Of a stretch of DNA of 44,926 bases, positions 1 to 44,926 are shown piece by piece. The DNA is taken from assembly GCA_947598485.1 (NCBI GenBank), contig CANQFJ010000011.1:1-44926 (forward strand), given 5' to 3'. The DNA is from an uncultured Bacilli bacterium (GTDB taxonomy: Bacteria > Bacillota_I > Bacilli_A > RF39 > UBA660). Position 1 is the stretch's first letter, and the number at the start of each line of letters is the position of its first letter. A program made the translations under genes and the position numbers. The notes beneath the pieces are model-generated. The model saw only the letters and a list, made by a program, of their open reading frames with translations. It was not told where the DNA came from and searched no databases.

Positions 1-20
1 ATTCAATGTACAACATTCAA

Positions 21-61
21 AAAATGAGCAAGCCCTTTATTTATCTAGGCTTGCTCATTTT
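21..61. terminator. Strong hairpin at left edge, terminator-like
   Basis: A perfect 14-bp stem (21-34 with 48-61) closes a 13-nt loop. A-rich and T-rich flanks make it a possible bidirectional terminator. No gene lies to its left in this window, so it probably ends an upstream gene. The arms nearly match those of the hairpin at 44870-44912. Confidence 0.7.
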
Positions 62-116
62 AACTGTCAAAGTCAAGATACTATAATCGTTAAAAAAATA
101 CAATAAAAATGCAAAG

Positions 117-146
117 TTGAAGTAGATTAAAAGAGTATATTATGAT
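117..146 (+). promoter_or_regulatory. Candidate sigma-A promoter of ezrA operon
   Basis: TTGAAG (117-122), 18-bp spacer, TATGAT (141-146), ending 29 bp before the ezrA start. A second TATAAT at 82-87 has only a poor -35. Choosing between them is inference. Confidence 0.4.
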
Positions 147-174
147 AGAATTAAAATATAGGGTGGATAGATAA

Positions 175-1893
175 ATGACTAGATCAATGTTTCTTTTATT
201 TGCTTTTGGTTATTATTTCCTTACAGTAATTGTTATTGTAATTGTTTTAGTTATAATTAATAACCATAATAAAAAGAAATATATTGACCAAATAAATGAA
301 CTAGAAAGAGAAAAAAACTTGATTATCTCAGCTCAAATTTTAAGTGAATTAAATAAAGTCGAAGCTTTAGCTTCCAATGAAGATTTAAAAGAAAGATACG
401 AAGAGTGGAAGAAAAGATTTGAAGAGATTAAAGATAAAGATATCCCTAAGATAACGGATGCTATAAATGATGTTCAACTTAATTATGATAATAAGGACTA
501 TAAAGAATTAAAACTATCTTTGGTTAAAGCCGAAATGGATTTAAATTATCTTAAAGCTAAAGCCGATACTCTTTTAGGAGAAATAAAAGAAATCACTTTA
601 AGTGAAGAAAAAAATCGGGAAAAAATAACTAAGTTAAAGGCTGAATATAGGGCAATTGCTAGTACATACAATGAGAATCCCAAAGAGTTTGAAAGAATAA
701 AGGTTCCTATTGAACTGCAATTTGAGAATGTTGATAAACTATTTGTTTCTTTTGAAGCGGCGATGGAAAGAAATGCTTATACTGAAGTCGGTAAAATTGT
801 TAAAGCTATCGACGATATTATTTCAAATCTTAAAGTAGTTATTGATGAAACAAAGTATATCTGTCAATATGGGGATTTACTAATACCTAAAAAAATTGAA
901 GAAATTCAAAAGATTGCTAAAAAAATGGTTAATGATGGATATAATCTTGATTATTTAAATATTGATTATAATATTGAAGAAACGCAAAAGAAAATTCAAG
1001 ATATTTTTCAAAGACTCAATGTTTTAGATGTTGAAGACTCTGTTTTTGAGCTTAAAACAATGCTTGATTATTTTGATTCTTTATATAATGATTTTGAAAA
1101 AGAGAAAGTTGCTAGAACTATCTTTGATGACTACTCAAGAAGTATTTTAATAAAATCAACGAAATTAGAAAAAATTAATAATGAACTATATAAAAAAATA
1201 GGCGATTTAAAATATAGTTATGACTTATCCGATGATGAACTTGCAATTATTACTGACATTAAATCTTCTTTAATTGAAATAAAAGCAGATTATGATACAA
1301 CAATTGAAGCTTTTAGGAGTAAGAAAGTAGCTTATTCCAAGTTAAGCTCGCAAATGGAAGTATTAAATAATAAACTTCTTAGTACTGAAGAAAAATTAAA
1401 TGTAACTCTTCGTAATTTAAGTTCTCTTAAAGATGATGAAAATAGAGCAAAAGAGCAACTTGATGATATTAAAGCTATATTACGAGATGCTAAAGAAAAG
1501 TCTAAATCCTATAAATTACCAATTGTACCTAGAAACTATTATGTAGAGCTTTCTGAGGCCGTTGAAGCCATTAATGCTATGATTGTAGAGCTTGACAAAA
1601 GACCAATTTCGATTAAAATATTAAACACAAGAGTTGATACAGCCCGTGATTTAGTATTGAAAGTTTATAATACAATTAATGAAACGACTAAGACTGCGAA
1701 AATGGCAGAAATGGCTATTGTATATGGAAATCGTTATCGTACAGTAAATAGAGAAGTGGATTTTGGCTTGCAAAAAGCGGAAAACGCCTTTAATAAAGGC
1801 AATTATAAAAATAGCTTGGAGCAAGCAATTAGTGCTCTTAATATTGTAGAGCCAGGAATCCATAAAAAATTATTGGAACAATATAAAGACTAA
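175..1893 (+). CDS. ezrA: Septation ring formation regulator EzrA
   Basis: EzrA is a membrane-anchored negative regulator of FtsZ-ring assembly in Bacilli that also links division to cell-wall synthesis. The 572-aa length matches the family (about 560-570). One N-terminal membrane segment (about residues 5-28) is followed by a lysine-rich stop-transfer and a long, charged, almost wholly helical cytoplasmic region, as in the spectrin-like repeats of EzrA. The ATG at 175 has a GGGTGG-type SD. The next Met (residue 5) would cut into the membrane segment. The order ezrA, cysteine desulfurase, thiI recalls the ezrA-braB-nifZ-thiI order of Bacillus subtilis, here without braB. Recognition rests on topology, length and synteny. 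Confidence 0.88.
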   Translation: MTRSMFLLFAFGYYFLTVIVIVIVLVIINNHNKKKYIDQINELEREKNLIISAQILSELNKVEALASNEDLKERYEEWKKRFEEIKDKDIPKITDAINDVQLNYDNKDYKELKLSLVKAEMDLNYLKAKADTLLGEIKEITLSEEKNREKITKLKAEYRAIASTYNENPKEFERIKVPIELQFENVDKLFVSFEAAMERNAYTEVGKIVKAIDDIISNLKVVIDETKYICQYGDLLIPKKIEEIQKIAKKMVNDGYNLDYLNIDYNIEETQKKIQDIFQRLNVLDVEDSVFELKTMLDYFDSLYNDFEKEKVARTIFDDYSRSILIKSTKLEKINNELYKKIGDLKYSYDLSDDELAIITDIKSSLIEIKADYDTTIEAFRSKKVAYSKLSSQMEVLNNKLLSTEEKLNVTLRNLSSLKDDENRAKEQLDDIKAILRDAKEKSKSYKLPIVPRNYYVELSEAVEAINAMIVELDKRPISIKILNTRVDTARDLVLKVYNTINETTKTAKMAEMAIVYGNRYRTVNREVDFGLQKAENAFNKGNYKNSLEQAISALNIVEPGIHKKLLEQYKD

Positions 1894-1904
1894 AGGAGTA
1901 GTAC

Positions 1905-3035
1905 ATGATATATTTAGATTATTCAGCAACAACGCCAATTTCCTTAGAGGTTCTTGATACTATGAATAGAACTTATAAGGAATATATAGGCAATCCTAAT
2001 TCAATAAATGCTTTAGGAATTAAATCTAATGAATTATTACATTCAGCGATTAAACAAATCGCTGATTTATTTAATATACTTGAAAATGAAATTACTTTTA
2101 CATCTTCTTCAACCGAAAGTAATAATTTAGCCATAATTGGTACAGCTTTAAAATATTATAAAAAAGGAAAACATATCATTGTTTCAAGACTAGAGCATCC
2201 ATCAATATATAGTATATGTGATTACTTAAAAACCATTGGCTTTGAAATAGACTATGTTAATAACGATAAAGAGGGTTTAATTGATTTTGAACATTTAAGA
2301 ACTTTAATCAGAAAAGATACAATTTTGGTTAGTATTTGTGCGGTTAATAGTGAAACAGGTGTAAGGCAACCCTTAAAAATGATTAGGCAGATAATTAAAA
2401 AAGTTAATGCCTTTACTATTTTTCATAGTGACATGACCCAAGCGATAGGTAAAACGACTATTTCTTTACATGATGTCGACCTTGCTTCTATCTCATCGCA
2501 TAAAATTTATGGCCCTAAAGGAATTGCTATGCTTTATAAAGCAAGTGATATAAAACTTACTCCTTTAATATATGGATCCGGAAGTAGTAATGAATTAAAG
2601 CCAGGAACTCCTGCTTTACCCCTTATCGTGGGATTTTCCAAAGCTTTAAGACTCGCTAATGAAGATTTAGAAAAAAAAGAAAAATATATATCTTTATTAA
2701 ATGATCGAATTTGTACTCGTTTAAAAAAATACTATAATATTAAAATAAATAAAACCAGATATTCTATTCCACATATTTTAAATATTTCGGTAATGGATGT
2801 TATGCCTGAAACTTTGATGCATGCTTTGGATAAAGAAGGGGTATATGTATCAACCAATACGGCTTGTTCTTCAGGCGAAATATCTAAAGCCATTCTTGCC
2901 ATATATGGTGATCAAAAAAGAGCAAAGCATACTATAAGAATTAGTTTATCATCAATGACTACAACGGGAGAAGTGACTCAGTTTTTAGAAATATTTGATA
3001 AGTGTTATGCTTCTTTAAAAGTGTTGGTGAAATAA
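1905..3035 (+). CDS. nifZ: Cysteine desulfurase (NifS/IscS family)
   Basis: PLP enzyme that removes sulfur from cysteine as a persulfide and hands it to a partner, here almost certainly ThiI encoded 1 bp downstream. The 376-aa protein begins with the class V aminotransferase start (IYLDYSATTP). It carries the PLP-binding lysine in SSHKIYGPKG and the catalytic cysteine in NTACSSGE near residue 320. The SD AAAGGAG precedes the ATG. The gap to ezrA is 11 bp, so it is co-transcribed. In B. subtilis the equivalent enzyme NifZ is dedicated to ThiI. That specificity is inferred from position. Confidence 0.92.
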   Translation: MIYLDYSATTPISLEVLDTMNRTYKEYIGNPNSINALGIKSNELLHSAIKQIADLFNILENEITFTSSSTESNNLAIIGTALKYYKKGKHIIVSRLEHPSIYSICDYLKTIGFEIDYVNNDKEGLIDFEHLRTLIRKDTILVSICAVNSETGVRQPLKMIRQIIKKVNAFTIFHSDMTQAIGKTTISLHDVDLASISSHKIYGPKGIAMLYKASDIKLTPLIYGSGSSNELKPGTPALPLIVGFSKALRLANEDLEKKEKYISLLNDRICTRLKKYYNIKINKTRYSIPHILNISVMDVMPETLMHALDKEGVYVSTNTACSSGEISKAILAIYGDQKRAKHTIRISLSSMTTTGEVTQFLEIFDKCYASLKVLVK

Positions 3036-3036
3036 G

Positions 3037-4224
3037 ATGAAAAGAGTAGTTATTATTAAATATGGAGAATTATCTACTAAAAGTGATAATATTAATTTCT
3101 TTTTAAAGACTTTAAAAAATAATGTTGACAAGAAATTAGAGGGTTTTAATTATGAAATTAAATATGATCATGGTCGAATGCTTATCTTTACCGAAGATGT
3201 TTTACAAGTAAAAAATAAATTGCAAGAGGTTTTTGGTATTCATGAAATATGTGATGGCTATTTGTATGAAGAGCGCTCTTTAGAAAGCATTAAGACAAAT
3301 GTTTTAAATATAATTAAAGACTTAGAATTTAATACCTTTAAAATAACGGTTAAAAGATCTGATAAAAATTATATGGGAACAAGTATTACGATTGCTACTG
3401 ATATTGGGGCTTACGTATTAAAAAACATTCCTAATATTAAAGTTGATGTTACAAGTCCTGATATTAATGTTATCGTAGAAATAAGGTTAAATGAAGTATT
3501 AATTTATGCTAAAGGCATTCCCGGTTTAGGTGGGTATCCTGTATCAACTTTAGGCAAAGGGCTTCTGATGTTAAGTGGAGGCATTGATTCCCCAGTAGCT
3601 GGTTATCTTGCCATCAAAAGAGGTGTAAAGATTGAGGCTGTTTATTTTGATTCCCCGCCTCATACTAGTCCCATGGCTCTTAAAAAGGTTGAAGATTTAG
3701 CAAGAGTATTAGCAAAATACAATGGTGGAGAAGTAAAGATTCATGTTGTGTGTTTTACTAAGATTCAAGAAGAGATTATTAAAAATATCCCTAAAAATTA
3801 CTTGATTACGATGATGCGCAGAATGATGTACAGAATAAGTGCTCTAATATGTGGGAGTATTAATGCTCACGCTATTATCAATGGTGAAAGCATAGGCCAA
3901 GTTGCAAGTCAAACGCTTAAAAGTATGCAAGTAATTAACGAGGCTGTTAAAATGCCCGTGTTAAGGCCCCTTTGCACTTATGATAAACTAGAAATTATAG
4001 AGTTATCAAAAAAAATAGGTACTTATGATATTTCCATAAGACCGTATGAAGATTGCTGTACAATTTTCGTGCCTGAACATCCTGTTATAAATCCGGATGT
4101 AAATCTAGCTCATGAATATGAAACTTTAGTAGATTTTGATTCTTTAGTATATGAAGCTATTAAAGGAAGAACAATACTTCATATCAAAGATCATAAAGAA
4201 AATAATTTTAGTGATTTATTGTAG
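3037..4224 (+). CDS. thiI: tRNA sulfurtransferase ThiI (4-thiouridine synthesis)
   Basis: ThiI adenylates U8 of tRNA and replaces its oxygen with sulfur taken from a cysteine desulfurase. The 395-aa protein has an N-terminal ferredoxin-like and THUMP region (to about residue 165), then a PP-loop ATPase domain with the SGGIDSPVAGY motif. The catalytic cysteine region is DCCTIFVPEHP. It lacks the C-terminal rhodanese domain, as Bacillus ThiI does, so sulfur should come straight from the neighbouring desulfurase. The start is 1 nt after the nifZ stop, implying translational coupling. No terminator is seen after it. Confidence 0.95.
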   Translation: MKRVVIIKYGELSTKSDNINFFLKTLKNNVDKKLEGFNYEIKYDHGRMLIFTEDVLQVKNKLQEVFGIHEICDGYLYEERSLESIKTNVLNIIKDLEFNTFKITVKRSDKNYMGTSITIATDIGAYVLKNIPNIKVDVTSPDINVIVEIRLNEVLIYAKGIPGLGGYPVSTLGKGLLMLSGGIDSPVAGYLAIKRGVKIEAVYFDSPPHTSPMALKKVEDLARVLAKYNGGEVKIHVVCFTKIQEEIIKNIPKNYLITMMRRMMYRISALICGSINAHAIINGESIGQVASQTLKSMQVINEAVKMPVLRPLCTYDKLEIIELSKKIGTYDISIRPYEDCCTIFVPEHPVINPDVNLAHEYETLVDFDSLVYEAIKGRTILHIKDHKENNFSDLL

Positions 4225-4230
4225 CATAAT

Positions 4231-4255
4231 TATTATGATATTGGATATCATAATA
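4231..4255. repeat. Perfect 11-bp inverted repeat before the 64-aa ORF
   Basis: Arms 4231-4241 and 4245-4255 (TATTATGATAT and its complement) flank a 3-nt centre. No T-run follows, so it is not an ordinary terminator. It lies 2 bp before the ATG at 4258, where an SD would be expected, and contains a TATGAT -10-like string. It could be an operator or an RNA hairpin. Confidence 0.6.
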
Positions 4256-4257
4256 GT

Positions 4258-4452
4258 ATGATAAAAAAAGAATATTACAAAGCTTGTGATTTATTTATAA
4301 CGTCTTTTTTAGAGAAAAGAAAAAATGAGTTTTTTAATGAATATGGATATAACTTGAATTCCAATCGTAAAACTCCGGTAGATCACTTTAAAGAGTTTAG
4401 TTTCACTAACAATAATAATTGTCAAAATAAAGCCAAAAAGATAGTCAAATAG
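4258..4452 (+). CDS. Small hypothetical protein, 64 aa
   Basis: I do not recognise this protein. It is lysine- and asparagine-rich, without a membrane segment, zinc motif or signal peptide. The ATG at 4258 has no Shine-Dalgarno. A perfect inverted repeat (4231-4255) sits where the SD should be, so translation may be leaderless, regulated, or absent. The last codons and the stop lie inside the intrinsic terminator at 4428-4463. The gap to thiI is 33 bp. Composition and codon use resemble the neighbours, which is weak support for a real gene. It could be a chance ORF in the thiI 3' region. Confidence 0.4.
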   Translation: MIKKEYYKACDLFITSFLEKRKNEFFNEYGYNLNSNRKTPVDHFKEFSFTNNNNCQNKAKKIVK

Positions 4453-4463
4453 GCTTTTTTTTT
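4428..4463 (+). terminator. Intrinsic terminator of the ezrA-nifZ-thiI unit
   Basis: AAAGCC (4429-4434) pairs with GGCTTT (4452-4457) across a 17-nt loop and runs into nine Ts (4455-4463). It overlaps the 3' end of the 64-aa ORF and, in its loop, a possible -35 for ackA. Confidence 0.65.
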
Positions 4464-4470
4464 GTATAAT
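4442..4470 (+). promoter_or_regulatory. ackA promoter, embedded in the preceding terminator
   Basis: TATAAT at 4465-4470 directly follows the terminator T-run. TAGTCA (4442-4447), 17 bp upstream, lies in the terminator loop. The transcript would start about 4477, at the GAGGTGG Shine-Dalgarno, so the leader would be very short. Confidence 0.5.
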
Positions 4471-4489
4471 TACTTATGAGGTGGAATTA

Positions 4490-5671
4490 ATGAAAATTAT
4501 ATCAATAAATGCTGGTAGTTCATCTTTAAAATTTACAATATTTGAACTACCTGAAAGAGATACTATCGCAAGTGGAACTTTTGAAAAAATAGGACTTGAA
4601 GATAGTTTTTATACGATTAAATTTAATGGCGAAAAAGTAAAAAAAGAAGCAAGTATTCCTAGCCATACAGAAGCCGTTAGTATTTTAATGAAAGAACTAA
4701 TTGACATGCATATTTTATCTTCTTTAAATGAAATTGAAGGAGTAGGTCATCGAATTGTTCATGGTGGCGATGAATTTACTGAATCAGTTGTATTAAATGA
4801 AGATATTATTAAAAAAATAGCTCAATATAATGAGTATGCTCCATTACATAATCCAGCTAATCTACTAGGGGTAGAAGCCTTTATGAAAGCCTTACCAGGA
4901 GTTATTCAAGTAGGTGTATTTGATACCTCTTTTCATCAAACCATGACTAAAGAGCATTATCTTTATCCTGTTCCATATGAATGGTATGAAAAATATGGAG
5001 TAAGAAGATATGGCTTTCATGGTACTAGCCATAAATATGTTTATAATGAAATTAAAAATTATTTAGGTAAAGAAAATCTTAAAGCTATAACTTGTCACAT
5101 TGGTAATGGCGGAAGTGTTACAGCAATTGATAGTGGCAAAGTTATTGAAACTTCAATGGGCTTTACTCCTTTAGCAGGTTTAATGATGGGTACTAGAAGT
5201 GGTGATATCGATCCTAGTATTCTTGAATTCATTTGTAATAAAAAAGGTATTACAATCGCAGAAGCTACAAATGAACTTAATAAGAAAAGCGGTCTTTTAG
5301 GTATTTCTGGTGTTTCATCAGATTCAAGAGATATTGAAGATGCCATAGCTCAAGGCAACGAAAGAGCTATCCTTGCCCAAGATATGTACGCTAGTAAAGT
5401 TGCTAACTACATTGCGATGTATAATAACATGCTTGATAATGCTGATGTTATTGTCTTTACGGCTGGCCTAGGTGAAAATAGCAAAGATATGCGTAAAGCT
5501 ATCGTTAGTAAAATTCACTCTCTTGGTGTAACTTTAGATGAAGAAGCTAATGATATGCGTGGAGAATTTAAATGTGTTTCAGGAAAAGATAGTAAGATTC
5601 CTGTATACGTTGTACCTACTAATGAAGAATTGATGATAGCTTTAGATACATTTAATTTAAAGAATAAGTAA
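4490..5671 (+). CDS. ackA: Acetate kinase
   Basis: Converts acetyl phosphate and ADP to acetate and ATP in fermentative overflow metabolism. The 393-aa length matches the family. All signature blocks are visible: NAGSSSLKF at the start, GHRIVHGG, the GFHGTSHKYV catalytic region, CHIGNGGS, and TRSGDIDPS. An in-frame GTG at 4481 is part of the SD (GAGGTGG) and is rejected in favour of the ATG at 4490, which puts the conserved KIISINAGSSS at the N-terminus. No pta lies next to it. It heads a run with nrnA (about 4 bp away) and recX. Confidence 0.97.
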   Translation: MKIISINAGSSSLKFTIFELPERDTIASGTFEKIGLEDSFYTIKFNGEKVKKEASIPSHTEAVSILMKELIDMHILSSLNEIEGVGHRIVHGGDEFTESVVLNEDIIKKIAQYNEYAPLHNPANLLGVEAFMKALPGVIQVGVFDTSFHQTMTKEHYLYPVPYEWYEKYGVRRYGFHGTSHKYVYNEIKNYLGKENLKAITCHIGNGGSVTAIDSGKVIETSMGFTPLAGLMMGTRSGDIDPSILEFICNKKGITIAEATNELNKKSGLLGISGVSSDSRDIEDAIAQGNERAILAQDMYASKVANYIAMYNNMLDNADVIVFTAGLGENSKDMRKAIVSKIHSLGVTLDEEANDMRGEFKCVSGKDSKIPVYVVPTNEELMIALDTFNLKNK

Positions 5672-5675
5672 GAAG

Positions 5676-6653
5676 GTGTTTTTTATTAATAAAGATTTAT
5701 TTAAACGCATATATAAGTTAATTAAATCTTATGATAATATTGTAATTGCAAGACATATTGGCCCTGATCCTGATGCTATAGGCAGTCAAATAGCTTTAAG
5801 AGATTCTATTAAGCTAACTTTTCCTAATAAAAATGTTTATGCTATAGGCGCGGGTGTTAGTCGATTTAAGTACTTAGGTAATCTTGATAAGATAGATGTT
5901 ACCACTTTAGAAGATAGCTTGCTTATTGTTTTAGATGTCCCTAATTTTGTAAGGGTTGATGGCATTGAAGGCCTTAAGTATTCTAAGATAATAAAAATTG
6001 ATCATCATCCTAAAGAAGATATTGTCGGCGATGTTGATTTTACGGAAAGTAATTATTCTTCAACCGCGGAAATGATAACCGAACTAATCTTTAATACTAA
6101 GCTTTTAATGGATACTAATGTAGCAGAAAGCTTGTTCATGGGAATTGTATCGGATAGTGAAAGATTCTTATTTAAAAATACTACAATCCATACTTTTGAA
6201 ATGGTTATAAGATTATTAAAAGAATGTCAAATAGATTTCTTAAGCTTATATGATAAATTATACGAAAAAGGATTTAATGAATGTAAATTTGAAGCATATA
6301 TAATTGATAATATGACCATTACGGAAAATGGACTAGGGTATTTGATCATTGATAACAATGTAATTGAAAAACTAGGTCTTGATAATTCCGCGGCTTCAGT
6401 TGTTATTAATAAGTTTAATTTTATAAAAGAACTATACTGTTGGTGCTTTGTAACCTATGATGAACGAAATGAAATTTATAAAGTTAATATTCGCTCAAGA
6501 GGGCCAGTTATTAACGAAATAGCTTCTAATTACAACGGAGGAGGCCATCAATATGCTGCCGGAGCAAGAATAACTAAAAAAGAGGATATATCTAAGCTTA
6601 TAAGTGATTTGGATAAATTATGTAGTGATTATTTAGGCAAGGAAAACGAATGA
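5676..6653 (+). CDS. nrnA: NrnA-like nanoRNase / pAp phosphatase (DHH/DHHA1)
   Basis: Degrades 2-5-nt RNA fragments and dephosphorylates pAp in the cytoplasm. The DHH domain has HIGPDPDAIGS (about residues 27-37) and the IDHHPK metal motif (about 108-113). The C-terminal DHHA1 domain ends with NYNGGGHQYAAGA. Length is about 325 aa, against 313 in B. subtilis. The start is uncertain: the annotated GTG (5676) overlaps the only good SD (AAGAAGGTG, 5671-5678). An AUU codon at 5685 has ideal spacing and fits the family N-terminus, so AUU initiation is possible. The stop overlaps recX as ATGA. Confidence 0.88.
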   Translation: MFFINKDLFKRIYKLIKSYDNIVIARHIGPDPDAIGSQIALRDSIKLTFPNKNVYAIGAGVSRFKYLGNLDKIDVTTLEDSLLIVLDVPNFVRVDGIEGLKYSKIIKIDHHPKEDIVGDVDFTESNYSSTAEMITELIFNTKLLMDTNVAESLFMGIVSDSERFLFKNTTIHTFEMVIRLLKECQIDFLSLYDKLYEKGFNECKFEAYIIDNMTITENGLGYLIIDNNVIEKLGLDNSAASVVINKFNFIKELYCWCFVTYDERNEIYKVNIRSRGPVINEIASNYNGGGHQYAAGARITKKEDISKLISDLDKLCSDYLGKENE

Positions 6654-7384
6654 AAATAACTAATATAAAACGGACATCAGGAAGTAAATATGAACTATTA
6701 ATTGAAGGAAAAAAGAACATCATATACGAAGATGTTCTTTTAGAATTTAATATATATAAACCATGTGAAATTGCTAAAGAAGTATATGAGCAAATTATAG
6801 CAAGTAATGATTTTTGGGAGGGCTATTATAAAGCAATTAAGTACATAAACTTTAAAATGCGTACGGAAAAAGAGGTTTATCAAAAACTAAATTCTTTAAA
6901 GATTTCTAAACAACAAATAAGTAAAATAATATTTAAACTTAAAGAAGAGGGCTATATTGATAACAAAAAGTATGTTAAGGCATTTATTCTAGATCAGCTT
7001 AAATTGACTCTAAATGGGCCTAAAAAGATAGCCATACAGCTTAAACAAAAAGGCATAAGCGATATAATTATTAGTAAAGAATTACAAGCAATTGATAAAG
7101 AGGCATTTAAAAATAATGCCCAAAGATATATAAATAAAAAAGTTAAAGTAAATAACAGTGGTTCTTTAGCAAGACTTCAATTAAAGTTAAAAAATGATTT
7201 ATATAATTTAGGCTATTCTGAAGAATACTATGAAGATTTATTAGAAAATATATGTATTGATGAAGAAACTAATTATCAAAAAGATAAATTGAAAATTGAA
7301 AAAACGTTAGCTAAAAAATATAGTGGTGAAGAATTAGAGTTGAAAGTTAAACAAAAACTTTATGCTTTAGGTTATCGGAAGTAG
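6650..7384 (+). CDS. recX: Regulatory protein RecX
   Basis: RecX binds RecA filaments and modulates strand exchange and the SOS response. The 244-aa protein has the RecX pattern: a beta-rich N-terminus, then tandem three-helix repeats. The motif MRTEKEVYQKL begins the first, followed by GYIDNKKYVKAFILDQL and GPKKIAIQLKQKGI, with a last repeat ending KLYALGYRK. The ATG overlaps the nrnA TGA (ATGA), so the pair is translationally coupled. A terminator begins within the last codons. Family membership is clear, though the sequence is divergent, as usual for RecX. Confidence 0.88.
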   Translation: MKITNIKRTSGSKYELLIEGKKNIIYEDVLLEFNIYKPCEIAKEVYEQIIASNDFWEGYYKAIKYINFKMRTEKEVYQKLNSLKISKQQISKIIFKLKEEGYIDNKKYVKAFILDQLKLTLNGPKKIAIQLKQKGISDIIISKELQAIDKEAFKNNAQRYINKKVKVNNSGSLARLQLKLKNDLYNLGYSEEYYEDLLENICIDEETNYQKDKLKIEKTLAKKYSGEELELKVKQKLYALGYRK

Positions 7385-7400
7385 AAATACTTCCTTTTTT
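7377..7400 (+). terminator. Terminator of ackA-nrnA-recX
   Basis: GGAAG (7377-7381) pairs with CTTCC (7390-7394) around an 8-nt loop containing the recX stop codon. Six Ts follow. Confidence 0.75.
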
Positions 7401-7403
7401 GTT

Positions 7404-7436
7404 CAATAAAAAAATTGGATTATTCATCCAATTTTA
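7404..7436 (-). terminator. Terminator of prsA
   Basis: Read on the minus strand, an AAAATTGGA/TCCAATTTT stem (7411-7419 with 7427-7435) is followed by a T-run (complement of the As at 7408-7414). The stem includes the prsA stop region. Confidence 0.75.
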
Positions 7437-8435
7437 ATTTGTTGTATCATTTTGAGTTAAGCCATTTTGAACATATGCTGCATATTGAGCTTTAAGATCT
7501 TCATCAATAACTTCAAGGCCTAATTCATTGCGATAATGTTGTAAAGCTTGCATGTAGATGGTTGAATCATCGTTTCTTAAATCTGTTGCAAGAGTTTCAA
7601 TTATTGAATCGCGAGAATCTTTTAATGATGCTTTATCGTAAGATTTAGTTTTGTAAATGATATGGAATCCAAGTTCAGTTTTTACAACGCTTCCATATAG
7701 TGCACCATCTTTAGTTTTATAAGCGGCATCTACTAATTCCTTGTAATCATCTCCTAAAGTTGCTTTATTAATTTTACCTAAAGATCCATCTTTAGATTTA
7801 GTAGCATCATCCATTGTATTATCTTTAACGGCCTTTTTCCAAGCTTCTTCTAAATCATCAGCTTTTTTAAGTTCATTTAAAATTTCTTTAGCTTTATCTT
7901 CGGCAGCTTTTTCAGCATTGGATACTTCTTCATCAGTCATACTATCAGTAGTTTCTGGTGTAATTAAAATATGACTTACTTCAATGTCACCAACAATCTC
8001 ATCATCATAGTATTTTTCAATTTCATCGTCTTTAATTAAAGTCTTTGAATATTCCTCTTCAGCATGTTGTTGCATATAACTTAAATAGAAGTAATCTTTT
8101 AAAGCTTCTTCAGTAGAAAAACCATATTGGTTAGCTAAAGTAGTGCCATCAACTCCATATACTTGAATAGCTGACTTAAGATAAGCATCGGCTCTTTCTT
8201 CAGCGGTATCTATATATTTTGGGAATGTTTTTTCTAAAACATAAGTATCAATTAAATTAATTAGACTAGTAAGTCCCAAATCCTTTTTTATTGCATCGTA
8301 TAATTGATCAACGCTTATTTTATCGCCATTTTCAAATGTTACAACAGCTTCTTCACCATTTTTTAAAGTAGGTATTTTACCACAACCTGCCAATAAGATA
8401 GTGCATAGTCCTAAAACTGCTAATTTCTTTTTCAT
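7434..8435 (-). CDS. prsA: Foldase lipoprotein PrsA (parvulin-type PPIase)
   Basis: Extracytoplasmic, lipid-anchored prolyl isomerase that helps secreted proteins fold after Sec export. The signal peptide ends in the lipobox LLAGC with acylated Cys18. A linker precedes the parvulin domain at about residues 151-265, starting IEVSHILITP and including DGSLGKI and ELGFHIIYK. Flanking N- and C-terminal helices form the chaperone part. The 333-aa length is close to the family. The SD TGGAGGAAT precedes the ATG. An active-site PPIase signature is only partly conserved, as is common in PrsA. Likely clients here are the window's secreted surface proteins (inference). Confidence 0.93.
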   Translation of the reverse strand: MKKKLAVLGLCTILLAGCGKIPTLKNGEEAVVTFENGDKISVDQLYDAIKKDLGLTSLINLIDTYVLEKTFPKYIDTAEERADAYLKSAIQVYGVDGTTLANQYGFSTEEALKDYFYLSYMQQHAEEEYSKTLIKDDEIEKYYDDEIVGDIEVSHILITPETTDSMTDEEVSNAEKAAEDKAKEILNELKKADDLEEAWKKAVKDNTMDDATKSKDGSLGKINKATLGDDYKELVDAAYKTKDGALYGSVVKTELGFHIIYKTKSYDKASLKDSRDSIIETLATDLRNDDSTIYMQALQHYRNELGLEVIDEDLKAQYAAYVQNGLTQNDTTN

Positions 8436-8458
8436 ATAATTATTCCTCCATAAATCTT

Positions 8459-8487
8459 ATTATAGCAATATACACTTTAAAAAACAA
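8459..8487 (-). promoter_or_regulatory. Sigma-A promoter of prsA
   Basis: Minus strand: TTGTTT (8482-8487), 17-bp spacer, TATAAT (8459-8464) with an extended TGC just before the -10. Confidence 0.65.
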
Positions 8488-8509
8488 TGAAATTTAAAAG
8501 AAAAATGGT

Positions 8510-8536
8510 ACCTTATAAAAAATTTCGCATTAAATA
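8510..8536 (+). promoter_or_regulatory. Possible sigma-K-type promoter for the two mini-ORFs
   Basis: AC (8510-8511), 16 bp, then CATTAAATA (8528-8536), close to the sigma-K consensus AC-N16/17-CATAnnnTA with one mismatch. It is preceded by GGT, as is the cotE site at 11210. It lies 15 bp before the SD at 8551-8556. Confidence 0.4.
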
Positions 8537-8563
8537 CTATGAATAGAAAAAGGAGGAATGAAA

Positions 8564-8653
8564 ATGCAAAATTCATGTTCAACTGGCGTAGGTGCCGCGA
8601 TTGTTTTAGTATTATTTATATTACTTATAATAATCGTAGGAGCTTATATTTAA
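8564..8653 (+). CDS. YjcZ-like mini membrane protein, 29 aa
   Basis: A tiny protein made of a short polar N-terminus (MQNSCSTG) and one membrane helix with the pattern GAAIVLVLFILLIIIVGA, characteristic of the YjcZ/YwzB-like sporulation peptides of Bacilli. A perfect SD, AGGAGG (8551-8556), lies 7 nt before the ATG at 8564. The in-frame ATG at 8558 is too close to the SD. It is 11 bp upstream of a similar 41-aa ORF and shares its terminator. A spore-envelope role is an inference from family resemblance and the sigma-K-like promoter. Confidence 0.75.
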   Translation: MQNSCSTGVGAAIVLVLFILLIIIVGAYI

Positions 8654-8664
8654 GGAGGTAAATA

Positions 8665-8790
8665 ATGAGCTGTTGTAAACAAAATTCTTCTGATAATGGC
8701 GGCAATAATAATTGTTTTTATAATTATTTCTTTATTGTATTAATCCTTTATATTTTATTAGCCATCATTATCGGCGGTGTAATTATATAA
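8665..8790 (+). CDS. Mini membrane protein, 41 aa, Cys-rich N-terminus
   Basis: The N-terminus has a CC pair (residues 3-4) and a third Cys at 17 in an Asn/Gly/Ser-rich segment. A single membrane helix follows (about residues 18-41), ending in GGVII. The SD AAGGAGG (8653-8658) is well placed for the ATG at 8665. It is co-transcribed with the 29-aa YjcZ-like ORF 11 bp upstream and is followed at once by a terminator. Layout resembles sporulation-associated small membrane proteins. The precise family is not recognised. Confidence 0.65.
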   Translation: MSCCKQNSSDNGGNNNCFYNYFFIVLILYILLAIIIGGVII

Positions 8791-8809
8791 GAGGCAATGC
8801 CTCTTTTTT
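8790..8809 (+). terminator. Terminator of mini-ORF pair
   Basis: AGAGGC/GCCTCT stem with a 3-nt loop and a seven-T run. Confidence 0.85.
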
Positions 8810-8902
8810 TGTCAAGTAATTTTGTGGGTGACTTTCTTTAAATGGTAAGTTATGATATACTTATCTATATTAATAGAATAGCTATTATGATAGGAGTCAT
8901 AT

Positions 8903-9469
8903 ATGAATTGTAAAAAATGTGGAAATGTATTAAATGAAACGGATGTCATTTGTCCGGCTTGTGGAGAGCCTGTTAATCCGCCAGTGCCTTTAACATCACC
9001 TGTGCAAAATGTTGTAAACCCGGTACCAACAGCTGCACCACTTGCCAATACTGATATTGCTATTAATCCTAATGCTTTAAATAATCAAAATTTAGGCAAT
9101 CAATCTTTAGCATCTACACCTAGCCAAGCTATGAATAATGAATCCGTAGCAACACCAATGGCTAATGCGGATATCGCTGTAAATCCTAATGTTGTAGTTG
9201 AGCCGAGTTCTTCTCTTACAGGCGCTCCTGCCCAACCAGGAGGTTTAAATGCTACTAATGAAGCTCCAACTGTGCAAACTCCTTTGATGCCTGCAAGTAA
9301 TTTACAAAATCAAACAACTGTTCCTGAGGCTCCTGCCGTTTCAGATGCTGCAAATACGAGTGCTGTAAAACCTAAAAAGAAAGTAGATGTTAAATTTATT
9401 ATTATTGTTACGGTCCTTTTAATTCTTATTGCTGGTCTTGGAGCATTTATTATTTATAAACTTATGTAA
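8903..9469 (+). CDS. Zinc-ribbon protein with disordered linker and C-terminal TM
   Basis: A 188-aa tail-anchored protein. Residues 3-20 form a short zinc ribbon (CKKCG...CPACG). Residues about 25-155 are a low-complexity Pro/Ala/Asn/Thr-rich linker. The last about 24 residues are a membrane helix ending in IIYKLM. The linker holds an internal duplication of the motif ADIAxNPN (about residues 50-57 and 89-96). Such zinc-ribbon plus TM proteins are common in Firmicutes and have no agreed function. The SD TAGGAG precedes the ATG. It is a single-gene unit between two terminators. Confidence 0.8.
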   Translation: MNCKKCGNVLNETDVICPACGEPVNPPVPLTSPVQNVVNPVPTAAPLANTDIAINPNALNNQNLGNQSLASTPSQAMNNESVATPMANADIAVNPNVVVEPSSSLTGAPAQPGGLNATNEAPTVQTPLMPASNLQNQTTVPEAPAVSDAANTSAVKPKKKVDVKFIIIVTVLLILIAGLGAFIIYKLM

Positions 9470-9475
9470 TAAAAT

Positions 9476-9511
9476 AAAAAAGCGTTATTTTTAATTTAAT
9501 AACGCTTTTTC
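9476..9511. terminator. Bidirectional terminator between convergent genes
   Basis: A 14-bp stem (9476-9489 with 9498-9511) has A and T runs at both ends, so it can end the zinc-ribbon gene and, on the other strand, the capA-like gene. Confidence 0.85.
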
Positions 9512-10785
9512 TATGCTTCCATATTTACTGGGGCAATATTTATATTTTTATCAAGTGCTGTAAATACTTCTTTATAGTCTTCATAAATTTCCAAATAATT
9601 TGGATTATATTCTTTTGTCATTTTACTAAACGGCACAACTCGGTAATTAGTATGATTTTTATTATATGTGTATGTAAGATCAGCTCCAAGGTTGTCAATT
9701 TTAATTGAGGATGTACCATCTTTTTGAACAGTTTTAGTAATATCTAAAGTAGCCAATACCCCAACTATGCCTTTATAACCAATACTATCTATTAAATCAC
9801 CTTGATTAGAGATAAAATTACCTAAAGAATAATAAACTAATGTATCACCAATCCATTCAAACGGCTGTAAACAGTGTGAATAGGTACCAAGAACAATATC
9901 GACATTATTTTCAGCTAGAAAAGTAGCAATTTTGCGATTCTCTTCAGTTACTTCAAAAGAGTATTCAGGGCCAGTATGCCAGTGCATGGCCACAATTAGA
10001 ACATCTACTTTATCTCTAACAGCTTCAATATCTTTTTTTACTTGTTCTTCATCAAAAATATTGATAAGATTTGATGAATTATATCCATCAAGTCCATTTA
10101 GACTAGTAGTGTAGTTGAGTAGGGTATAAGTAATACCATTTGCTTCAGCAATAGTATAATTTTGCGTGCTATCAGTATCAGGTGTAGGTTTAAAACCAGC
10201 GATAGTTATGTTTTTTCCTTGCCAAAAATCATAAGATTGCGTTACACATAAATCAGTATAATTTAAACAATCTGCGCTATGGTTAGAAGCAAGTGACACA
10301 GTGTTAAATCCTATTTTAACCATATCATCACCAAAAGCTGAGGGAGAATTAAATCTTGGATAAGAGCCATAACCTGATATATTAACGCTATCTCCAGGGA
10401 ATAGGGATAATAATGGTCCCTCGGGTTTAGCAAATAAAGTTTCTTGATTATAGTAAACGATATCATAATTATCCACTATTTCTTTAACATATTGTAATTG
10501 GGGTGTAAAATCAAATGTTTTTGTTGCTGCATCATAAGCATCATTATAAACAGGATTATGTAAAAGTCCATCACCCGTAGCAATTAATGAAGCTTTATAT
10601 GTTTTAGGATAAATTTCCTCTTGGGTATTTTCGCTAGTTTTATTGCCTTCGGAAGAATTGCCTTTTATTTTACTTAGAATATCATCTGATTTAGTAAAAG
10701 CAATATATCCACCTAATGATATAACTATAATAATGATAAGGGTAAAGACAACTTTAAATTTCTTTTTTAACTTTTTCTTAGCCAT
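9511..10785 (-). CDS. CapA/PgsA-like membrane-anchored metallophosphatase-fold protein
   Basis: The 424-aa protein has a lysine-rich N-terminus, one membrane anchor (about residues 11-29) and a large extracellular PGA_cap domain of the calcineurin-like phosphoesterase fold. Recognisable blocks are ATGDGLLHNP, YNQETLF, SLASNHSAD, AMHWHTGPEY and GTYSHCLQPFE, which carry the metal-ligand Asp, Asn and His positions. Relatives take part in poly-gamma-glutamate capsule export or synthesis. The capB and capC partners are absent, so a capsule role is not supported here and the substrate is unknown. It lies 2 bp after the HIT gene and is probably co-transcribed. Confidence 0.85.
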   Translation of the reverse strand: MAKKKLKKKFKVVFTLIIIIVISLGGYIAFTKSDDILSKIKGNSSEGNKTSENTQEEIYPKTYKASLIATGDGLLHNPVYNDAYDAATKTFDFTPQLQYVKEIVDNYDIVYYNQETLFAKPEGPLLSLFPGDSVNISGYGSYPRFNSPSAFGDDMVKIGFNTVSLASNHSADCLNYTDLCVTQSYDFWQGKNITIAGFKPTPDTDSTQNYTIAEANGITYTLLNYTTSLNGLDGYNSSNLINIFDEEQVKKDIEAVRDKVDVLIVAMHWHTGPEYSFEVTEENRKIATFLAENNVDIVLGTYSHCLQPFEWIGDTLVYYSLGNFISNQGDLIDSIGYKGIVGVLATLDITKTVQKDGTSSIKIDNLGADLTYTYNKNHTNYRVVPFSKMTKEYNPNYLEIYEDYKEVFTALDKNINIAPVNMEA

Positions 10786-10787
10786 TT

Positions 10788-11153
10788 TTAATCACCACTT
10801 AGTATTTTGTATACTTCTTCATGTGTCTTTTGGGCTTTCTTTCTAAAGTTCGGTAAAATGTGTAAATGTAAATGTTTTACTTCTTGCTTATCTCCATAGT
10901 TAATTGAGAAAGTTGCACCAGGCTCATTTAACTTAGCCATTATCTTTTTATTTAAGTTTTTTGCTACATCATACATATGTATTAATGTTTCATTATCGAC
11001 AGTATAAATATCTTCATAATGCTTTTTAGGAATTACTAATACATGGCCATCACATAGTGGGTTTATATCCATAAAAGCCATTACTGTATCATCTTCATAA
11101 AGTATTTCACTAGGAATTTCTTTTTTTATAATTTTACAAAAAATACAGTCCAT
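10788..11153 (-). CDS. HIT-family nucleotide hydrolase
   Basis: Histidine-triad proteins hydrolyse nucleoside phosphoramidates and related nucleotides in the cytoplasm. The 121-aa protein begins MDCIFCKIIKKEIPSEI, with the usual CxxC. It has FMDINPLCDGHVLVIPKKH and the catalytic triad HLHLHILP near the C-terminus. An in-frame GTG at 11162 is part of the SD (GAGGTG), so the ATG at 11153 is taken as the start. That also puts the conserved CIFC at the usual distance. The capA-like gene follows 2 bp downstream. Confidence 0.93.
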   Translation of the reverse strand: MDCIFCKIIKKEIPSEILYEDDTVMAFMDINPLCDGHVLVIPKKHYEDIYTVDNETLIHMYDVAKNLNKKIMAKLNEPGATFSINYGDKQEVKHLHLHILPNFRKKAQKTHEEVYKILSGD

Positions 11154-11209
11154 TTTGTACACCTCTTTCTAATATTAATTATAGCATACAAAAAATTATA
11201 AATATAGGT

Positions 11210-11237
11210 ACTATTCCCAAATTAATTGCATAAATTA
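11210..11237 (+). promoter_or_regulatory. Possible sigma-K/sigma-E promoter of cotE
   Basis: AC (11210-11211), 17 bp, then CATAAATTA (11229-11237) match the sigma-K consensus AC-N16/17-CATAnnnTA. The -10 also fits sigma-E. In B. subtilis cotE is transcribed by both. The site is close to the SD, so the leader would be short. Confidence 0.4.
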
Positions 11238-11255
11238 AAGTAGGAAGGGGATATA

Positions 11256-11804
11256 ATGGTAAATTATAAAGAGATAGTTACCAAAGCAATTATTGGTAAA
11301 TGCAAGAAAAAAACAAAAGCCTCATTTAAACTTGAGTGTGATGAAAAACCTGATACTATTTTGGGCTGTTGGGTTATAAATCACAGCTTCAGTGGCACTG
11401 CAACTGGGGGAAAAATAAATCTTAGTGGATCTTATGATGTTAATGTTTGGTATTCCTACGATAATAATACTAAGACAGGAGTATGCACTAAAAGATTTAG
11501 TTACTCCGATATGATGAATGCTAGTCTAAAAAATGGTGCTACACTTGATGATAAATCGGAAATCATTGTTGAATGTTTAAAACAACCTAGTGTAACGGAT
11601 GTAAAGATTGAAAATGGCTATGTTAACTTACAAGTTGAAAAAGAGTTAGGAGTAGAAATTATTGGTAATGCTACCGTAAAAGTAGCTGTTGAAGATGATT
11701 TTGATGATTATGAAGAACTATACGATACTGATGATGAAAAAGAATTAAATATTAATATTGATAACATAGATGATAATTATTTAGATGATGCTGTCAACAA
11801 ATAA
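11256..11804 (+). CDS. cotE: Spore outer-coat morphogenetic protein CotE
   Basis: CotE assembles around the forespore and is needed for outer-coat deposition. The 182-aa length equals that of B. subtilis CotE (181). Shared blocks are YKEIVTKAIIGKCKK at the start, ILGCWVINH, SGSYDVNVWYSYDNNTKT, LKQPSVTDV, and a very acidic tail (about residues 148-182). In B. subtilis the acidic C-terminus recruits other coat proteins. The SD GGAAGGGG precedes the ATG. A sporulation-type promoter lies just upstream. It is good evidence that this organism forms spores with a Bacilli-type coat. Confidence 0.92.
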   Translation: MVNYKEIVTKAIIGKCKKKTKASFKLECDEKPDTILGCWVINHSFSGTATGGKINLSGSYDVNVWYSYDNNTKTGVCTKRFSYSDMMNASLKNGATLDDKSEIIVECLKQPSVTDVKIENGYVNLQVEKELGVEIIGNATVKVAVEDDFDDYEELYDTDDEKELNINIDNIDDNYLDDAVNK

Positions 11805-11823
11805 AGGTTGACAGTATCTTTTT
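11790..11823 (+). terminator. Terminator of cotE
   Basis: CTGTCAAC (11791-11798) pairs with GTTGACAG (11807-11814) and is followed by a T-run (11819-11823). The cotE stop codon is in the loop. The right arm contains TTGACA, the -35 of rpsP. Confidence 0.75.
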
Positions 11824-11836
11824 AGTATGCTATTAT
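11808..11836 (+). promoter_or_regulatory. Sigma-A promoter of rpsP-khpA overlapping cotE terminator
   Basis: TTGACA (11808-11813), exactly 17 bp, TATTAT (11831-11836), with TGC extending the -10. The -35 is the right arm of the cotE terminator stem. Confidence 0.75.
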
Positions 11837-11858
11837 GGTAGTAATTGAAGGAGGAAAT

Positions 11859-12137
11859 ATGGCTGTTAAATTAAGATTAAAAAGAATGGGTGGAAAACAA
11901 AAACCATTTTATCGTATCGTAGCGGCTGATTCAAGAAGCCCTAGAGATGGTAAGTTTATTGAATTAATTGGAACTTATAATCCTATTAAAGGTGAAGAAG
12001 TAGTTACTATTGATGAAGAAAAAACTTTAAAATGGCTTGCTAATGGAGCTGAACCTACTGATACAGTTCGTAATATTTTAAGTAAACAAGGTATTATGAA
12101 AAAATATGCAGATAGTAAAAAAGTAAAGAAGGCTTAG
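11859..12137 (+). CDS. rpsP: Ribosomal protein bS16
   Basis: Small-subunit protein of 92 aa. It starts [21 protein letters not shown], with [17 protein letters not shown] and the usual [13 protein letters not shown]. An upstream in-frame GTG at 11835 would add eight residues made of the SD region. The ATG at 11859 with SD GAAGGAGG is chosen. It has its own strong promoter right after cotE. It is followed by khpA, as in the ffh-rpsP-ylqC region of B. subtilis, but rimM and trmD are not next to it here. Confidence 0.98.
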
Positions 12138-12138
12138 T

Positions 12139-12384
12139 ATGGAATTAACTGAGTACGCCGAATTCCTAGTTAAGTCTTTAGTTAATAATCCTGACATGGT
12201 TAAGGTTCAATTATTTGAAAGTGATGATGAATCACCAATTATAGAAATAATTGTTCATCATGATGACATGGGATTAGTTATAGGCAAAGAAGGGAAGATG
12301 GCTTCTGCTATCCGAACTATCATTCAAGCATATGCTTTTTTAAAAAATATGCCTAAAGTAAAGATTAACATTGATTCATTTTAA
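12139..12384 (+). CDS. khpA: KH-domain RNA-binding protein KhpA
   Basis: A single KH domain of 81 aa that, as a homodimer or with KhpB, binds RNA and affects division and cell-wall growth. The GxxG loop is VIGKEGKMASAIRTI (about residues 46-60). The length and the conserved N-terminus (MELTEYAEFLVKSLV) match YlqC/KhpA. The ATG lies 1 nt after the rpsP stop, so translation is coupled. A strong terminator follows immediately. Confidence 0.94.
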   Translation: MELTEYAEFLVKSLVNNPDMVKVQLFESDDESPIIEIIVHHDDMGLVIGKEGKMASAIRTIIQAYAFLKNMPKVKINIDSF

Positions 12385-12385
12385 G

Positions 12386-12410
12386 ATTAGAGTTATCTCT
12401 AATTTTTTTA
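12386..12410 (+). terminator. Terminator of rpsP-khpA
   Basis: ATTAGAG (12386-12392) pairs with CTCTAAT (12397-12403), 4-nt loop, then a seven-T run. Confidence 0.85.
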
Positions 12411-12417
12411 TGCAAAA

Positions 12418-12438
12418 TAAAAAGAATCCGAAGATTCT
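12418..12438 (-). terminator. Terminator of the DUF1292-like gene, UUCG tetraloop
   Basis: On the minus strand AGAATC-TTCG-GATTCT is followed by five Ts. The tetraloop makes a very stable hairpin. It overlaps the stop codon of the gene ending at 12437. Confidence 0.8.
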
Positions 12439-12646
12439 AATCATTTTTAAATAATTCTAATGCTTTTTGAAGTTCATTTTCATCATCAAGTCTTTGAACG
12501 TAATTTTTTCCGTCTTTTACAACATTCTTTCTAATTGTAATATCATTTTCATCTTGAGTATTTACCAAATATAGGTAGTTATCTATTTCTCTTAATAAAT
12601 AATATTCTTTATTATCTTCAAGATTAATTACTTCAACATCAATCAT
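12437..12646 (-). CDS. DUF1292-like small acidic protein (YrzB type)
   Basis: A 69-aa acidic protein with the layout of DUF1292 proteins: a short N-terminal strand, an EYYLLREIDNYLYLVNTQDE core, a variable middle and a C-terminal helix (ENELQKALELF). Its function is unknown in general. It overlaps the upstream 407-aa gene by one nucleotide (TAATG). Its SD (GGAGGA) is formed by that gene's last codons, so it is translationally coupled to it. The family assignment is from pattern memory and is moderate. Confidence 0.65.
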   Translation of the reverse strand: MIDVEVINLEDNKEYYLLREIDNYLYLVNTQDENDITIRKNVVKDGKNYVQRLDDENELQKALELFKND

Positions 12647-13869
12647 TATCTTCCTCCTAAATTGGGATTTTCTTCTTGTAAATAATTAGCGTATGCTATA
12701 ACGGCTTCTTTTCCGGCTTTTTCAAACATTTCCACAGATGGTTCATTAGTTTCGGGATCAACATATCCTGCTTTAGTTAAAAATTGTTCAAAATTTCTAC
12801 ATCCTGATGTTGTTGTATAAGCATTACTATGGGATTCATCTACTAAACTACCTATATAATCTATAACTTCATCCCAATTACGATATATACCATTTTCTCT
12901 ATCACGACCCATTTGGTTATAAGCTAAATATAAATAGCTAAGATATCCTTCATCAGGCATACCTAGAATATCTCTAGCGATAGCACTATTATCTAAATAA
13001 TAGATAGAATCTCCATAAGAGTCATAAGAACCAGGAATTATATGTTTATTATTTCCTATAAAATGGATATCATCATTGGATGCTTTATCTATATATGTTA
13101 CAGCTGAATTATAATCAATAGTATCTGCTAAGGCGGTGACTTGTTTACCTAAAAAAGATCCAACTCCATATACAATTGCTACTGCAGCTACGGCTACGAT
13201 GCCTTTTACTAATGCGTCATATTTAATTTTTATTCTATTGCCTTTTCTTTCATATACTGGATGATTGTCATTAACCGCTACGCTTGATGCTACTACTTTT
13301 TCATAATCGGTAGCTATTTTTTTTGCTTGGGCTGTACGTAAAACTTTTAAAGCATAGTCTGGGTCACTTATATCAGATATTGTTGATGCTTTCAATGGGG
13401 GATTAGTATCGGCAAAAGGATTTGTCCGTAAAACTTGATCAGTAATATCAACAAATTTAGCTTCACTATTATCTTTGAATTCGTTGACTATCGTTTCAGC
13501 ATCTTCTGCATCCTTAGGGTGAGGGTAAAAATGAGCTTCGGCAAGAACATCATTAACAAAGTCCGCCTTTTGCTTTTCTTCAGGAGTTTTTTGTGAAAGA
13601 AGGTTATCTAGCGTTGTTGTAGTATCTGCTAGTCTTGCTTGTTCAGTATTACTTTTGTTAACTAAGTCTACTACTGCTTGATCCATCTTACTTTTTACGT
13701 AACCATTTTCAATAACTAAATTATTTGCAGGAGCGGCAGCAATATTCGTAGGAGCATGCGTTCCTCTTACTTTTTCCCAAATTGCTTCGACTTCCTCCGG
13801 GCTTAAAACTTTTCCCGTAATTTTGTCATAGTAGATAAAACTATTTTCATTGTTTTCCATATTTTCCAT
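12646..13869 (-). CDS. Unknown single-pass membrane protein, 407 aa
   Basis: I do not recognise this protein. Residues 1-215 are hydrophilic and probably cytoplasmic, with Asn/Thr-rich stretches and predicted helices. One membrane helix lies at about residues 219-241. Residues 250-407 are probably outside the cell, with many Tyr, Asp and Gly and a single Cys (in TTSGCRNF). The architecture resembles the 606-aa protein at 33899-35719 but I see no clear shared motif. The SD GAGGA precedes the ATG at 13869. A good promoter lies at 13894-13922. It is coupled to the DUF1292-like gene. Its position next to sigK might suggest a sporulation link, but nothing shows this. Confidence 0.75.
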   Translation of the reverse strand: MENMENNENSFIYYDKITGKVLSPEEVEAIWEKVRGTHAPTNIAAAPANNLVIENGYVKSKMDQAVVDLVNKSNTEQARLADTTTTLDNLLSQKTPEEKQKADFVNDVLAEAHFYPHPKDAEDAETIVNEFKDNSEAKFVDITDQVLRTNPFADTNPPLKASTISDISDPDYALKVLRTAQAKKIATDYEKVVASSVAVNDNHPVYERKGNRIKIKYDALVKGIVAVAAVAIVYGVGSFLGKQVTALADTIDYNSAVTYIDKASNDDIHFIGNNKHIIPGSYDSYGDSIYYLDNSAIARDILGMPDEGYLSYLYLAYNQMGRDRENGIYRNWDEVIDYIGSLVDESHSNAYTTTSGCRNFEQFLTKAGYVDPETNEPSVEMFEKAGKEAVIAYANYLQEENPNLGGR

Positions 13870-13893
13870 AATTAAATCCTCGTACTATAATTA

Positions 13894-13922
13894 ATTCTAT
13901 CATTATTTACTTATTATTTCAA
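13894..13922 (-). promoter_or_regulatory. Sigma-A promoter of the 407-aa gene
   Basis: Minus strand: TTGAAA (13917-13922), 17-bp spacer, TAGAAT (13894-13899). It starts at the edge of the sigK stop codon, so the downstream pair can be transcribed apart from sigK. Confidence 0.6.
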
Positions 13923-14618
13923 TTATAATGTTTTCTTATCTTTCATGAATTCTTTTAAAATTTTAGTTAAAGCTCTTTTTTCAATTCTCGATACATAACT
14001 TCTAGAAATATTTAATTCATTAGCTATTTCTTTTTGAGTCTTTTCTTCTTCACCATTTAGACCATATCTTTTTTTGATTATCTCTTTTTCTTTAGTAGTC
14101 AAAAGACCTAAGTATTTTTTTAACATACTAATATTATCTTTTTCATTGATTATTTCCACATAATCTTCTGTATTATCTTCAAGAACATCAATTAAACTTA
14201 TTTCGTTACCTTCTTTATCAAAACCAATTGAGTCAGATAAGAATACATCGTTATTTCTTTTTTGATTAGCTCGAAAATACATAAGAATTTCGTTTTGAAT
14301 GCATCGTGCCGCATAAGTAGTAATTTTGGTTTTTTTGTTATCTTTATAAGTATCTATACCTTTAATAAGTCCAATTGTACCTATAGAAATTAAATCATCC
14401 GTCATTTTTTCTTTACTATCAAATTTTTTTACAATATGGGCAACGAGTCTTAAGTTATGTTCAATAAGTTTATTTCGAGCATCCATATCCCCTTGAAGCA
14501 TTAAATCAACGTATTTATCTTCTTCTTCTTTAGTAAGGGGTTCTAAGAAAACATTATTAGAGTAGCTTCCCGTAAAACACATCATACTTTTTATTAAAAG
14601 AATCATACTTTCTAACAT
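13923..14618 (-). CDS. sigK: Sporulation sigma factor SigK (late mother-cell), uninterrupted
   Basis: Sigma-K directs late mother-cell genes for coat and spore maturation. The 231-aa protein has a hydrophobic N-terminus of about 20 residues (a likely pro-sequence), then region 2 with LIEHNLRLVAHIVKKF and SIGTIGLIKGI. Region 3 has DSIGFDKEGNEISLIDVL, closer to SigK than to SigE. Region 4 has KTQKEIANELNISRSYVSRIEKRAL. The gene is continuous, with no skin-type excision element. The SD AAAGGATG precedes the ATG at 14618. The upstream region is shared with the divergent RNHCP gene. No mother-cell sigma-E promoter could be named with confidence. Confidence 0.92.
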   Translation of the reverse strand: MLESMILLIKSMMCFTGSYSNNVFLEPLTKEEEDKYVDLMLQGDMDARNKLIEHNLRLVAHIVKKFDSKEKMTDDLISIGTIGLIKGIDTYKDNKKTKITTYAARCIQNEILMYFRANQKRNNDVFLSDSIGFDKEGNEISLIDVLEDNTEDYVEIINEKDNISMLKKYLGLLTTKEKEIIKKRYGLNGEEEKTQKEIANELNISRSYVSRIEKRALTKILKEFMKDKKTL

Positions 14619-14679
14619 TTAAATCACATCCTTTTAAAGTATATTCTAAATTAAAAAGATTACTAGTCAGTATTACACG

Positions 14680-14688
14680 TGATATAAT
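14680..14688 (+). promoter_or_regulatory. Extended -10 promoter of the RNHCP gene
   Basis: TGATATAAT (TGn plus TATAAT at 14683-14688) with only a weak -35. It is 15 bp before the GGGATG SD. Confidence 0.55.
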
Positions 14689-14711
14689 AAAACCATATTA
14701 AGGGATGAGTT

Positions 14712-15023
14712 ATGGAAGAAAAAAGATTTAAAATGATAGACGAAGAATTTACTTGTGAGGTCTGTGGTGCTCATGTAGAAAGGCTAGGATATACTGCTCG
14801 TGATCACTGTCCTTATTGTTTATGTAGCCTTCATGTTGATATTAATCCTGGTGATAGAGCTTGTGATTGCCATGGTATTTTAGAGCCCATAGGTATCGAT
14901 AAATATAAAGATACTTATAAAATTGTTTATAGATGTGCAAAATGTGGCCAAATAAAAAGAAATATCATGGCTGTAGATGATAATTTTGATTTAATAATTG
15001 AAGCAAGTAAAAAGGGTAGATAA
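14712..15023 (+). CDS. RNHCP-domain zinc-ribbon protein
   Basis: The 103-aa protein carries the RNHCP signature: CEVCGAHV, then RDHCPYCLCSLHVD, INPGDRACDC, and a second pair RCAKCG near the C-terminus. These cysteines should form two zinc sites. The family is found in Firmicutes and Actinobacteria and has no firm function. The usual Arg-Asn-His-Cys-Pro is Arg-Asp-His-Cys-Pro here. It is a single gene divergent from sigK, with its own promoter, and ends 2 bp from the convergent VanY-like gene without an obvious terminator. Confidence 0.88.
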   Translation: MEEKRFKMIDEEFTCEVCGAHVERLGYTARDHCPYCLCSLHVDINPGDRACDCHGILEPIGIDKYKDTYKIVYRCAKCGQIKRNIMAVDDNFDLIIEASKKGR

Positions 15024-15025
15024 TA

Positions 15026-15979
15026 TTATTTATAATAAGTTAAATATTCTTCTAAAGTTAAATTATGTTCATAAATGAAAGTTGCTGTAGAAACGCCGAC
15101 ATAACGGTAGTGCCACTGTTCAGCACTTTGCCCTGTAATATATTCTTTATCTTTTTGATATCTTTCAATAAATCCGTATTTGTGCGCATTTTCATGAAGC
15201 CATTTATAAGCTTCACTTTCTGGAAAAGTTGCTGTAGTAAGAGCCCCTTTAGCAAAAATATCAAGAGCAAGGCCTGTGGTATGTTCATTAGATCCTGGCC
15301 TATAAACATTATTGTCGGCATAAACCGTACCATTATTATCTTTAGCTTTATTATAAGCACTTTCGTGTTCACTATAAGGATAGTAAGCAAAATTTACAAT
15401 GAGATAAAAGCCCATAGCGTCGGCATCATTCCACATATTTAAATAGTTATCCCATACTTCTTTTTTTACTTGGAAACCATCACCATAAAAATATTTTTTA
15501 TTCGTTACATCAATTAAATCTTCAGGGACAAAACTACTATCTAAAAGATAATATTTATTAACTAATATCTCATTTTTTAAATCATAATCAACTTCAACAG
15601 GAGCTTCATAATAGTCATAGTCAAGATTTAAATTAACATACTCAATAGCAGTTTTAATATCGGTTCGGTTCTCTTCCATAAAGGTGATGTAGCGCTCATA
15701 ATTATCATGGATATAATGTTCACTATTCATAAATTCAAGTAATGTTTCATCTTTTTTTTGTGAAATAAATTTTTTTAAATTATCTTCGTCATAATATTTT
15801 TTTAGCGTAGTAATTTCTTCTTCTGTATATCCTATTTCTTTAAGTTTATATTCAGTAGTATTTTCTAGTTCATATTTAGCATGAATTTTATTAAAGGCTA
15901 TTATTCCTATGGTACCAAAGATGATTAAAACGATAACAAACCATACTTGTTTTTTAAGCTTTAATCTTTTCTTTTTCAT
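15026..15979 (-). CDS. VanY/DacB-type D,D- or L,D-carboxypeptidase (peptidase M15B)
   Basis: A zinc peptidase that trims peptidoglycan stem peptides outside the membrane. It has an N-terminal anchor (about residues 11-30), a helical spacer to about residue 140, then the M15B domain. The first zinc site is SNEHTTGLALD (His about 233, Asp about 240). The catalytic Glu and third ligand are in EQWHYRYVG. The usual SGYRS motif is changed to AYYPYS, losing its Arg, which may alter substrate choice. Of two adjacent ATGs, the second (15979) has the better 6-nt spacing from AAGGAG. The gene is transcribed alone from a good promoter. Confidence 0.88.
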   Translation of the reverse strand: MKKKRLKLKKQVWFVIVLIIFGTIGIIAFNKIHAKYELENTTEYKLKEIGYTEEEITTLKKYYDEDNLKKFISQKKDETLLEFMNSEHYIHDNYERYITFMEENRTDIKTAIEYVNLNLDYDYYEAPVEVDYDLKNEILVNKYYLLDSSFVPEDLIDVTNKKYFYGDGFQVKKEVWDNYLNMWNDADAMGFYLIVNFAYYPYSEHESAYNKAKDNNGTVYADNNVYRPGSNEHTTGLALDIFAKGALTTATFPESEAYKWLHENAHKYGFIERYQKDKEYITGQSAEQWHYRYVGVSTATFIYEHNLTLEEYLTYYK

Positions 15980-15997
15980 CATATTCTCCTTAATCTA

Positions 15998-16025
15998 ATT
16001 ATATCTTTTTTTATGGTATTTTCAA
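15998..16025 (-). promoter_or_regulatory. Sigma-A promoter of the VanY-like gene
   Basis: Minus strand: TTGAAA (16020-16025), 16-bp spacer, TATAAT (15998-16003). Confidence 0.65.
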
Positions 16026-16032
16026 GTTTTGC

Positions 16033-16061
16033 TTTACAAATAAATATTAGTATTGTATTAT
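16033..16061 (+). promoter_or_regulatory. Sigma-A promoter of the 119-aa gene
   Basis: TTTACA (16033-16038), 17-bp spacer, TATTAT (16056-16061). It is back to back with the VanY-like promoter, 7 bp between the -35 elements. Confidence 0.6.
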
Positions 16062-16084
16062 TTATTTAAGGTAGTGATAATAAG

Positions 16085-16444
16085 ATGAGCGAGAACAAGC
16101 AAATATTAAAATACTGTCCTAATTTTTATAATATTATTAATTTCAATCCTTTACAAGAAGATCAATTATCTGACAAAATTATTAAAATTTATCAAGAATA
16201 TATCTTTAAAATAGATCCTAATAATCAAGAAGATGTTGAAGAAATAAAAGAACTAGATGAAGCGGTAGCTAAATATATAAATGATTATTCTTTTCGAAGT
16301 GAAGTGCAAAAAGAAATTGTTAAAATTAAAGTTAAAACTTCATGTAAAGATGTCTTAAAATTCTTTATTGAAGCTATTATTAAAATTTTTACTAATTATC
16401 AAGATTATACGACAAGAGTTATTTATGTTTCTCGTTGGATATAA
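16085..16444 (+). CDS. Hypothetical protein, 119 aa
   Basis: I do not recognise it. It looks soluble, helical and rich in Ile, Lys and Asn, with a Cys at about residue 8 and one at about 92. No signal peptide or clear membrane span is present, though residues 93-107 are fairly hydrophobic. It has a convincing promoter but only a weak SD (AAGGTAG, long spacing). Its last 26 bp overlap the 3' end of gerAB tail to tail, and that overlap also holds a hairpin. Small Ile/Lys-rich proteins of this kind are common orphans in AT-rich Bacilli. Confidence 0.6.
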   Translation: MSENKQILKYCPNFYNIINFNPLQEDQLSDKIIKIYQEYIFKIDPNNQEDVEEIKELDEAVAKYINDYSFRSEVQKEIVKIKVKTSCKDVLKFFIEAIIKIFTNYQDYTTRVIYVSRWI

Positions 16445-16455
16445 ATAACTTTTTT
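16417..16455. terminator. Bidirectional hairpin in overlapping gene ends
   Basis: AGTTATTTA (16417-16425) pairs with TAAATAACT (16442-16450) around a 16-nt loop, with Ts after it on the plus strand. It lies inside the overlap of the 119-aa gene and gerAB. Confidence 0.45.
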
Positions 16456-17396
16456 ATTTGTCCAAAGCCAAATAATATAATAAAAATAATAGCTATAAGT
16501 CCTAGATGTTTATGAAGGATTAAAATAGGGAAATATTTATTAACCAATAATAAATTAGTAAGACAAGGAGTTAAAATAATAATAGTATAGAAAATTATTT
16601 TATTATTTAACTCTTTTTTTAAATTTTTAAAAGTTAGAGTAAGAAAGACAAAATAATCTAAATACCAGATAGTACTTAAGATATTTTCGAAGTTTTCAAT
16701 AAAATTAAATAATCTAATTCTTTTTAATAAGATATATTCAGGGAAGCGATATATCTTAGCTACATTAGGGGTTAAGACTGTTAAAATTAGAAAACCTACA
16801 ATACTTAAGATAATACTTGAAAATAAATAATACATAATATGCTTTTTAAGCGGTATTTTATCCTCACTCAGAAGGATATGGGGAATAGTAGATAAACTAG
16901 CATAGATAATACTTCCTTTGATTATAGAGCTTATTTTACTAGTGAAAAAGGGTGTAAGACTATCTAGTTTAATATAACTAAATAAAGATAGAAAAGTAAT
17001 ACCTAAAGTAAATAAACTTAATATACAAAGAATTACGGAAGTATATTTAATAACTTTATAATCTTTTAATGATGCATATAAACATAAAATAATACTTGTT
17101 GCAATAATAATCCATTTAGGAGTTTCTAATAGAAAAAAGTCATTAATAAATACTTCAATAGTATAAGTACTTATAACAATAAATAATATATATAAAATAA
17201 TTTTTATGTACTTATAAAACTTACTATTGGAAGAAAAATTATTTAGTAAATAGATAAAAAATATTCCTAATAGATTACCTAGTACAAAGCAAATTAAAGC
17301 ATCAGATCCTGTATAACCAATAACTAGTGAAAAAATATTGCCTAAAAAAATTGGCCTTGTTAAAAAATAGGCTAGAGAAAAGTTTTCTTTATTCAT
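16419..17396 (-). CDS. gerAB: Spore germination receptor subunit B (GerAB)
   Basis: Inner-membrane transporter-like (APC-fold) subunit that binds germinants in the spore. About 325 aa with roughly ten membrane helices. The N-terminal FSLAYFLTRPIFLGNIFS and the long run of hydrophobic spans fit the spore-permease family. The chosen ATG (17396) has GAGG 6 nt upstream and overlaps the gerAC stop by 8 nt (ATGAATAA). In-frame ATGs at 17420 and 17408 lack an SD. It is the last gene of the operon, giving order A-C-B, unlike A-B-C in B. subtilis gerA. Sequence is divergent from well-known GerAB. Confidence 0.85.
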   Translation of the reverse strand: MNKENFSLAYFLTRPIFLGNIFSLVIGYTGSDALICFVLGNLLGIFFIYLLNNFSSNSKFYKYIKIILYILFIVISTYTIEVFINDFFLLETPKWIIIATSIILCLYASLKDYKVIKYTSVILCILSLFTLGITFLSLFSYIKLDSLTPFFTSKISSIIKGSIIYASLSTIPHILLSEDKIPLKKHIMYYLFSSIILSIVGFLILTVLTPNVAKIYRFPEYILLKRIRLFNFIENFENILSTIWYLDYFVFLTLTFKNLKKELNNKIIFYTIIILTPCLTNLLLVNKYFPILILHKHLGLIAIIFIILFGFGQIKKLFISNEKHK

Positions 17397-18471
17397 ATTT
17401 TGCCTCATATGTAAAGCCATTACGATTAATATCTAGCTTTACTTCTATTTCTATGTCGTGATTAAAACTATAATCACGATCTTTTATTTTTGTTTTTTTA
17501 TAGTATTTATTTGCAATACCTAAAGGGTCTGTTTTTGTTTCTAATATATTTTTAATTAGAGATTCATATTTATCTTTAGCTTTTTTTTCAAACTCTTTAT
17601 TTAACTTAGTATAAATATCATTATCTTTTAAATTAAAATTGGGTTCATTAAGCTTTATTTCCGCGGAAAGAGTAATATTTATTTTAACTTTATTATCACT
17701 AAATTTATAATCAGCCTTAGTTTTATAAATATTTATGGCAAAAGTTTTATCATCGTATTCTTTCTCAATTAAATAATTACTTTCTTTATTAACAAGGGAT
17801 GATAGTAAATAGGAATCTTCTTTATCAAGACTTTCAATATACTTACCATTTTTAAATAGACTAATACCTTTCATTGATAAAACTTTTTCACCTTCTTTTT
17901 CAATAGTGGTTATTGTGGTATCCATTCCATATGTCGTATAGGTTTCAAGGTTATCGACAAATGTATTAGTAAAAATAATGTTTTGTGTTTTAGGACTATA
18001 TTCAACTAGATCGGATAGGGTACTAGCAATACTTTCTCCCGAATCGGATTTGGTTTTAATAATCTCTTTAGCATCTGAATTTTCTGCTAAAAGTAGGTAA
18101 AAATTATTACTAATCTGAGGATTTCGCGTAATATAGTCGATGATATCTTTAGTACCTTTTTTGGCTACTTCTTTACTAATTACAACGGCCTTTAAATGAA
18201 AATAATGAGGAAGTGTCGGAATCTTAAGGGCAATATCAGCAAAAGCATCAGTGATAGTTTTGCCTTTTGTACTGATTGTATAAGGCTTTATTTTGCCTGA
18301 TTCGGTTTCATAATTTTGGCCTGCTAAAACTTCGAAGGTAAGCTCATATTTCTCATCATCATAGTCAATTCCGATAGCTGTTACAAAAGCCAGTTTATCT
18401 ACTTCTTTATAATCAAAACATCCGGTTATAAAAAAGGGGATTATTAAAAGTAAAACTATTATCTTTTTCAT
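17389..18471 (-). CDS. gerAC: Spore germination lipoprotein subunit C (GerAC)
   Basis: Outer-face lipoprotein of the germinant receptor. The signal peptide ends in the lipobox FITGC (Cys18), followed by FDYKEVDKLAFVTAIGIDYDD, the usual GerAC start. Other blocks are GKTITDAFADI and LPHYFHLKAVVISKEVAKKG. The C-terminal Ger_x_C domain ends near EVKLDINRNGF. At 360 aa it has normal length. The ATG overlaps the gerAA TGA (ATGA) and the stop overlaps gerAB by 8 nt, so the three subunits are translationally coupled. Confidence 0.92.
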   Translation of the reverse strand: MKKIIVLLLIIPFFITGCFDYKEVDKLAFVTAIGIDYDDEKYELTFEVLAGQNYETESGKIKPYTISTKGKTITDAFADIALKIPTLPHYFHLKAVVISKEVAKKGTKDIIDYITRNPQISNNFYLLLAENSDAKEIIKTKSDSGESIASTLSDLVEYSPKTQNIIFTNTFVDNLETYTTYGMDTTITTIEKEGEKVLSMKGISLFKNGKYIESLDKEDSYLLSSLVNKESNYLIEKEYDDKTFAINIYKTKADYKFSDNKVKINITLSAEIKLNEPNFNLKDNDIYTKLNKEFEKKAKDKYESLIKNILETKTDPLGIANKYYKKTKIKDRDYSFNHDIEIEVKLDINRNGFTYEAKYE

Positions 18472-19862
18472 TGGCGCTCCTTTATTATGTTATTAGAAAG
18501 TTTTTTACTACGGCGGAGATTGTTTTTAGCAAGAATGAATTCAGAAAAATAAGCTTTATCATAAGGAGCTAAAGGGAAAGTATAAGGATAGCCAATTGAT
18601 TTTGTATCACATAGATTTATAAAGAGAAAAATAACTCCTAGAACAAGACCATATAAACCTAAAAAGCTTGCTAAAAATATTAAAAAGAAACGATAATACC
18701 TAATCATATTGCTTATCTCAGGATCGGTAAATATTAAAGATGCCACGTAGGTAAATGAGCATATAATAATCATAATTGGTGATACAAGGCCGGCACTTAC
18801 AGCGGCATCTCCTAAAACTAAAGCGCCAAGAAGGGACGCTGCTGAGCCATACTTAGATGGGAAACGAATATCACTTTCTCTTAATATCTCACAAATGATA
18901 AGCATAACAATACACTCGACTAAAGCCGGGAAGGGAATTTTGCTTCTTTGGGAAGCAAAGTTAATAATAAGGCTTGTTGGTATCGCTTCTTGGTTATAAT
19001 TGATAATAGCAATATAAAAAGCAGGCACTACGATAGAGCAAATAAAACAAAGCATTCTAATTAATTTAGTAAAATTTATATTATAAGAATTATTGTATTT
19101 ATCCGTAAAAGGATTGATAAAATCAATTAAGAAGGCGGGTACTATTAAAGCTGTCGGTGAGTTATCACAAATTATCACTATTTTACCTTCGGATAAGGCT
19201 TCCGCACAACGATCTGGTCTTTCGGTAGTAATTACAGTCGGAAATAAGTCTTTACTTTCACTTAAATACTTAATTAAACTTTCTGAAGAATTTAAAATAT
19301 CGATATCTATCTTACTTAAAATATCATATACTTTATCGACATTTTCTTTTTTGGCAACGTTATCAAGATATAATATCCCTACATTATTATTTGAAAGTTT
19401 GCCGATAGATATATTTTGCGTTTTAAAATGTTTAGTTTTAAGTCTTCTTTTAATTAAGCCTAAGTTAGTTTGGTAGTTTTCAATAAAGGCATTCTTAGGT
19501 CCATTTATTGCTGGCTCATTTTCATTGGTGGAAAGGCCTCGGTTAATATCGGCTTTGGTTTCGATAGCATAAATATGTTTATTATCGAAGACAACCGTAT
19601 AACCATCATAAAGATATTTTTCAGCTTCTGTTAAATCATTTAATTTTTTGATTTTACTGCCAGGAATATCTGATTCAAAATCCGAAAGGCTTTTAATACT
19701 AGTTATTCTTCTTAAAATATATTCATTAATTTTATCTTGACTACATAGAGATTCAAGATAAAAAATATAAACCATATGAAGAGGATTTATATTAATATGT
19801 TTTATTACTAGATCAGGATCATCTTTAAATTCATTTTGAATATACTCTAATGCTTTTTTCAT
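18468..19862 (-). CDS. gerAA: Spore germination receptor subunit A (GerAA)
   Basis: Large subunit of the germinant receptor, oligomerising in the spore inner membrane. At 464 aa it has the N-terminal soluble domains (to about residue 270) with NRGLSTNENEPAINGPKNAF, then four to five membrane helices. The segment FPALVECIVMLIICEILRE and the C-terminal motif YPYTFPLAPYD are typical. The ATG at 19862 has no good SD, which is odd for a sporulation gene. A CATAATA box just upstream on the minus strand could be a forespore (sigma-G) -10, but no -35 was convincing. It is divergent from the rlmCD-like gene. Confidence 0.93.
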   Translation of the reverse strand: MKKALEYIQNEFKDDPDLVIKHININPLHMVYIFYLESLCSQDKINEYILRRITSIKSLSDFESDIPGSKIKKLNDLTEAEKYLYDGYTVVFDNKHIYAIETKADINRGLSTNENEPAINGPKNAFIENYQTNLGLIKRRLKTKHFKTQNISIGKLSNNNVGILYLDNVAKKENVDKVYDILSKIDIDILNSSESLIKYLSESKDLFPTVITTERPDRCAEALSEGKIVIICDNSPTALIVPAFLIDFINPFTDKYNNSYNINFTKLIRMLCFICSIVVPAFYIAIINYNQEAIPTSLIINFASQRSKIPFPALVECIVMLIICEILRESDIRFPSKYGSAASLLGALVLGDAAVSAGLVSPIMIIICSFTYVASLIFTDPEISNMIRYYRFFLIFLASFLGLYGLVLGVIFLFINLCDTKSIGYPYTFPLAPYDKAYFSEFILAKNNLRRSKKLSNNIIKERQ

Positions 19863-19948
19863 GTTATTATTATGGAATAATTATTAAAAGTTATAATATT
19901 ATTTGAGAATAAATTAAAAATATATTATATTAATATCAAGGTGGATTT

Positions 19949-21160
19949 ATGAATGCAGTAATTGAAAAGCTAGATGGTCTGGGAAATGGTATTTGTTATA
20001 TTAATGATAAAATTTGTTTTGTACCTAAGTGTATCCCTGGTGATGAAGTAGAAATCAAAATCACTTATGAAAATAAAGATTACTTAAAAGCTCAAATTAT
20101 TAGAGTAATAAAACCCGCAAAGGAAAGAATAGAGCCTTTTTGCCCTTACTTTAATTTATGTGGTGGCTGTAGCCTTCAGATGCTTAGTTATGATAAAGGC
20201 TTAGAGTACAAAAAAGAAAGAGTTAAAAATATTTTACAAAGAGTTATTGAGTTTCCTGAACCTGAAGTTATAGTAAATCCTCAAGATAGAAACTATCGCA
20301 ATAAAATAGAATTAAAAATCCAAAATAAAGCCATAGGATTTTATGAAAGAAAGACGCATAACTTAATCCCTATTCATAAATGTCCTATTACTAAAGATTG
20401 TATTAATGACTTTATTCCCGAACTAAAACTTATGAACCTCACAAATGGTGATGTTATGATTAGAGCTAATTTTAATGATGAGCTTTTAATAAGTATTACG
20501 ACAAGTGATGAAGTTAAATTAAATGAAGAAAATTATCCTAAAAGAAAAGTTGTAGGAATTATTGTTAATGGTAAAACTATTTATGGTGAAAATCATTTTA
20601 TAGATAAGATAGGCAATTACTTTTTTGATGTATCTTATGATTCTTTCTTTCAAGTAAATAGTTATATTAATGAAAAATTATTTAATCTGATTACAGAGAA
20701 TACTTTAGGAGATACTTTATTAGATTTATACTCAGGTGTAGGCACTTTAGGCATTGTAGCAAGTAAAACAGCTCAAAAGGTATATTCTATAGAATGTGTA
20801 CCAAACGCCGTTTTAAATGGCATTAAAAACGCTAAAATGAATACGTGTAATAATATAAATTTTATCTTAGGTAATGTTGAAGATAAAATAAAGTTTATTG
20901 AGGATAAAGTAGATACTGTGATTGTTGATCCTCCCCGTAAAGGACTTGATGATTTTACTTTAAATAAGCTTTTAGAATTTAAACCAAAGAAAATTATTTA
21001 TATATCTTGTGAAACCGAAAGTTTGGCTAATAATCTTAAGGTATTAAAAGATTTATACAAATTAGATAAATTATATATTTTAGATATGTTTAGTTATAGT
21101 TATTTAGCAGAATGCGTTTGCATTTTAAATATAAAGGATGGTAGATGTGGAAACAATTAG
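19949..21160 (+). CDS. RlmCD/RlmD-like 23S rRNA (uracil-5-)-methyltransferase
   Basis: SAM-dependent methylation of uridines in rRNA (or tRNA). The 403-aa protein begins with a TRAM RNA-binding domain. The iron-sulfur cysteines are in CPYFNLCGGC, with a fourth in IHKC. The methyltransferase core has LLDLYSGVGTLGI, DPPRKGL, and the catalytic cysteine in YISCETESL. The family base is the glutamate in AECVCILN. The SD AAGGTGG precedes the ATG. It overlaps the downstream Nudix gene. Which uridines it modifies cannot be told, as RlmCD, RlmD and TrmFO-independent TrmA homologues share these motifs. Confidence 0.92.
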   Translation: MNAVIEKLDGLGNGICYINDKICFVPKCIPGDEVEIKITYENKDYLKAQIIRVIKPAKERIEPFCPYFNLCGGCSLQMLSYDKGLEYKKERVKNILQRVIEFPEPEVIVNPQDRNYRNKIELKIQNKAIGFYERKTHNLIPIHKCPITKDCINDFIPELKLMNLTNGDVMIRANFNDELLISITTSDEVKLNEENYPKRKVVGIIVNGKTIYGENHFIDKIGNYFFDVSYDSFFQVNSYINEKLFNLITENTLGDTLLDLYSGVGTLGIVASKTAQKVYSIECVPNAVLNGIKNAKMNTCNNINFILGNVEDKIKFIEDKVDTVIVDPPRKGLDDFTLNKLLEFKPKKIIYISCETESLANNLKVLKDLYKLDKLYILDMFSYSYLAECVCILNIKDGRCGNN

Positions 21161-21614
21161 AACAACATTATTACTAATTTTAAAAGATAACATGATAATG
21201 CTTGCTAAAAAGAAAAAAGGCTTTGGTGAGGGTAAATATAATGGCGTCGGTGGCAAACTTGAAGAAGGGGAGAGCGTTGAAGATGCTCTTATAAGAGAAA
21301 CTAAAGAAGAGATAAATATTACCCCTTTAGATTATGAGAAAATTGGCGTTGTTAGTTTTGATGAAGACTATAAAGGTAAGCGTTCAAGACTTGAATTTCA
21401 TTTATATACTTGTTCTAAATGGGAAGGGGATTTAAAAGAAACAGAGGAAATGGAGCCACATTGGTTTAATATAAAAGAAATCCCTTATGATGAAATGTTC
21501 CCTGATGATAAATACTGGCTTCCTTATCTCCTTGAAGGCCATAAATTTAATGCTTATTTTAATTTTGATGATGATTGGAATATTATTGATAAGCAAATAG
21601 ATATAATAAGTTAA
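21147..21614 (+). CDS. Nudix hydrolase, 8-oxo-dGTP/MTH1-like
   Basis: Cleans oxidised nucleotides by cutting NTP to NMP. The Nudix box is complete: GGKLEEGESVEDALIRETKE followed by EI. The preceding GFGEGKYNGVG resembles the MTH1-type substrate loop. About 155 aa. The in-frame ATG at 21138 has no SD at the right distance. The GTG at 21147 has GGATGG 5 nt upstream, so I choose it. Either start overlaps the end of the methyltransferase gene, so the two are co-transcribed. No terminator follows until that of the first small RNA at 21692-21719. Confidence 0.9.
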   Translation: METIRTTLLLILKDNMIMLAKKKKGFGEGKYNGVGGKLEEGESVEDALIRETKEEINITPLDYEKIGVVSFDEDYKGKRSRLEFHLYTCSKWEGDLKETEEMEPHWFNIKEIPYDEMFPDDKYWLPYLLEGHKFNAYFNFDDDWNIIDKQIDIIS

Positions 21615-21620
21615 TTCAAG

Positions 21621-21649
21621 TTGTAATTTATATAAATGAGTATTATAAT
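21621..21649 (+). promoter_or_regulatory. Promoter of small RNA copy 1
   Basis: TTGTAA (21621-21626), exactly 17 bp, TATAAT (21644-21649). Confidence 0.8.
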
Positions 21650-21655
21650 AATAAA

Positions 21656-21720
21656 TGAAGGAAGTGCATTAGCGCTTGCCTAAAACGGTAAGCACCGGTT
21701 CGAGCAACCGGAGCTTTTTA
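21656..21720 (+). ncRNA. Candidate antitoxin-like small RNA, copy 1
   Basis: The predicted transcript is about 62-65 nt. Its 5' hairpin is AAGTGC-ATTA-GCGCTT (21662-21677). The 3' hairpin GCACCGGTT/AACCGGAGC (one A-A mismatch, loop CGAGC) runs into five Ts. Against copy 2 the 5' stem has A-to-G at 21674, which turns a T-A pair into a T-G wobble and so keeps the stem. Its 3' side is complementary only to a truncated toxin remnant. It could be an orphan antitoxin acting in trans on the intact toxin mRNA, which shares the same terminator region. Confidence 0.6.
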
Positions 21721-21748
21721 ATTTTACCGAAACCCCCTTATAGTTAGA

Positions 21749-21784
21749 CTATAAATGTGTTAACAAAAGAACAATAATCTTAAG
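21749..21784 (-). pseudogene. Remnant of a duplicated toxin-like ORF (C-terminal end)
   Basis: On the minus strand, codons before the TAG at 21749-21751 read KIIVLLLTHL, similar to the LIILLLLIQL end of the intact 28-aa ORF at the equivalent place in unit 2. No in-frame start or SD exists upstream, because the duplication carries only the 3' end of the gene. Confidence 0.5.
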
Positions 21785-21788
21785 ATTG

Positions 21789-21817
21789 TTGTAATTTATA
21801 TAAATGAGTATTATAAT
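21789..21817 (+). promoter_or_regulatory. Promoter of small RNA copy 2
   Basis: TTGTAA (21789-21794), 17 bp, TATAAT (21812-21817), identical to copy 1. Confidence 0.8.
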
Positions 21818-21823
21818 AATAAA

Positions 21824-21888
21824 TGAAGGAAGTGCATTAGCACTTGCCTAAAAGGGTAAGCACCGGTTCGAGCAACCGGAGCTTTTTT
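21824..21888 (+). ncRNA. Candidate antitoxin-like small RNA, copy 2
   Basis: The transcript is predicted to start near 21825 and to end in the T-run at 21883-21888. The 5' hairpin is AAGTGC-ATTA-GCACTT (21830-21845). The terminator is GCACCGGTT-CGAGC-AACCGGAGC (21860-21882). It converges on the 28-aa ORF, so a toxin mRNA reaching this terminator is fully complementary to the RNA 3' hairpin. Size, convergence and shared terminator recall antitoxins such as RNA II of the Fst/par system or RatA-type RNAs. I do not recognise a named RNA family. Confidence 0.65.
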
Positions 21889-21916
21889 ATTTTACCGAAA
21901 CCCCCTTATAGTTAGA

Positions 21917-22003
21917 CTATAGTTGTATTAACAAAAGAAGAATAATCAAAAGAAGTAGGAAAATAATAATGTATTGAATACGGATTTGTGAATCCTTTTT
22001 CAT
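21917..22003 (-). CDS. Candidate type I toxin: 28-aa hydrophobic peptide
   Basis: The peptide has a charged N-terminus (MKKDSQIRIQY) and then 17 residues of almost only Ile and Leu ending in IQL, a single membrane helix. It has a strong SD (GGAGGAG at 22011-22017 on the minus strand), its own promoter (22069-22096), and an 8-bp stem that can hide the SD. A convergent small RNA covers its 3' end. This is the architecture of type I toxin genes such as Fst, TxpA and BsrG. No sequence family is recognised, so it may be a new one. An alternative is a small regulatory membrane peptide without toxicity. Confidence 0.6.
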   Translation of the reverse strand: MKKDSQIRIQYIIIFLLLLIILLLLIQL

Positions 22004-22011
22004 CTACATCT

Positions 22012-22042
22012 CCTCCATTCTAGCTCGAGATTAAAATGAAGG
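22012..22042 (-). promoter_or_regulatory. SD-sequestering stem in the toxin mRNA leader
   Basis: In the mRNA, CCUUCAUU (22042-22035) can pair with AAUGGAGG (22019-22012), which contains the SD. This gives an 8-bp stem with one U-G pair and a 15-nt loop holding CUCGAG. The loop string CUCGA is complementary to UCGAG in the small-RNA terminator loop. Confidence 0.5.
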
Positions 22043-22068
22043 CAGGCTCTAATGCAGCTTCCAATTCC

Positions 22069-22096
22069 ATATTACAAAAGAAAAAATAAATGTCAA
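22069..22096 (-). promoter_or_regulatory. Promoter of the toxin-like gene
   Basis: Minus strand: consensus TTGACA (22091-22096), 16-bp spacer, TAATAT (22069-22074). Predicted start is near 22062, giving a leader of about 59 nt. Confidence 0.65.
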
Positions 22097-22111
22097 ATTA
22101 CCAAAAAAGTA

Positions 22112-22250
22112 AAATTGGAAGCACAAAATGGTTATTTTGGATAATTTTTTGCCCAAAATTGACAAATTGGAAGCCCAAATGATTATTTTTGATAATTTTT
22201 TTGAACAAAAATAGCAAATTGTTAACCAAATTTGAAGTTTTGGTAAAATT
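22112..22250. repeat. Degenerate 52-bp tandem repeats upstream of popT
   Basis: AAATTGG-type units start at 22112, 22164 and 22216, an exact 52-bp spacing, the third being degenerate. The first two carry AATTGGAAGC, whose inverse GCTTCCAATT lies at 22057-22066 just downstream of the toxin promoter -10. The stretch is about 75% AT and has no ORF. Confidence 0.7.
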
Positions 22251-22301
22251 TATATTTTTTTAAAAATATTTTTAGTATAATTAATTAAAAAGGTGGAGTA
22301 T

Positions 22302-23189
22302 ATGGAATATGTAATTAATTTTATTCGAGGCTTTTTTATGGCTTTAGCTGATAGCGTTCCAGGGGTTTCTGGAGGTACGATTGCTTTTGTCTTAGGATTT
22401 TATGACAATTTTATTACTGCTTTAGATGATTTATTTCGTGGTGATTTTAAAAAGAAGAAAAAAGCTTTCTTTTATCTTATTAAAATAGGTATAGGTTGGG
22501 TAGTGGGTTTTCTTATCGCAGCTTCTTTTCTATCTAGTTTATTTGAAAATCACATCTATGAACTATCTTCTTTATTTTTAGGCTTTATTATAGTATCTCT
22601 TCCGTTTATTATTATAGAAGAAATAAAATCATTAAAGGGTAAATATTATAATATCGTTTGGTTTTTCATTGGCTTACTATTTGTTGTAGGTATTACTTTA
22701 CTTAATGGAACGGATATTTTAAATATAAATTTGACTAATCCTAATTTAATGAGTTATATTTATACGTTCTTAGTGGCTGCGATAGCTATATGTGCCATGG
22801 TTTTGCCAGGTATATCTGGATCTACCGTTTTACTTATCTTTGGTCTTTATGTTCCTATTATGGAGAAAATTAAAATTTTATTAGGCTTTGACTTTTCAGC
22901 ATTTCCTATTTTATTTATCTTTGGCTTAGGAGTTATCTTTGGCATTTTCTCTTTTGCCAAAATTGTCCGCAAAAGTTTAGAAAAAAATCGTGGTGCTGTA
23001 ATTTATGCTATTTTAGGAATGATGGTAGGATCTATTTACGCGATTATAATGGGGCCTACAACTTTGGAAAATGCTCTTCCAATGCTTTCTTTTGATAGCT
23101 TTAATATCTTAATGTTCTTACTGGGTATTGTTATTATTATAGCTTTAGAAAAAGCTAAAGATATTCTTGCCAAAAAAAGGATCAAATAA
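22302..23189 (+). CDS. popT: DUF368 family undecaprenyl-phosphate translocase (PopT)
   Basis: DUF368 proteins were shown to return undecaprenyl phosphate, the lipid carrier of wall synthesis, across the membrane. The 295-aa protein has about eight to ten membrane helices and the two family signatures, one per half: PGVSGGT (about residues 20-26) and PGISGST (about 169-175), reflecting internal duplication. A GTG at 22293 in the same frame is part of the SD (AGGTGGAG), so the ATG at 22302 is used. TATAAT at 22276-22281 may be its -10. The stop overlaps the next gene (TAATG). Confidence 0.9.
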   Translation: MEYVINFIRGFFMALADSVPGVSGGTIAFVLGFYDNFITALDDLFRGDFKKKKKAFFYLIKIGIGWVVGFLIAASFLSSLFENHIYELSSLFLGFIIVSLPFIIIEEIKSLKGKYYNIVWFFIGLLFVVGITLLNGTDILNINLTNPNLMSYIYTFLVAAIAICAMVLPGISGSTVLLIFGLYVPIMEKIKILLGFDFSAFPILFIFGLGVIFGIFSFAKIVRKSLEKNRGAVIYAILGMMVGSIYAIIMGPTTLENALPMLSFDSFNILMFLLGIVIIIALEKAKDILAKKRIK

Positions 23190-24385
23190 TGAAAACTATT
23201 GTAGTGGGTGGTGGAGCCTCAGGGATAATCGCTGCGTTAAAAGCTTCGGAAACTGATGAAACAATCATATTAGAAAAGAATGATAAATTAGGTAAAAAAT
23301 TACTTTTAACCGGAAATGGTCATTGTAATTATTGGAATAAAGAAATAGATATTACTAAGTATGAATCAGATTCTTTAGAGATATTAAAAAACATTATAAC
23401 AGAAGATAATGTAGATAGAGTATATAAGTATTTATATAGTTTAGGCATTTATCCAAGAGAAAAAGATGGTTATTTATATCCTTATTCTAATCAAGCTTAT
23501 AGCGTTAGAGAGGTATTAGAACAAAATATTAATAAAAAATCAGTTAAAGTTATTTATAACGCTAATGTTAAAGATATAAAAAAAGAAAATGGTAAGTTTA
23601 TAGTATTTTTTAATGATGAATATCTTTCTTGTGATAAATTAATTATAAGTACAGGCTCTAAGGCTTATCCTAAAACGGGAAGTACTGGTGATTTGTATCC
23701 TATATTAGAAAAGCTAGGTCATAAATTAAATCCCTTATATCCAGCCTTAACTAGTCTTAAGTGCGAGGGTGAATTTCTAAAAATTTGGTCAGGTATTAGA
23801 ACTGATGCTAAAGTAAGTATTTATGTAAATGATAAATTAAAAAAAGAAGAAACAGGAGAAATACAACTAACAGATTATGGAATAAGTGGCGTTTGCGTTT
23901 TTAACATTAGTAGCATTGCTTCCTCTCATCTAAATGATAACGTTACTGTAAAGATTAATTTCTTGCCTAACGTCCAAGATTTTTCTTCATGGCTTTGGCA
24001 AAGAAGCCAAGATCTTTCTAATTCTACTTTAGAAGAAATATTTGAAAGTGTTTTTAGCTACAAACTAAGCAGCATCTTTTTTCATATGGCTCATGTAAAT
24101 GCGAAAGCTTATTATAAAAGTTTAACAGCCTCAGAAATTGCTAAGCTAAATGAAGTAATAACAGAATTTACAGTTAAGATTATTGGTACAGGAGATTTTG
24201 AAAAGGCTCAAGTGTGTAAAGGTGGGGTATCATTAACAAATATTGATCCTTTGACAATGGAATCCAAGAAAGTAAGTCGTCTGTATTTGACGGGAGAAAT
24301 TCTTGATGTAAATGGTATCTGTGGAGGATACAATTTAGCTTTTGCTTTTATTACGGGCTTTATCGCAGGAGAATATCATGCTTAG
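23189..24385 (+). CDS. HI0933/BaiN-family flavoprotein (NAD(P)/FAD oxidoreductase)
   Basis: The 398-aa protein has an N-terminal FAD dinucleotide motif VVGGGASGIIAAL (about residues 6-18). It also has the family motif GKKLLLTGNGHCNYWN, and a C-terminal FAD-binding stretch with GGVSLTNIDP, YLTGEILDVNGICGGYNL. These match the HI0933-like (YhiN/BaiN) family, whose best-known member reduces bile-acid intermediates. The substrate here is unknown. It is coupled to popT by a one-base overlap, and its end overlaps the next flavoprotein gene by 8 nt. Confidence 0.92.
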   Translation: MKTIVVGGGASGIIAALKASETDETIILEKNDKLGKKLLLTGNGHCNYWNKEIDITKYESDSLEILKNIITEDNVDRVYKYLYSLGIYPREKDGYLYPYSNQAYSVREVLEQNINKKSVKVIYNANVKDIKKENGKFIVFFNDEYLSCDKLIISTGSKAYPKTGSTGDLYPILEKLGHKLNPLYPALTSLKCEGEFLKIWSGIRTDAKVSIYVNDKLKKEETGEIQLTDYGISGVCVFNISSIASSHLNDNVTVKINFLPNVQDFSSWLWQRSQDLSNSTLEEIFESVFSYKLSSIFFHMAHVNAKAYYKSLTASEIAKLNEVITEFTVKIIGTGDFEKAQVCKGGVSLTNIDPLTMESKKVSRLYLTGEILDVNGICGGYNLAFAFITGFIAGEYHA

Positions 24386-25952
24386 AGTAAGGCAAATAAA
24401 AGTATCAGTATTAAACGATACACCTGAGAATATAGAAAATAGTATTTTACATAAACTAAAAATTAATAAAGATGAGCTTAAATCATATACTATTTTAAAA
24501 AAATCAATTGATGCTAGAGATAAAAACGATATTAATTTCATTTATGAAGTAAAAGTTGATGTTAATAATGAAAGCTTTTTCCTTAAAAGAAATAATAATG
24601 ACATAGTTTTTTATGAAGAAAAAAGCTATCATTTTATTACAAAAGGTAATATTAAACTTAATAAAAGACCTATTATTGTTGGTGCGGGACCCGCGGGTTT
24701 ATTTTGTGCTCTTGTTCTGGCCGAAGAAGGATATAAGCCTATAATTATTGAAAGAGGCAAAACTGTTGAAGAAAGAGTAAAAGATGTAAACCTATTTTGG
24801 GAAAAAGGTATATTAAATCCTAATAGTAACGTTCAGTTTGGTGAAGGTGGCGCAGGTACTTTCTCTGATGGTAAATTAAATACTCTTATAAAGGATAGTG
24901 AAGGTTATGGTAAAAAAGTATTAGAAACCTTTGTTAAATATGGAGCTCCCAAGGAAATACTATATTTAAATAAACCTCATATTGGTACTGACCTTTTACA
25001 AAATATTATCAAAAAGATGCGTGAAGATATTATCTCAATGGGTGGCTCATTTCTTTTTGAAGAAACACTTGAAGACTTAGTTATTGAAAATGATAAATTA
25101 AAACAAATTAAGACGAGTAAAAATCTTCTTGATACAGATGTCTTAGTTCTTGCTATAGGCCATAGCGCTAGAGATACTTTTACAATGTTAAATAATTATC
25201 TAACTATGGTATCTAAACCATTTGCTATAGGAATAAGAATATCGCATCCCCAAAGAATGATTAATGTAAGCCAATATGGTAAATACGCCGATATACTTCC
25301 AGCAGCCGACTATAAGTTAACATACACCGCCAAAAGTGGTCGAGGCGTTTATTCATTTTGTATGTGCCCCGGGGGATTTGTCGTCAATTCTTCCAGTGAA
25401 GATAAAGCTTTAGCAATAAATGGCATGAGTAATAATAAAAGAAATGAAGATAATGCTAATAGTGCCATTGTAGTTACTATTGATAGTAAAGACTATGGAA
25501 CAAATGCCTTAGATGGCATAGAATATCAAAGAAAATTAGAAAAACTAGCTTACCAAATTGGTGAAGGAAATATTCCTACCCAAAGATGGTATGATTTTAA
25601 GAATAATATTGTTACTAAAGAATTAGGTAAAATAAAACCTATTTATAAAGGAAATTATCATTTAACAAATTTGCATGAAATATTACCAGAATATATTTGT
25701 CATGATTTAATTGAAGCCATTGAATATTTTGGCTCAAAGATCAAAAACTTTAATAATGATGACGTTTTAATTAGTGCCATAGAAAGTCGTACTTCATCGC
25801 CTGTAAGAATTATTAGAAATGAGGACTATGGGGCTAATATAAGTGGTATATATCCATGTGGTGAAGGAGCTGGATATGCTGGCGGTATAACTAGTAGTGC
25901 TATAGATGGAATAAAAATAGCTCAAGCTATAATTAAGAAATATTATATGTAA
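24378..25952 (+). CDS. FAD-dependent dehydrogenase, COG2509-like
   Basis: About 524 aa. The N-terminal domain (residues 1-90) starts MLRVRQIKVSVLND, a typical opening of this family. The FAD-binding motif IIVGAGPAGLFCAL follows (about residues 99-112), with FGEGGAGTFSDGKLNT. The C-terminal motif is YPCGEGAGYAGGITSSAIDG. The longer frame from 24342 starts with a codon inside the preceding gene and has no SD. The ATG at 24378 has AGGAGA upstream. These uncharacterised dehydrogenases often sit near cell-wall or vitamin genes. Together with popT and the HI0933 protein it forms one operon ending at 25989. Confidence 0.9.
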   Translation: MLRVRQIKVSVLNDTPENIENSILHKLKINKDELKSYTILKKSIDARDKNDINFIYEVKVDVNNESFFLKRNNNDIVFYEEKSYHFITKGNIKLNKRPIIVGAGPAGLFCALVLAEEGYKPIIIERGKTVEERVKDVNLFWEKGILNPNSNVQFGEGGAGTFSDGKLNTLIKDSEGYGKKVLETFVKYGAPKEILYLNKPHIGTDLLQNIIKKMREDIISMGGSFLFEETLEDLVIENDKLKQIKTSKNLLDTDVLVLAIGHSARDTFTMLNNYLTMVSKPFAIGIRISHPQRMINVSQYGKYADILPAADYKLTYTAKSGRGVYSFCMCPGGFVVNSSSEDKALAINGMSNNKRNEDNANSAIVVTIDSKDYGTNALDGIEYQRKLEKLAYQIGEGNIPTQRWYDFKNNIVTKELGKIKPIYKGNYHLTNLHEILPEYICHDLIEAIEYFGSKIKNFNNDDVLISAIESRTSSPVRIIRNEDYGANISGIYPCGEGAGYAGGITSSAIDGIKIAQAIIKKYYM

Positions 25953-25989
25953 AGTAAATTTTGGAATATAAAATTTACTTTATTTTTTT
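25951..25989 (+). terminator. Terminator of the popT operon
   Basis: A perfect 12-bp stem (AAAGTAAATTTT at 25951-25962 with 25970-25981), 7-nt loop, then a T-run to 25989. Confidence 0.85.
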
Positions 25990-25997
25990 GCTATACT
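25988..25997 (+). promoter_or_regulatory. Extended -10 promoter of deoD
   Basis: TTGCTATACT: TGC plus TATACT (25992-25997), directly after the terminator T-run. The region 17 bp upstream, which would be the -35, is inside the terminator stem and is a poor match. Confidence 0.5.
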
Positions 25998-26017
25998 AAT
26001 AATGGAGATGATAAAAA

Positions 26018-26758
26018 ATGTTTGTAGGTGAAAATCCAATTCATATTAACGTTAGTTCAAAAGATGATATAGCTCCTTTAGTATTATTACCTGGTGATCC
26101 CTTAAGAGCTAAATATATAGCGGAAACTTTCTTAGAAAACGCTAGACTAGTTAATTCTGTTCGGGGTATGTATGCTTTTACGGGCTTTTATAAAGGCCAA
26201 AAAGTAACTGTTATGGGTAGTGGCATGGGAATGCCCTCAGCAAGTATTTATATATTTGAATTAATTCATTATTTTGGCGTTAAGAAAATTATAAGAATAG
26301 GTACATGTGGAGCTATTGATCCATCTGTCGAGATTGGTGATGTTATTTTAGCGGAAAAAGTTTATTCAGAATCTAATTTTGCTTATACTTATAATAACTA
26401 TGAAGGCCATGTTGTCGTATCTGATAAGTCATTAAATGAAGATGTTGCAAAAGCTGCAATGGAAAATAATGTAAACTTAGCTAAAGGTATGATTACAACA
26501 ATGGATGTATTTGGCCCATATATTGATGTTGATAGAGTACTTAATAGAATTCCTAAGAAATATCATATCTTAGCAGAAGAAATGGAAGCCTTTGGCGTTA
26601 TTCATGTTGCTAACACTATGAATTGCGAGGCAACATGTCTTATTACCGTTGTTGATTCTAAGTTTTCTAAAATAGTTCTATCAAGTGAAGATCGTGAACA
26701 AAAGCTTAATACAATGATAACTATTGCATTAGATGCAATTATTAAAGATAATTGTTAA
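26018..26758 (+). CDS. deoD: Purine nucleoside phosphorylase DeoD
   Basis: Splits purine (deoxy)nucleosides with phosphate into base and (deoxy)ribose-1-phosphate. The 246-aa protein has the hexameric DeoD pattern. It has GDPLRAKYIAETFLE, RGMYAFTGFYKG, GSGMGMPSASIYIFEL and RIGTCGAI. It also has the substrate loop EEMEAFGVIHVA and a final segment with the conserved Asp (VVDSKF). The SD GGAGATG precedes the ATG. It is a single gene with its own extended -10 promoter. Confidence 0.96.
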   Translation: MFVGENPIHINVSSKDDIAPLVLLPGDPLRAKYIAETFLENARLVNSVRGMYAFTGFYKGQKVTVMGSGMGMPSASIYIFELIHYFGVKKIIRIGTCGAIDPSVEIGDVILAEKVYSESNFAYTYNNYEGHVVVSDKSLNEDVAKAAMENNVNLAKGMITTMDVFGPYIDVDRVLNRIPKKYHILAEEMEAFGVIHVANTMNCEATCLITVVDSKFSKIVLSSEDREQKLNTMITIALDAIIKDNC

Positions 26759-26773
26759 ACACTGACAAATTTT

Positions 26774-26793
26774 AAAGATATATCGCTATCTTT
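26774..26793 (+). terminator. Weak hairpin after deoD
   Basis: AAAGATA (26774-26780) pairs with TATCTTT (26787-26793), with a 6-nt loop. The T-run is short and interrupted. It abuts the TTGACA of the next promoter, so it could instead be regulatory. Confidence 0.4.
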
Positions 26794-26794
26794 C

Positions 26795-26835
26795 TTGACA
26801 GTAAATTTTATTATGTGATAACATTTAAGTATAAT
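26795..26835 (+). promoter_or_regulatory. Promoter region of the secreted-paralogue array
   Basis: Consensus TTGACA (26795-26800) with TAACAT 18 bp downstream (26819-26824), or GATAAC at 16 bp. A perfect TATAAT (26830-26835) is too far from that -35, so it would act only with a different one. The gene 1 SD (GGAGGAG) starts 3 nt later. Confidence 0.5.
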
Positions 26836-26848
26836 AGCGGAGGAGAAA

Positions 26849-27667
26849 ATGGAAAAAAGAAATACTTTATTATTAACAGTAATTGCTATAGCAACATTAC
26901 TAGTAGCAGTAGTGGGTGCTACATTTGCTTATTTTGCGTCAACTATAAATACAAATAATGGTGATGTTAACCTTAATCTTCAAACATCAGATAATAGAGC
27001 AGTATTTACTTCAAGTGCAAGTGGCGGAGTAAATATTACTGTTGACTCTTATATGATGCAACAACATGATGCAGTTGAAGGTGATGATGGAAATGTATCA
27101 AATAATACTGCAATTGCGGGCAATTTAGTTGGAAATGCTAATATAAATGTTACTTTACAAGCTTCAGAACAAGACCATGAAACAACGTGTACATATGACT
27201 TAGTGTTTAAATGGGATGATACTAGTCAAACAAATTTTAAAAATGATAATGGATATAGTGATTTAAATACAAAAAAAGAAGGTGTAGGCACATCCCATAA
27301 ATATTATCCAACGGAATATTATGTCAGAACTGGGTATAAAGACAGCCAAAACAGCGATGGCTTAGAAGGATTTAAAGAATTTACTATTGAGATTAACTCA
27401 ATGACATATACTAACGGGTCGGACGAAGGTGGTACTTCAAACGAAGACTTGGCAGAAGTAAATATTGATGCTATTAAAAAAGTGGAAGATGGCAAAATAA
27501 AATTATTGGAGGGAGAAGAAATAACTAGTACAGCTACCAGCATAGGTGAAGCTCCACATGTTATTTATACTATTGAGTTTCGCTTTTACAACTTAAATAA
27601 AGACCAATCTCACTTGATGGGTAAAAAGTTTGCGGGCACTGTTTCTGTTGAAAATATAATTTGCTAA
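26849..27667 (+). CDS. Array gene 1: secreted camelysin/TasA-type paralogue, C-terminal Cys
   Basis: 272 aa. The N-terminus has the charged start MEKRNTL, a hydrophobic run, then GATFAYFAS, the site seen in camelysin and TasA precursors processed by SipW-type signal peptidases. The mature part (from about residue 30) is beta-rich and acidic. It carries the array motifs YMMQQHDA, TCTYDLVF, YYVRT, FKEFTIE and FRFYNL. It ends in ENIIC, with Cys as the last residue. It has only two cysteines after the signal (the TCTYDL one and the terminal one). First gene of a six-gene operon. The matrix-fibre role is inference from the signal type. Closest relative in the array is gene 6. Confidence 0.85.
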   Translation: MEKRNTLLLTVIAIATLLVAVVGATFAYFASTINTNNGDVNLNLQTSDNRAVFTSSASGGVNITVDSYMMQQHDAVEGDDGNVSNNTAIAGNLVGNANINVTLQASEQDHETTCTYDLVFKWDDTSQTNFKNDNGYSDLNTKKEGVGTSHKYYPTEYYVRTGYKDSQNSDGLEGFKEFTIEINSMTYTNGSDEGGTSNEDLAEVNIDAIKKVEDGKIKLLEGEEITSTATSIGEAPHVIYTIEFRFYNLNKDQSHLMGKKFAGTVSVENIIC

Positions 27668-27693
27668 TTATAACTTAAAGGATAGAATTAATT

Positions 27694-28461
27694 ATGGAAA
27701 AACGTAATACTTTAATACTAACCATAATAGCAATAATTGCTCTTCTTACATCTGTAATTGGAGCAACTTTTGCTTTCTTTATGGCTGAAATTAATACTGC
27801 CAAAGGAAATGTTAATTTAACATTAAATTCTTCAAGTAACAAAGCTGTGTTTACGGCTTCGTCAACTGGAGATGTTAATATAAATGTTGATGCTTATATG
27901 ATGCAAGTTCATGATGCTACTAATGGTGAGATTACATCCAATAATGCTGAGATAGCAAATAATTTGAAATCAAATGCAAGTATAAATGTTAGTTTAACAG
28001 CTTCGGAAGATAATCAAGAAACCAAATGTACTTATGATCTTGTCTTTGTATGGGATAATGAAAGTGCAAATAATTTTACTGAAAAAACTACCGCTGAAGA
28101 AAAAGCAAGCAATGGTAGCAAGTATTATGAAAGTAAGTATTATGTAAGATCAAATAATACAACTGTTGAAGGCTTTAAAGAATTTACTATTGAGATAGAT
28201 GAAACTTCTGGCTTACAAACAGATGAACCTCTTACTTCATCTCAAAGCCTTACAGAGGTAAACATGGATACATTTAATATTGATAGTGATGGGAAAATGA
28301 CTCTGCTTAAAACCCAAGAAATTTCCAGTAGAAGTAGATCTACTAGTACTGTAGCAAATTATAATATTACTTTTAGATTCTATAATTTAAAATCTGATCA
28401 ATCTTCTTTAAAAGGTAAAAAATTTAAAGGTAAGGTAGTAATTGAAAGCGTTATATGTTAA
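27694..28461 (+). CDS. Array gene 2: secreted paralogue, C-terminal Cys
   Basis: 255 aa. The signal segment is diverged from the other copies (ATFAFFMAEINTAKG), but the same motifs follow: YMMQVHDA, KCTYDLVF, KYYVRS, FKEFTIE, FRFYNL, ending in ESVIC. It lies 26 bp after gene 1 with a more distant SD (AAAGGATAG), which may lower its translation. It is one of the two most diverged copies, suggesting an older duplication. No catalytic motif (for example a zinc site of camelysin) is evident. Confidence 0.82.
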   Translation: MEKRNTLILTIIAIIALLTSVIGATFAFFMAEINTAKGNVNLTLNSSSNKAVFTASSTGDVNINVDAYMMQVHDATNGEITSNNAEIANNLKSNASINVSLTASEDNQETKCTYDLVFVWDNESANNFTEKTTAEEKASNGSKYYESKYYVRSNNTTVEGFKEFTIEIDETSGLQTDEPLTSSQSLTEVNMDTFNIDSDGKMTLLKTQEISSRSRSTSTVANYNITFRFYNLKSDQSSLKGKKFKGKVVIESVIC

Positions 28462-28490
28462 AATTATAGACAATAGGGAGGAAAAACAAT

Positions 28491-29267
28491 ATGGGAGATA
28501 GCAAGAAGATGATATTATCGGGCCTTGCCGTTGCAGCTTTATTAATAGCCGTAATGAGTGCATCTTTTGCGTATTTTGCCGCGAACGTTAATATTGATGA
28601 TAAAATTAAATTGAATCTTAATTTGTCAGAGAATAAGGCATCATTTATAGCTACAGCATCTGGAAGTATTGACTTAAAGGTTGAGTCATACATGATGCAA
28701 CAACATGATGCTAGTGAAGATAACACTTCAAACAATACAGAGATTGCAAATAAACTTGTAGCAAATGCCAACATTAATGTTTCATTAACGGCATCTGAAA
28801 CGGGGCATTTGTCTAGTTGTTCATATGATTTAGTATGGGTTTGGGAAAATGATAGTACTAATTTTACTGAAGGAGATGGAAATGGAAATAATCTTTCGAC
28901 TGCTAATGGAAAAGTAAATAGTCAAGAAATATATCCTTCAAAATATTATATTAGAACTGAAAATAATCAAAATTATACAACTGATTTTAAGGAATTTACT
29001 ATTGAAGGCATTCAAACTCATCCGGGCACTGAAGAAAGACCATCAAGTGGATCTCTTTTTGAGGAAAAAAATATTGATCAATTTGAAAAGGTAGAAAATA
29101 GTGATGAAAAATTGTATTTAAAAAAAGGTGAAACAATTTCTACCGAGAATAATACAAGTGTAGATTATGAATTTATCATTAGATTTTACAATTTGCCAAA
29201 TGACCAGTCGAGTTTAATGGGCAAAAACTTTAAAGCTCATGTTGCAGTAGAAAATGTTGTCTGCTAG
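28491..29267 (+). CDS. Array gene 3: most diverged secreted paralogue
   Basis: 258 aa. The start MGDSKKMIL and the signal (SASFAYFAANVNIDDK) differ from the rest, yet the body has YMMQQHDA, SCSYDLVWVW, KYYIRT, FKEFTIE and FYNLPNDQSSLM, and ends ENVVC. Its SD (AGGGAGG) is strong. The distinct N-terminus may mean a different export or assembly role, for example a cap or base subunit in a fibre (speculation). The two-cysteine plan is preserved. Confidence 0.82.
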   Translation: MGDSKKMILSGLAVAALLIAVMSASFAYFAANVNIDDKIKLNLNLSENKASFIATASGSIDLKVESYMMQQHDASEDNTSNNTEIANKLVANANINVSLTASETGHLSSCSYDLVWVWENDSTNFTEGDGNGNNLSTANGKVNSQEIYPSKYYIRTENNQNYTTDFKEFTIEGIQTHPGTEERPSSGSLFEEKNIDQFEKVENSDEKLYLKKGETISTENNTSVDYEFIIRFYNLPNDQSSLMGKNFKAHVAVENVVC

Positions 29268-29287
29268 CAATTAAGGAAGGAATAATA

Positions 29288-30067
29288 ATGGAAAGAAGAA
29301 ATACTTTATTACTAACAGTAATTGCGATTGCAACATTACTAGTAGCGGTAGTCGGTGCTACATTTGCTTATTTTGCATCAACAATTAATACAAACAATGG
29401 TAATGTTAATCTTAATCTTGAAACATCAAAAAATAGAGCTGTATTTACCTCAGCTGCTTCTGGTGGAATAGACATTAAGGTTGAATCATACATGATGCAA
29501 GAGCATGATGCTGTTGAGGGTGATGCTGGGAGCATGTCAGATGACGAATCGATAAATGCCACATTAACTAATAATGCTAATTTAAACGTAACTTTATCAG
29601 CATCAGAAAATAATCATGAAACAACGTGTACATATGATTTAGTATTTAAATGGGATGCTGAAAGCCAAAAAAACTTTGAAAATGAACAAACTAAGGCTGA
29701 ACTTGATGGTCCTGAAGCAAAATACTATAAAAGTAAATATTATGTAAGAACCGATACTAACAATTCTAATGATTTTAAAGAACTTACAATTGAAATTAAT
29801 GTAACTGCCGGTGTTGAGGGCCAAGAAGACGAAAGGCCCGGCGAAAGCGAACTAATAGCAGAGACAAATATTGATACTTTCAGTGTTGATGATTCTGGCA
29901 AAATGACGCTTAAAAGTGATGAAACGATTACTAGTGAGAGCACAACTAATAAATCATATTCTAACTATAACATTATTTTTAGGTTTTATAATTTAAAAAA
30001 TGATCAATCAAATTTGATGAACAAGAAGTTCAAAGGAACTATAAGCGTTGAAAATATTGTTTGTTAA
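29288..30067 (+). CDS. Array gene 4: secreted paralogue, C-terminal Cys
   Basis: 259 aa. The first about 38 residues are nearly identical to genes 1, 5 and 6 (MERRNTLLLTVIAIATLL then GATFAYFASTINTNNG). Body motifs are YMMQEHDA, TCTYDLVF, KYYVRT, FKELTIE and FRFYNL, ending ENIVC. It pairs with gene 5, sharing blocks such as DDSGKMTL and KKSYSNYNIIFRFYNL-like strings. The gap to gene 3 is 20 bp, with SD AAGGAAGG. A recent duplication with gene 5 is likely. Confidence 0.85.
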   Translation: MERRNTLLLTVIAIATLLVAVVGATFAYFASTINTNNGNVNLNLETSKNRAVFTSAASGGIDIKVESYMMQEHDAVEGDAGSMSDDESINATLTNNANLNVTLSASENNHETTCTYDLVFKWDAESQKNFENEQTKAELDGPEAKYYKSKYYVRTDTNNSNDFKELTIEINVTAGVEGQEDERPGESELIAETNIDTFSVDDSGKMTLKSDETITSESTTNKSYSNYNIIFRFYNLKNDQSNLMNKKFKGTISVENIVC

Positions 30068-30087
30068 TGAGAATTAAAAGGTGAATT

Positions 30088-30870
30088 ATGGAAAGAAGAA
30101 ATACTTTATTAATAACAGTAATTGCTATTGCAACATTACTTGTAGCGGTAGTCGGCGCTACTTTTGCTTATTTCGCATCAACAATAAATACGAATAATGG
30201 AAATGTTAATCTTAATCTTGAAACATCAGACAACAAAGCTGTATTTACCTCATCTGCTACCGGTGGCATAGACATTAAGGTTGAGTCATACATGATGCAA
30301 CAACATGATGCTGTTGAGGGTGATGATGAAAATATGTCTAATGATGATGACATAAATGCATTGTTAACTAATAATGCCAATCTAAATGTAACTTTGTTGG
30401 CTTCAGAAGATGACCATGAAACACAATGTACATATGATCTTATATTTAAATGGGATAATGAAAGTGGGAGTAATTTTACTGATGTGGAAACAAAGGAACA
30501 ACCAGAAGGCTCTAGTGAAACAAAATTCTATAAAAGCAAATATTACGTGAGAACTGATACTAGTAATTCCGATGCTTTTAAAGAGCTTACAATTGAAGTT
30601 AATGTAAACGCGGGAGTTGAAGATCAAAAAGAAGAAAGGCCTGACGAAAGCGAATTAATTTCTGAAAGAAATCTAGATACTTTTAACGTTAATGATTCAG
30701 GGAAAATGACGCTTATAAGCGGGGAAACAATTACTAGCGTAAGTAAATCTAAAAAATCATATTCTAACTATAATATTATTTTTAGATTTTATAATTTAAA
30801 AAATGATCAATCAAAACTTATGGATAAGAAGTTTAAGGGAACTATAAGTGTCGATAATATAGTTTGTTAA
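30088..30870 (+). CDS. Array gene 5: secreted paralogue, C-terminal Cys
   Basis: 260 aa and the closest relative of gene 4 in length, signal and body. It has YMMQQHDA, QCTYDLIF, KYYVRT, FKELTIE, NDSGKMTL and FRFYNL, and ends DNIVC. The acidic variable loops (after HDA and before the second half) are where it differs most from gene 4, suggesting diversification of exposed surfaces. The gap to gene 4 is 20 bp. Its 3' end lies 11 bp before gene 6. Confidence 0.85.
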   Translation: MERRNTLLITVIAIATLLVAVVGATFAYFASTINTNNGNVNLNLETSDNKAVFTSSATGGIDIKVESYMMQQHDAVEGDDENMSNDDDINALLTNNANLNVTLLASEDDHETQCTYDLIFKWDNESGSNFTDVETKEQPEGSSETKFYKSKYYVRTDTSNSDAFKELTIEVNVNAGVEDQKEERPDESELISERNLDTFNVNDSGKMTLISGETITSVSKSKKSYSNYNIIFRFYNLKNDQSKLMDKKFKGTISVDNIVC

Positions 30871-30881
30871 GAGGTGGATTT

Positions 30882-31697
30882 ATGGAAAAAAGAAATACTT
30901 TATTACTAACAGTAATTGCTATTGCAACATTACTAGTTGCTGTAGTTGGCGCTACGTTTGCCTATTTTGCATCAACAATTAATACAAATGATGGAAATGT
31001 TAATCTTAATCTTACGGCATCAAACAATAAGGCTGTATTTACATCGAGCTCTACAGGTGGAGTAAATATCAAAGTAGAATCATATATGATGCAGGAGCAT
31101 GATGGCGTTGAGGGTAATGATGGCACTTTGTCTAATAATGCAACAATAAATACAGCTTTAACAAATAGTGCTAATATAAATGTTACTTTACAGGCTTCAG
31201 AATCTGGCCATGAAACTACATGTACTTATGATTTAGTATTTGAATGGAGTAGTACTAGCCAAAGTAATTTCACTGGTGATACTTATAGTGGTCTAGAATC
31301 AAAACAAAATGGCGTAGGAATATCAAATACGTATTACCCTACTAAATATTATGTTAGAACAGGCTATAAAAATAGTGAAAGTGAAAATGAAGGCGAAGAG
31401 GGATTTAAAGAATTCACTATCGAAGTAAGCTCTATGACATATACGGGATCTAACGATGATAGAGGTTCATCAGGTCAATCCTTAAATGAAATAAATATTG
31501 ATGAAATTAAACCGGAAAACGGGAAATTAATTTTACTAAAAAATGAAGAAATAACTAGTACAAGTAATAATTCGAGTGATTTGCCACGAATTGAATATCA
31601 AATTGATTTTAGATTTTATAATTTGAAGAAAGATCAATCCCATTTGATGGGTAAAACATTCGCGGGTACCGTTTCTGTTAAAAATGTAATTTGTTAG
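30882..31697 (+). CDS. Array gene 6: secreted paralogue, C-terminal Cys
   Basis: 271 aa from the ATG at 30882. A longer frame from a TTG at 30864 overlaps gene 5 and is made of the SD region (GAGGTGG), so it is rejected. Motifs are YMMQEHDG, TCTYDLVF, KYYVRTGYKNS, FKEFTIE and FRFYNLKKDQSHLMG, ending KNVIC. It is most like gene 1 (both have a GVG-containing insert before the KYYVRT-like block), so the first and last genes are sisters. It is followed by the operon terminator. Confidence 0.85.
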   Translation: MEKRNTLLLTVIAIATLLVAVVGATFAYFASTINTNDGNVNLNLTASNNKAVFTSSSTGGVNIKVESYMMQEHDGVEGNDGTLSNNATINTALTNSANINVTLQASESGHETTCTYDLVFEWSSTSQSNFTGDTYSGLESKQNGVGISNTYYPTKYYVRTGYKNSESENEGEEGFKEFTIEVSSMTYTGSNDDRGSSGQSLNEINIDEIKPENGKLILLKNEEITSTSNNSSDLPRIEYQIDFRFYNLKKDQSHLMGKTFAGTVSVKNVIC

Positions 31698-31710
31698 TAT
31701 TGTAAAATAA

Positions 31711-31738
31711 AAAGACGGGTATTGCTACTCGTTTTTTG
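31711..31738 (+). terminator. Terminator of the paralogue array
   Basis: ACGGGTA (31715-31721) pairs with TACTCGT (31726-31732), one G-U pair, 4-nt loop, six-T run. Confidence 0.8.
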
Positions 31739-31758
31739 ATTGGAATAAAATTACTCAA

Positions 31759-31790
31759 TAAAAAACCTTTAGATTTTAACTAAAGGCTTT
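31759..31790 (-). terminator. Terminator of the repeat-protein operon
   Basis: On the minus strand CCTTTAG/CTAAAGG (31780-31786 with 31766-31772) is followed by a T-run (complement of the As at 31760-31765). Confidence 0.75.
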
Positions 31791-31801
31791 TAGTTTATAT
31801 A

Positions 31802-33877
31802 TTATTTCCAAATGCTAGGTTCTTTTGATTCTTCTTTTTTAACACATACTTGATGATATTTACCTCTACCAGTTCTTTGGTAACCAGGTATATAAGTTTG
31901 TGAGCTAAATATGTAATCGACATCAGTCCATGTAGGGTTGACAGTTGATACTGATGTACTATGACACATGTTATCTCCTCCTAATACATATCCGTCTTCA
32001 CAAGAATTGTATTGGAATTCTGAATCTTTCTTAATGTAACATAATGTGCCTTTTAATTCAGCGGCTGCATTTTCACAATAATATTCATCATCAGATTGAA
32101 CGTATTTATAACATGTCATTGTTGAGCCACTTCCTGAAGAAGTATAATCTGAAGGACATTTATAGTATACATAACCACCTGTGTATTTAGCGTCTTTATA
32201 AGTCTTACAATTAGTACCATTATCACTATAACCACTTGGGCAACTCTTAATTTCTTTTGTTGTACCATTAGTTTTTATATAACATGTTGAACCACTATCA
32301 GTGTATCCAGAAGGACAAGTTCCATTTGTAGTTCTTGTTAATTTATTAGTATAAGTATAGCAATAGTCACCAATTGGTGTGTAACCTGCAGAACATGTTG
32401 TTTTAGTTGTCGTTGTTACCTTTTGTCTTATATAACAATTAGTACCATTATCAGTATATCCGTCAGGACATTTCTTGGTAGTTGTTACATTACCAGGTGA
32501 TTCTACTAAACATTTATCTCCTGATAACTTACCTTGAGAACATGTATAGTATGAAGTTCTTCTATAAATTGAATAAGTATAAACTTTAGAACCAAATACA
32601 GATCCTTCACCAACTTTTACTTTCTTTTCAAGTTCATGAACATATTCTGTTTCTGGTTTACTAGTTTGATAAGTTTTAACTGGGTTACCCCATGGAGTAT
32701 AAGTTTTAACAGCACTTACAGTTTTAATACACTTGTCACCTGAAGGTTGAGTACCTGATGGGCAAGTAACTTTAGTACTAACTATCTTATCAGCATATTT
32801 ATAGCAGTAGTCACCATTTTGAGTATATCCATTTGGACAAGGTTCAGTAACAGTGGTTTTAGTTCCAGGAACTTTTTTATAACAATTAGTTCCGTTATCA
32901 GTATATCCGTCAGGGCAATATGATTCAGTCGTACCGCCAACTCTATCAGCATACTTGTAGCAGTAGAATCCTACAGGATTGTATCCACTTGGACATTCAA
33001 TAACATAAGTAACCACTTTATCTTTATAAAGTACACATTTATCACCAACCAAAGTACCTTCGGTACAGTAATAATGTCCATCAGTTACATCACGAATTGG
33101 GTCAGTATAAACTTTATAAGGTTCTCCCTTATTAACTTTGGCATTTTCAACGACTGTAGTAGGGTCAGAGTAGTGTGGAGTAGGAGCTACAGAATTTGTA
33201 GATTCCATAACACAGACAGAACCACTTATATTATATCCGTTAGGACAGTTTACAGATCTTTTAACAAATTCATATTCATAACTTACTGTACAAGTTGTAG
33301 GTATTTCTTCGACTGTACAGTTAAAGTCTTTACAATAAACAGTACTATCACCATTTCCATTTGTAGTATTACTTGAGTTATTGGAAGATGGATTCTTTTC
33401 AACGTCTAAATCTACTTTGTCATCAGTTTCATCAACGATAGTGTTACCATCTTTGTCAGTAACTGTTGTTGATGACTTAATTTTTTCAATAGTACTATCA
33501 GATTTATCAGCACAAACTAAGTTAGATTTAACTCGATATTCATCGTTACTTGTTTTAGTTATTGATACATAACTTTCTTCAATATCACATGTTTCATTGC
33601 CATATTTTAATTCTTCAATAGCACCCATATCAATTAGTTCACTTAAACTAGTTTGAAGTGTGCCACCAACTTCATCAGGAAGTTGACCTGCGAAGAATTG
33701 TTTGGCAGTTTGATGTAATAAATCTAGATTATCCGCAAATTGTTGATCATTATTTACTGTTTTGTTACTATTTGTTTTATTAACAAGGAAAACTATTAAA
33801 AAGATAATAATTAAGACAGCAATTACACCAACGAGAATGTTAATTACACGGGAATTTTTATTACTTTTATTATACAT
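31802..33877 (-). CDS. Membrane-anchored surface protein with about 14 Cys-rich CPxGY repeats
   Basis: 691 aa. A short cytoplasmic start, one membrane anchor (about residues 11-33), then a pilin-like segment (AKQFFAGQLPDEVGGTLQTS through LVCAD, residues about 55-120). A Ser/Asn/Thr linker follows. The rest is an array of about 14 units of the form C-P-x-G-Y-x4-G-x2-C-Y, such as CPDGYTDNGTNCY, spaced about 20-45 residues. The paired cysteines of each unit suggest disulfide-tied small loops, as in EGF-like surface repeats. Function is unknown, with adhesion plausible. A TTG at 33883 lies too near the SD (AAAGGAGG), so the ATG at 33877 is used. It is the second gene of a two-gene operon. Confidence 0.82.
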   Translation of the reverse strand: MYNKSNKNSRVINILVGVIAVLIIIFLIVFLVNKTNSNKTVNNDQQFADNLDLLHQTAKQFFAGQLPDEVGGTLQTSLSELIDMGAIEELKYGNETCDIEESYVSITKTSNDEYRVKSNLVCADKSDSTIEKIKSSTTVTDKDGNTIVDETDDKVDLDVEKNPSSNNSSNTTNGNGDSTVYCKDFNCTVEEIPTTCTVSYEYEFVKRSVNCPNGYNISGSVCVMESTNSVAPTPHYSDPTTVVENAKVNKGEPYKVYTDPIRDVTDGHYYCTEGTLVGDKCVLYKDKVVTYVIECPSGYNPVGFYCYKYADRVGGTTESYCPDGYTDNGTNCYKKVPGTKTTVTEPCPNGYTQNGDYCYKYADKIVSTKVTCPSGTQPSGDKCIKTVSAVKTYTPWGNPVKTYQTSKPETEYVHELEKKVKVGEGSVFGSKVYTYSIYRRTSYYTCSQGKLSGDKCLVESPGNVTTTKKCPDGYTDNGTNCYIRQKVTTTTKTTCSAGYTPIGDYCYTYTNKLTRTTNGTCPSGYTDSGSTCYIKTNGTTKEIKSCPSGYSDNGTNCKTYKDAKYTGGYVYYKCPSDYTSSGSGSTMTCYKYVQSDDEYYCENAAAELKGTLCYIKKDSEFQYNSCEDGYVLGGDNMCHSTSVSTVNPTWTDVDYIFSSQTYIPGYQRTGRGKYHQVCVKKEESKEPSIWK

Positions 33878-33898
33878 TTCCAAAACCTCCTTTTATTT

Positions 33899-35719
33899 TT
33901 ATCTTGATTGATTATGATAGCATGTTATGTTTTCATCAATTACAAATGAATATATGGCATTTTTTTCATTACCGATGTATGTACCACCTTTAGCATCAAT
34001 ATACATAAAGGCTGCAAGTTCTTCAACACATAGGGCACCATGAGTACCATCAATTCTTGGTCCAGTACCATAGATAGGTCCTAAGTTCTTACCAGATGTA
34101 AGTTCAAGTACTCTATCTTGGTTAGCAGTATACATACCTGCAATAACATAGTGAGTAGAACCAGGGCTGTTAGGACATACAGAGAAGTTAACTGCTTCAC
34201 GACATACTAGTTCATTCATAACTTTAGCATATAAGAATGCTTTTTCTTCATCTTTTTGATAAATACCATTTAAGCAAAGTTCTGCAACGCGATAAATATC
34301 ATAACCAGTTTCAGTCTTAGCAGAAGAGAAGTCATCTACAGATAAAGCATTGTCTGTTGATGTCATAATAATATCTATCATATCTTGATCAGTTAAATTA
34401 ATATCATCTTCTGGAGCTCTTTGAACTAAGGCATCAACGCCAATAACAGGAGCAAGTTCACCAATATGATATGTTGATGCACAAACTTCATCACGATCAG
34501 TAAACCAACCTTTTTCGCCATCATTTAATTTATCAAAGTTAGCAAGTCTTAAAGCATACATAATATCATCAATTGAAATGCTTAAATCTTCTGGTAATTT
34601 AGTTTGAATACTAATAGCAAAATTGTATAAATCACTATAATTATTAATATCAATATTTTGGGCAATTAGCTTTTCTTCTTCAATATCTTCTATATGACTT
34701 GGCTCTGATGGAGTAGGCTCAGGTTTATTTGCTTCCTTCTTGCCTGCATGAGTTATTAAATAGGCAATAAGTAAAGCTAATCCGGCAGCTCCTAAACCAA
34801 CACCAACATATGATAATATTTTACCAAGTAAGCTTTTGCTAGATTTTCTAGTTGGCTCTGGTACTTCACTTTCAGGAACAACACGTGTAACACGATGTGT
34901 AGTGCCTAAGTTAAGACTTTCTTTGATATCCGAAATGTCTTGTACTATTTGTGTATATTTTATTTGATAGTCTCTAAATGATTTATCTTTATCAGGTTTA
35001 TCTTGAATAGCCATGTAGTCAACACTAGAATCTGTCATAACTTGTTTAAGATATTTTTTATCTTTTTTTCTTAGTGTGATATCTTCATTCTCTAGTAAAG
35101 ACTTAGCTTCTTTATTACAATTAAATATTAATGTTACAATATCTACTTTGCTAGGTACAGCAGTACCAAGTATTCCTTTAATACTGTAATCAATACTTGT
35201 ATATTTGTTATTTAATTCATCAAGTTGTTCATCACTTAAGCCAGAAAGAACTGCGCTAATATCCTTATCAATATCAGCGTTAGCAGAATTTATAATGCCT
35301 TTAACGGTATCATTTAAATCATCTTTAGCATTTAATGACTTAATTTCATCTTGGCAAAGTACGATAAGTGATAAAACATCCTTAGCCTTATCATTAATAG
35401 TTGTAAGCCCATTAATTACTGCAACTTTAGCTTCAAGTGTATCTGCAGATTTAATAGCATCAAAGGGAAGCGTAGAAGCAGGTGCTTTAGACCAACTATT
35501 TATTAATTCCTCTATGCCTTCATATCTTTGTTGGTACTCATCAAAGTTATCAGTATCAGGTTTATTATTAACCTCTTTAATGTCTTTTGCTACTTGTGCT
35601 CCAATCTTACGTAAATTTTCGATAGTAATTTTGCTTTCATCAAATGAATTATTTTTTAAGTAACCTTGAATTATAGCATCACACCTAAATAGTAATGCTA
35701 GTATCTCCATTTTTCTCAT
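33899..35719 (-). CDS. Unknown membrane protein with three cytoplasmic helical repeats
   Basis: 606 aa, not recognised. The N-terminal half holds three diverged repeats (about residues 4-70, 113-178 and 192-260). Each opens with a hydrophobic heptad ending in Cys (ILALLFRC, VLSLIVLC, IVTLIFNC) and closes with a Tyr-containing helix (YQQRYEGIEELI, LNNKYTSIDYSI, YQIKYTQIVQDI). One membrane helix at about 301-324 is followed by a Pro/Glu linker and an extracellular domain of about 265 residues with four or five Cys (including CASTYHIGELAPVIG and GALCVEELAAF). A TTG at 35725 is discounted, and the ATG at 35719 has SD AGGAGGG. It is co-transcribed with the CPxGY-repeat protein 21 bp downstream. 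Confidence 0.78.
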   Translation of the reverse strand: MRKMEILALLFRCDAIIQGYLKNNSFDESKITIENLRKIGAQVAKDIKEVNNKPDTDNFDEYQQRYEGIEELINSWSKAPASTLPFDAIKSADTLEAKVAVINGLTTINDKAKDVLSLIVLCQDEIKSLNAKDDLNDTVKGIINSANADIDKDISAVLSGLSDEQLDELNNKYTSIDYSIKGILGTAVPSKVDIVTLIFNCNKEAKSLLENEDITLRKKDKKYLKQVMTDSSVDYMAIQDKPDKDKSFRDYQIKYTQIVQDISDIKESLNLGTTHRVTRVVPESEVPEPTRKSSKSLLGKILSYVGVGLGAAGLALLIAYLITHAGKKEANKPEPTPSEPSHIEDIEEEKLIAQNIDINNYSDLYNFAISIQTKLPEDLSISIDDIMYALRLANFDKLNDGEKGWFTDRDEVCASTYHIGELAPVIGVDALVQRAPEDDINLTDQDMIDIIMTSTDNALSVDDFSSAKTETGYDIYRVAELCLNGIYQKDEEKAFLYAKVMNELVCREAVNFSVCPNSPGSTHYVIAGMYTANQDRVLELTSGKNLGPIYGTGPRIDGTHGALCVEELAAFMYIDAKGGTYIGNEKNAIYSFVIDENITCYHNQSR

Positions 35720-35752
35720 AATCAAAACCCTCCTTTTTGATTTATGGCGCCT

Positions 35753-35781
35753 ATTCTAACACAAACAAAGTGAAAAGTCAA
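35753..35781 (-). promoter_or_regulatory. Strong promoter of the surface-protein operon
   Basis: Minus strand: TTGACT (35776-35781), 17-bp spacer, TAGAAT (35753-35758), with TGT extending the -10. Confidence 0.75.
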
Positions 35782-35830
35782 CAACAACAGGACTTGCCAA
35801 TATTAACATATTAAGGAAAAATGCAATAAG

Positions 35831-35849
35831 ATTCCTAATTTCTAGGAAT
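35831..35849. repeat. Inverted repeat in the divergent ruvA/surface-operon region
   Basis: ATTCCTA (35831-35837) and TAGGAAT (35843-35849) flank a 5-nt centre, about 50 bp upstream of the surface-operon -35. No T-run is next to it. It may be an operator. It is too short to name a regulator. Confidence 0.5.
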
Positions 35850-35963
35850 TTCTCGCCAATTACTTTAGCTTATAAGCTGTCAAAAGTCAACATTATTTTG
35901 ACATGAAATTTGATAATGGCTAAAACGTAAATTATGATATATAATGGTTATAGGTGGTATTAA

Positions 35964-36521
35964 GTGTATAAATACATAATAGGAAAGATAACCATGCAAG
36001 CTTCTAGTTACATTGTACTTGAGTGTAACAATATAGGATATCTTATATATGTAGCTAATCCCTATAGCTACGAAATTGGCAATGAATATAAGGTATATCT
36101 ATATAATAATGTTAAGGAAGATGAAAATACCTTATTTGGCTTTAAAAAAGAGGAAGAGTTAGAACTTTTCTTAAGGCTTATTAATGTTAAAGGCTTAGGA
36201 CCTAAAATGGCAAATGTCTTTTTTGCAACTGGCTCTGTAAGTGGAATAGTAGATGCTATAAATAGAGAAAATATTCTTTATTTAACTAAATTCCCAAGAA
36301 TTGGAGAAAAGATTGCTAAACAAATAATATTAGATTTGAAGGGTAAGATTGCTATAGAAACAGACATTAGTGAAGAAGATAATAATCGTGAAGATTTAAT
36401 TGCTGTATTAGAGTCTTTAGGCTATAAAACGGGGGAAATTAAAAAGATTATCAAGGATATTGATGAGTCTTTATCAATTGAGGATCAAGTAAAAGAAGCA
36501 TTAAAACTTTTATTGAGGTAA
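35964..36521 (+). CDS. ruvA: Holliday junction branch migration protein RuvA
   Basis: RuvA binds Holliday junctions and loads RuvB. The 185-aa protein has the OB-fold domain (residues 1-62, ending LFGFKKEEE), two helix-hairpin-helix motifs (LINVKGLGPKMA and LTKFPRIGEKIAKQIILDLKGK), and a C-terminal domain (about 140-185, LESLGYKTGEIKKII) that contacts RuvB. The start is GTG at 35964 with AGGTGG 6 nt upstream. Here, unlike elsewhere in the window, the GTG is clear of the SD and is the genuine start. It begins the ruvA-HAD-ruvB run. Confidence 0.95.
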   Translation: MYKYIIGKITMQASSYIVLECNNIGYLIYVANPYSYEIGNEYKVYLYNNVKEDENTLFGFKKEEELELFLRLINVKGLGPKMANVFFATGSVSGIVDAINRENILYLTKFPRIGEKIAKQIILDLKGKIAIETDISEEDNNREDLIAVLESLGYKTGEIKKIIKDIDESLSIEDQVKEALKLLLR

Positions 36522-36524
36522 GTT

Positions 36525-37031
36525 ATGGTAATAGGAATTGATTTTGATGATACATGGCGAATTATTAAGAAAAAGTATGAAGATTATTATCCAGGATTTA
36601 ATGTAGATTTGCCGGAAAACTCACCTTGGGATAAGGAAAAAATTATTATGCGTAATCATCTTGACGAGATGGTATGGGATGTAAATGTCTACGAAGGACT
36701 TAAAGAGTTTTTAGATTACTGTGTTAATCATCAGATCAAAACTATATTACTAACTGCCAGGGGAGGGGATTTGCCCGAAATAATTGAACCCACTAAGGAA
36801 TTTATAAAGAAAAATAACTTACACTTTGATGAAATGATTTTTAATTTAGATAAAAAAGGGGAGATATGCCAAAAATATGGGGTAAATTTAATGATTGATG
36901 ACAGTAAAAGTGTTTTAGATGATGTTGAAAAATATGGTGTTAAAACCCTAAGATTTGGTATTAAAGACGATAAGCATGATTATGCATTATCATGGCGTGA
37001 TGCTCTTTTATATATAAAGAAAGGAGATTAA
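36525..37031 (+). CDS. HAD-superfamily nucleotidase-like protein
   Basis: 168 aa. Motif I is GIDFDDTW (nucleophile Asp6, general acid Asp8). Motif II is ILLTARGG, with the conserved Thr. Motif IV is LMIDDSKSV. The small size, short cap and DxDDT motif fit the 5'(3')-deoxyribonucleotidase-like (NT5C/YorS-type) group, but the substrate cannot be told from sequence. It sits between ruvA and ruvB, 3 bp from the former and directly next to the latter, so it is co-transcribed with DNA repair genes. That placement is unusual and might link it to nucleotide salvage. Confidence 0.82.
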   Translation: MVIGIDFDDTWRIIKKKYEDYYPGFNVDLPENSPWDKEKIIMRNHLDEMVWDVNVYEGLKEFLDYCVNHQIKTILLTARGGDLPEIIEPTKEFIKKNNLHFDEMIFNLDKKGEICQKYGVNLMIDDSKSVLDDVEKYGVKTLRFGIKDDKHDYALSWRDALLYIKKGD

Positions 37032-38030
37032 ATGAGAATAGTAGATACAGCAGAACTTTCCGAAGATTCGTTTGAAAAAAGCATTAGACCCCAAAACTTA
37101 GATGAGTATGTTGGGCAAAAAGAAATAAAAGAAAATTTAAATGTTTTTATTAAAGCAGCCAAGATGAGAGGCGAAGTTCTAGACCATGTTTTATTATATG
37201 GACCCCCGGGAATGGGAAAAACAACTTTGGCTCATATTATAGCTAATGAAATGGGGACAAATATTAAAACTACCTCTGGGCCCGCGATGGAAAAAACAGG
37301 TGATTTAGCAGCCGTCTTATCCAGCTTAGAACCTGGCGATGTTCTATTTATTGATGAAATCCATAGACTTCCTAGTTATATTGAAGAAATATTATATCCG
37401 GCGATGGAAGACTTTGTCCTTGATTTAGTCATTGGCAGTGAAGGAAAAAGTAAAAGTATTAGAATTGATCTTCCGCCCTTTACTTTAGTAGGCGCGACAA
37501 CTAGATCAGGAGATTTAACAGCCCCTTTAAGAGATCGTTTTGGTATTATTAATAAACTTGAATATTACACAGATGAAGAGTTAAAAAGCATTGTAAAAAG
37601 AACGGGTAATGTATTGGAAATGGAAATAGATGATGATGCCGCTTTAGAACTTGCAAGAAGAAGTCGAAAAACCCCACGAATAGCTAATAGACTCTTTAAA
37701 AGAGTAAGAGACTTTGCTCTAGTTGAAGGTGATGGCCATATATCTTTAGATATTACAAAAAAGGCCCTTGAAAAGTTAAAGGTCGATGAACTTGGCCTTG
37801 ATAATCTTGACATTGAATATCTAACTAGTCTGATAACTAAATTTAATGGTGGTCCGGTTGGAGGAGAAACAATAGCTACTTCAATTGGCGAAGAAATATC
37901 AACTGTCGAAGATGTTATTGAACCTTTCTTAATGCAAGAAGGATTTATTAAAAGAACAAAAAGTGGGCGTATTGCTACTCCAAAAGCATATGAACATCTT
38001 AAAATTGCTCATAATCATTCATTATTTTAA
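37032..38030 (+). CDS. ruvB: Holliday junction branch migration ATPase RuvB
   Basis: Hexameric AAA+ motor that drives branch migration with RuvA. The 332-aa protein has Walker [11 protein letters not shown] (residues 57-66), Walker [10 protein letters not shown] (about 105-113), sensor 1 [10 protein letters not shown], the arginine finger LRDRFG, sensor 2 RTPRIANRL-like ([16 protein letters not shown]) and a C-terminal winged helix ([16 protein letters not shown]). The ATG directly follows the stop of the HAD gene, with AAAGGAG upstream. Only a weak hairpin (about 38049-38065) follows, so readthrough into the next gene is possible. Confidence 0.97.
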
Positions 38031-38122
38031 AAAATACTAAAATAAAAAAGGAAATTGCACCTTTATCGGGTATATATAAATATAAAGGGATAAATATATT
38101 CCTGGTAGAGGAGGTTATGGTT

Positions 38123-38989
38123 ATGGATAACCAAAATAAGATGTATATAATAAATAAAATATTTAATAACGAGACGATTAGGACGATTTGGGATAAGGAA
38201 GAGGAAAAATATTTTATTAGTGTAGTTGATGTTGTAGGCGTTATAACGGAAAGCAAAGATAAAAGAAAGTATTGGAATAAGCTTAAAGAAAGGCTTAAAC
38301 ATGAAGGCAATCAGTCGGTGACAAATTGTCACCAACCGAAACTTAAAGCTTCTGATGGTAAATATTATAAAACAGATGTTGTAGATATTGAAGGGATGTT
38401 TAGAATCATTGAATCAATTCCCAGTAAGAATGCTGAGCCAATAAAGAGGTGGCTTGCTAAACTAGGAAGCGAAAGAATCGATGAAGTATTTGATCCTTCC
38501 ATAGCAGTCCAAAGATCTATAGAATTGTATAGGGCTAAGGGTTATGATGAAAAATGGATTGCCCAAAGAATTCAAAATGTTCAAAGTCGTAAAAGTCTTA
38601 CTGACATATGGAAAGAAAATGGAGTCCATGAAGGTAAAGAATTTGCTATACTAACTAACGAAATATACAAAACTTGGTCAGGAATGACTGCAAGTGAGTA
38701 TAAAGAATACAAAGGACTTAAAAAGGAGTCCTTAAGAGATAACATGGATAATATAGAAATATCTTTAACAGATATAAGTGAGGAGGTAACAAAAAGATTA
38801 GCAGGAAAAGCAAAACCTCAGGGGTTAAATGAAAACCTTAAGGTTGCTAGGCTTGGTGGTAATGTTGCCAAAAATACTAGAAACGAAATAGAAAATTTAC
38901 TAGGGGAATCTATTGTTACTAAAGAAAATCGATTAAATTATAAATATATTAATGAAAAGGATAAGATAGAGTTAAAAAAGGAGGATTAA
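38123..38989 (+). CDS. Bro-N domain antirepressor-like protein
   Basis: About 288 aa. The Bro-N domain (residues about 10-120) starts with FNNETIRTIWDKEEEKYFIS, followed by VVDVVGVITESKDKRKYWNKL and VTNCHQPKLKASDGKYYKTD. The C-terminal half has RIDEVFDPSIAVQRSIELYR, GVHEGKEFAILTNEIYKTWSGM and GLKKESLRDNM. These blocks are typical of the chromosomal 'phage antirepressor/BRO' proteins of gut Firmicutes and Bacteroidetes. It is probably DNA-binding. No other phage gene is near. The ATG at 38117 is only 2 nt from the SD GAGGAGG, so the ATG at 38123 is preferred. Codons for VTNCH form a perfect palindrome (38316-38332). Confidence 0.85.
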   Translation: MDNQNKMYIINKIFNNETIRTIWDKEEEKYFISVVDVVGVITESKDKRKYWNKLKERLKHEGNQSVTNCHQPKLKASDGKYYKTDVVDIEGMFRIIESIPSKNAEPIKRWLAKLGSERIDEVFDPSIAVQRSIELYRAKGYDEKWIAQRIQNVQSRKSLTDIWKENGVHEGKEFAILTNEIYKTWSGMTASEYKEYKGLKKESLRDNMDNIEISLTDISEEVTKRLAGKAKPQGLNENLKVARLGGNVAKNTRNEIENLLGESIVTKENRLNYKYINEKDKIELKKED

Positions 38990-38990
38990 T

Positions 38991-39827
38991 ATGCTTTTAG
39001 ATGGAAAAATGGTGCGCGACGCCTTACTTGAAAATGCTAAAGTAGAAATAGAAAGGGAAAACTTAGATCTTACTTTAGCAATTATTTATGCTGGGCATTA
39101 TGAACCTAGTGAGAGATATATTAAAAATAAGAAGAAATGTTGTGAAAAAGTAGGCATTAAGTCTATCGTTTATGAAATGCCTGATGTTAAATCAGAAGAA
39201 GAAATTATCAACTTAATTGAAGATTTAAATAAAGATAGTAGTGTAAATGGGATTATTTTACAAAGCCCAATTCCTAAAGGACTTGATATTGAAAAGTGTA
39301 TCGAGCATATTGATCCTAAAAAAGATGTTGATGGCTTTACCAGGGAAAATTTTTACAAATTAGCTCATAATTTGCCAGGATTAAGAGCATGTACTCCTAA
39401 GGGAATTATTAAGCTTTTAGAGTACTATAATATTGATTTAAAGGGCAAAAAGGTATGTATTATAGGAAGAGGAAATATCGTTGGTAAACCACTTATATTT
39501 GAATTTTTAAATAAAGATGCTACCGTTACTATAGCCCATAGTAAGACAAGCAATTTAAAAGAAATAACATTAAATAACGATGTTATTGTTTCGGCTGTTG
39601 GAAAACCTCATATTATAACGGAAGATATGGTTAATGAGGGCGCTATTGTAATAGATGTAGGAATAACTGTAATTGATGGCAAAATCGTTGGTGATGTTGA
39701 TTTTGATAATGTAAAGAATAAATGTTCTTATATCACTCCTAATCCTGGAGGAGTAGGACCAATGACTATTGCTATGATTATTCAAAATGTAATAGATGCT
39801 TATAAAGGAGGTAATATAGATGGATAA
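38991..39827 (+). CDS. folD: Bifunctional methylene-THF dehydrogenase/cyclohydrolase FolD
   Basis: Interconverts 5,10-methylene-THF, methenyl-THF and 10-formyl-THF. The 278-aa protein has [17 protein letters not shown] with the catalytic Lys, [21 protein letters not shown], the nucleotide site [10 protein letters not shown] (usually GRSxIVGKP, so Gly replaces Ser) and [25 protein letters not shown] lies in the end of the preceding gene. Its last 8 nt overlap glyA (ATGGATAA). With glyA, thyX and tmk it forms a folate-to-dTTP operon. Confidence 0.97.
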
Positions 39828-41052
39828 AGCATTATTAACGGCTCTTAGAAAAGAGCGAAAAAGACAAGAAGAAAATATTGAACTTATTGCATCAGAAAAC
39901 TATGTATCAAATGATGTATTAAAAATGCAAGGAAGTATTTTAACTAATAAATATGCTGAAGGATATCCTGGCAAGAGATATTATGGAGGCTGCGAAAATA
40001 TTGATGAAATAGAAAGTTTAGCTATTGAGTACGCTAAAAAGTTATTCGGGGCTAAATTTGCTAATGTCCAACCTCACTGCGGAAGTTCTGCCAATATGGC
40101 GGTTTATCGAGCACTTCTTAAACATGGGGATAAGGTAATGGGAATGAACTTAGATAATGGTGGTCATCTTACTCATGGACATAAATTAAGTTTTAGTGGA
40201 ATTGACTATGAAATAGTATCTTATGATGTTAACCATGAAACGCAAATGCTTGATTATGATGAAATAGAAGCCTTAGCTTTGAAAGAAAAACCTAAAATGA
40301 TTATTGCGGGAGCTTCGGCGTATTCAAGAACAATTGATTTTAAACGTTTTAGAGAAATAGCTGATAAAGTAGGAGCCTATCTTATGGTGGATATGGCCCA
40401 TATCGCAGGTTTAGTAGCGGCAGGTCTTCATCCTTCGCCTGTGCCTTATGCTCATGTTGTTACTACAACGACGCATAAAACTTTACGAGGCCCAAGGGGA
40501 GGTTTAATTCTAACTAATGATGAAGAAATAGCTAAAAAAATTAATAAGACGGTTTTCCCAGGTATTCAAGGAGGACCACTTGAACACGTAATTGGGGCTA
40601 AAGCACAATGTTTTTATGAAGCTTTACAACCAGAGTTTAAAGTTTACCAAGAAAATGTATTAAGAAATATTAAAGCTTTAGCTACGTCTTTAGAAGAAGA
40701 AGGAATCAAGATTATTTCAGGAGGAACGGATAACCACTTAATATTAATCGATGTTAAATCTTCATGTCATATTACTGGTAAAGATGCCCAAAATCTTTTA
40801 GATACAATATGTATTACTACTAATAAAAACGCTATTCCCGGAGATACGGAAAGTCCAATGATTTCCAGTGGCTTAAGACTAGGTAGTCCTGCGATGACAA
40901 CCCGCGGTTTTAATGAAGAAGAATTTAGAAGAGTTGGTAAAATTATTGCTAAAGCTTTAAAAAATAAAGACGATGAAAAATTACTAAATTCTTTGAAAGA
41001 AGAAGTTATCGAGCTTACTCATAAACATCCATTATGGTATGAAGAGGTATAG
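39820..41052 (+). CDS. glyA: Serine hydroxymethyltransferase
   Basis: PLP enzyme that transfers the serine hydroxymethyl carbon to THF, giving glycine and methylene-THF. The 410-aa protein has [68 protein letters not shown] and the PLP lysine in [14 protein letters not shown]. Length and motifs are normal. It overlaps folD by 8 nt, with a GGAGG SD inside folD. Its methylene-THF is the carbon donor for ThyX encoded 5 bp downstream. Confidence 0.98.
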
Positions 41053-41057
41053 CTTTT

Positions 41058-42488
41058 ATGGAAGTAAAGTTATTAGGTAGTGCCTCTAAGGAATTTATTG
41101 ATGAGCAATTAAGAATTTGCGCCGGAGCGGGTAAACTTTCGAGAATGAAAGGTAAAGTACAAGATGCCTTAGATAGTTTTGCAAGCCCCGAAGAAGCTTT
41201 AAAGTTTATCAAGAGAGTAATTAAAATGGGCCATACTTCGACTATTGATCATGATTATATGGTCTTTTCGTTATCTGAAGTAAGTCCTGCGATTGAGCAA
41301 ACGATAATTGCCGAAAGATTTTCTTCTTTTACGATAAAATCGCGAAGAGAAGTAGATTTTAGAACCGTTGGTTACTACACACCTGATTTTCACGATAAAA
41401 ATGGCAATTTACTTTCTAACAATGAAGAACTTAAAGAAAAATATAATTCTCATATGAGATATTTATTTGATAGCTATTCTACTTTTGTTGATAATGGCAT
41501 TAATAAGGAAGATTCAAGATTTATCTTACCTTATTCTTATCATGCAGAAATTATTATGGGTCTTGATGCAACGGCATTAGCTCGAATGATAATTTCTATG
41601 ACTAAAGGCGTTCATTCTAATATAAGTGAATTTAAAGAATTTGGCGAAAAATTAAAGGAAATCGCGGCAACCAGAGCTCCATATCTTGAAACGGTAATAG
41701 AAAGTAGTGATGTAACTAACTCTTCTGAAATAGAGACTTTATTAAATGATTATGTTAAACCAAGAAATTATAAAACAACTGATAAAATAGAGTTAATTAG
41801 TTACACTAAAGATGTAGATAATTTGCTATTTATAAATGCTATTGCAAGAATATATGGTTACACCTTTAAAGACGCAAGCAAAATATATAAAGAAAAAATT
41901 GCTAACAATGAAGATTTAAAGAAAAAATTAATGAAAGCTATTTGTGAAGATGAAACTCATGAAGATTTAAAACAAGTTAATTTTCGCTTTAACTTAAGTG
42001 TACCATTTGCAGTTTTAACGCACTATACTCGTCATAGAAGACTTTCTTTATCAATCCCAGCATTTGTTCCTAATGTTGATGTTACAAAATATTTAACTCC
42101 ACCGAGTATTGAAGAAAATAAAAAGTTATTTGAATTATATAAAGAAATATATAAGAAAAATGCTGAGATATACAACGAATTTTTAAATATGGGTATTAGA
42201 GAAGAAGATTTAATATATTTTACTTTATCAGGAAATTTAGTTAATATTACCATTAACTTTGATGGGGAAGCTTTTAGATGGATATGTCGTTTAAGAATGT
42301 GTACTAAAGCTCAATGGTGTATTAGATATGCTGTCAATAAAATGCAGGCCGAGGTAGCTAAAGTATCAAAATATTTTGCCGCGAATCTTGGACCTGATTG
42401 TGTTACCAAACATAAATGTGGCGAAGGTAAAGAATCGTGTGGTAGAATTAATGCTATCTTAAAAGCAATAGGAGATAAAAATGAGTAA
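41058..42488 (+). CDS. thyX: Flavin-dependent thymidylate synthase, duplicated ThyX form
   Basis: Makes dTMP from dUMP with methylene-THF, FAD and NADPH. At 476 aa it is about twice a classical ThyX and holds two ThyX-like halves. The N-terminal half has GHTSTIDHDYMVF (about residues 58-70) and FILPYSYHAE. Where the RHR motif should be it has AER (85-87), followed by SRRE. The C-terminal half has TRHRRLSLS (RHR at 325-327) and RLRMCTKAQWCIRYA, but lacks the usual SxRY after it. The halves may complement each other in one pseudo-dimeric site. The ATG is 5 bp after glyA. It overlaps tmk by 8 nt. Confidence 0.88.
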   Translation: MEVKLLGSASKEFIDEQLRICAGAGKLSRMKGKVQDALDSFASPEEALKFIKRVIKMGHTSTIDHDYMVFSLSEVSPAIEQTIIAERFSSFTIKSRREVDFRTVGYYTPDFHDKNGNLLSNNEELKEKYNSHMRYLFDSYSTFVDNGINKEDSRFILPYSYHAEIIMGLDATALARMIISMTKGVHSNISEFKEFGEKLKEIAATRAPYLETVIESSDVTNSSEIETLLNDYVKPRNYKTTDKIELISYTKDVDNLLFINAIARIYGYTFKDASKIYKEKIANNEDLKKKLMKAICEDETHEDLKQVNFRFNLSVPFAVLTHYTRHRRLSLSIPAFVPNVDVTKYLTPPSIEENKKLFELYKEIYKKNAEIYNEFLNMGIREEDLIYFTLSGNLVNITINFDGEAFRWICRLRMCTKAQWCIRYAVNKMQAEVAKVSKYFAANLGPDCVTKHKCGEGKESCGRINAILKAIGDKNE

Positions 42489-43182
42489 GGGTAAAATTAT
42501 TGTAATCGAGGGAACTGATTGTTCAGGCAAAGCTAGCCAAACAGAATTATTAGTATCCTACTTAAAAGCTAAGGGCCAAAGAGTTACTCAATTTTCCTAT
42601 CCTCGCTATGATACGCCAACAGGTAAAATAATTGGTGGTCCCTATCTAGGTAAAAGTTATATTTGTGATGGATGGTTTAAGGAAGGTGCTGATGCTGTAG
42701 ATCCACGAGTAGCTAGTTTATATTATGCTGCAGATAGGCTCTATAATGCCAAAGAAGTACAAGATAAATTAGATGAAGGATACATAGTCATTCTTGATCG
42801 TTATACTTATAGTAATATGGGCCATCAGGGAGGCAAATATCGTAATAAAAAAGACCGATATAAAATGTATAAATTTATTGAAACTTTGGAATTTGATTTA
42901 CTAGGATTGCCTAAGCCTGATGCCGTTATTTTCTTGTATATGCCTCCGGATGAAGCTAAGTCATTAAGATTAGAAAGAGCAGAAAAGCTGGATGAACATG
43001 AAAAGAATGATGACCATTTAAGACATGCTGCTCAAAGCTATTTAGATATGGCAAAGCTCTATGATTTTAAGGTCATAAACTGCGTTATAAATGGTAAAGT
43101 AAGAACGAAAGAAGATATTCATAAAGATATTATCAAGATTTATGAATCCTTAGATAAAAATACTAATAGAGAATCGATATAA
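42481..43182 (+). CDS. tmk: Thymidylate kinase-like protein
   Basis: Phosphorylates dTMP to dTDP, the step after ThyX. The 233-aa protein has a P-loop IEGTDCSGKASQTE (residues 9-22). Here the residue after Lys is Ala, not Thr or Ser, as in a variant group of Firmicute thymidylate kinases. Other motifs are the DRYTYSNMGHQGG substrate loop and LERAEKLDEHEKND, a lid-like region. At 233 aa it is longer than usual (about 205-215), with a tail insert. The start overlaps the end of thyX (ATGAGTAA), which supports the dTMP pathway assignment. Confidence 0.9.
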   Translation: MSKGKIIVIEGTDCSGKASQTELLVSYLKAKGQRVTQFSYPRYDTPTGKIIGGPYLGKSYICDGWFKEGADAVDPRVASLYYAADRLYNAKEVQDKLDEGYIVILDRYTYSNMGHQGGKYRNKKDRYKMYKFIETLEFDLLGLPKPDAVIFLYMPPDEAKSLRLERAEKLDEHEKNDDHLRHAAQSYLDMAKLYDFKVINCVINGKVRTKEDIHKDIIKIYESLDKNTNRESI

Positions 43183-43202
43183 GTTTTAACAAAAAAGCTT
43201 TT

Positions 43203-43230
43203 TTTACCATGAAAGTTATGGTATTATAAT
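43203..43230 (+). promoter_or_regulatory. Promoter with an inverted repeat in its spacer
   Basis: TTTACC (43203-43208), 16 bp, TATAAT (43225-43230). Between them TACCAT (43205-43210) and ATGGTA (43218-43223) form an inverted repeat that would suit a repressor. Confidence 0.5.
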
Positions 43231-43246
43231 AGTGAGGTAAAATGGT

Positions 43247-43894
43247 ATGAAAAAGTGGCTAAGAAAATATATATTACCCCATAAGAAAAGCTATATTGCT
43301 TTAGCTATAGTTTTTTTAATTGTAGTTATTGCATCCGCAGTTGTTTATTTTTCTTATGCATATTATATTTCTAATACGGAAAATCTAATCGTATCAGGTA
43401 CTGCTAGTATTGAAGGGATAGATATACGGCTTAGAATGTATGTTCAAGATGAAAAAAATGGTGAACCTATTGAAAGTTATTATGAAGTTACCGAAGTAGA
43501 AAAAGATAAATATTTATATAATCCCGAATTAACGCATTGCTCAGATGGCGAGTCTATAGTTTCTGTAGATAGAAATGTATTTACCGTTTCATATGGTCAA
43601 AAAGGTAGTTGTTCAGTCTATTTTGACCTTGTAGATAAAAAGAAAGATATATCTATTAAAACGTATGTTGAAGAAGAAAGTGGAAAATTTAAATATAATG
43701 GCACTGGCACAGTTGATATGAATACCTACGAGTTAAGTAAAGAACTATCTGACTGCACAACTAATGGTGAAATTACAGATGATAATAAAGCTGATTTTAC
43801 AGGTAAGGGAAGCTGTGTAGCGGTTTATGTAAAAAAGAATAATAATCCTGCTCCTGCAGAGGAAGTTCCATCATCTGATGAAACCAACACATAA
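43247..43894 (+). CDS. Membrane-anchored or secreted protein with SipW-like signal, 215 aa
   Basis: Not recognised by family. The basic N-terminus (MKKWLRKYILPHKKS) precedes a hydrophobic helix (about residues 17-36) and the string YFSYAYYISNTEN, which resembles the camelysin/TasA-type signal end seen in the six-gene array. The exported part is beta-rich and acidic with four Cys (THCSDG, GSCSVY, SDCTTN, GSCVAV), arranged as two similar about 60-residue repeats ending in KGSC-x-VY, and a Pro/Glu/Ser tail. The two repeats suggest two small disulfide-bonded domains. SD GAGGTAA. A single gene between tmk and the convergent deformylase. Confidence 0.75.
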   Translation: MKKWLRKYILPHKKSYIALAIVFLIVVIASAVVYFSYAYYISNTENLIVSGTASIEGIDIRLRMYVQDEKNGEPIESYYEVTEVEKDKYLYNPELTHCSDGESIVSVDRNVFTVSYGQKGSCSVYFDLVDKKKDISIKTYVEEESGKFKYNGTGTVDMNTYELSKELSDCTTNGEITDDNKADFTGKGSCVAVYVKKNNNPAPAEEVPSSDETNT

Positions 43895-43924
43895 AAACAC
43901 AATTTTTCACAATTGTGTTTTTTT
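43894..43924. terminator. Bidirectional terminator between the 215-aa gene and def
   Basis: AAAACACAATT (43894-43904) pairs with AATTGTGTTTT (43911-43921), 6-nt loop, then a T-run on the plus strand and Ts on the minus strand. Confidence 0.85.
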
Positions 43925-43927
43925 AGG

Positions 43928-44482
43928 CTATAATTCACGCATTTTATCTTTATCTTTAAAAGGGTTGTTTTTATCAATGCGGTCAACAAATAAAATGCCA
44001 TTTAAATGATCTATCTCGTGTTGAAAAGCTACTGCTATTTCTTCACGGACTCTAATAGTATGTTCATTTCCATCGATATCGTTATATTTTACCGTTACTC
44101 TTGCATGTCTTGGTACGATACCTTCAACATAACGATTAACTGATAAACATCCTTCACCTTCGCCAACATAAACTAATTCTTCGCTTTGCGCAATTATTTC
44201 GGGGTTAATGATGATGTGAGTTTCAAACTTATTAGAATCTTCATCTTTGTTAGCAATTACAAATATTCTTTTGGGAATGCCCATTTGCACAAAAGCAAGT
44301 CCCATTCCTGGCCTTAAATGACATTTTTTAGCAATTTCTTCATCTTGCGATAATTCTAAGAATTTAATACTATCATAAATTAATTTTTTGTCTTTATCTG
44401 ATAGGGGAAATATAACAGTTTTGGAAACTGTCCTTAATATTTTATCTTTTTCATCTAATACTTTAATTTTTGGTACTTCCAT
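43928..44482 (-). CDS. def: Peptide deformylase
   Basis: Removes the formyl group from nascent proteins. The 184-aa form (type II length) has GMGLAFVQMG (motif 1, GxGLAAxQ with Phe-Val for the usual Ala-Ala), EGCLSV (motif 2, metal Cys) and FQHEIDHLNG (motif 3, HExDH). The frame extends up to 44536, but that N-terminus has no SD. The ATG at 44482 has AAAGGCGG 7 nt upstream and begins MEVPKIKVLDEKD like other deformylases. Single gene in this window. Confidence 0.94.
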   Translation of the reverse strand: MEVPKIKVLDEKDKILRTVSKTVIFPLSDKDKKLIYDSIKFLELSQDEEIAKKCHLRPGMGLAFVQMGIPKRIFVIANKDEDSNKFETHIIINPEIIAQSEELVYVGEGEGCLSVNRYVEGIVPRHARVTVKYNDIDGNEHTIRVREEIAVAFQHEIDHLNGILFVDRIDKNNPFKDKDKMREL

Positions 44483-44524
44483 AAAATAACCGCCTTTTTC
44501 ATTTGCTATTGTATCAGAAAATAA

Positions 44525-44549
44525 AAAAGTAAGCAATTGAATGCTTACT
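44525..44549 (-). terminator. Terminator of the YjcZ-like gene
   Basis: On the minus strand AGTAAGCA (44549-44542) pairs with TGCTTACT (44535-44528), 6-nt loop, followed by a T-run. Confidence 0.8.
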
Positions 44550-44557
44550 AATTTTTA

Positions 44558-44746
44558 TTAATTGTTATTATTTTGGTTAGTACCAAATCCCCAAGCGCCG
44601 ATGATAATTACAAGTAGGATAAATAATACTATCCATATTGCCGCACCAATGCCATAGCCTGATGTATATCCACCGTAAGTGCCACCACAACAAGGAGAAT
44701 ATGCGCCATTACCACCATAATAGCCATTATTTCCGTAATAATACAT
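44558..44746 (-). CDS. Gly/Tyr-rich YjcZ-like small membrane protein, 62 aa
   Basis: The N-terminal about 30 residues are Tyr/Gly/Asn-rich with a CC pair (SPCCGG). A membrane helix GIGAAIWIVLFILLVIIIGAWGF follows, closely like that of the 29-aa mini protein at 8564 and of YjcZ sporulation proteins. An Asn tail ends it. The SD AAAGGAGG is ideal for the ATG at 44746. TATAAT on the minus strand just upstream (44768-44773) could be a -10. The Tyr/Gly-rich head is typical of coat or crust proteins, so a spore-surface role is plausible but unproven. Confidence 0.78.
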   Translation of the reverse strand: MYYYGNNGYYGGNGAYSPCCGGTYGGYTSGYGIGAAIWIVLFILLVIIIGAWGFGTNQNNNN

Positions 44747-44869
44747 TTTAAACCTCCTTTATGTATCTATTATAAGATAAGCGAAAGTTTTAGTTTTGAC
44801 ACTCTTAAAAATGGATTTATTGTAAATTTATATTTATAATGCTAAAATTATAATCTTGAGTTTTGCAGT

Positions 44870-44912
44870 AAAAATGAGCAAACCTAGCAGTTATAAGGCT
44901 TTGCTCATTTTT
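44870..44912. terminator. Terminator-like hairpin at right edge
   Basis: AAAATGAGCAAACCT (44871-44885) pairs with AGGCTTTGCTCATTTT (44896-44911) with one bulged base, followed by Ts. The arms nearly match the hairpin at 21-61. The 44750-44869 stretch before it shows no gene. Confidence 0.65.
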
Positions 44913-44926
44913 TGCATCTTGTGTAA

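Follow-up and report, generated by a model that had tools for sequence, protein, structure and literature searches.

A tandem array of six SipW-type exported, TasA-like proteins with paired cysteines in an uncultured Bacilli bacterium

TasA-type fibers are so far known from a few cultured Bacillota and archaea. TasA polymerizes through an N-terminal donor strand, where residues F29, I32, and F39 make hydrophobic contacts with the next subunits (PMC9674648). In TapA, C92 and C188 are bonded within one molecule, and constructs carrying an odd number of cysteines dimerize (PMC10151520). Polymers of BsaA, a biofilm matrix protein of Clostridium perfringens whose export depends on SipW, withstand reducing SDS-PAGE (PMC7395162). 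We analyzed a stretch of 44,926 nucleotides, called the window here, that makes up one contig (CANQFJ010000011.1, our C11) of an uncultured member of the Bacilli (GTDB lineage RF39; UBA660) with a genome of 1.26 Mb in 38 contigs that is 97% complete. The nearest named relatives are metagenome-assembled genomes with the isolate names Lapin-004 and Lapin-022, which we read as pointing to the rabbit gut. We found no literature that joins RF39 with SipW.

The window encodes six tandem proteins that are like TasA and CalY (camelysin, PF12389) in having a SipW-type signal end and a mature part predicted to be a beta-sandwich. As in TasA there is a candidate for a flexible N-terminal strand, with F29 and I/V33 of the array precursors corresponding to F29 and I32 of TasA. 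Unlike TasA and CalY, the array proteins have a conserved cysteine pair on strands D and I, occur in six tandem copies with no adjacent sipW, and in our profile comparison showed similarity to these proteins over the signal peptide only. They are like BsaA in their apparent SipW-dependent export, but they have no match to the BsaA model (TIGR04090) and no disulfide role has been reported for BsaA. TapA is similar in that an intramolecular disulfide, predicted in our proteins, closes a folded domain near the C-terminal end. However, TapA has a V-set Ig fold to which flexible tails are added, and it is one accessory protein rather than a repeated subunit. We place the array as a variant among the TasA-like matrix proteins that are exported by SipW and do not assign it strictly to TasA/camelysin.

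Organization of the array

The earlier note on this DNA, made from the letters alone, described a tandem array of six secreted paralogs, and all six open reading frames were found on the + strand between 26849 and 31697. They are co-directional, encode proteins of 255–272 aa, and are separated by gaps of 11–29 bp. The features are as follows.

26795..26824, + strand: promoter-like TTGACA-18-TAACAT preceding the array, with TG before the -10 (consensus scan, 10/12)
Directly before 26849, + strand: Shine-Dalgarno-like GGAGG of paralog 1
26849..27667, + strand: paralog 1, 272 aa, signal end ATFA/YFA (slash, predicted cleavage); cysteine codons 27188-27190 (C114, strand D) and 27662-27664 (C272, end of strand I)
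27694..28461, + strand: paralog 2, 255 aa; cysteine codons 28027-28029 and 28456-28458
28491..29267, + strand: paralog 3, 258 aa; cysteine codons 28818-28820 and 29262-29264
29288..30067, + strand: paralog 4, 259 aa; cysteine codons 29627-29629 and 30062-30064
30088..30870, + strand: paralog 5, 260 aa; cysteine codons 30427-30429 and 30865-30867
30882..31697, + strand: paralog 6, 271 aa; cysteine codons 31221-31223 and 31692-31694
31766..31786, + strand: terminator-like hairpin after paralog 6 (consensus match)

For paralog 6, the ATG at 30882 appears to be a better start than the TTG at 30864 because an RBS-like GAGGTGG lies upstream of it and the N-terminus is then in line with those of the other paralogs. 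The promoter-like site on the 5' side and the single terminator-like hairpin on the 3' side, both of which are consensus matches only, are consistent with the six genes forming one operon. Codons 1–30 of genes 1, 4, 5, and 6, which encode the signal peptides, have a third-position likeness of 0.73–0.83 compared with 0.50–0.66 in the remainder, and these 5' ends suggest gene conversion or recent exchange.

In an alignment of 278 columns, paralogs 2–6 are 45–69% identical to paralog 1, and the loops between the conserved strands vary strongly across the six. Paralog 3 is the most divergent and has the signal ASFAYF. The body motifs that the earlier note listed as common to all six are present across the array with small departures, CSYDL and IRFYNL in gene 3 and YMMQEHDG in gene 6, and the C-terminal ends read ENIIC, ESVIC, ENVVC, ENIVC, DNIVC, and KNVIC. 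The claim that each mature protein has one internal and one terminal cysteine is true of all six. There are exactly two per protein, one in C[TS]YDL and the other as the final residue.

Export and relation to known families

All six proteins carry the camelysin/TasA-type signal end reported for them, in the form ATFAYF, ATFAFF, or ASFAYF. Four of the six match the SipW signal model (TIGR04088), all below its 19-bit cut-off, with a best score of 10.8 bits. There is no sipW beside the array. A search elsewhere in the genome, as proposed in that note, found two SipW-type signal peptidases on contigs C18 and C1. Both are over the cut-off of TIGR02228 and match the NF046067 SipW model with E values of 3e-24 and 1e-16, although these matches fall short of that model's own equivalog cut-off. 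The serine in SGSM or GTSM and the histidine in TVTHR[VI] are at the expected places (SGSM...THRV and GTSM...THRI). Directly upstream of the SipW-type peptidase on contig C18 is a gene for a 691-aa protein (L148, 6313-8388, + strand) in which DxDGDGxxD-like and CxxxC repeats are numerous, and its C-terminal stretch resembles the last strand of the array proteins.

Direct membership of the array proteins in PF12389 (Peptidase_M73) was rejected, with no match in the six at E≤10 and none in the genome at E≤0.001. For the array proteins, no model in Pfam or NCBIfam scored over its cut-off. Among 22 diverse members of the wider family, 5 weakly matched PF12389 (best E 2.8e-4), 5 weakly matched the SipW signal model, and 2 weakly matched BsaA TIGR04090 (best E 4.5e-4). 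When our family profile (A3) was compared by hhalign with PF12389-positive proteins and their neighbors, only 34 signal-peptide columns were aligned; the template profile was thin, with 5 rows. Profiles A2 and A3 were also run against the sequences in the Protein Data Bank and gave nothing at E≤10.

The genome also encodes three exported or membrane-anchored CxxC proteins with a thioredoxin fold:

L056 1342-1878, L057 842-1732, and L058 1303-1995: thioredoxin-fold proteins with the motifs CDVC, CPFC, and CPWC

Two of the three have weak matches to PedC/BrcD, and we regard all three as candidates for disulfide machinery. Because such proteins are encoded, disulfide formation is chemically plausible. 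No match to VKOR, DsbB, or Thioredoxin_4/DsbA was found in the genome. Four sortase-family matches are present. The six array proteins all end in [IV][IV]C and have no LPXTG-type sorting signal with a hydrophobic tail, so their assembly by sortase is unlikely.

Probable cysteine pairing and the predicted fold

We counted the cysteines in the mature parts of proteins shorter than 350 aa with this signal type from related genomes of the same GTDB family. The first 51 proteins had 0, 2, 4, or 8 cysteines and none had an odd number. The count was repeated on 79 new proteins, from 40 further regions and from loci matched in family-wide and class-wide profile searches, and again no protein had an odd number (0/79). 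Combined, the number is even in 130/130, of which 76 contain cysteine. In the control, the other open reading frames of the same loci, 83 had an even number above zero and 96 an odd number; this control set is mechanical and includes reading frames that are not genes.

The cysteine of strand D and the cysteine at the end occur together in 47 of the 130 proteins, are both absent in 83, and are never found alone. This co-occurrence does not represent 130 independent cases because the proteins are related. On the tree the D/I pair is gained or lost about three times in all, too few events for a tree-based independent-pairs test to reach significance, so that the Fisher value for the co-occurrence table is not independent evidence. 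The even-number rule, which holds over many arrangements, appears to be the stronger point. The 29 cysteine-bearing proteins that do not have the D-strand cysteine show 19 other spacings, all even-numbered and many with cysteines 9–20 residues apart, and two close relatives have exactly one additional close pair each. In 21 of the 47 proteins the chain stops at the end cysteine itself, whereas 1–24 residues trail it in the other 26. In paralogs on contigs C7 and C4 an extra domain follows the end cysteine and on contig C10 it is followed by the residues TEN; all of these keep the partner cysteine in CTYDI or CKYNL. The earlier note had named absence of the terminal cysteine from orthologs as counting against its proposal. 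This did not occur, and the residue is kept in 8/8 close relatives.

AlphaFold2 models were made with 14 sequences for paralog 1 (mean pLDDT 69, pTM 0.69) and for one relative from locus L023 (mean pLDDT 66, pTM 0.68). These moderate-confidence models both have eight main strands in identical order. For paralog 1, the internal cysteine (C87 of the mature protein, C114 of the precursor) is placed early in the third strand (85–95) and the end cysteine (C245 mature, C272 precursor) right after the eighth strand (233–244); the layout is the same in the relative. In a jelly roll the two sheets are BIDG and CHEF, and strands D and I are antiparallel neighbors. If the proteins are jelly rolls, the start of D would be beside the end of I, and both cysteines would therefore be side by side in one molecule. 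Mature residues 1–24 are predicted as coil, mostly at low confidence. Within this segment position 2 is invariantly F and position 6 is I or V in the array proteins and close relatives.

In the fold search that the earlier note had proposed, the TasA fiber 8aur_A was the top VIA-align match for both paralog 1 (Z 5.7, rmsd 3.8, 142 aligned) and the L023 relative (Z 6.3, rmsd 3.9, 142 aligned), but these Z values are below 8, the level for trusting one match, and other sandwiches were within 1 Z. The monomeric adhesin domains of SdrD, ClfB, and PsrP ranked within 1–2 Z of TasA, and the 50 best matches of Foldseek alone included no TasA chain and were generic sandwiches.

Our best reading is that the array encodes TasA-like matrix or pilus subunits that are specific to this lineage and have expanded in tandem. 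A SipW-type signal peptidase would cleave after ATFA. This would free the N-terminal segment, Y-F-x-x-x-[IV]..., which would be flexible and, by analogy with TasA, could enter the next subunit as a donor strand, and such insertion would build a matrix or a pilus-like fiber on the cell surface. The cysteine at the start of strand D and the cysteine at the end of strand I would be joined by a single disulfide within the molecule, which would staple the C-terminal strand to the sheet and thereby stabilize the fold outside of the cell. The pair would then not be a link between subunits. We consider it very likely that the internal and end cysteines form such a staple. The joint reading, in which exported TasA-like beta-sandwich subunits with a D–I staple assemble by donor strands into a matrix or pilus fiber, is probable with appreciable room for doubt.

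The earlier note proposed that the end cysteine, together with the internal one, forms inter-chain disulfides that cross-link the subunits into a fiber, matrix, or surface layer. Two invariant cysteines per mature protein, with one at the extreme C-terminus, favor this idea, and an ordered D-to-I bond between neighboring subunits would also fit both the even numbers and the co-occurrence of the pair. However, the even-number rule covers many arrangements, including close local pairs, the paralogs on contigs C7 and C4 carry domains beyond the end cysteine, and the models predict adjacency within one molecule. In addition, the characterized TasA-like proteins polymerize without disulfides. The even-number and co-occurrence tests led us to reject cross-linking by the end cysteine as the main reading, and we regard it as quite unlikely. 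What stands of that proposal is a secreted family for which a TasA-like fiber or matrix role is plausible; disulfide linkage between subunits is not supported. A lone C-terminal cysteine can serve as a modification site in other systems. Here the terminal cysteine might be a site of modification or anchoring, or the cysteines might be ligands for a metal or cofactor. This is highly improbable given that the end cysteine is not terminal in 26 of the 47 relatives, that the even-number rule holds at unrelated positions, and that no further conserved cysteine or histidine ligand cluster accompanies the pair among the invariant columns of the close-relative alignment.

The remaining alternative accepts the staple and differs on assembly. 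The proteins could be secreted or displayed on the surface without polymerizing, as a diversified group of adhesins or variable surface antigens that tandem duplication has enlarged. The strongly variable loops between conserved strands, the fold matches to SdrD, ClfB, and PsrP, and a copy number of 1, 3, or 6 at one syntenic place are all in keeping with this. By contrast, SipW-type signals mark the fiber-forming TasA, CalY, and BsaA proteins in characterized bacteria, and the flexible N-terminal segment with its invariant F and I/V is like the TasA donor strand. We find non-polymerizing adhesins or antigens possible but rather doubtful.

Distribution, copy number, and implications

More family members are encoded on other contigs of the same genome:

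Contig C20: three family members in tandem
Contig C7: a 614-aa fusion
Contig C10: a 201-aa protein
Contig C4: a 367-aa fusion
Contig C19: cysteine-richer relatives

The array is at a deoD-linked syntenic site that has one copy in a genome of the same genus (G152, locus L128), three copies in L023, and six here. From these copy numbers the array of six is a tandem expansion. A second locus type with two or three copies (L024 and L025) has ftsZ and spoIIGA-, sigE-, and sigG-like genes close by, upstream of its own array. These are sporulation sigma factors in small-genome gut Bacilli. Cassettes of the C20 type are also found in congeners, where they encode two to five small subunits, and genome G254 adds a 600-aa protein. 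The family profile was run across genomes as had been proposed. Profile A3 matched 178 of 386 sampled genomes of the same GTDB family. It also matched 26 of 296 genomes sampled across the class, and all 26 belong to this family.

Some of the larger proteins join a TasA-like N-terminal domain to a C-terminal domain (L019 5346-7190, L022 4864-5967, and L109 847-2649, all on the - strand). In two of these the C-terminal domain ends with a [RY]PVFYLNxD-type motif. We regard these fusion proteins as candidate tip adhesins.

Several neighbors of the array in the window were also noted. On the - strand, 31802-33883 encodes a protein of 693 aa that has a membrane anchor at its N-terminus, 34 cysteines in CPxGYxxxGxxCY-type repeats, and no Pfam match over the cut-off. 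A 737-aa relative is at the same place and in the same orientation in L023, and no relative is beside the single-copy gene in L128. The next gene (33899-35725, - strand) encodes a 608-aa protein that has an internal transmembrane-like segment and no family match over the cut-off; its synteny with the cysteine-rich protein is kept in L023. Shortly after ruvB, a phage-type gene at 38117-38986 on the + strand encodes a BRO-N domain protein (PF02498, E 1e-7).

From the strict even-cysteine rule follows a simple prediction about surface-protein chemistry that can be tested, and the rule raises the question of the oxidase in a genome with no recognizable VKOR, DsbB, or DsbA-type matches. A further idea, which we offer tentatively and with a modest chance of being correct, is that small-genome gut Bacilli have a surface organelle system derived from a TasA-like, SipW-exported domain. 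It would consist of several cassettes of stapled subunits per genome, with fusions of ~370–1000 aa as tip or adhesin subunits, and would form a heteropolymeric pilus by donor-strand assembly, with neither usher nor sortase. If this is true, the TasA-like domain has been turned into a lineage-specific surface organelle in these bacteria. A TasA-like family that has no curated model is widespread and multiplied in one uncultured family of gut Bacilli and, given its spread in close to half of the sampled genomes of that family, a major surface structure may have gone unnamed.
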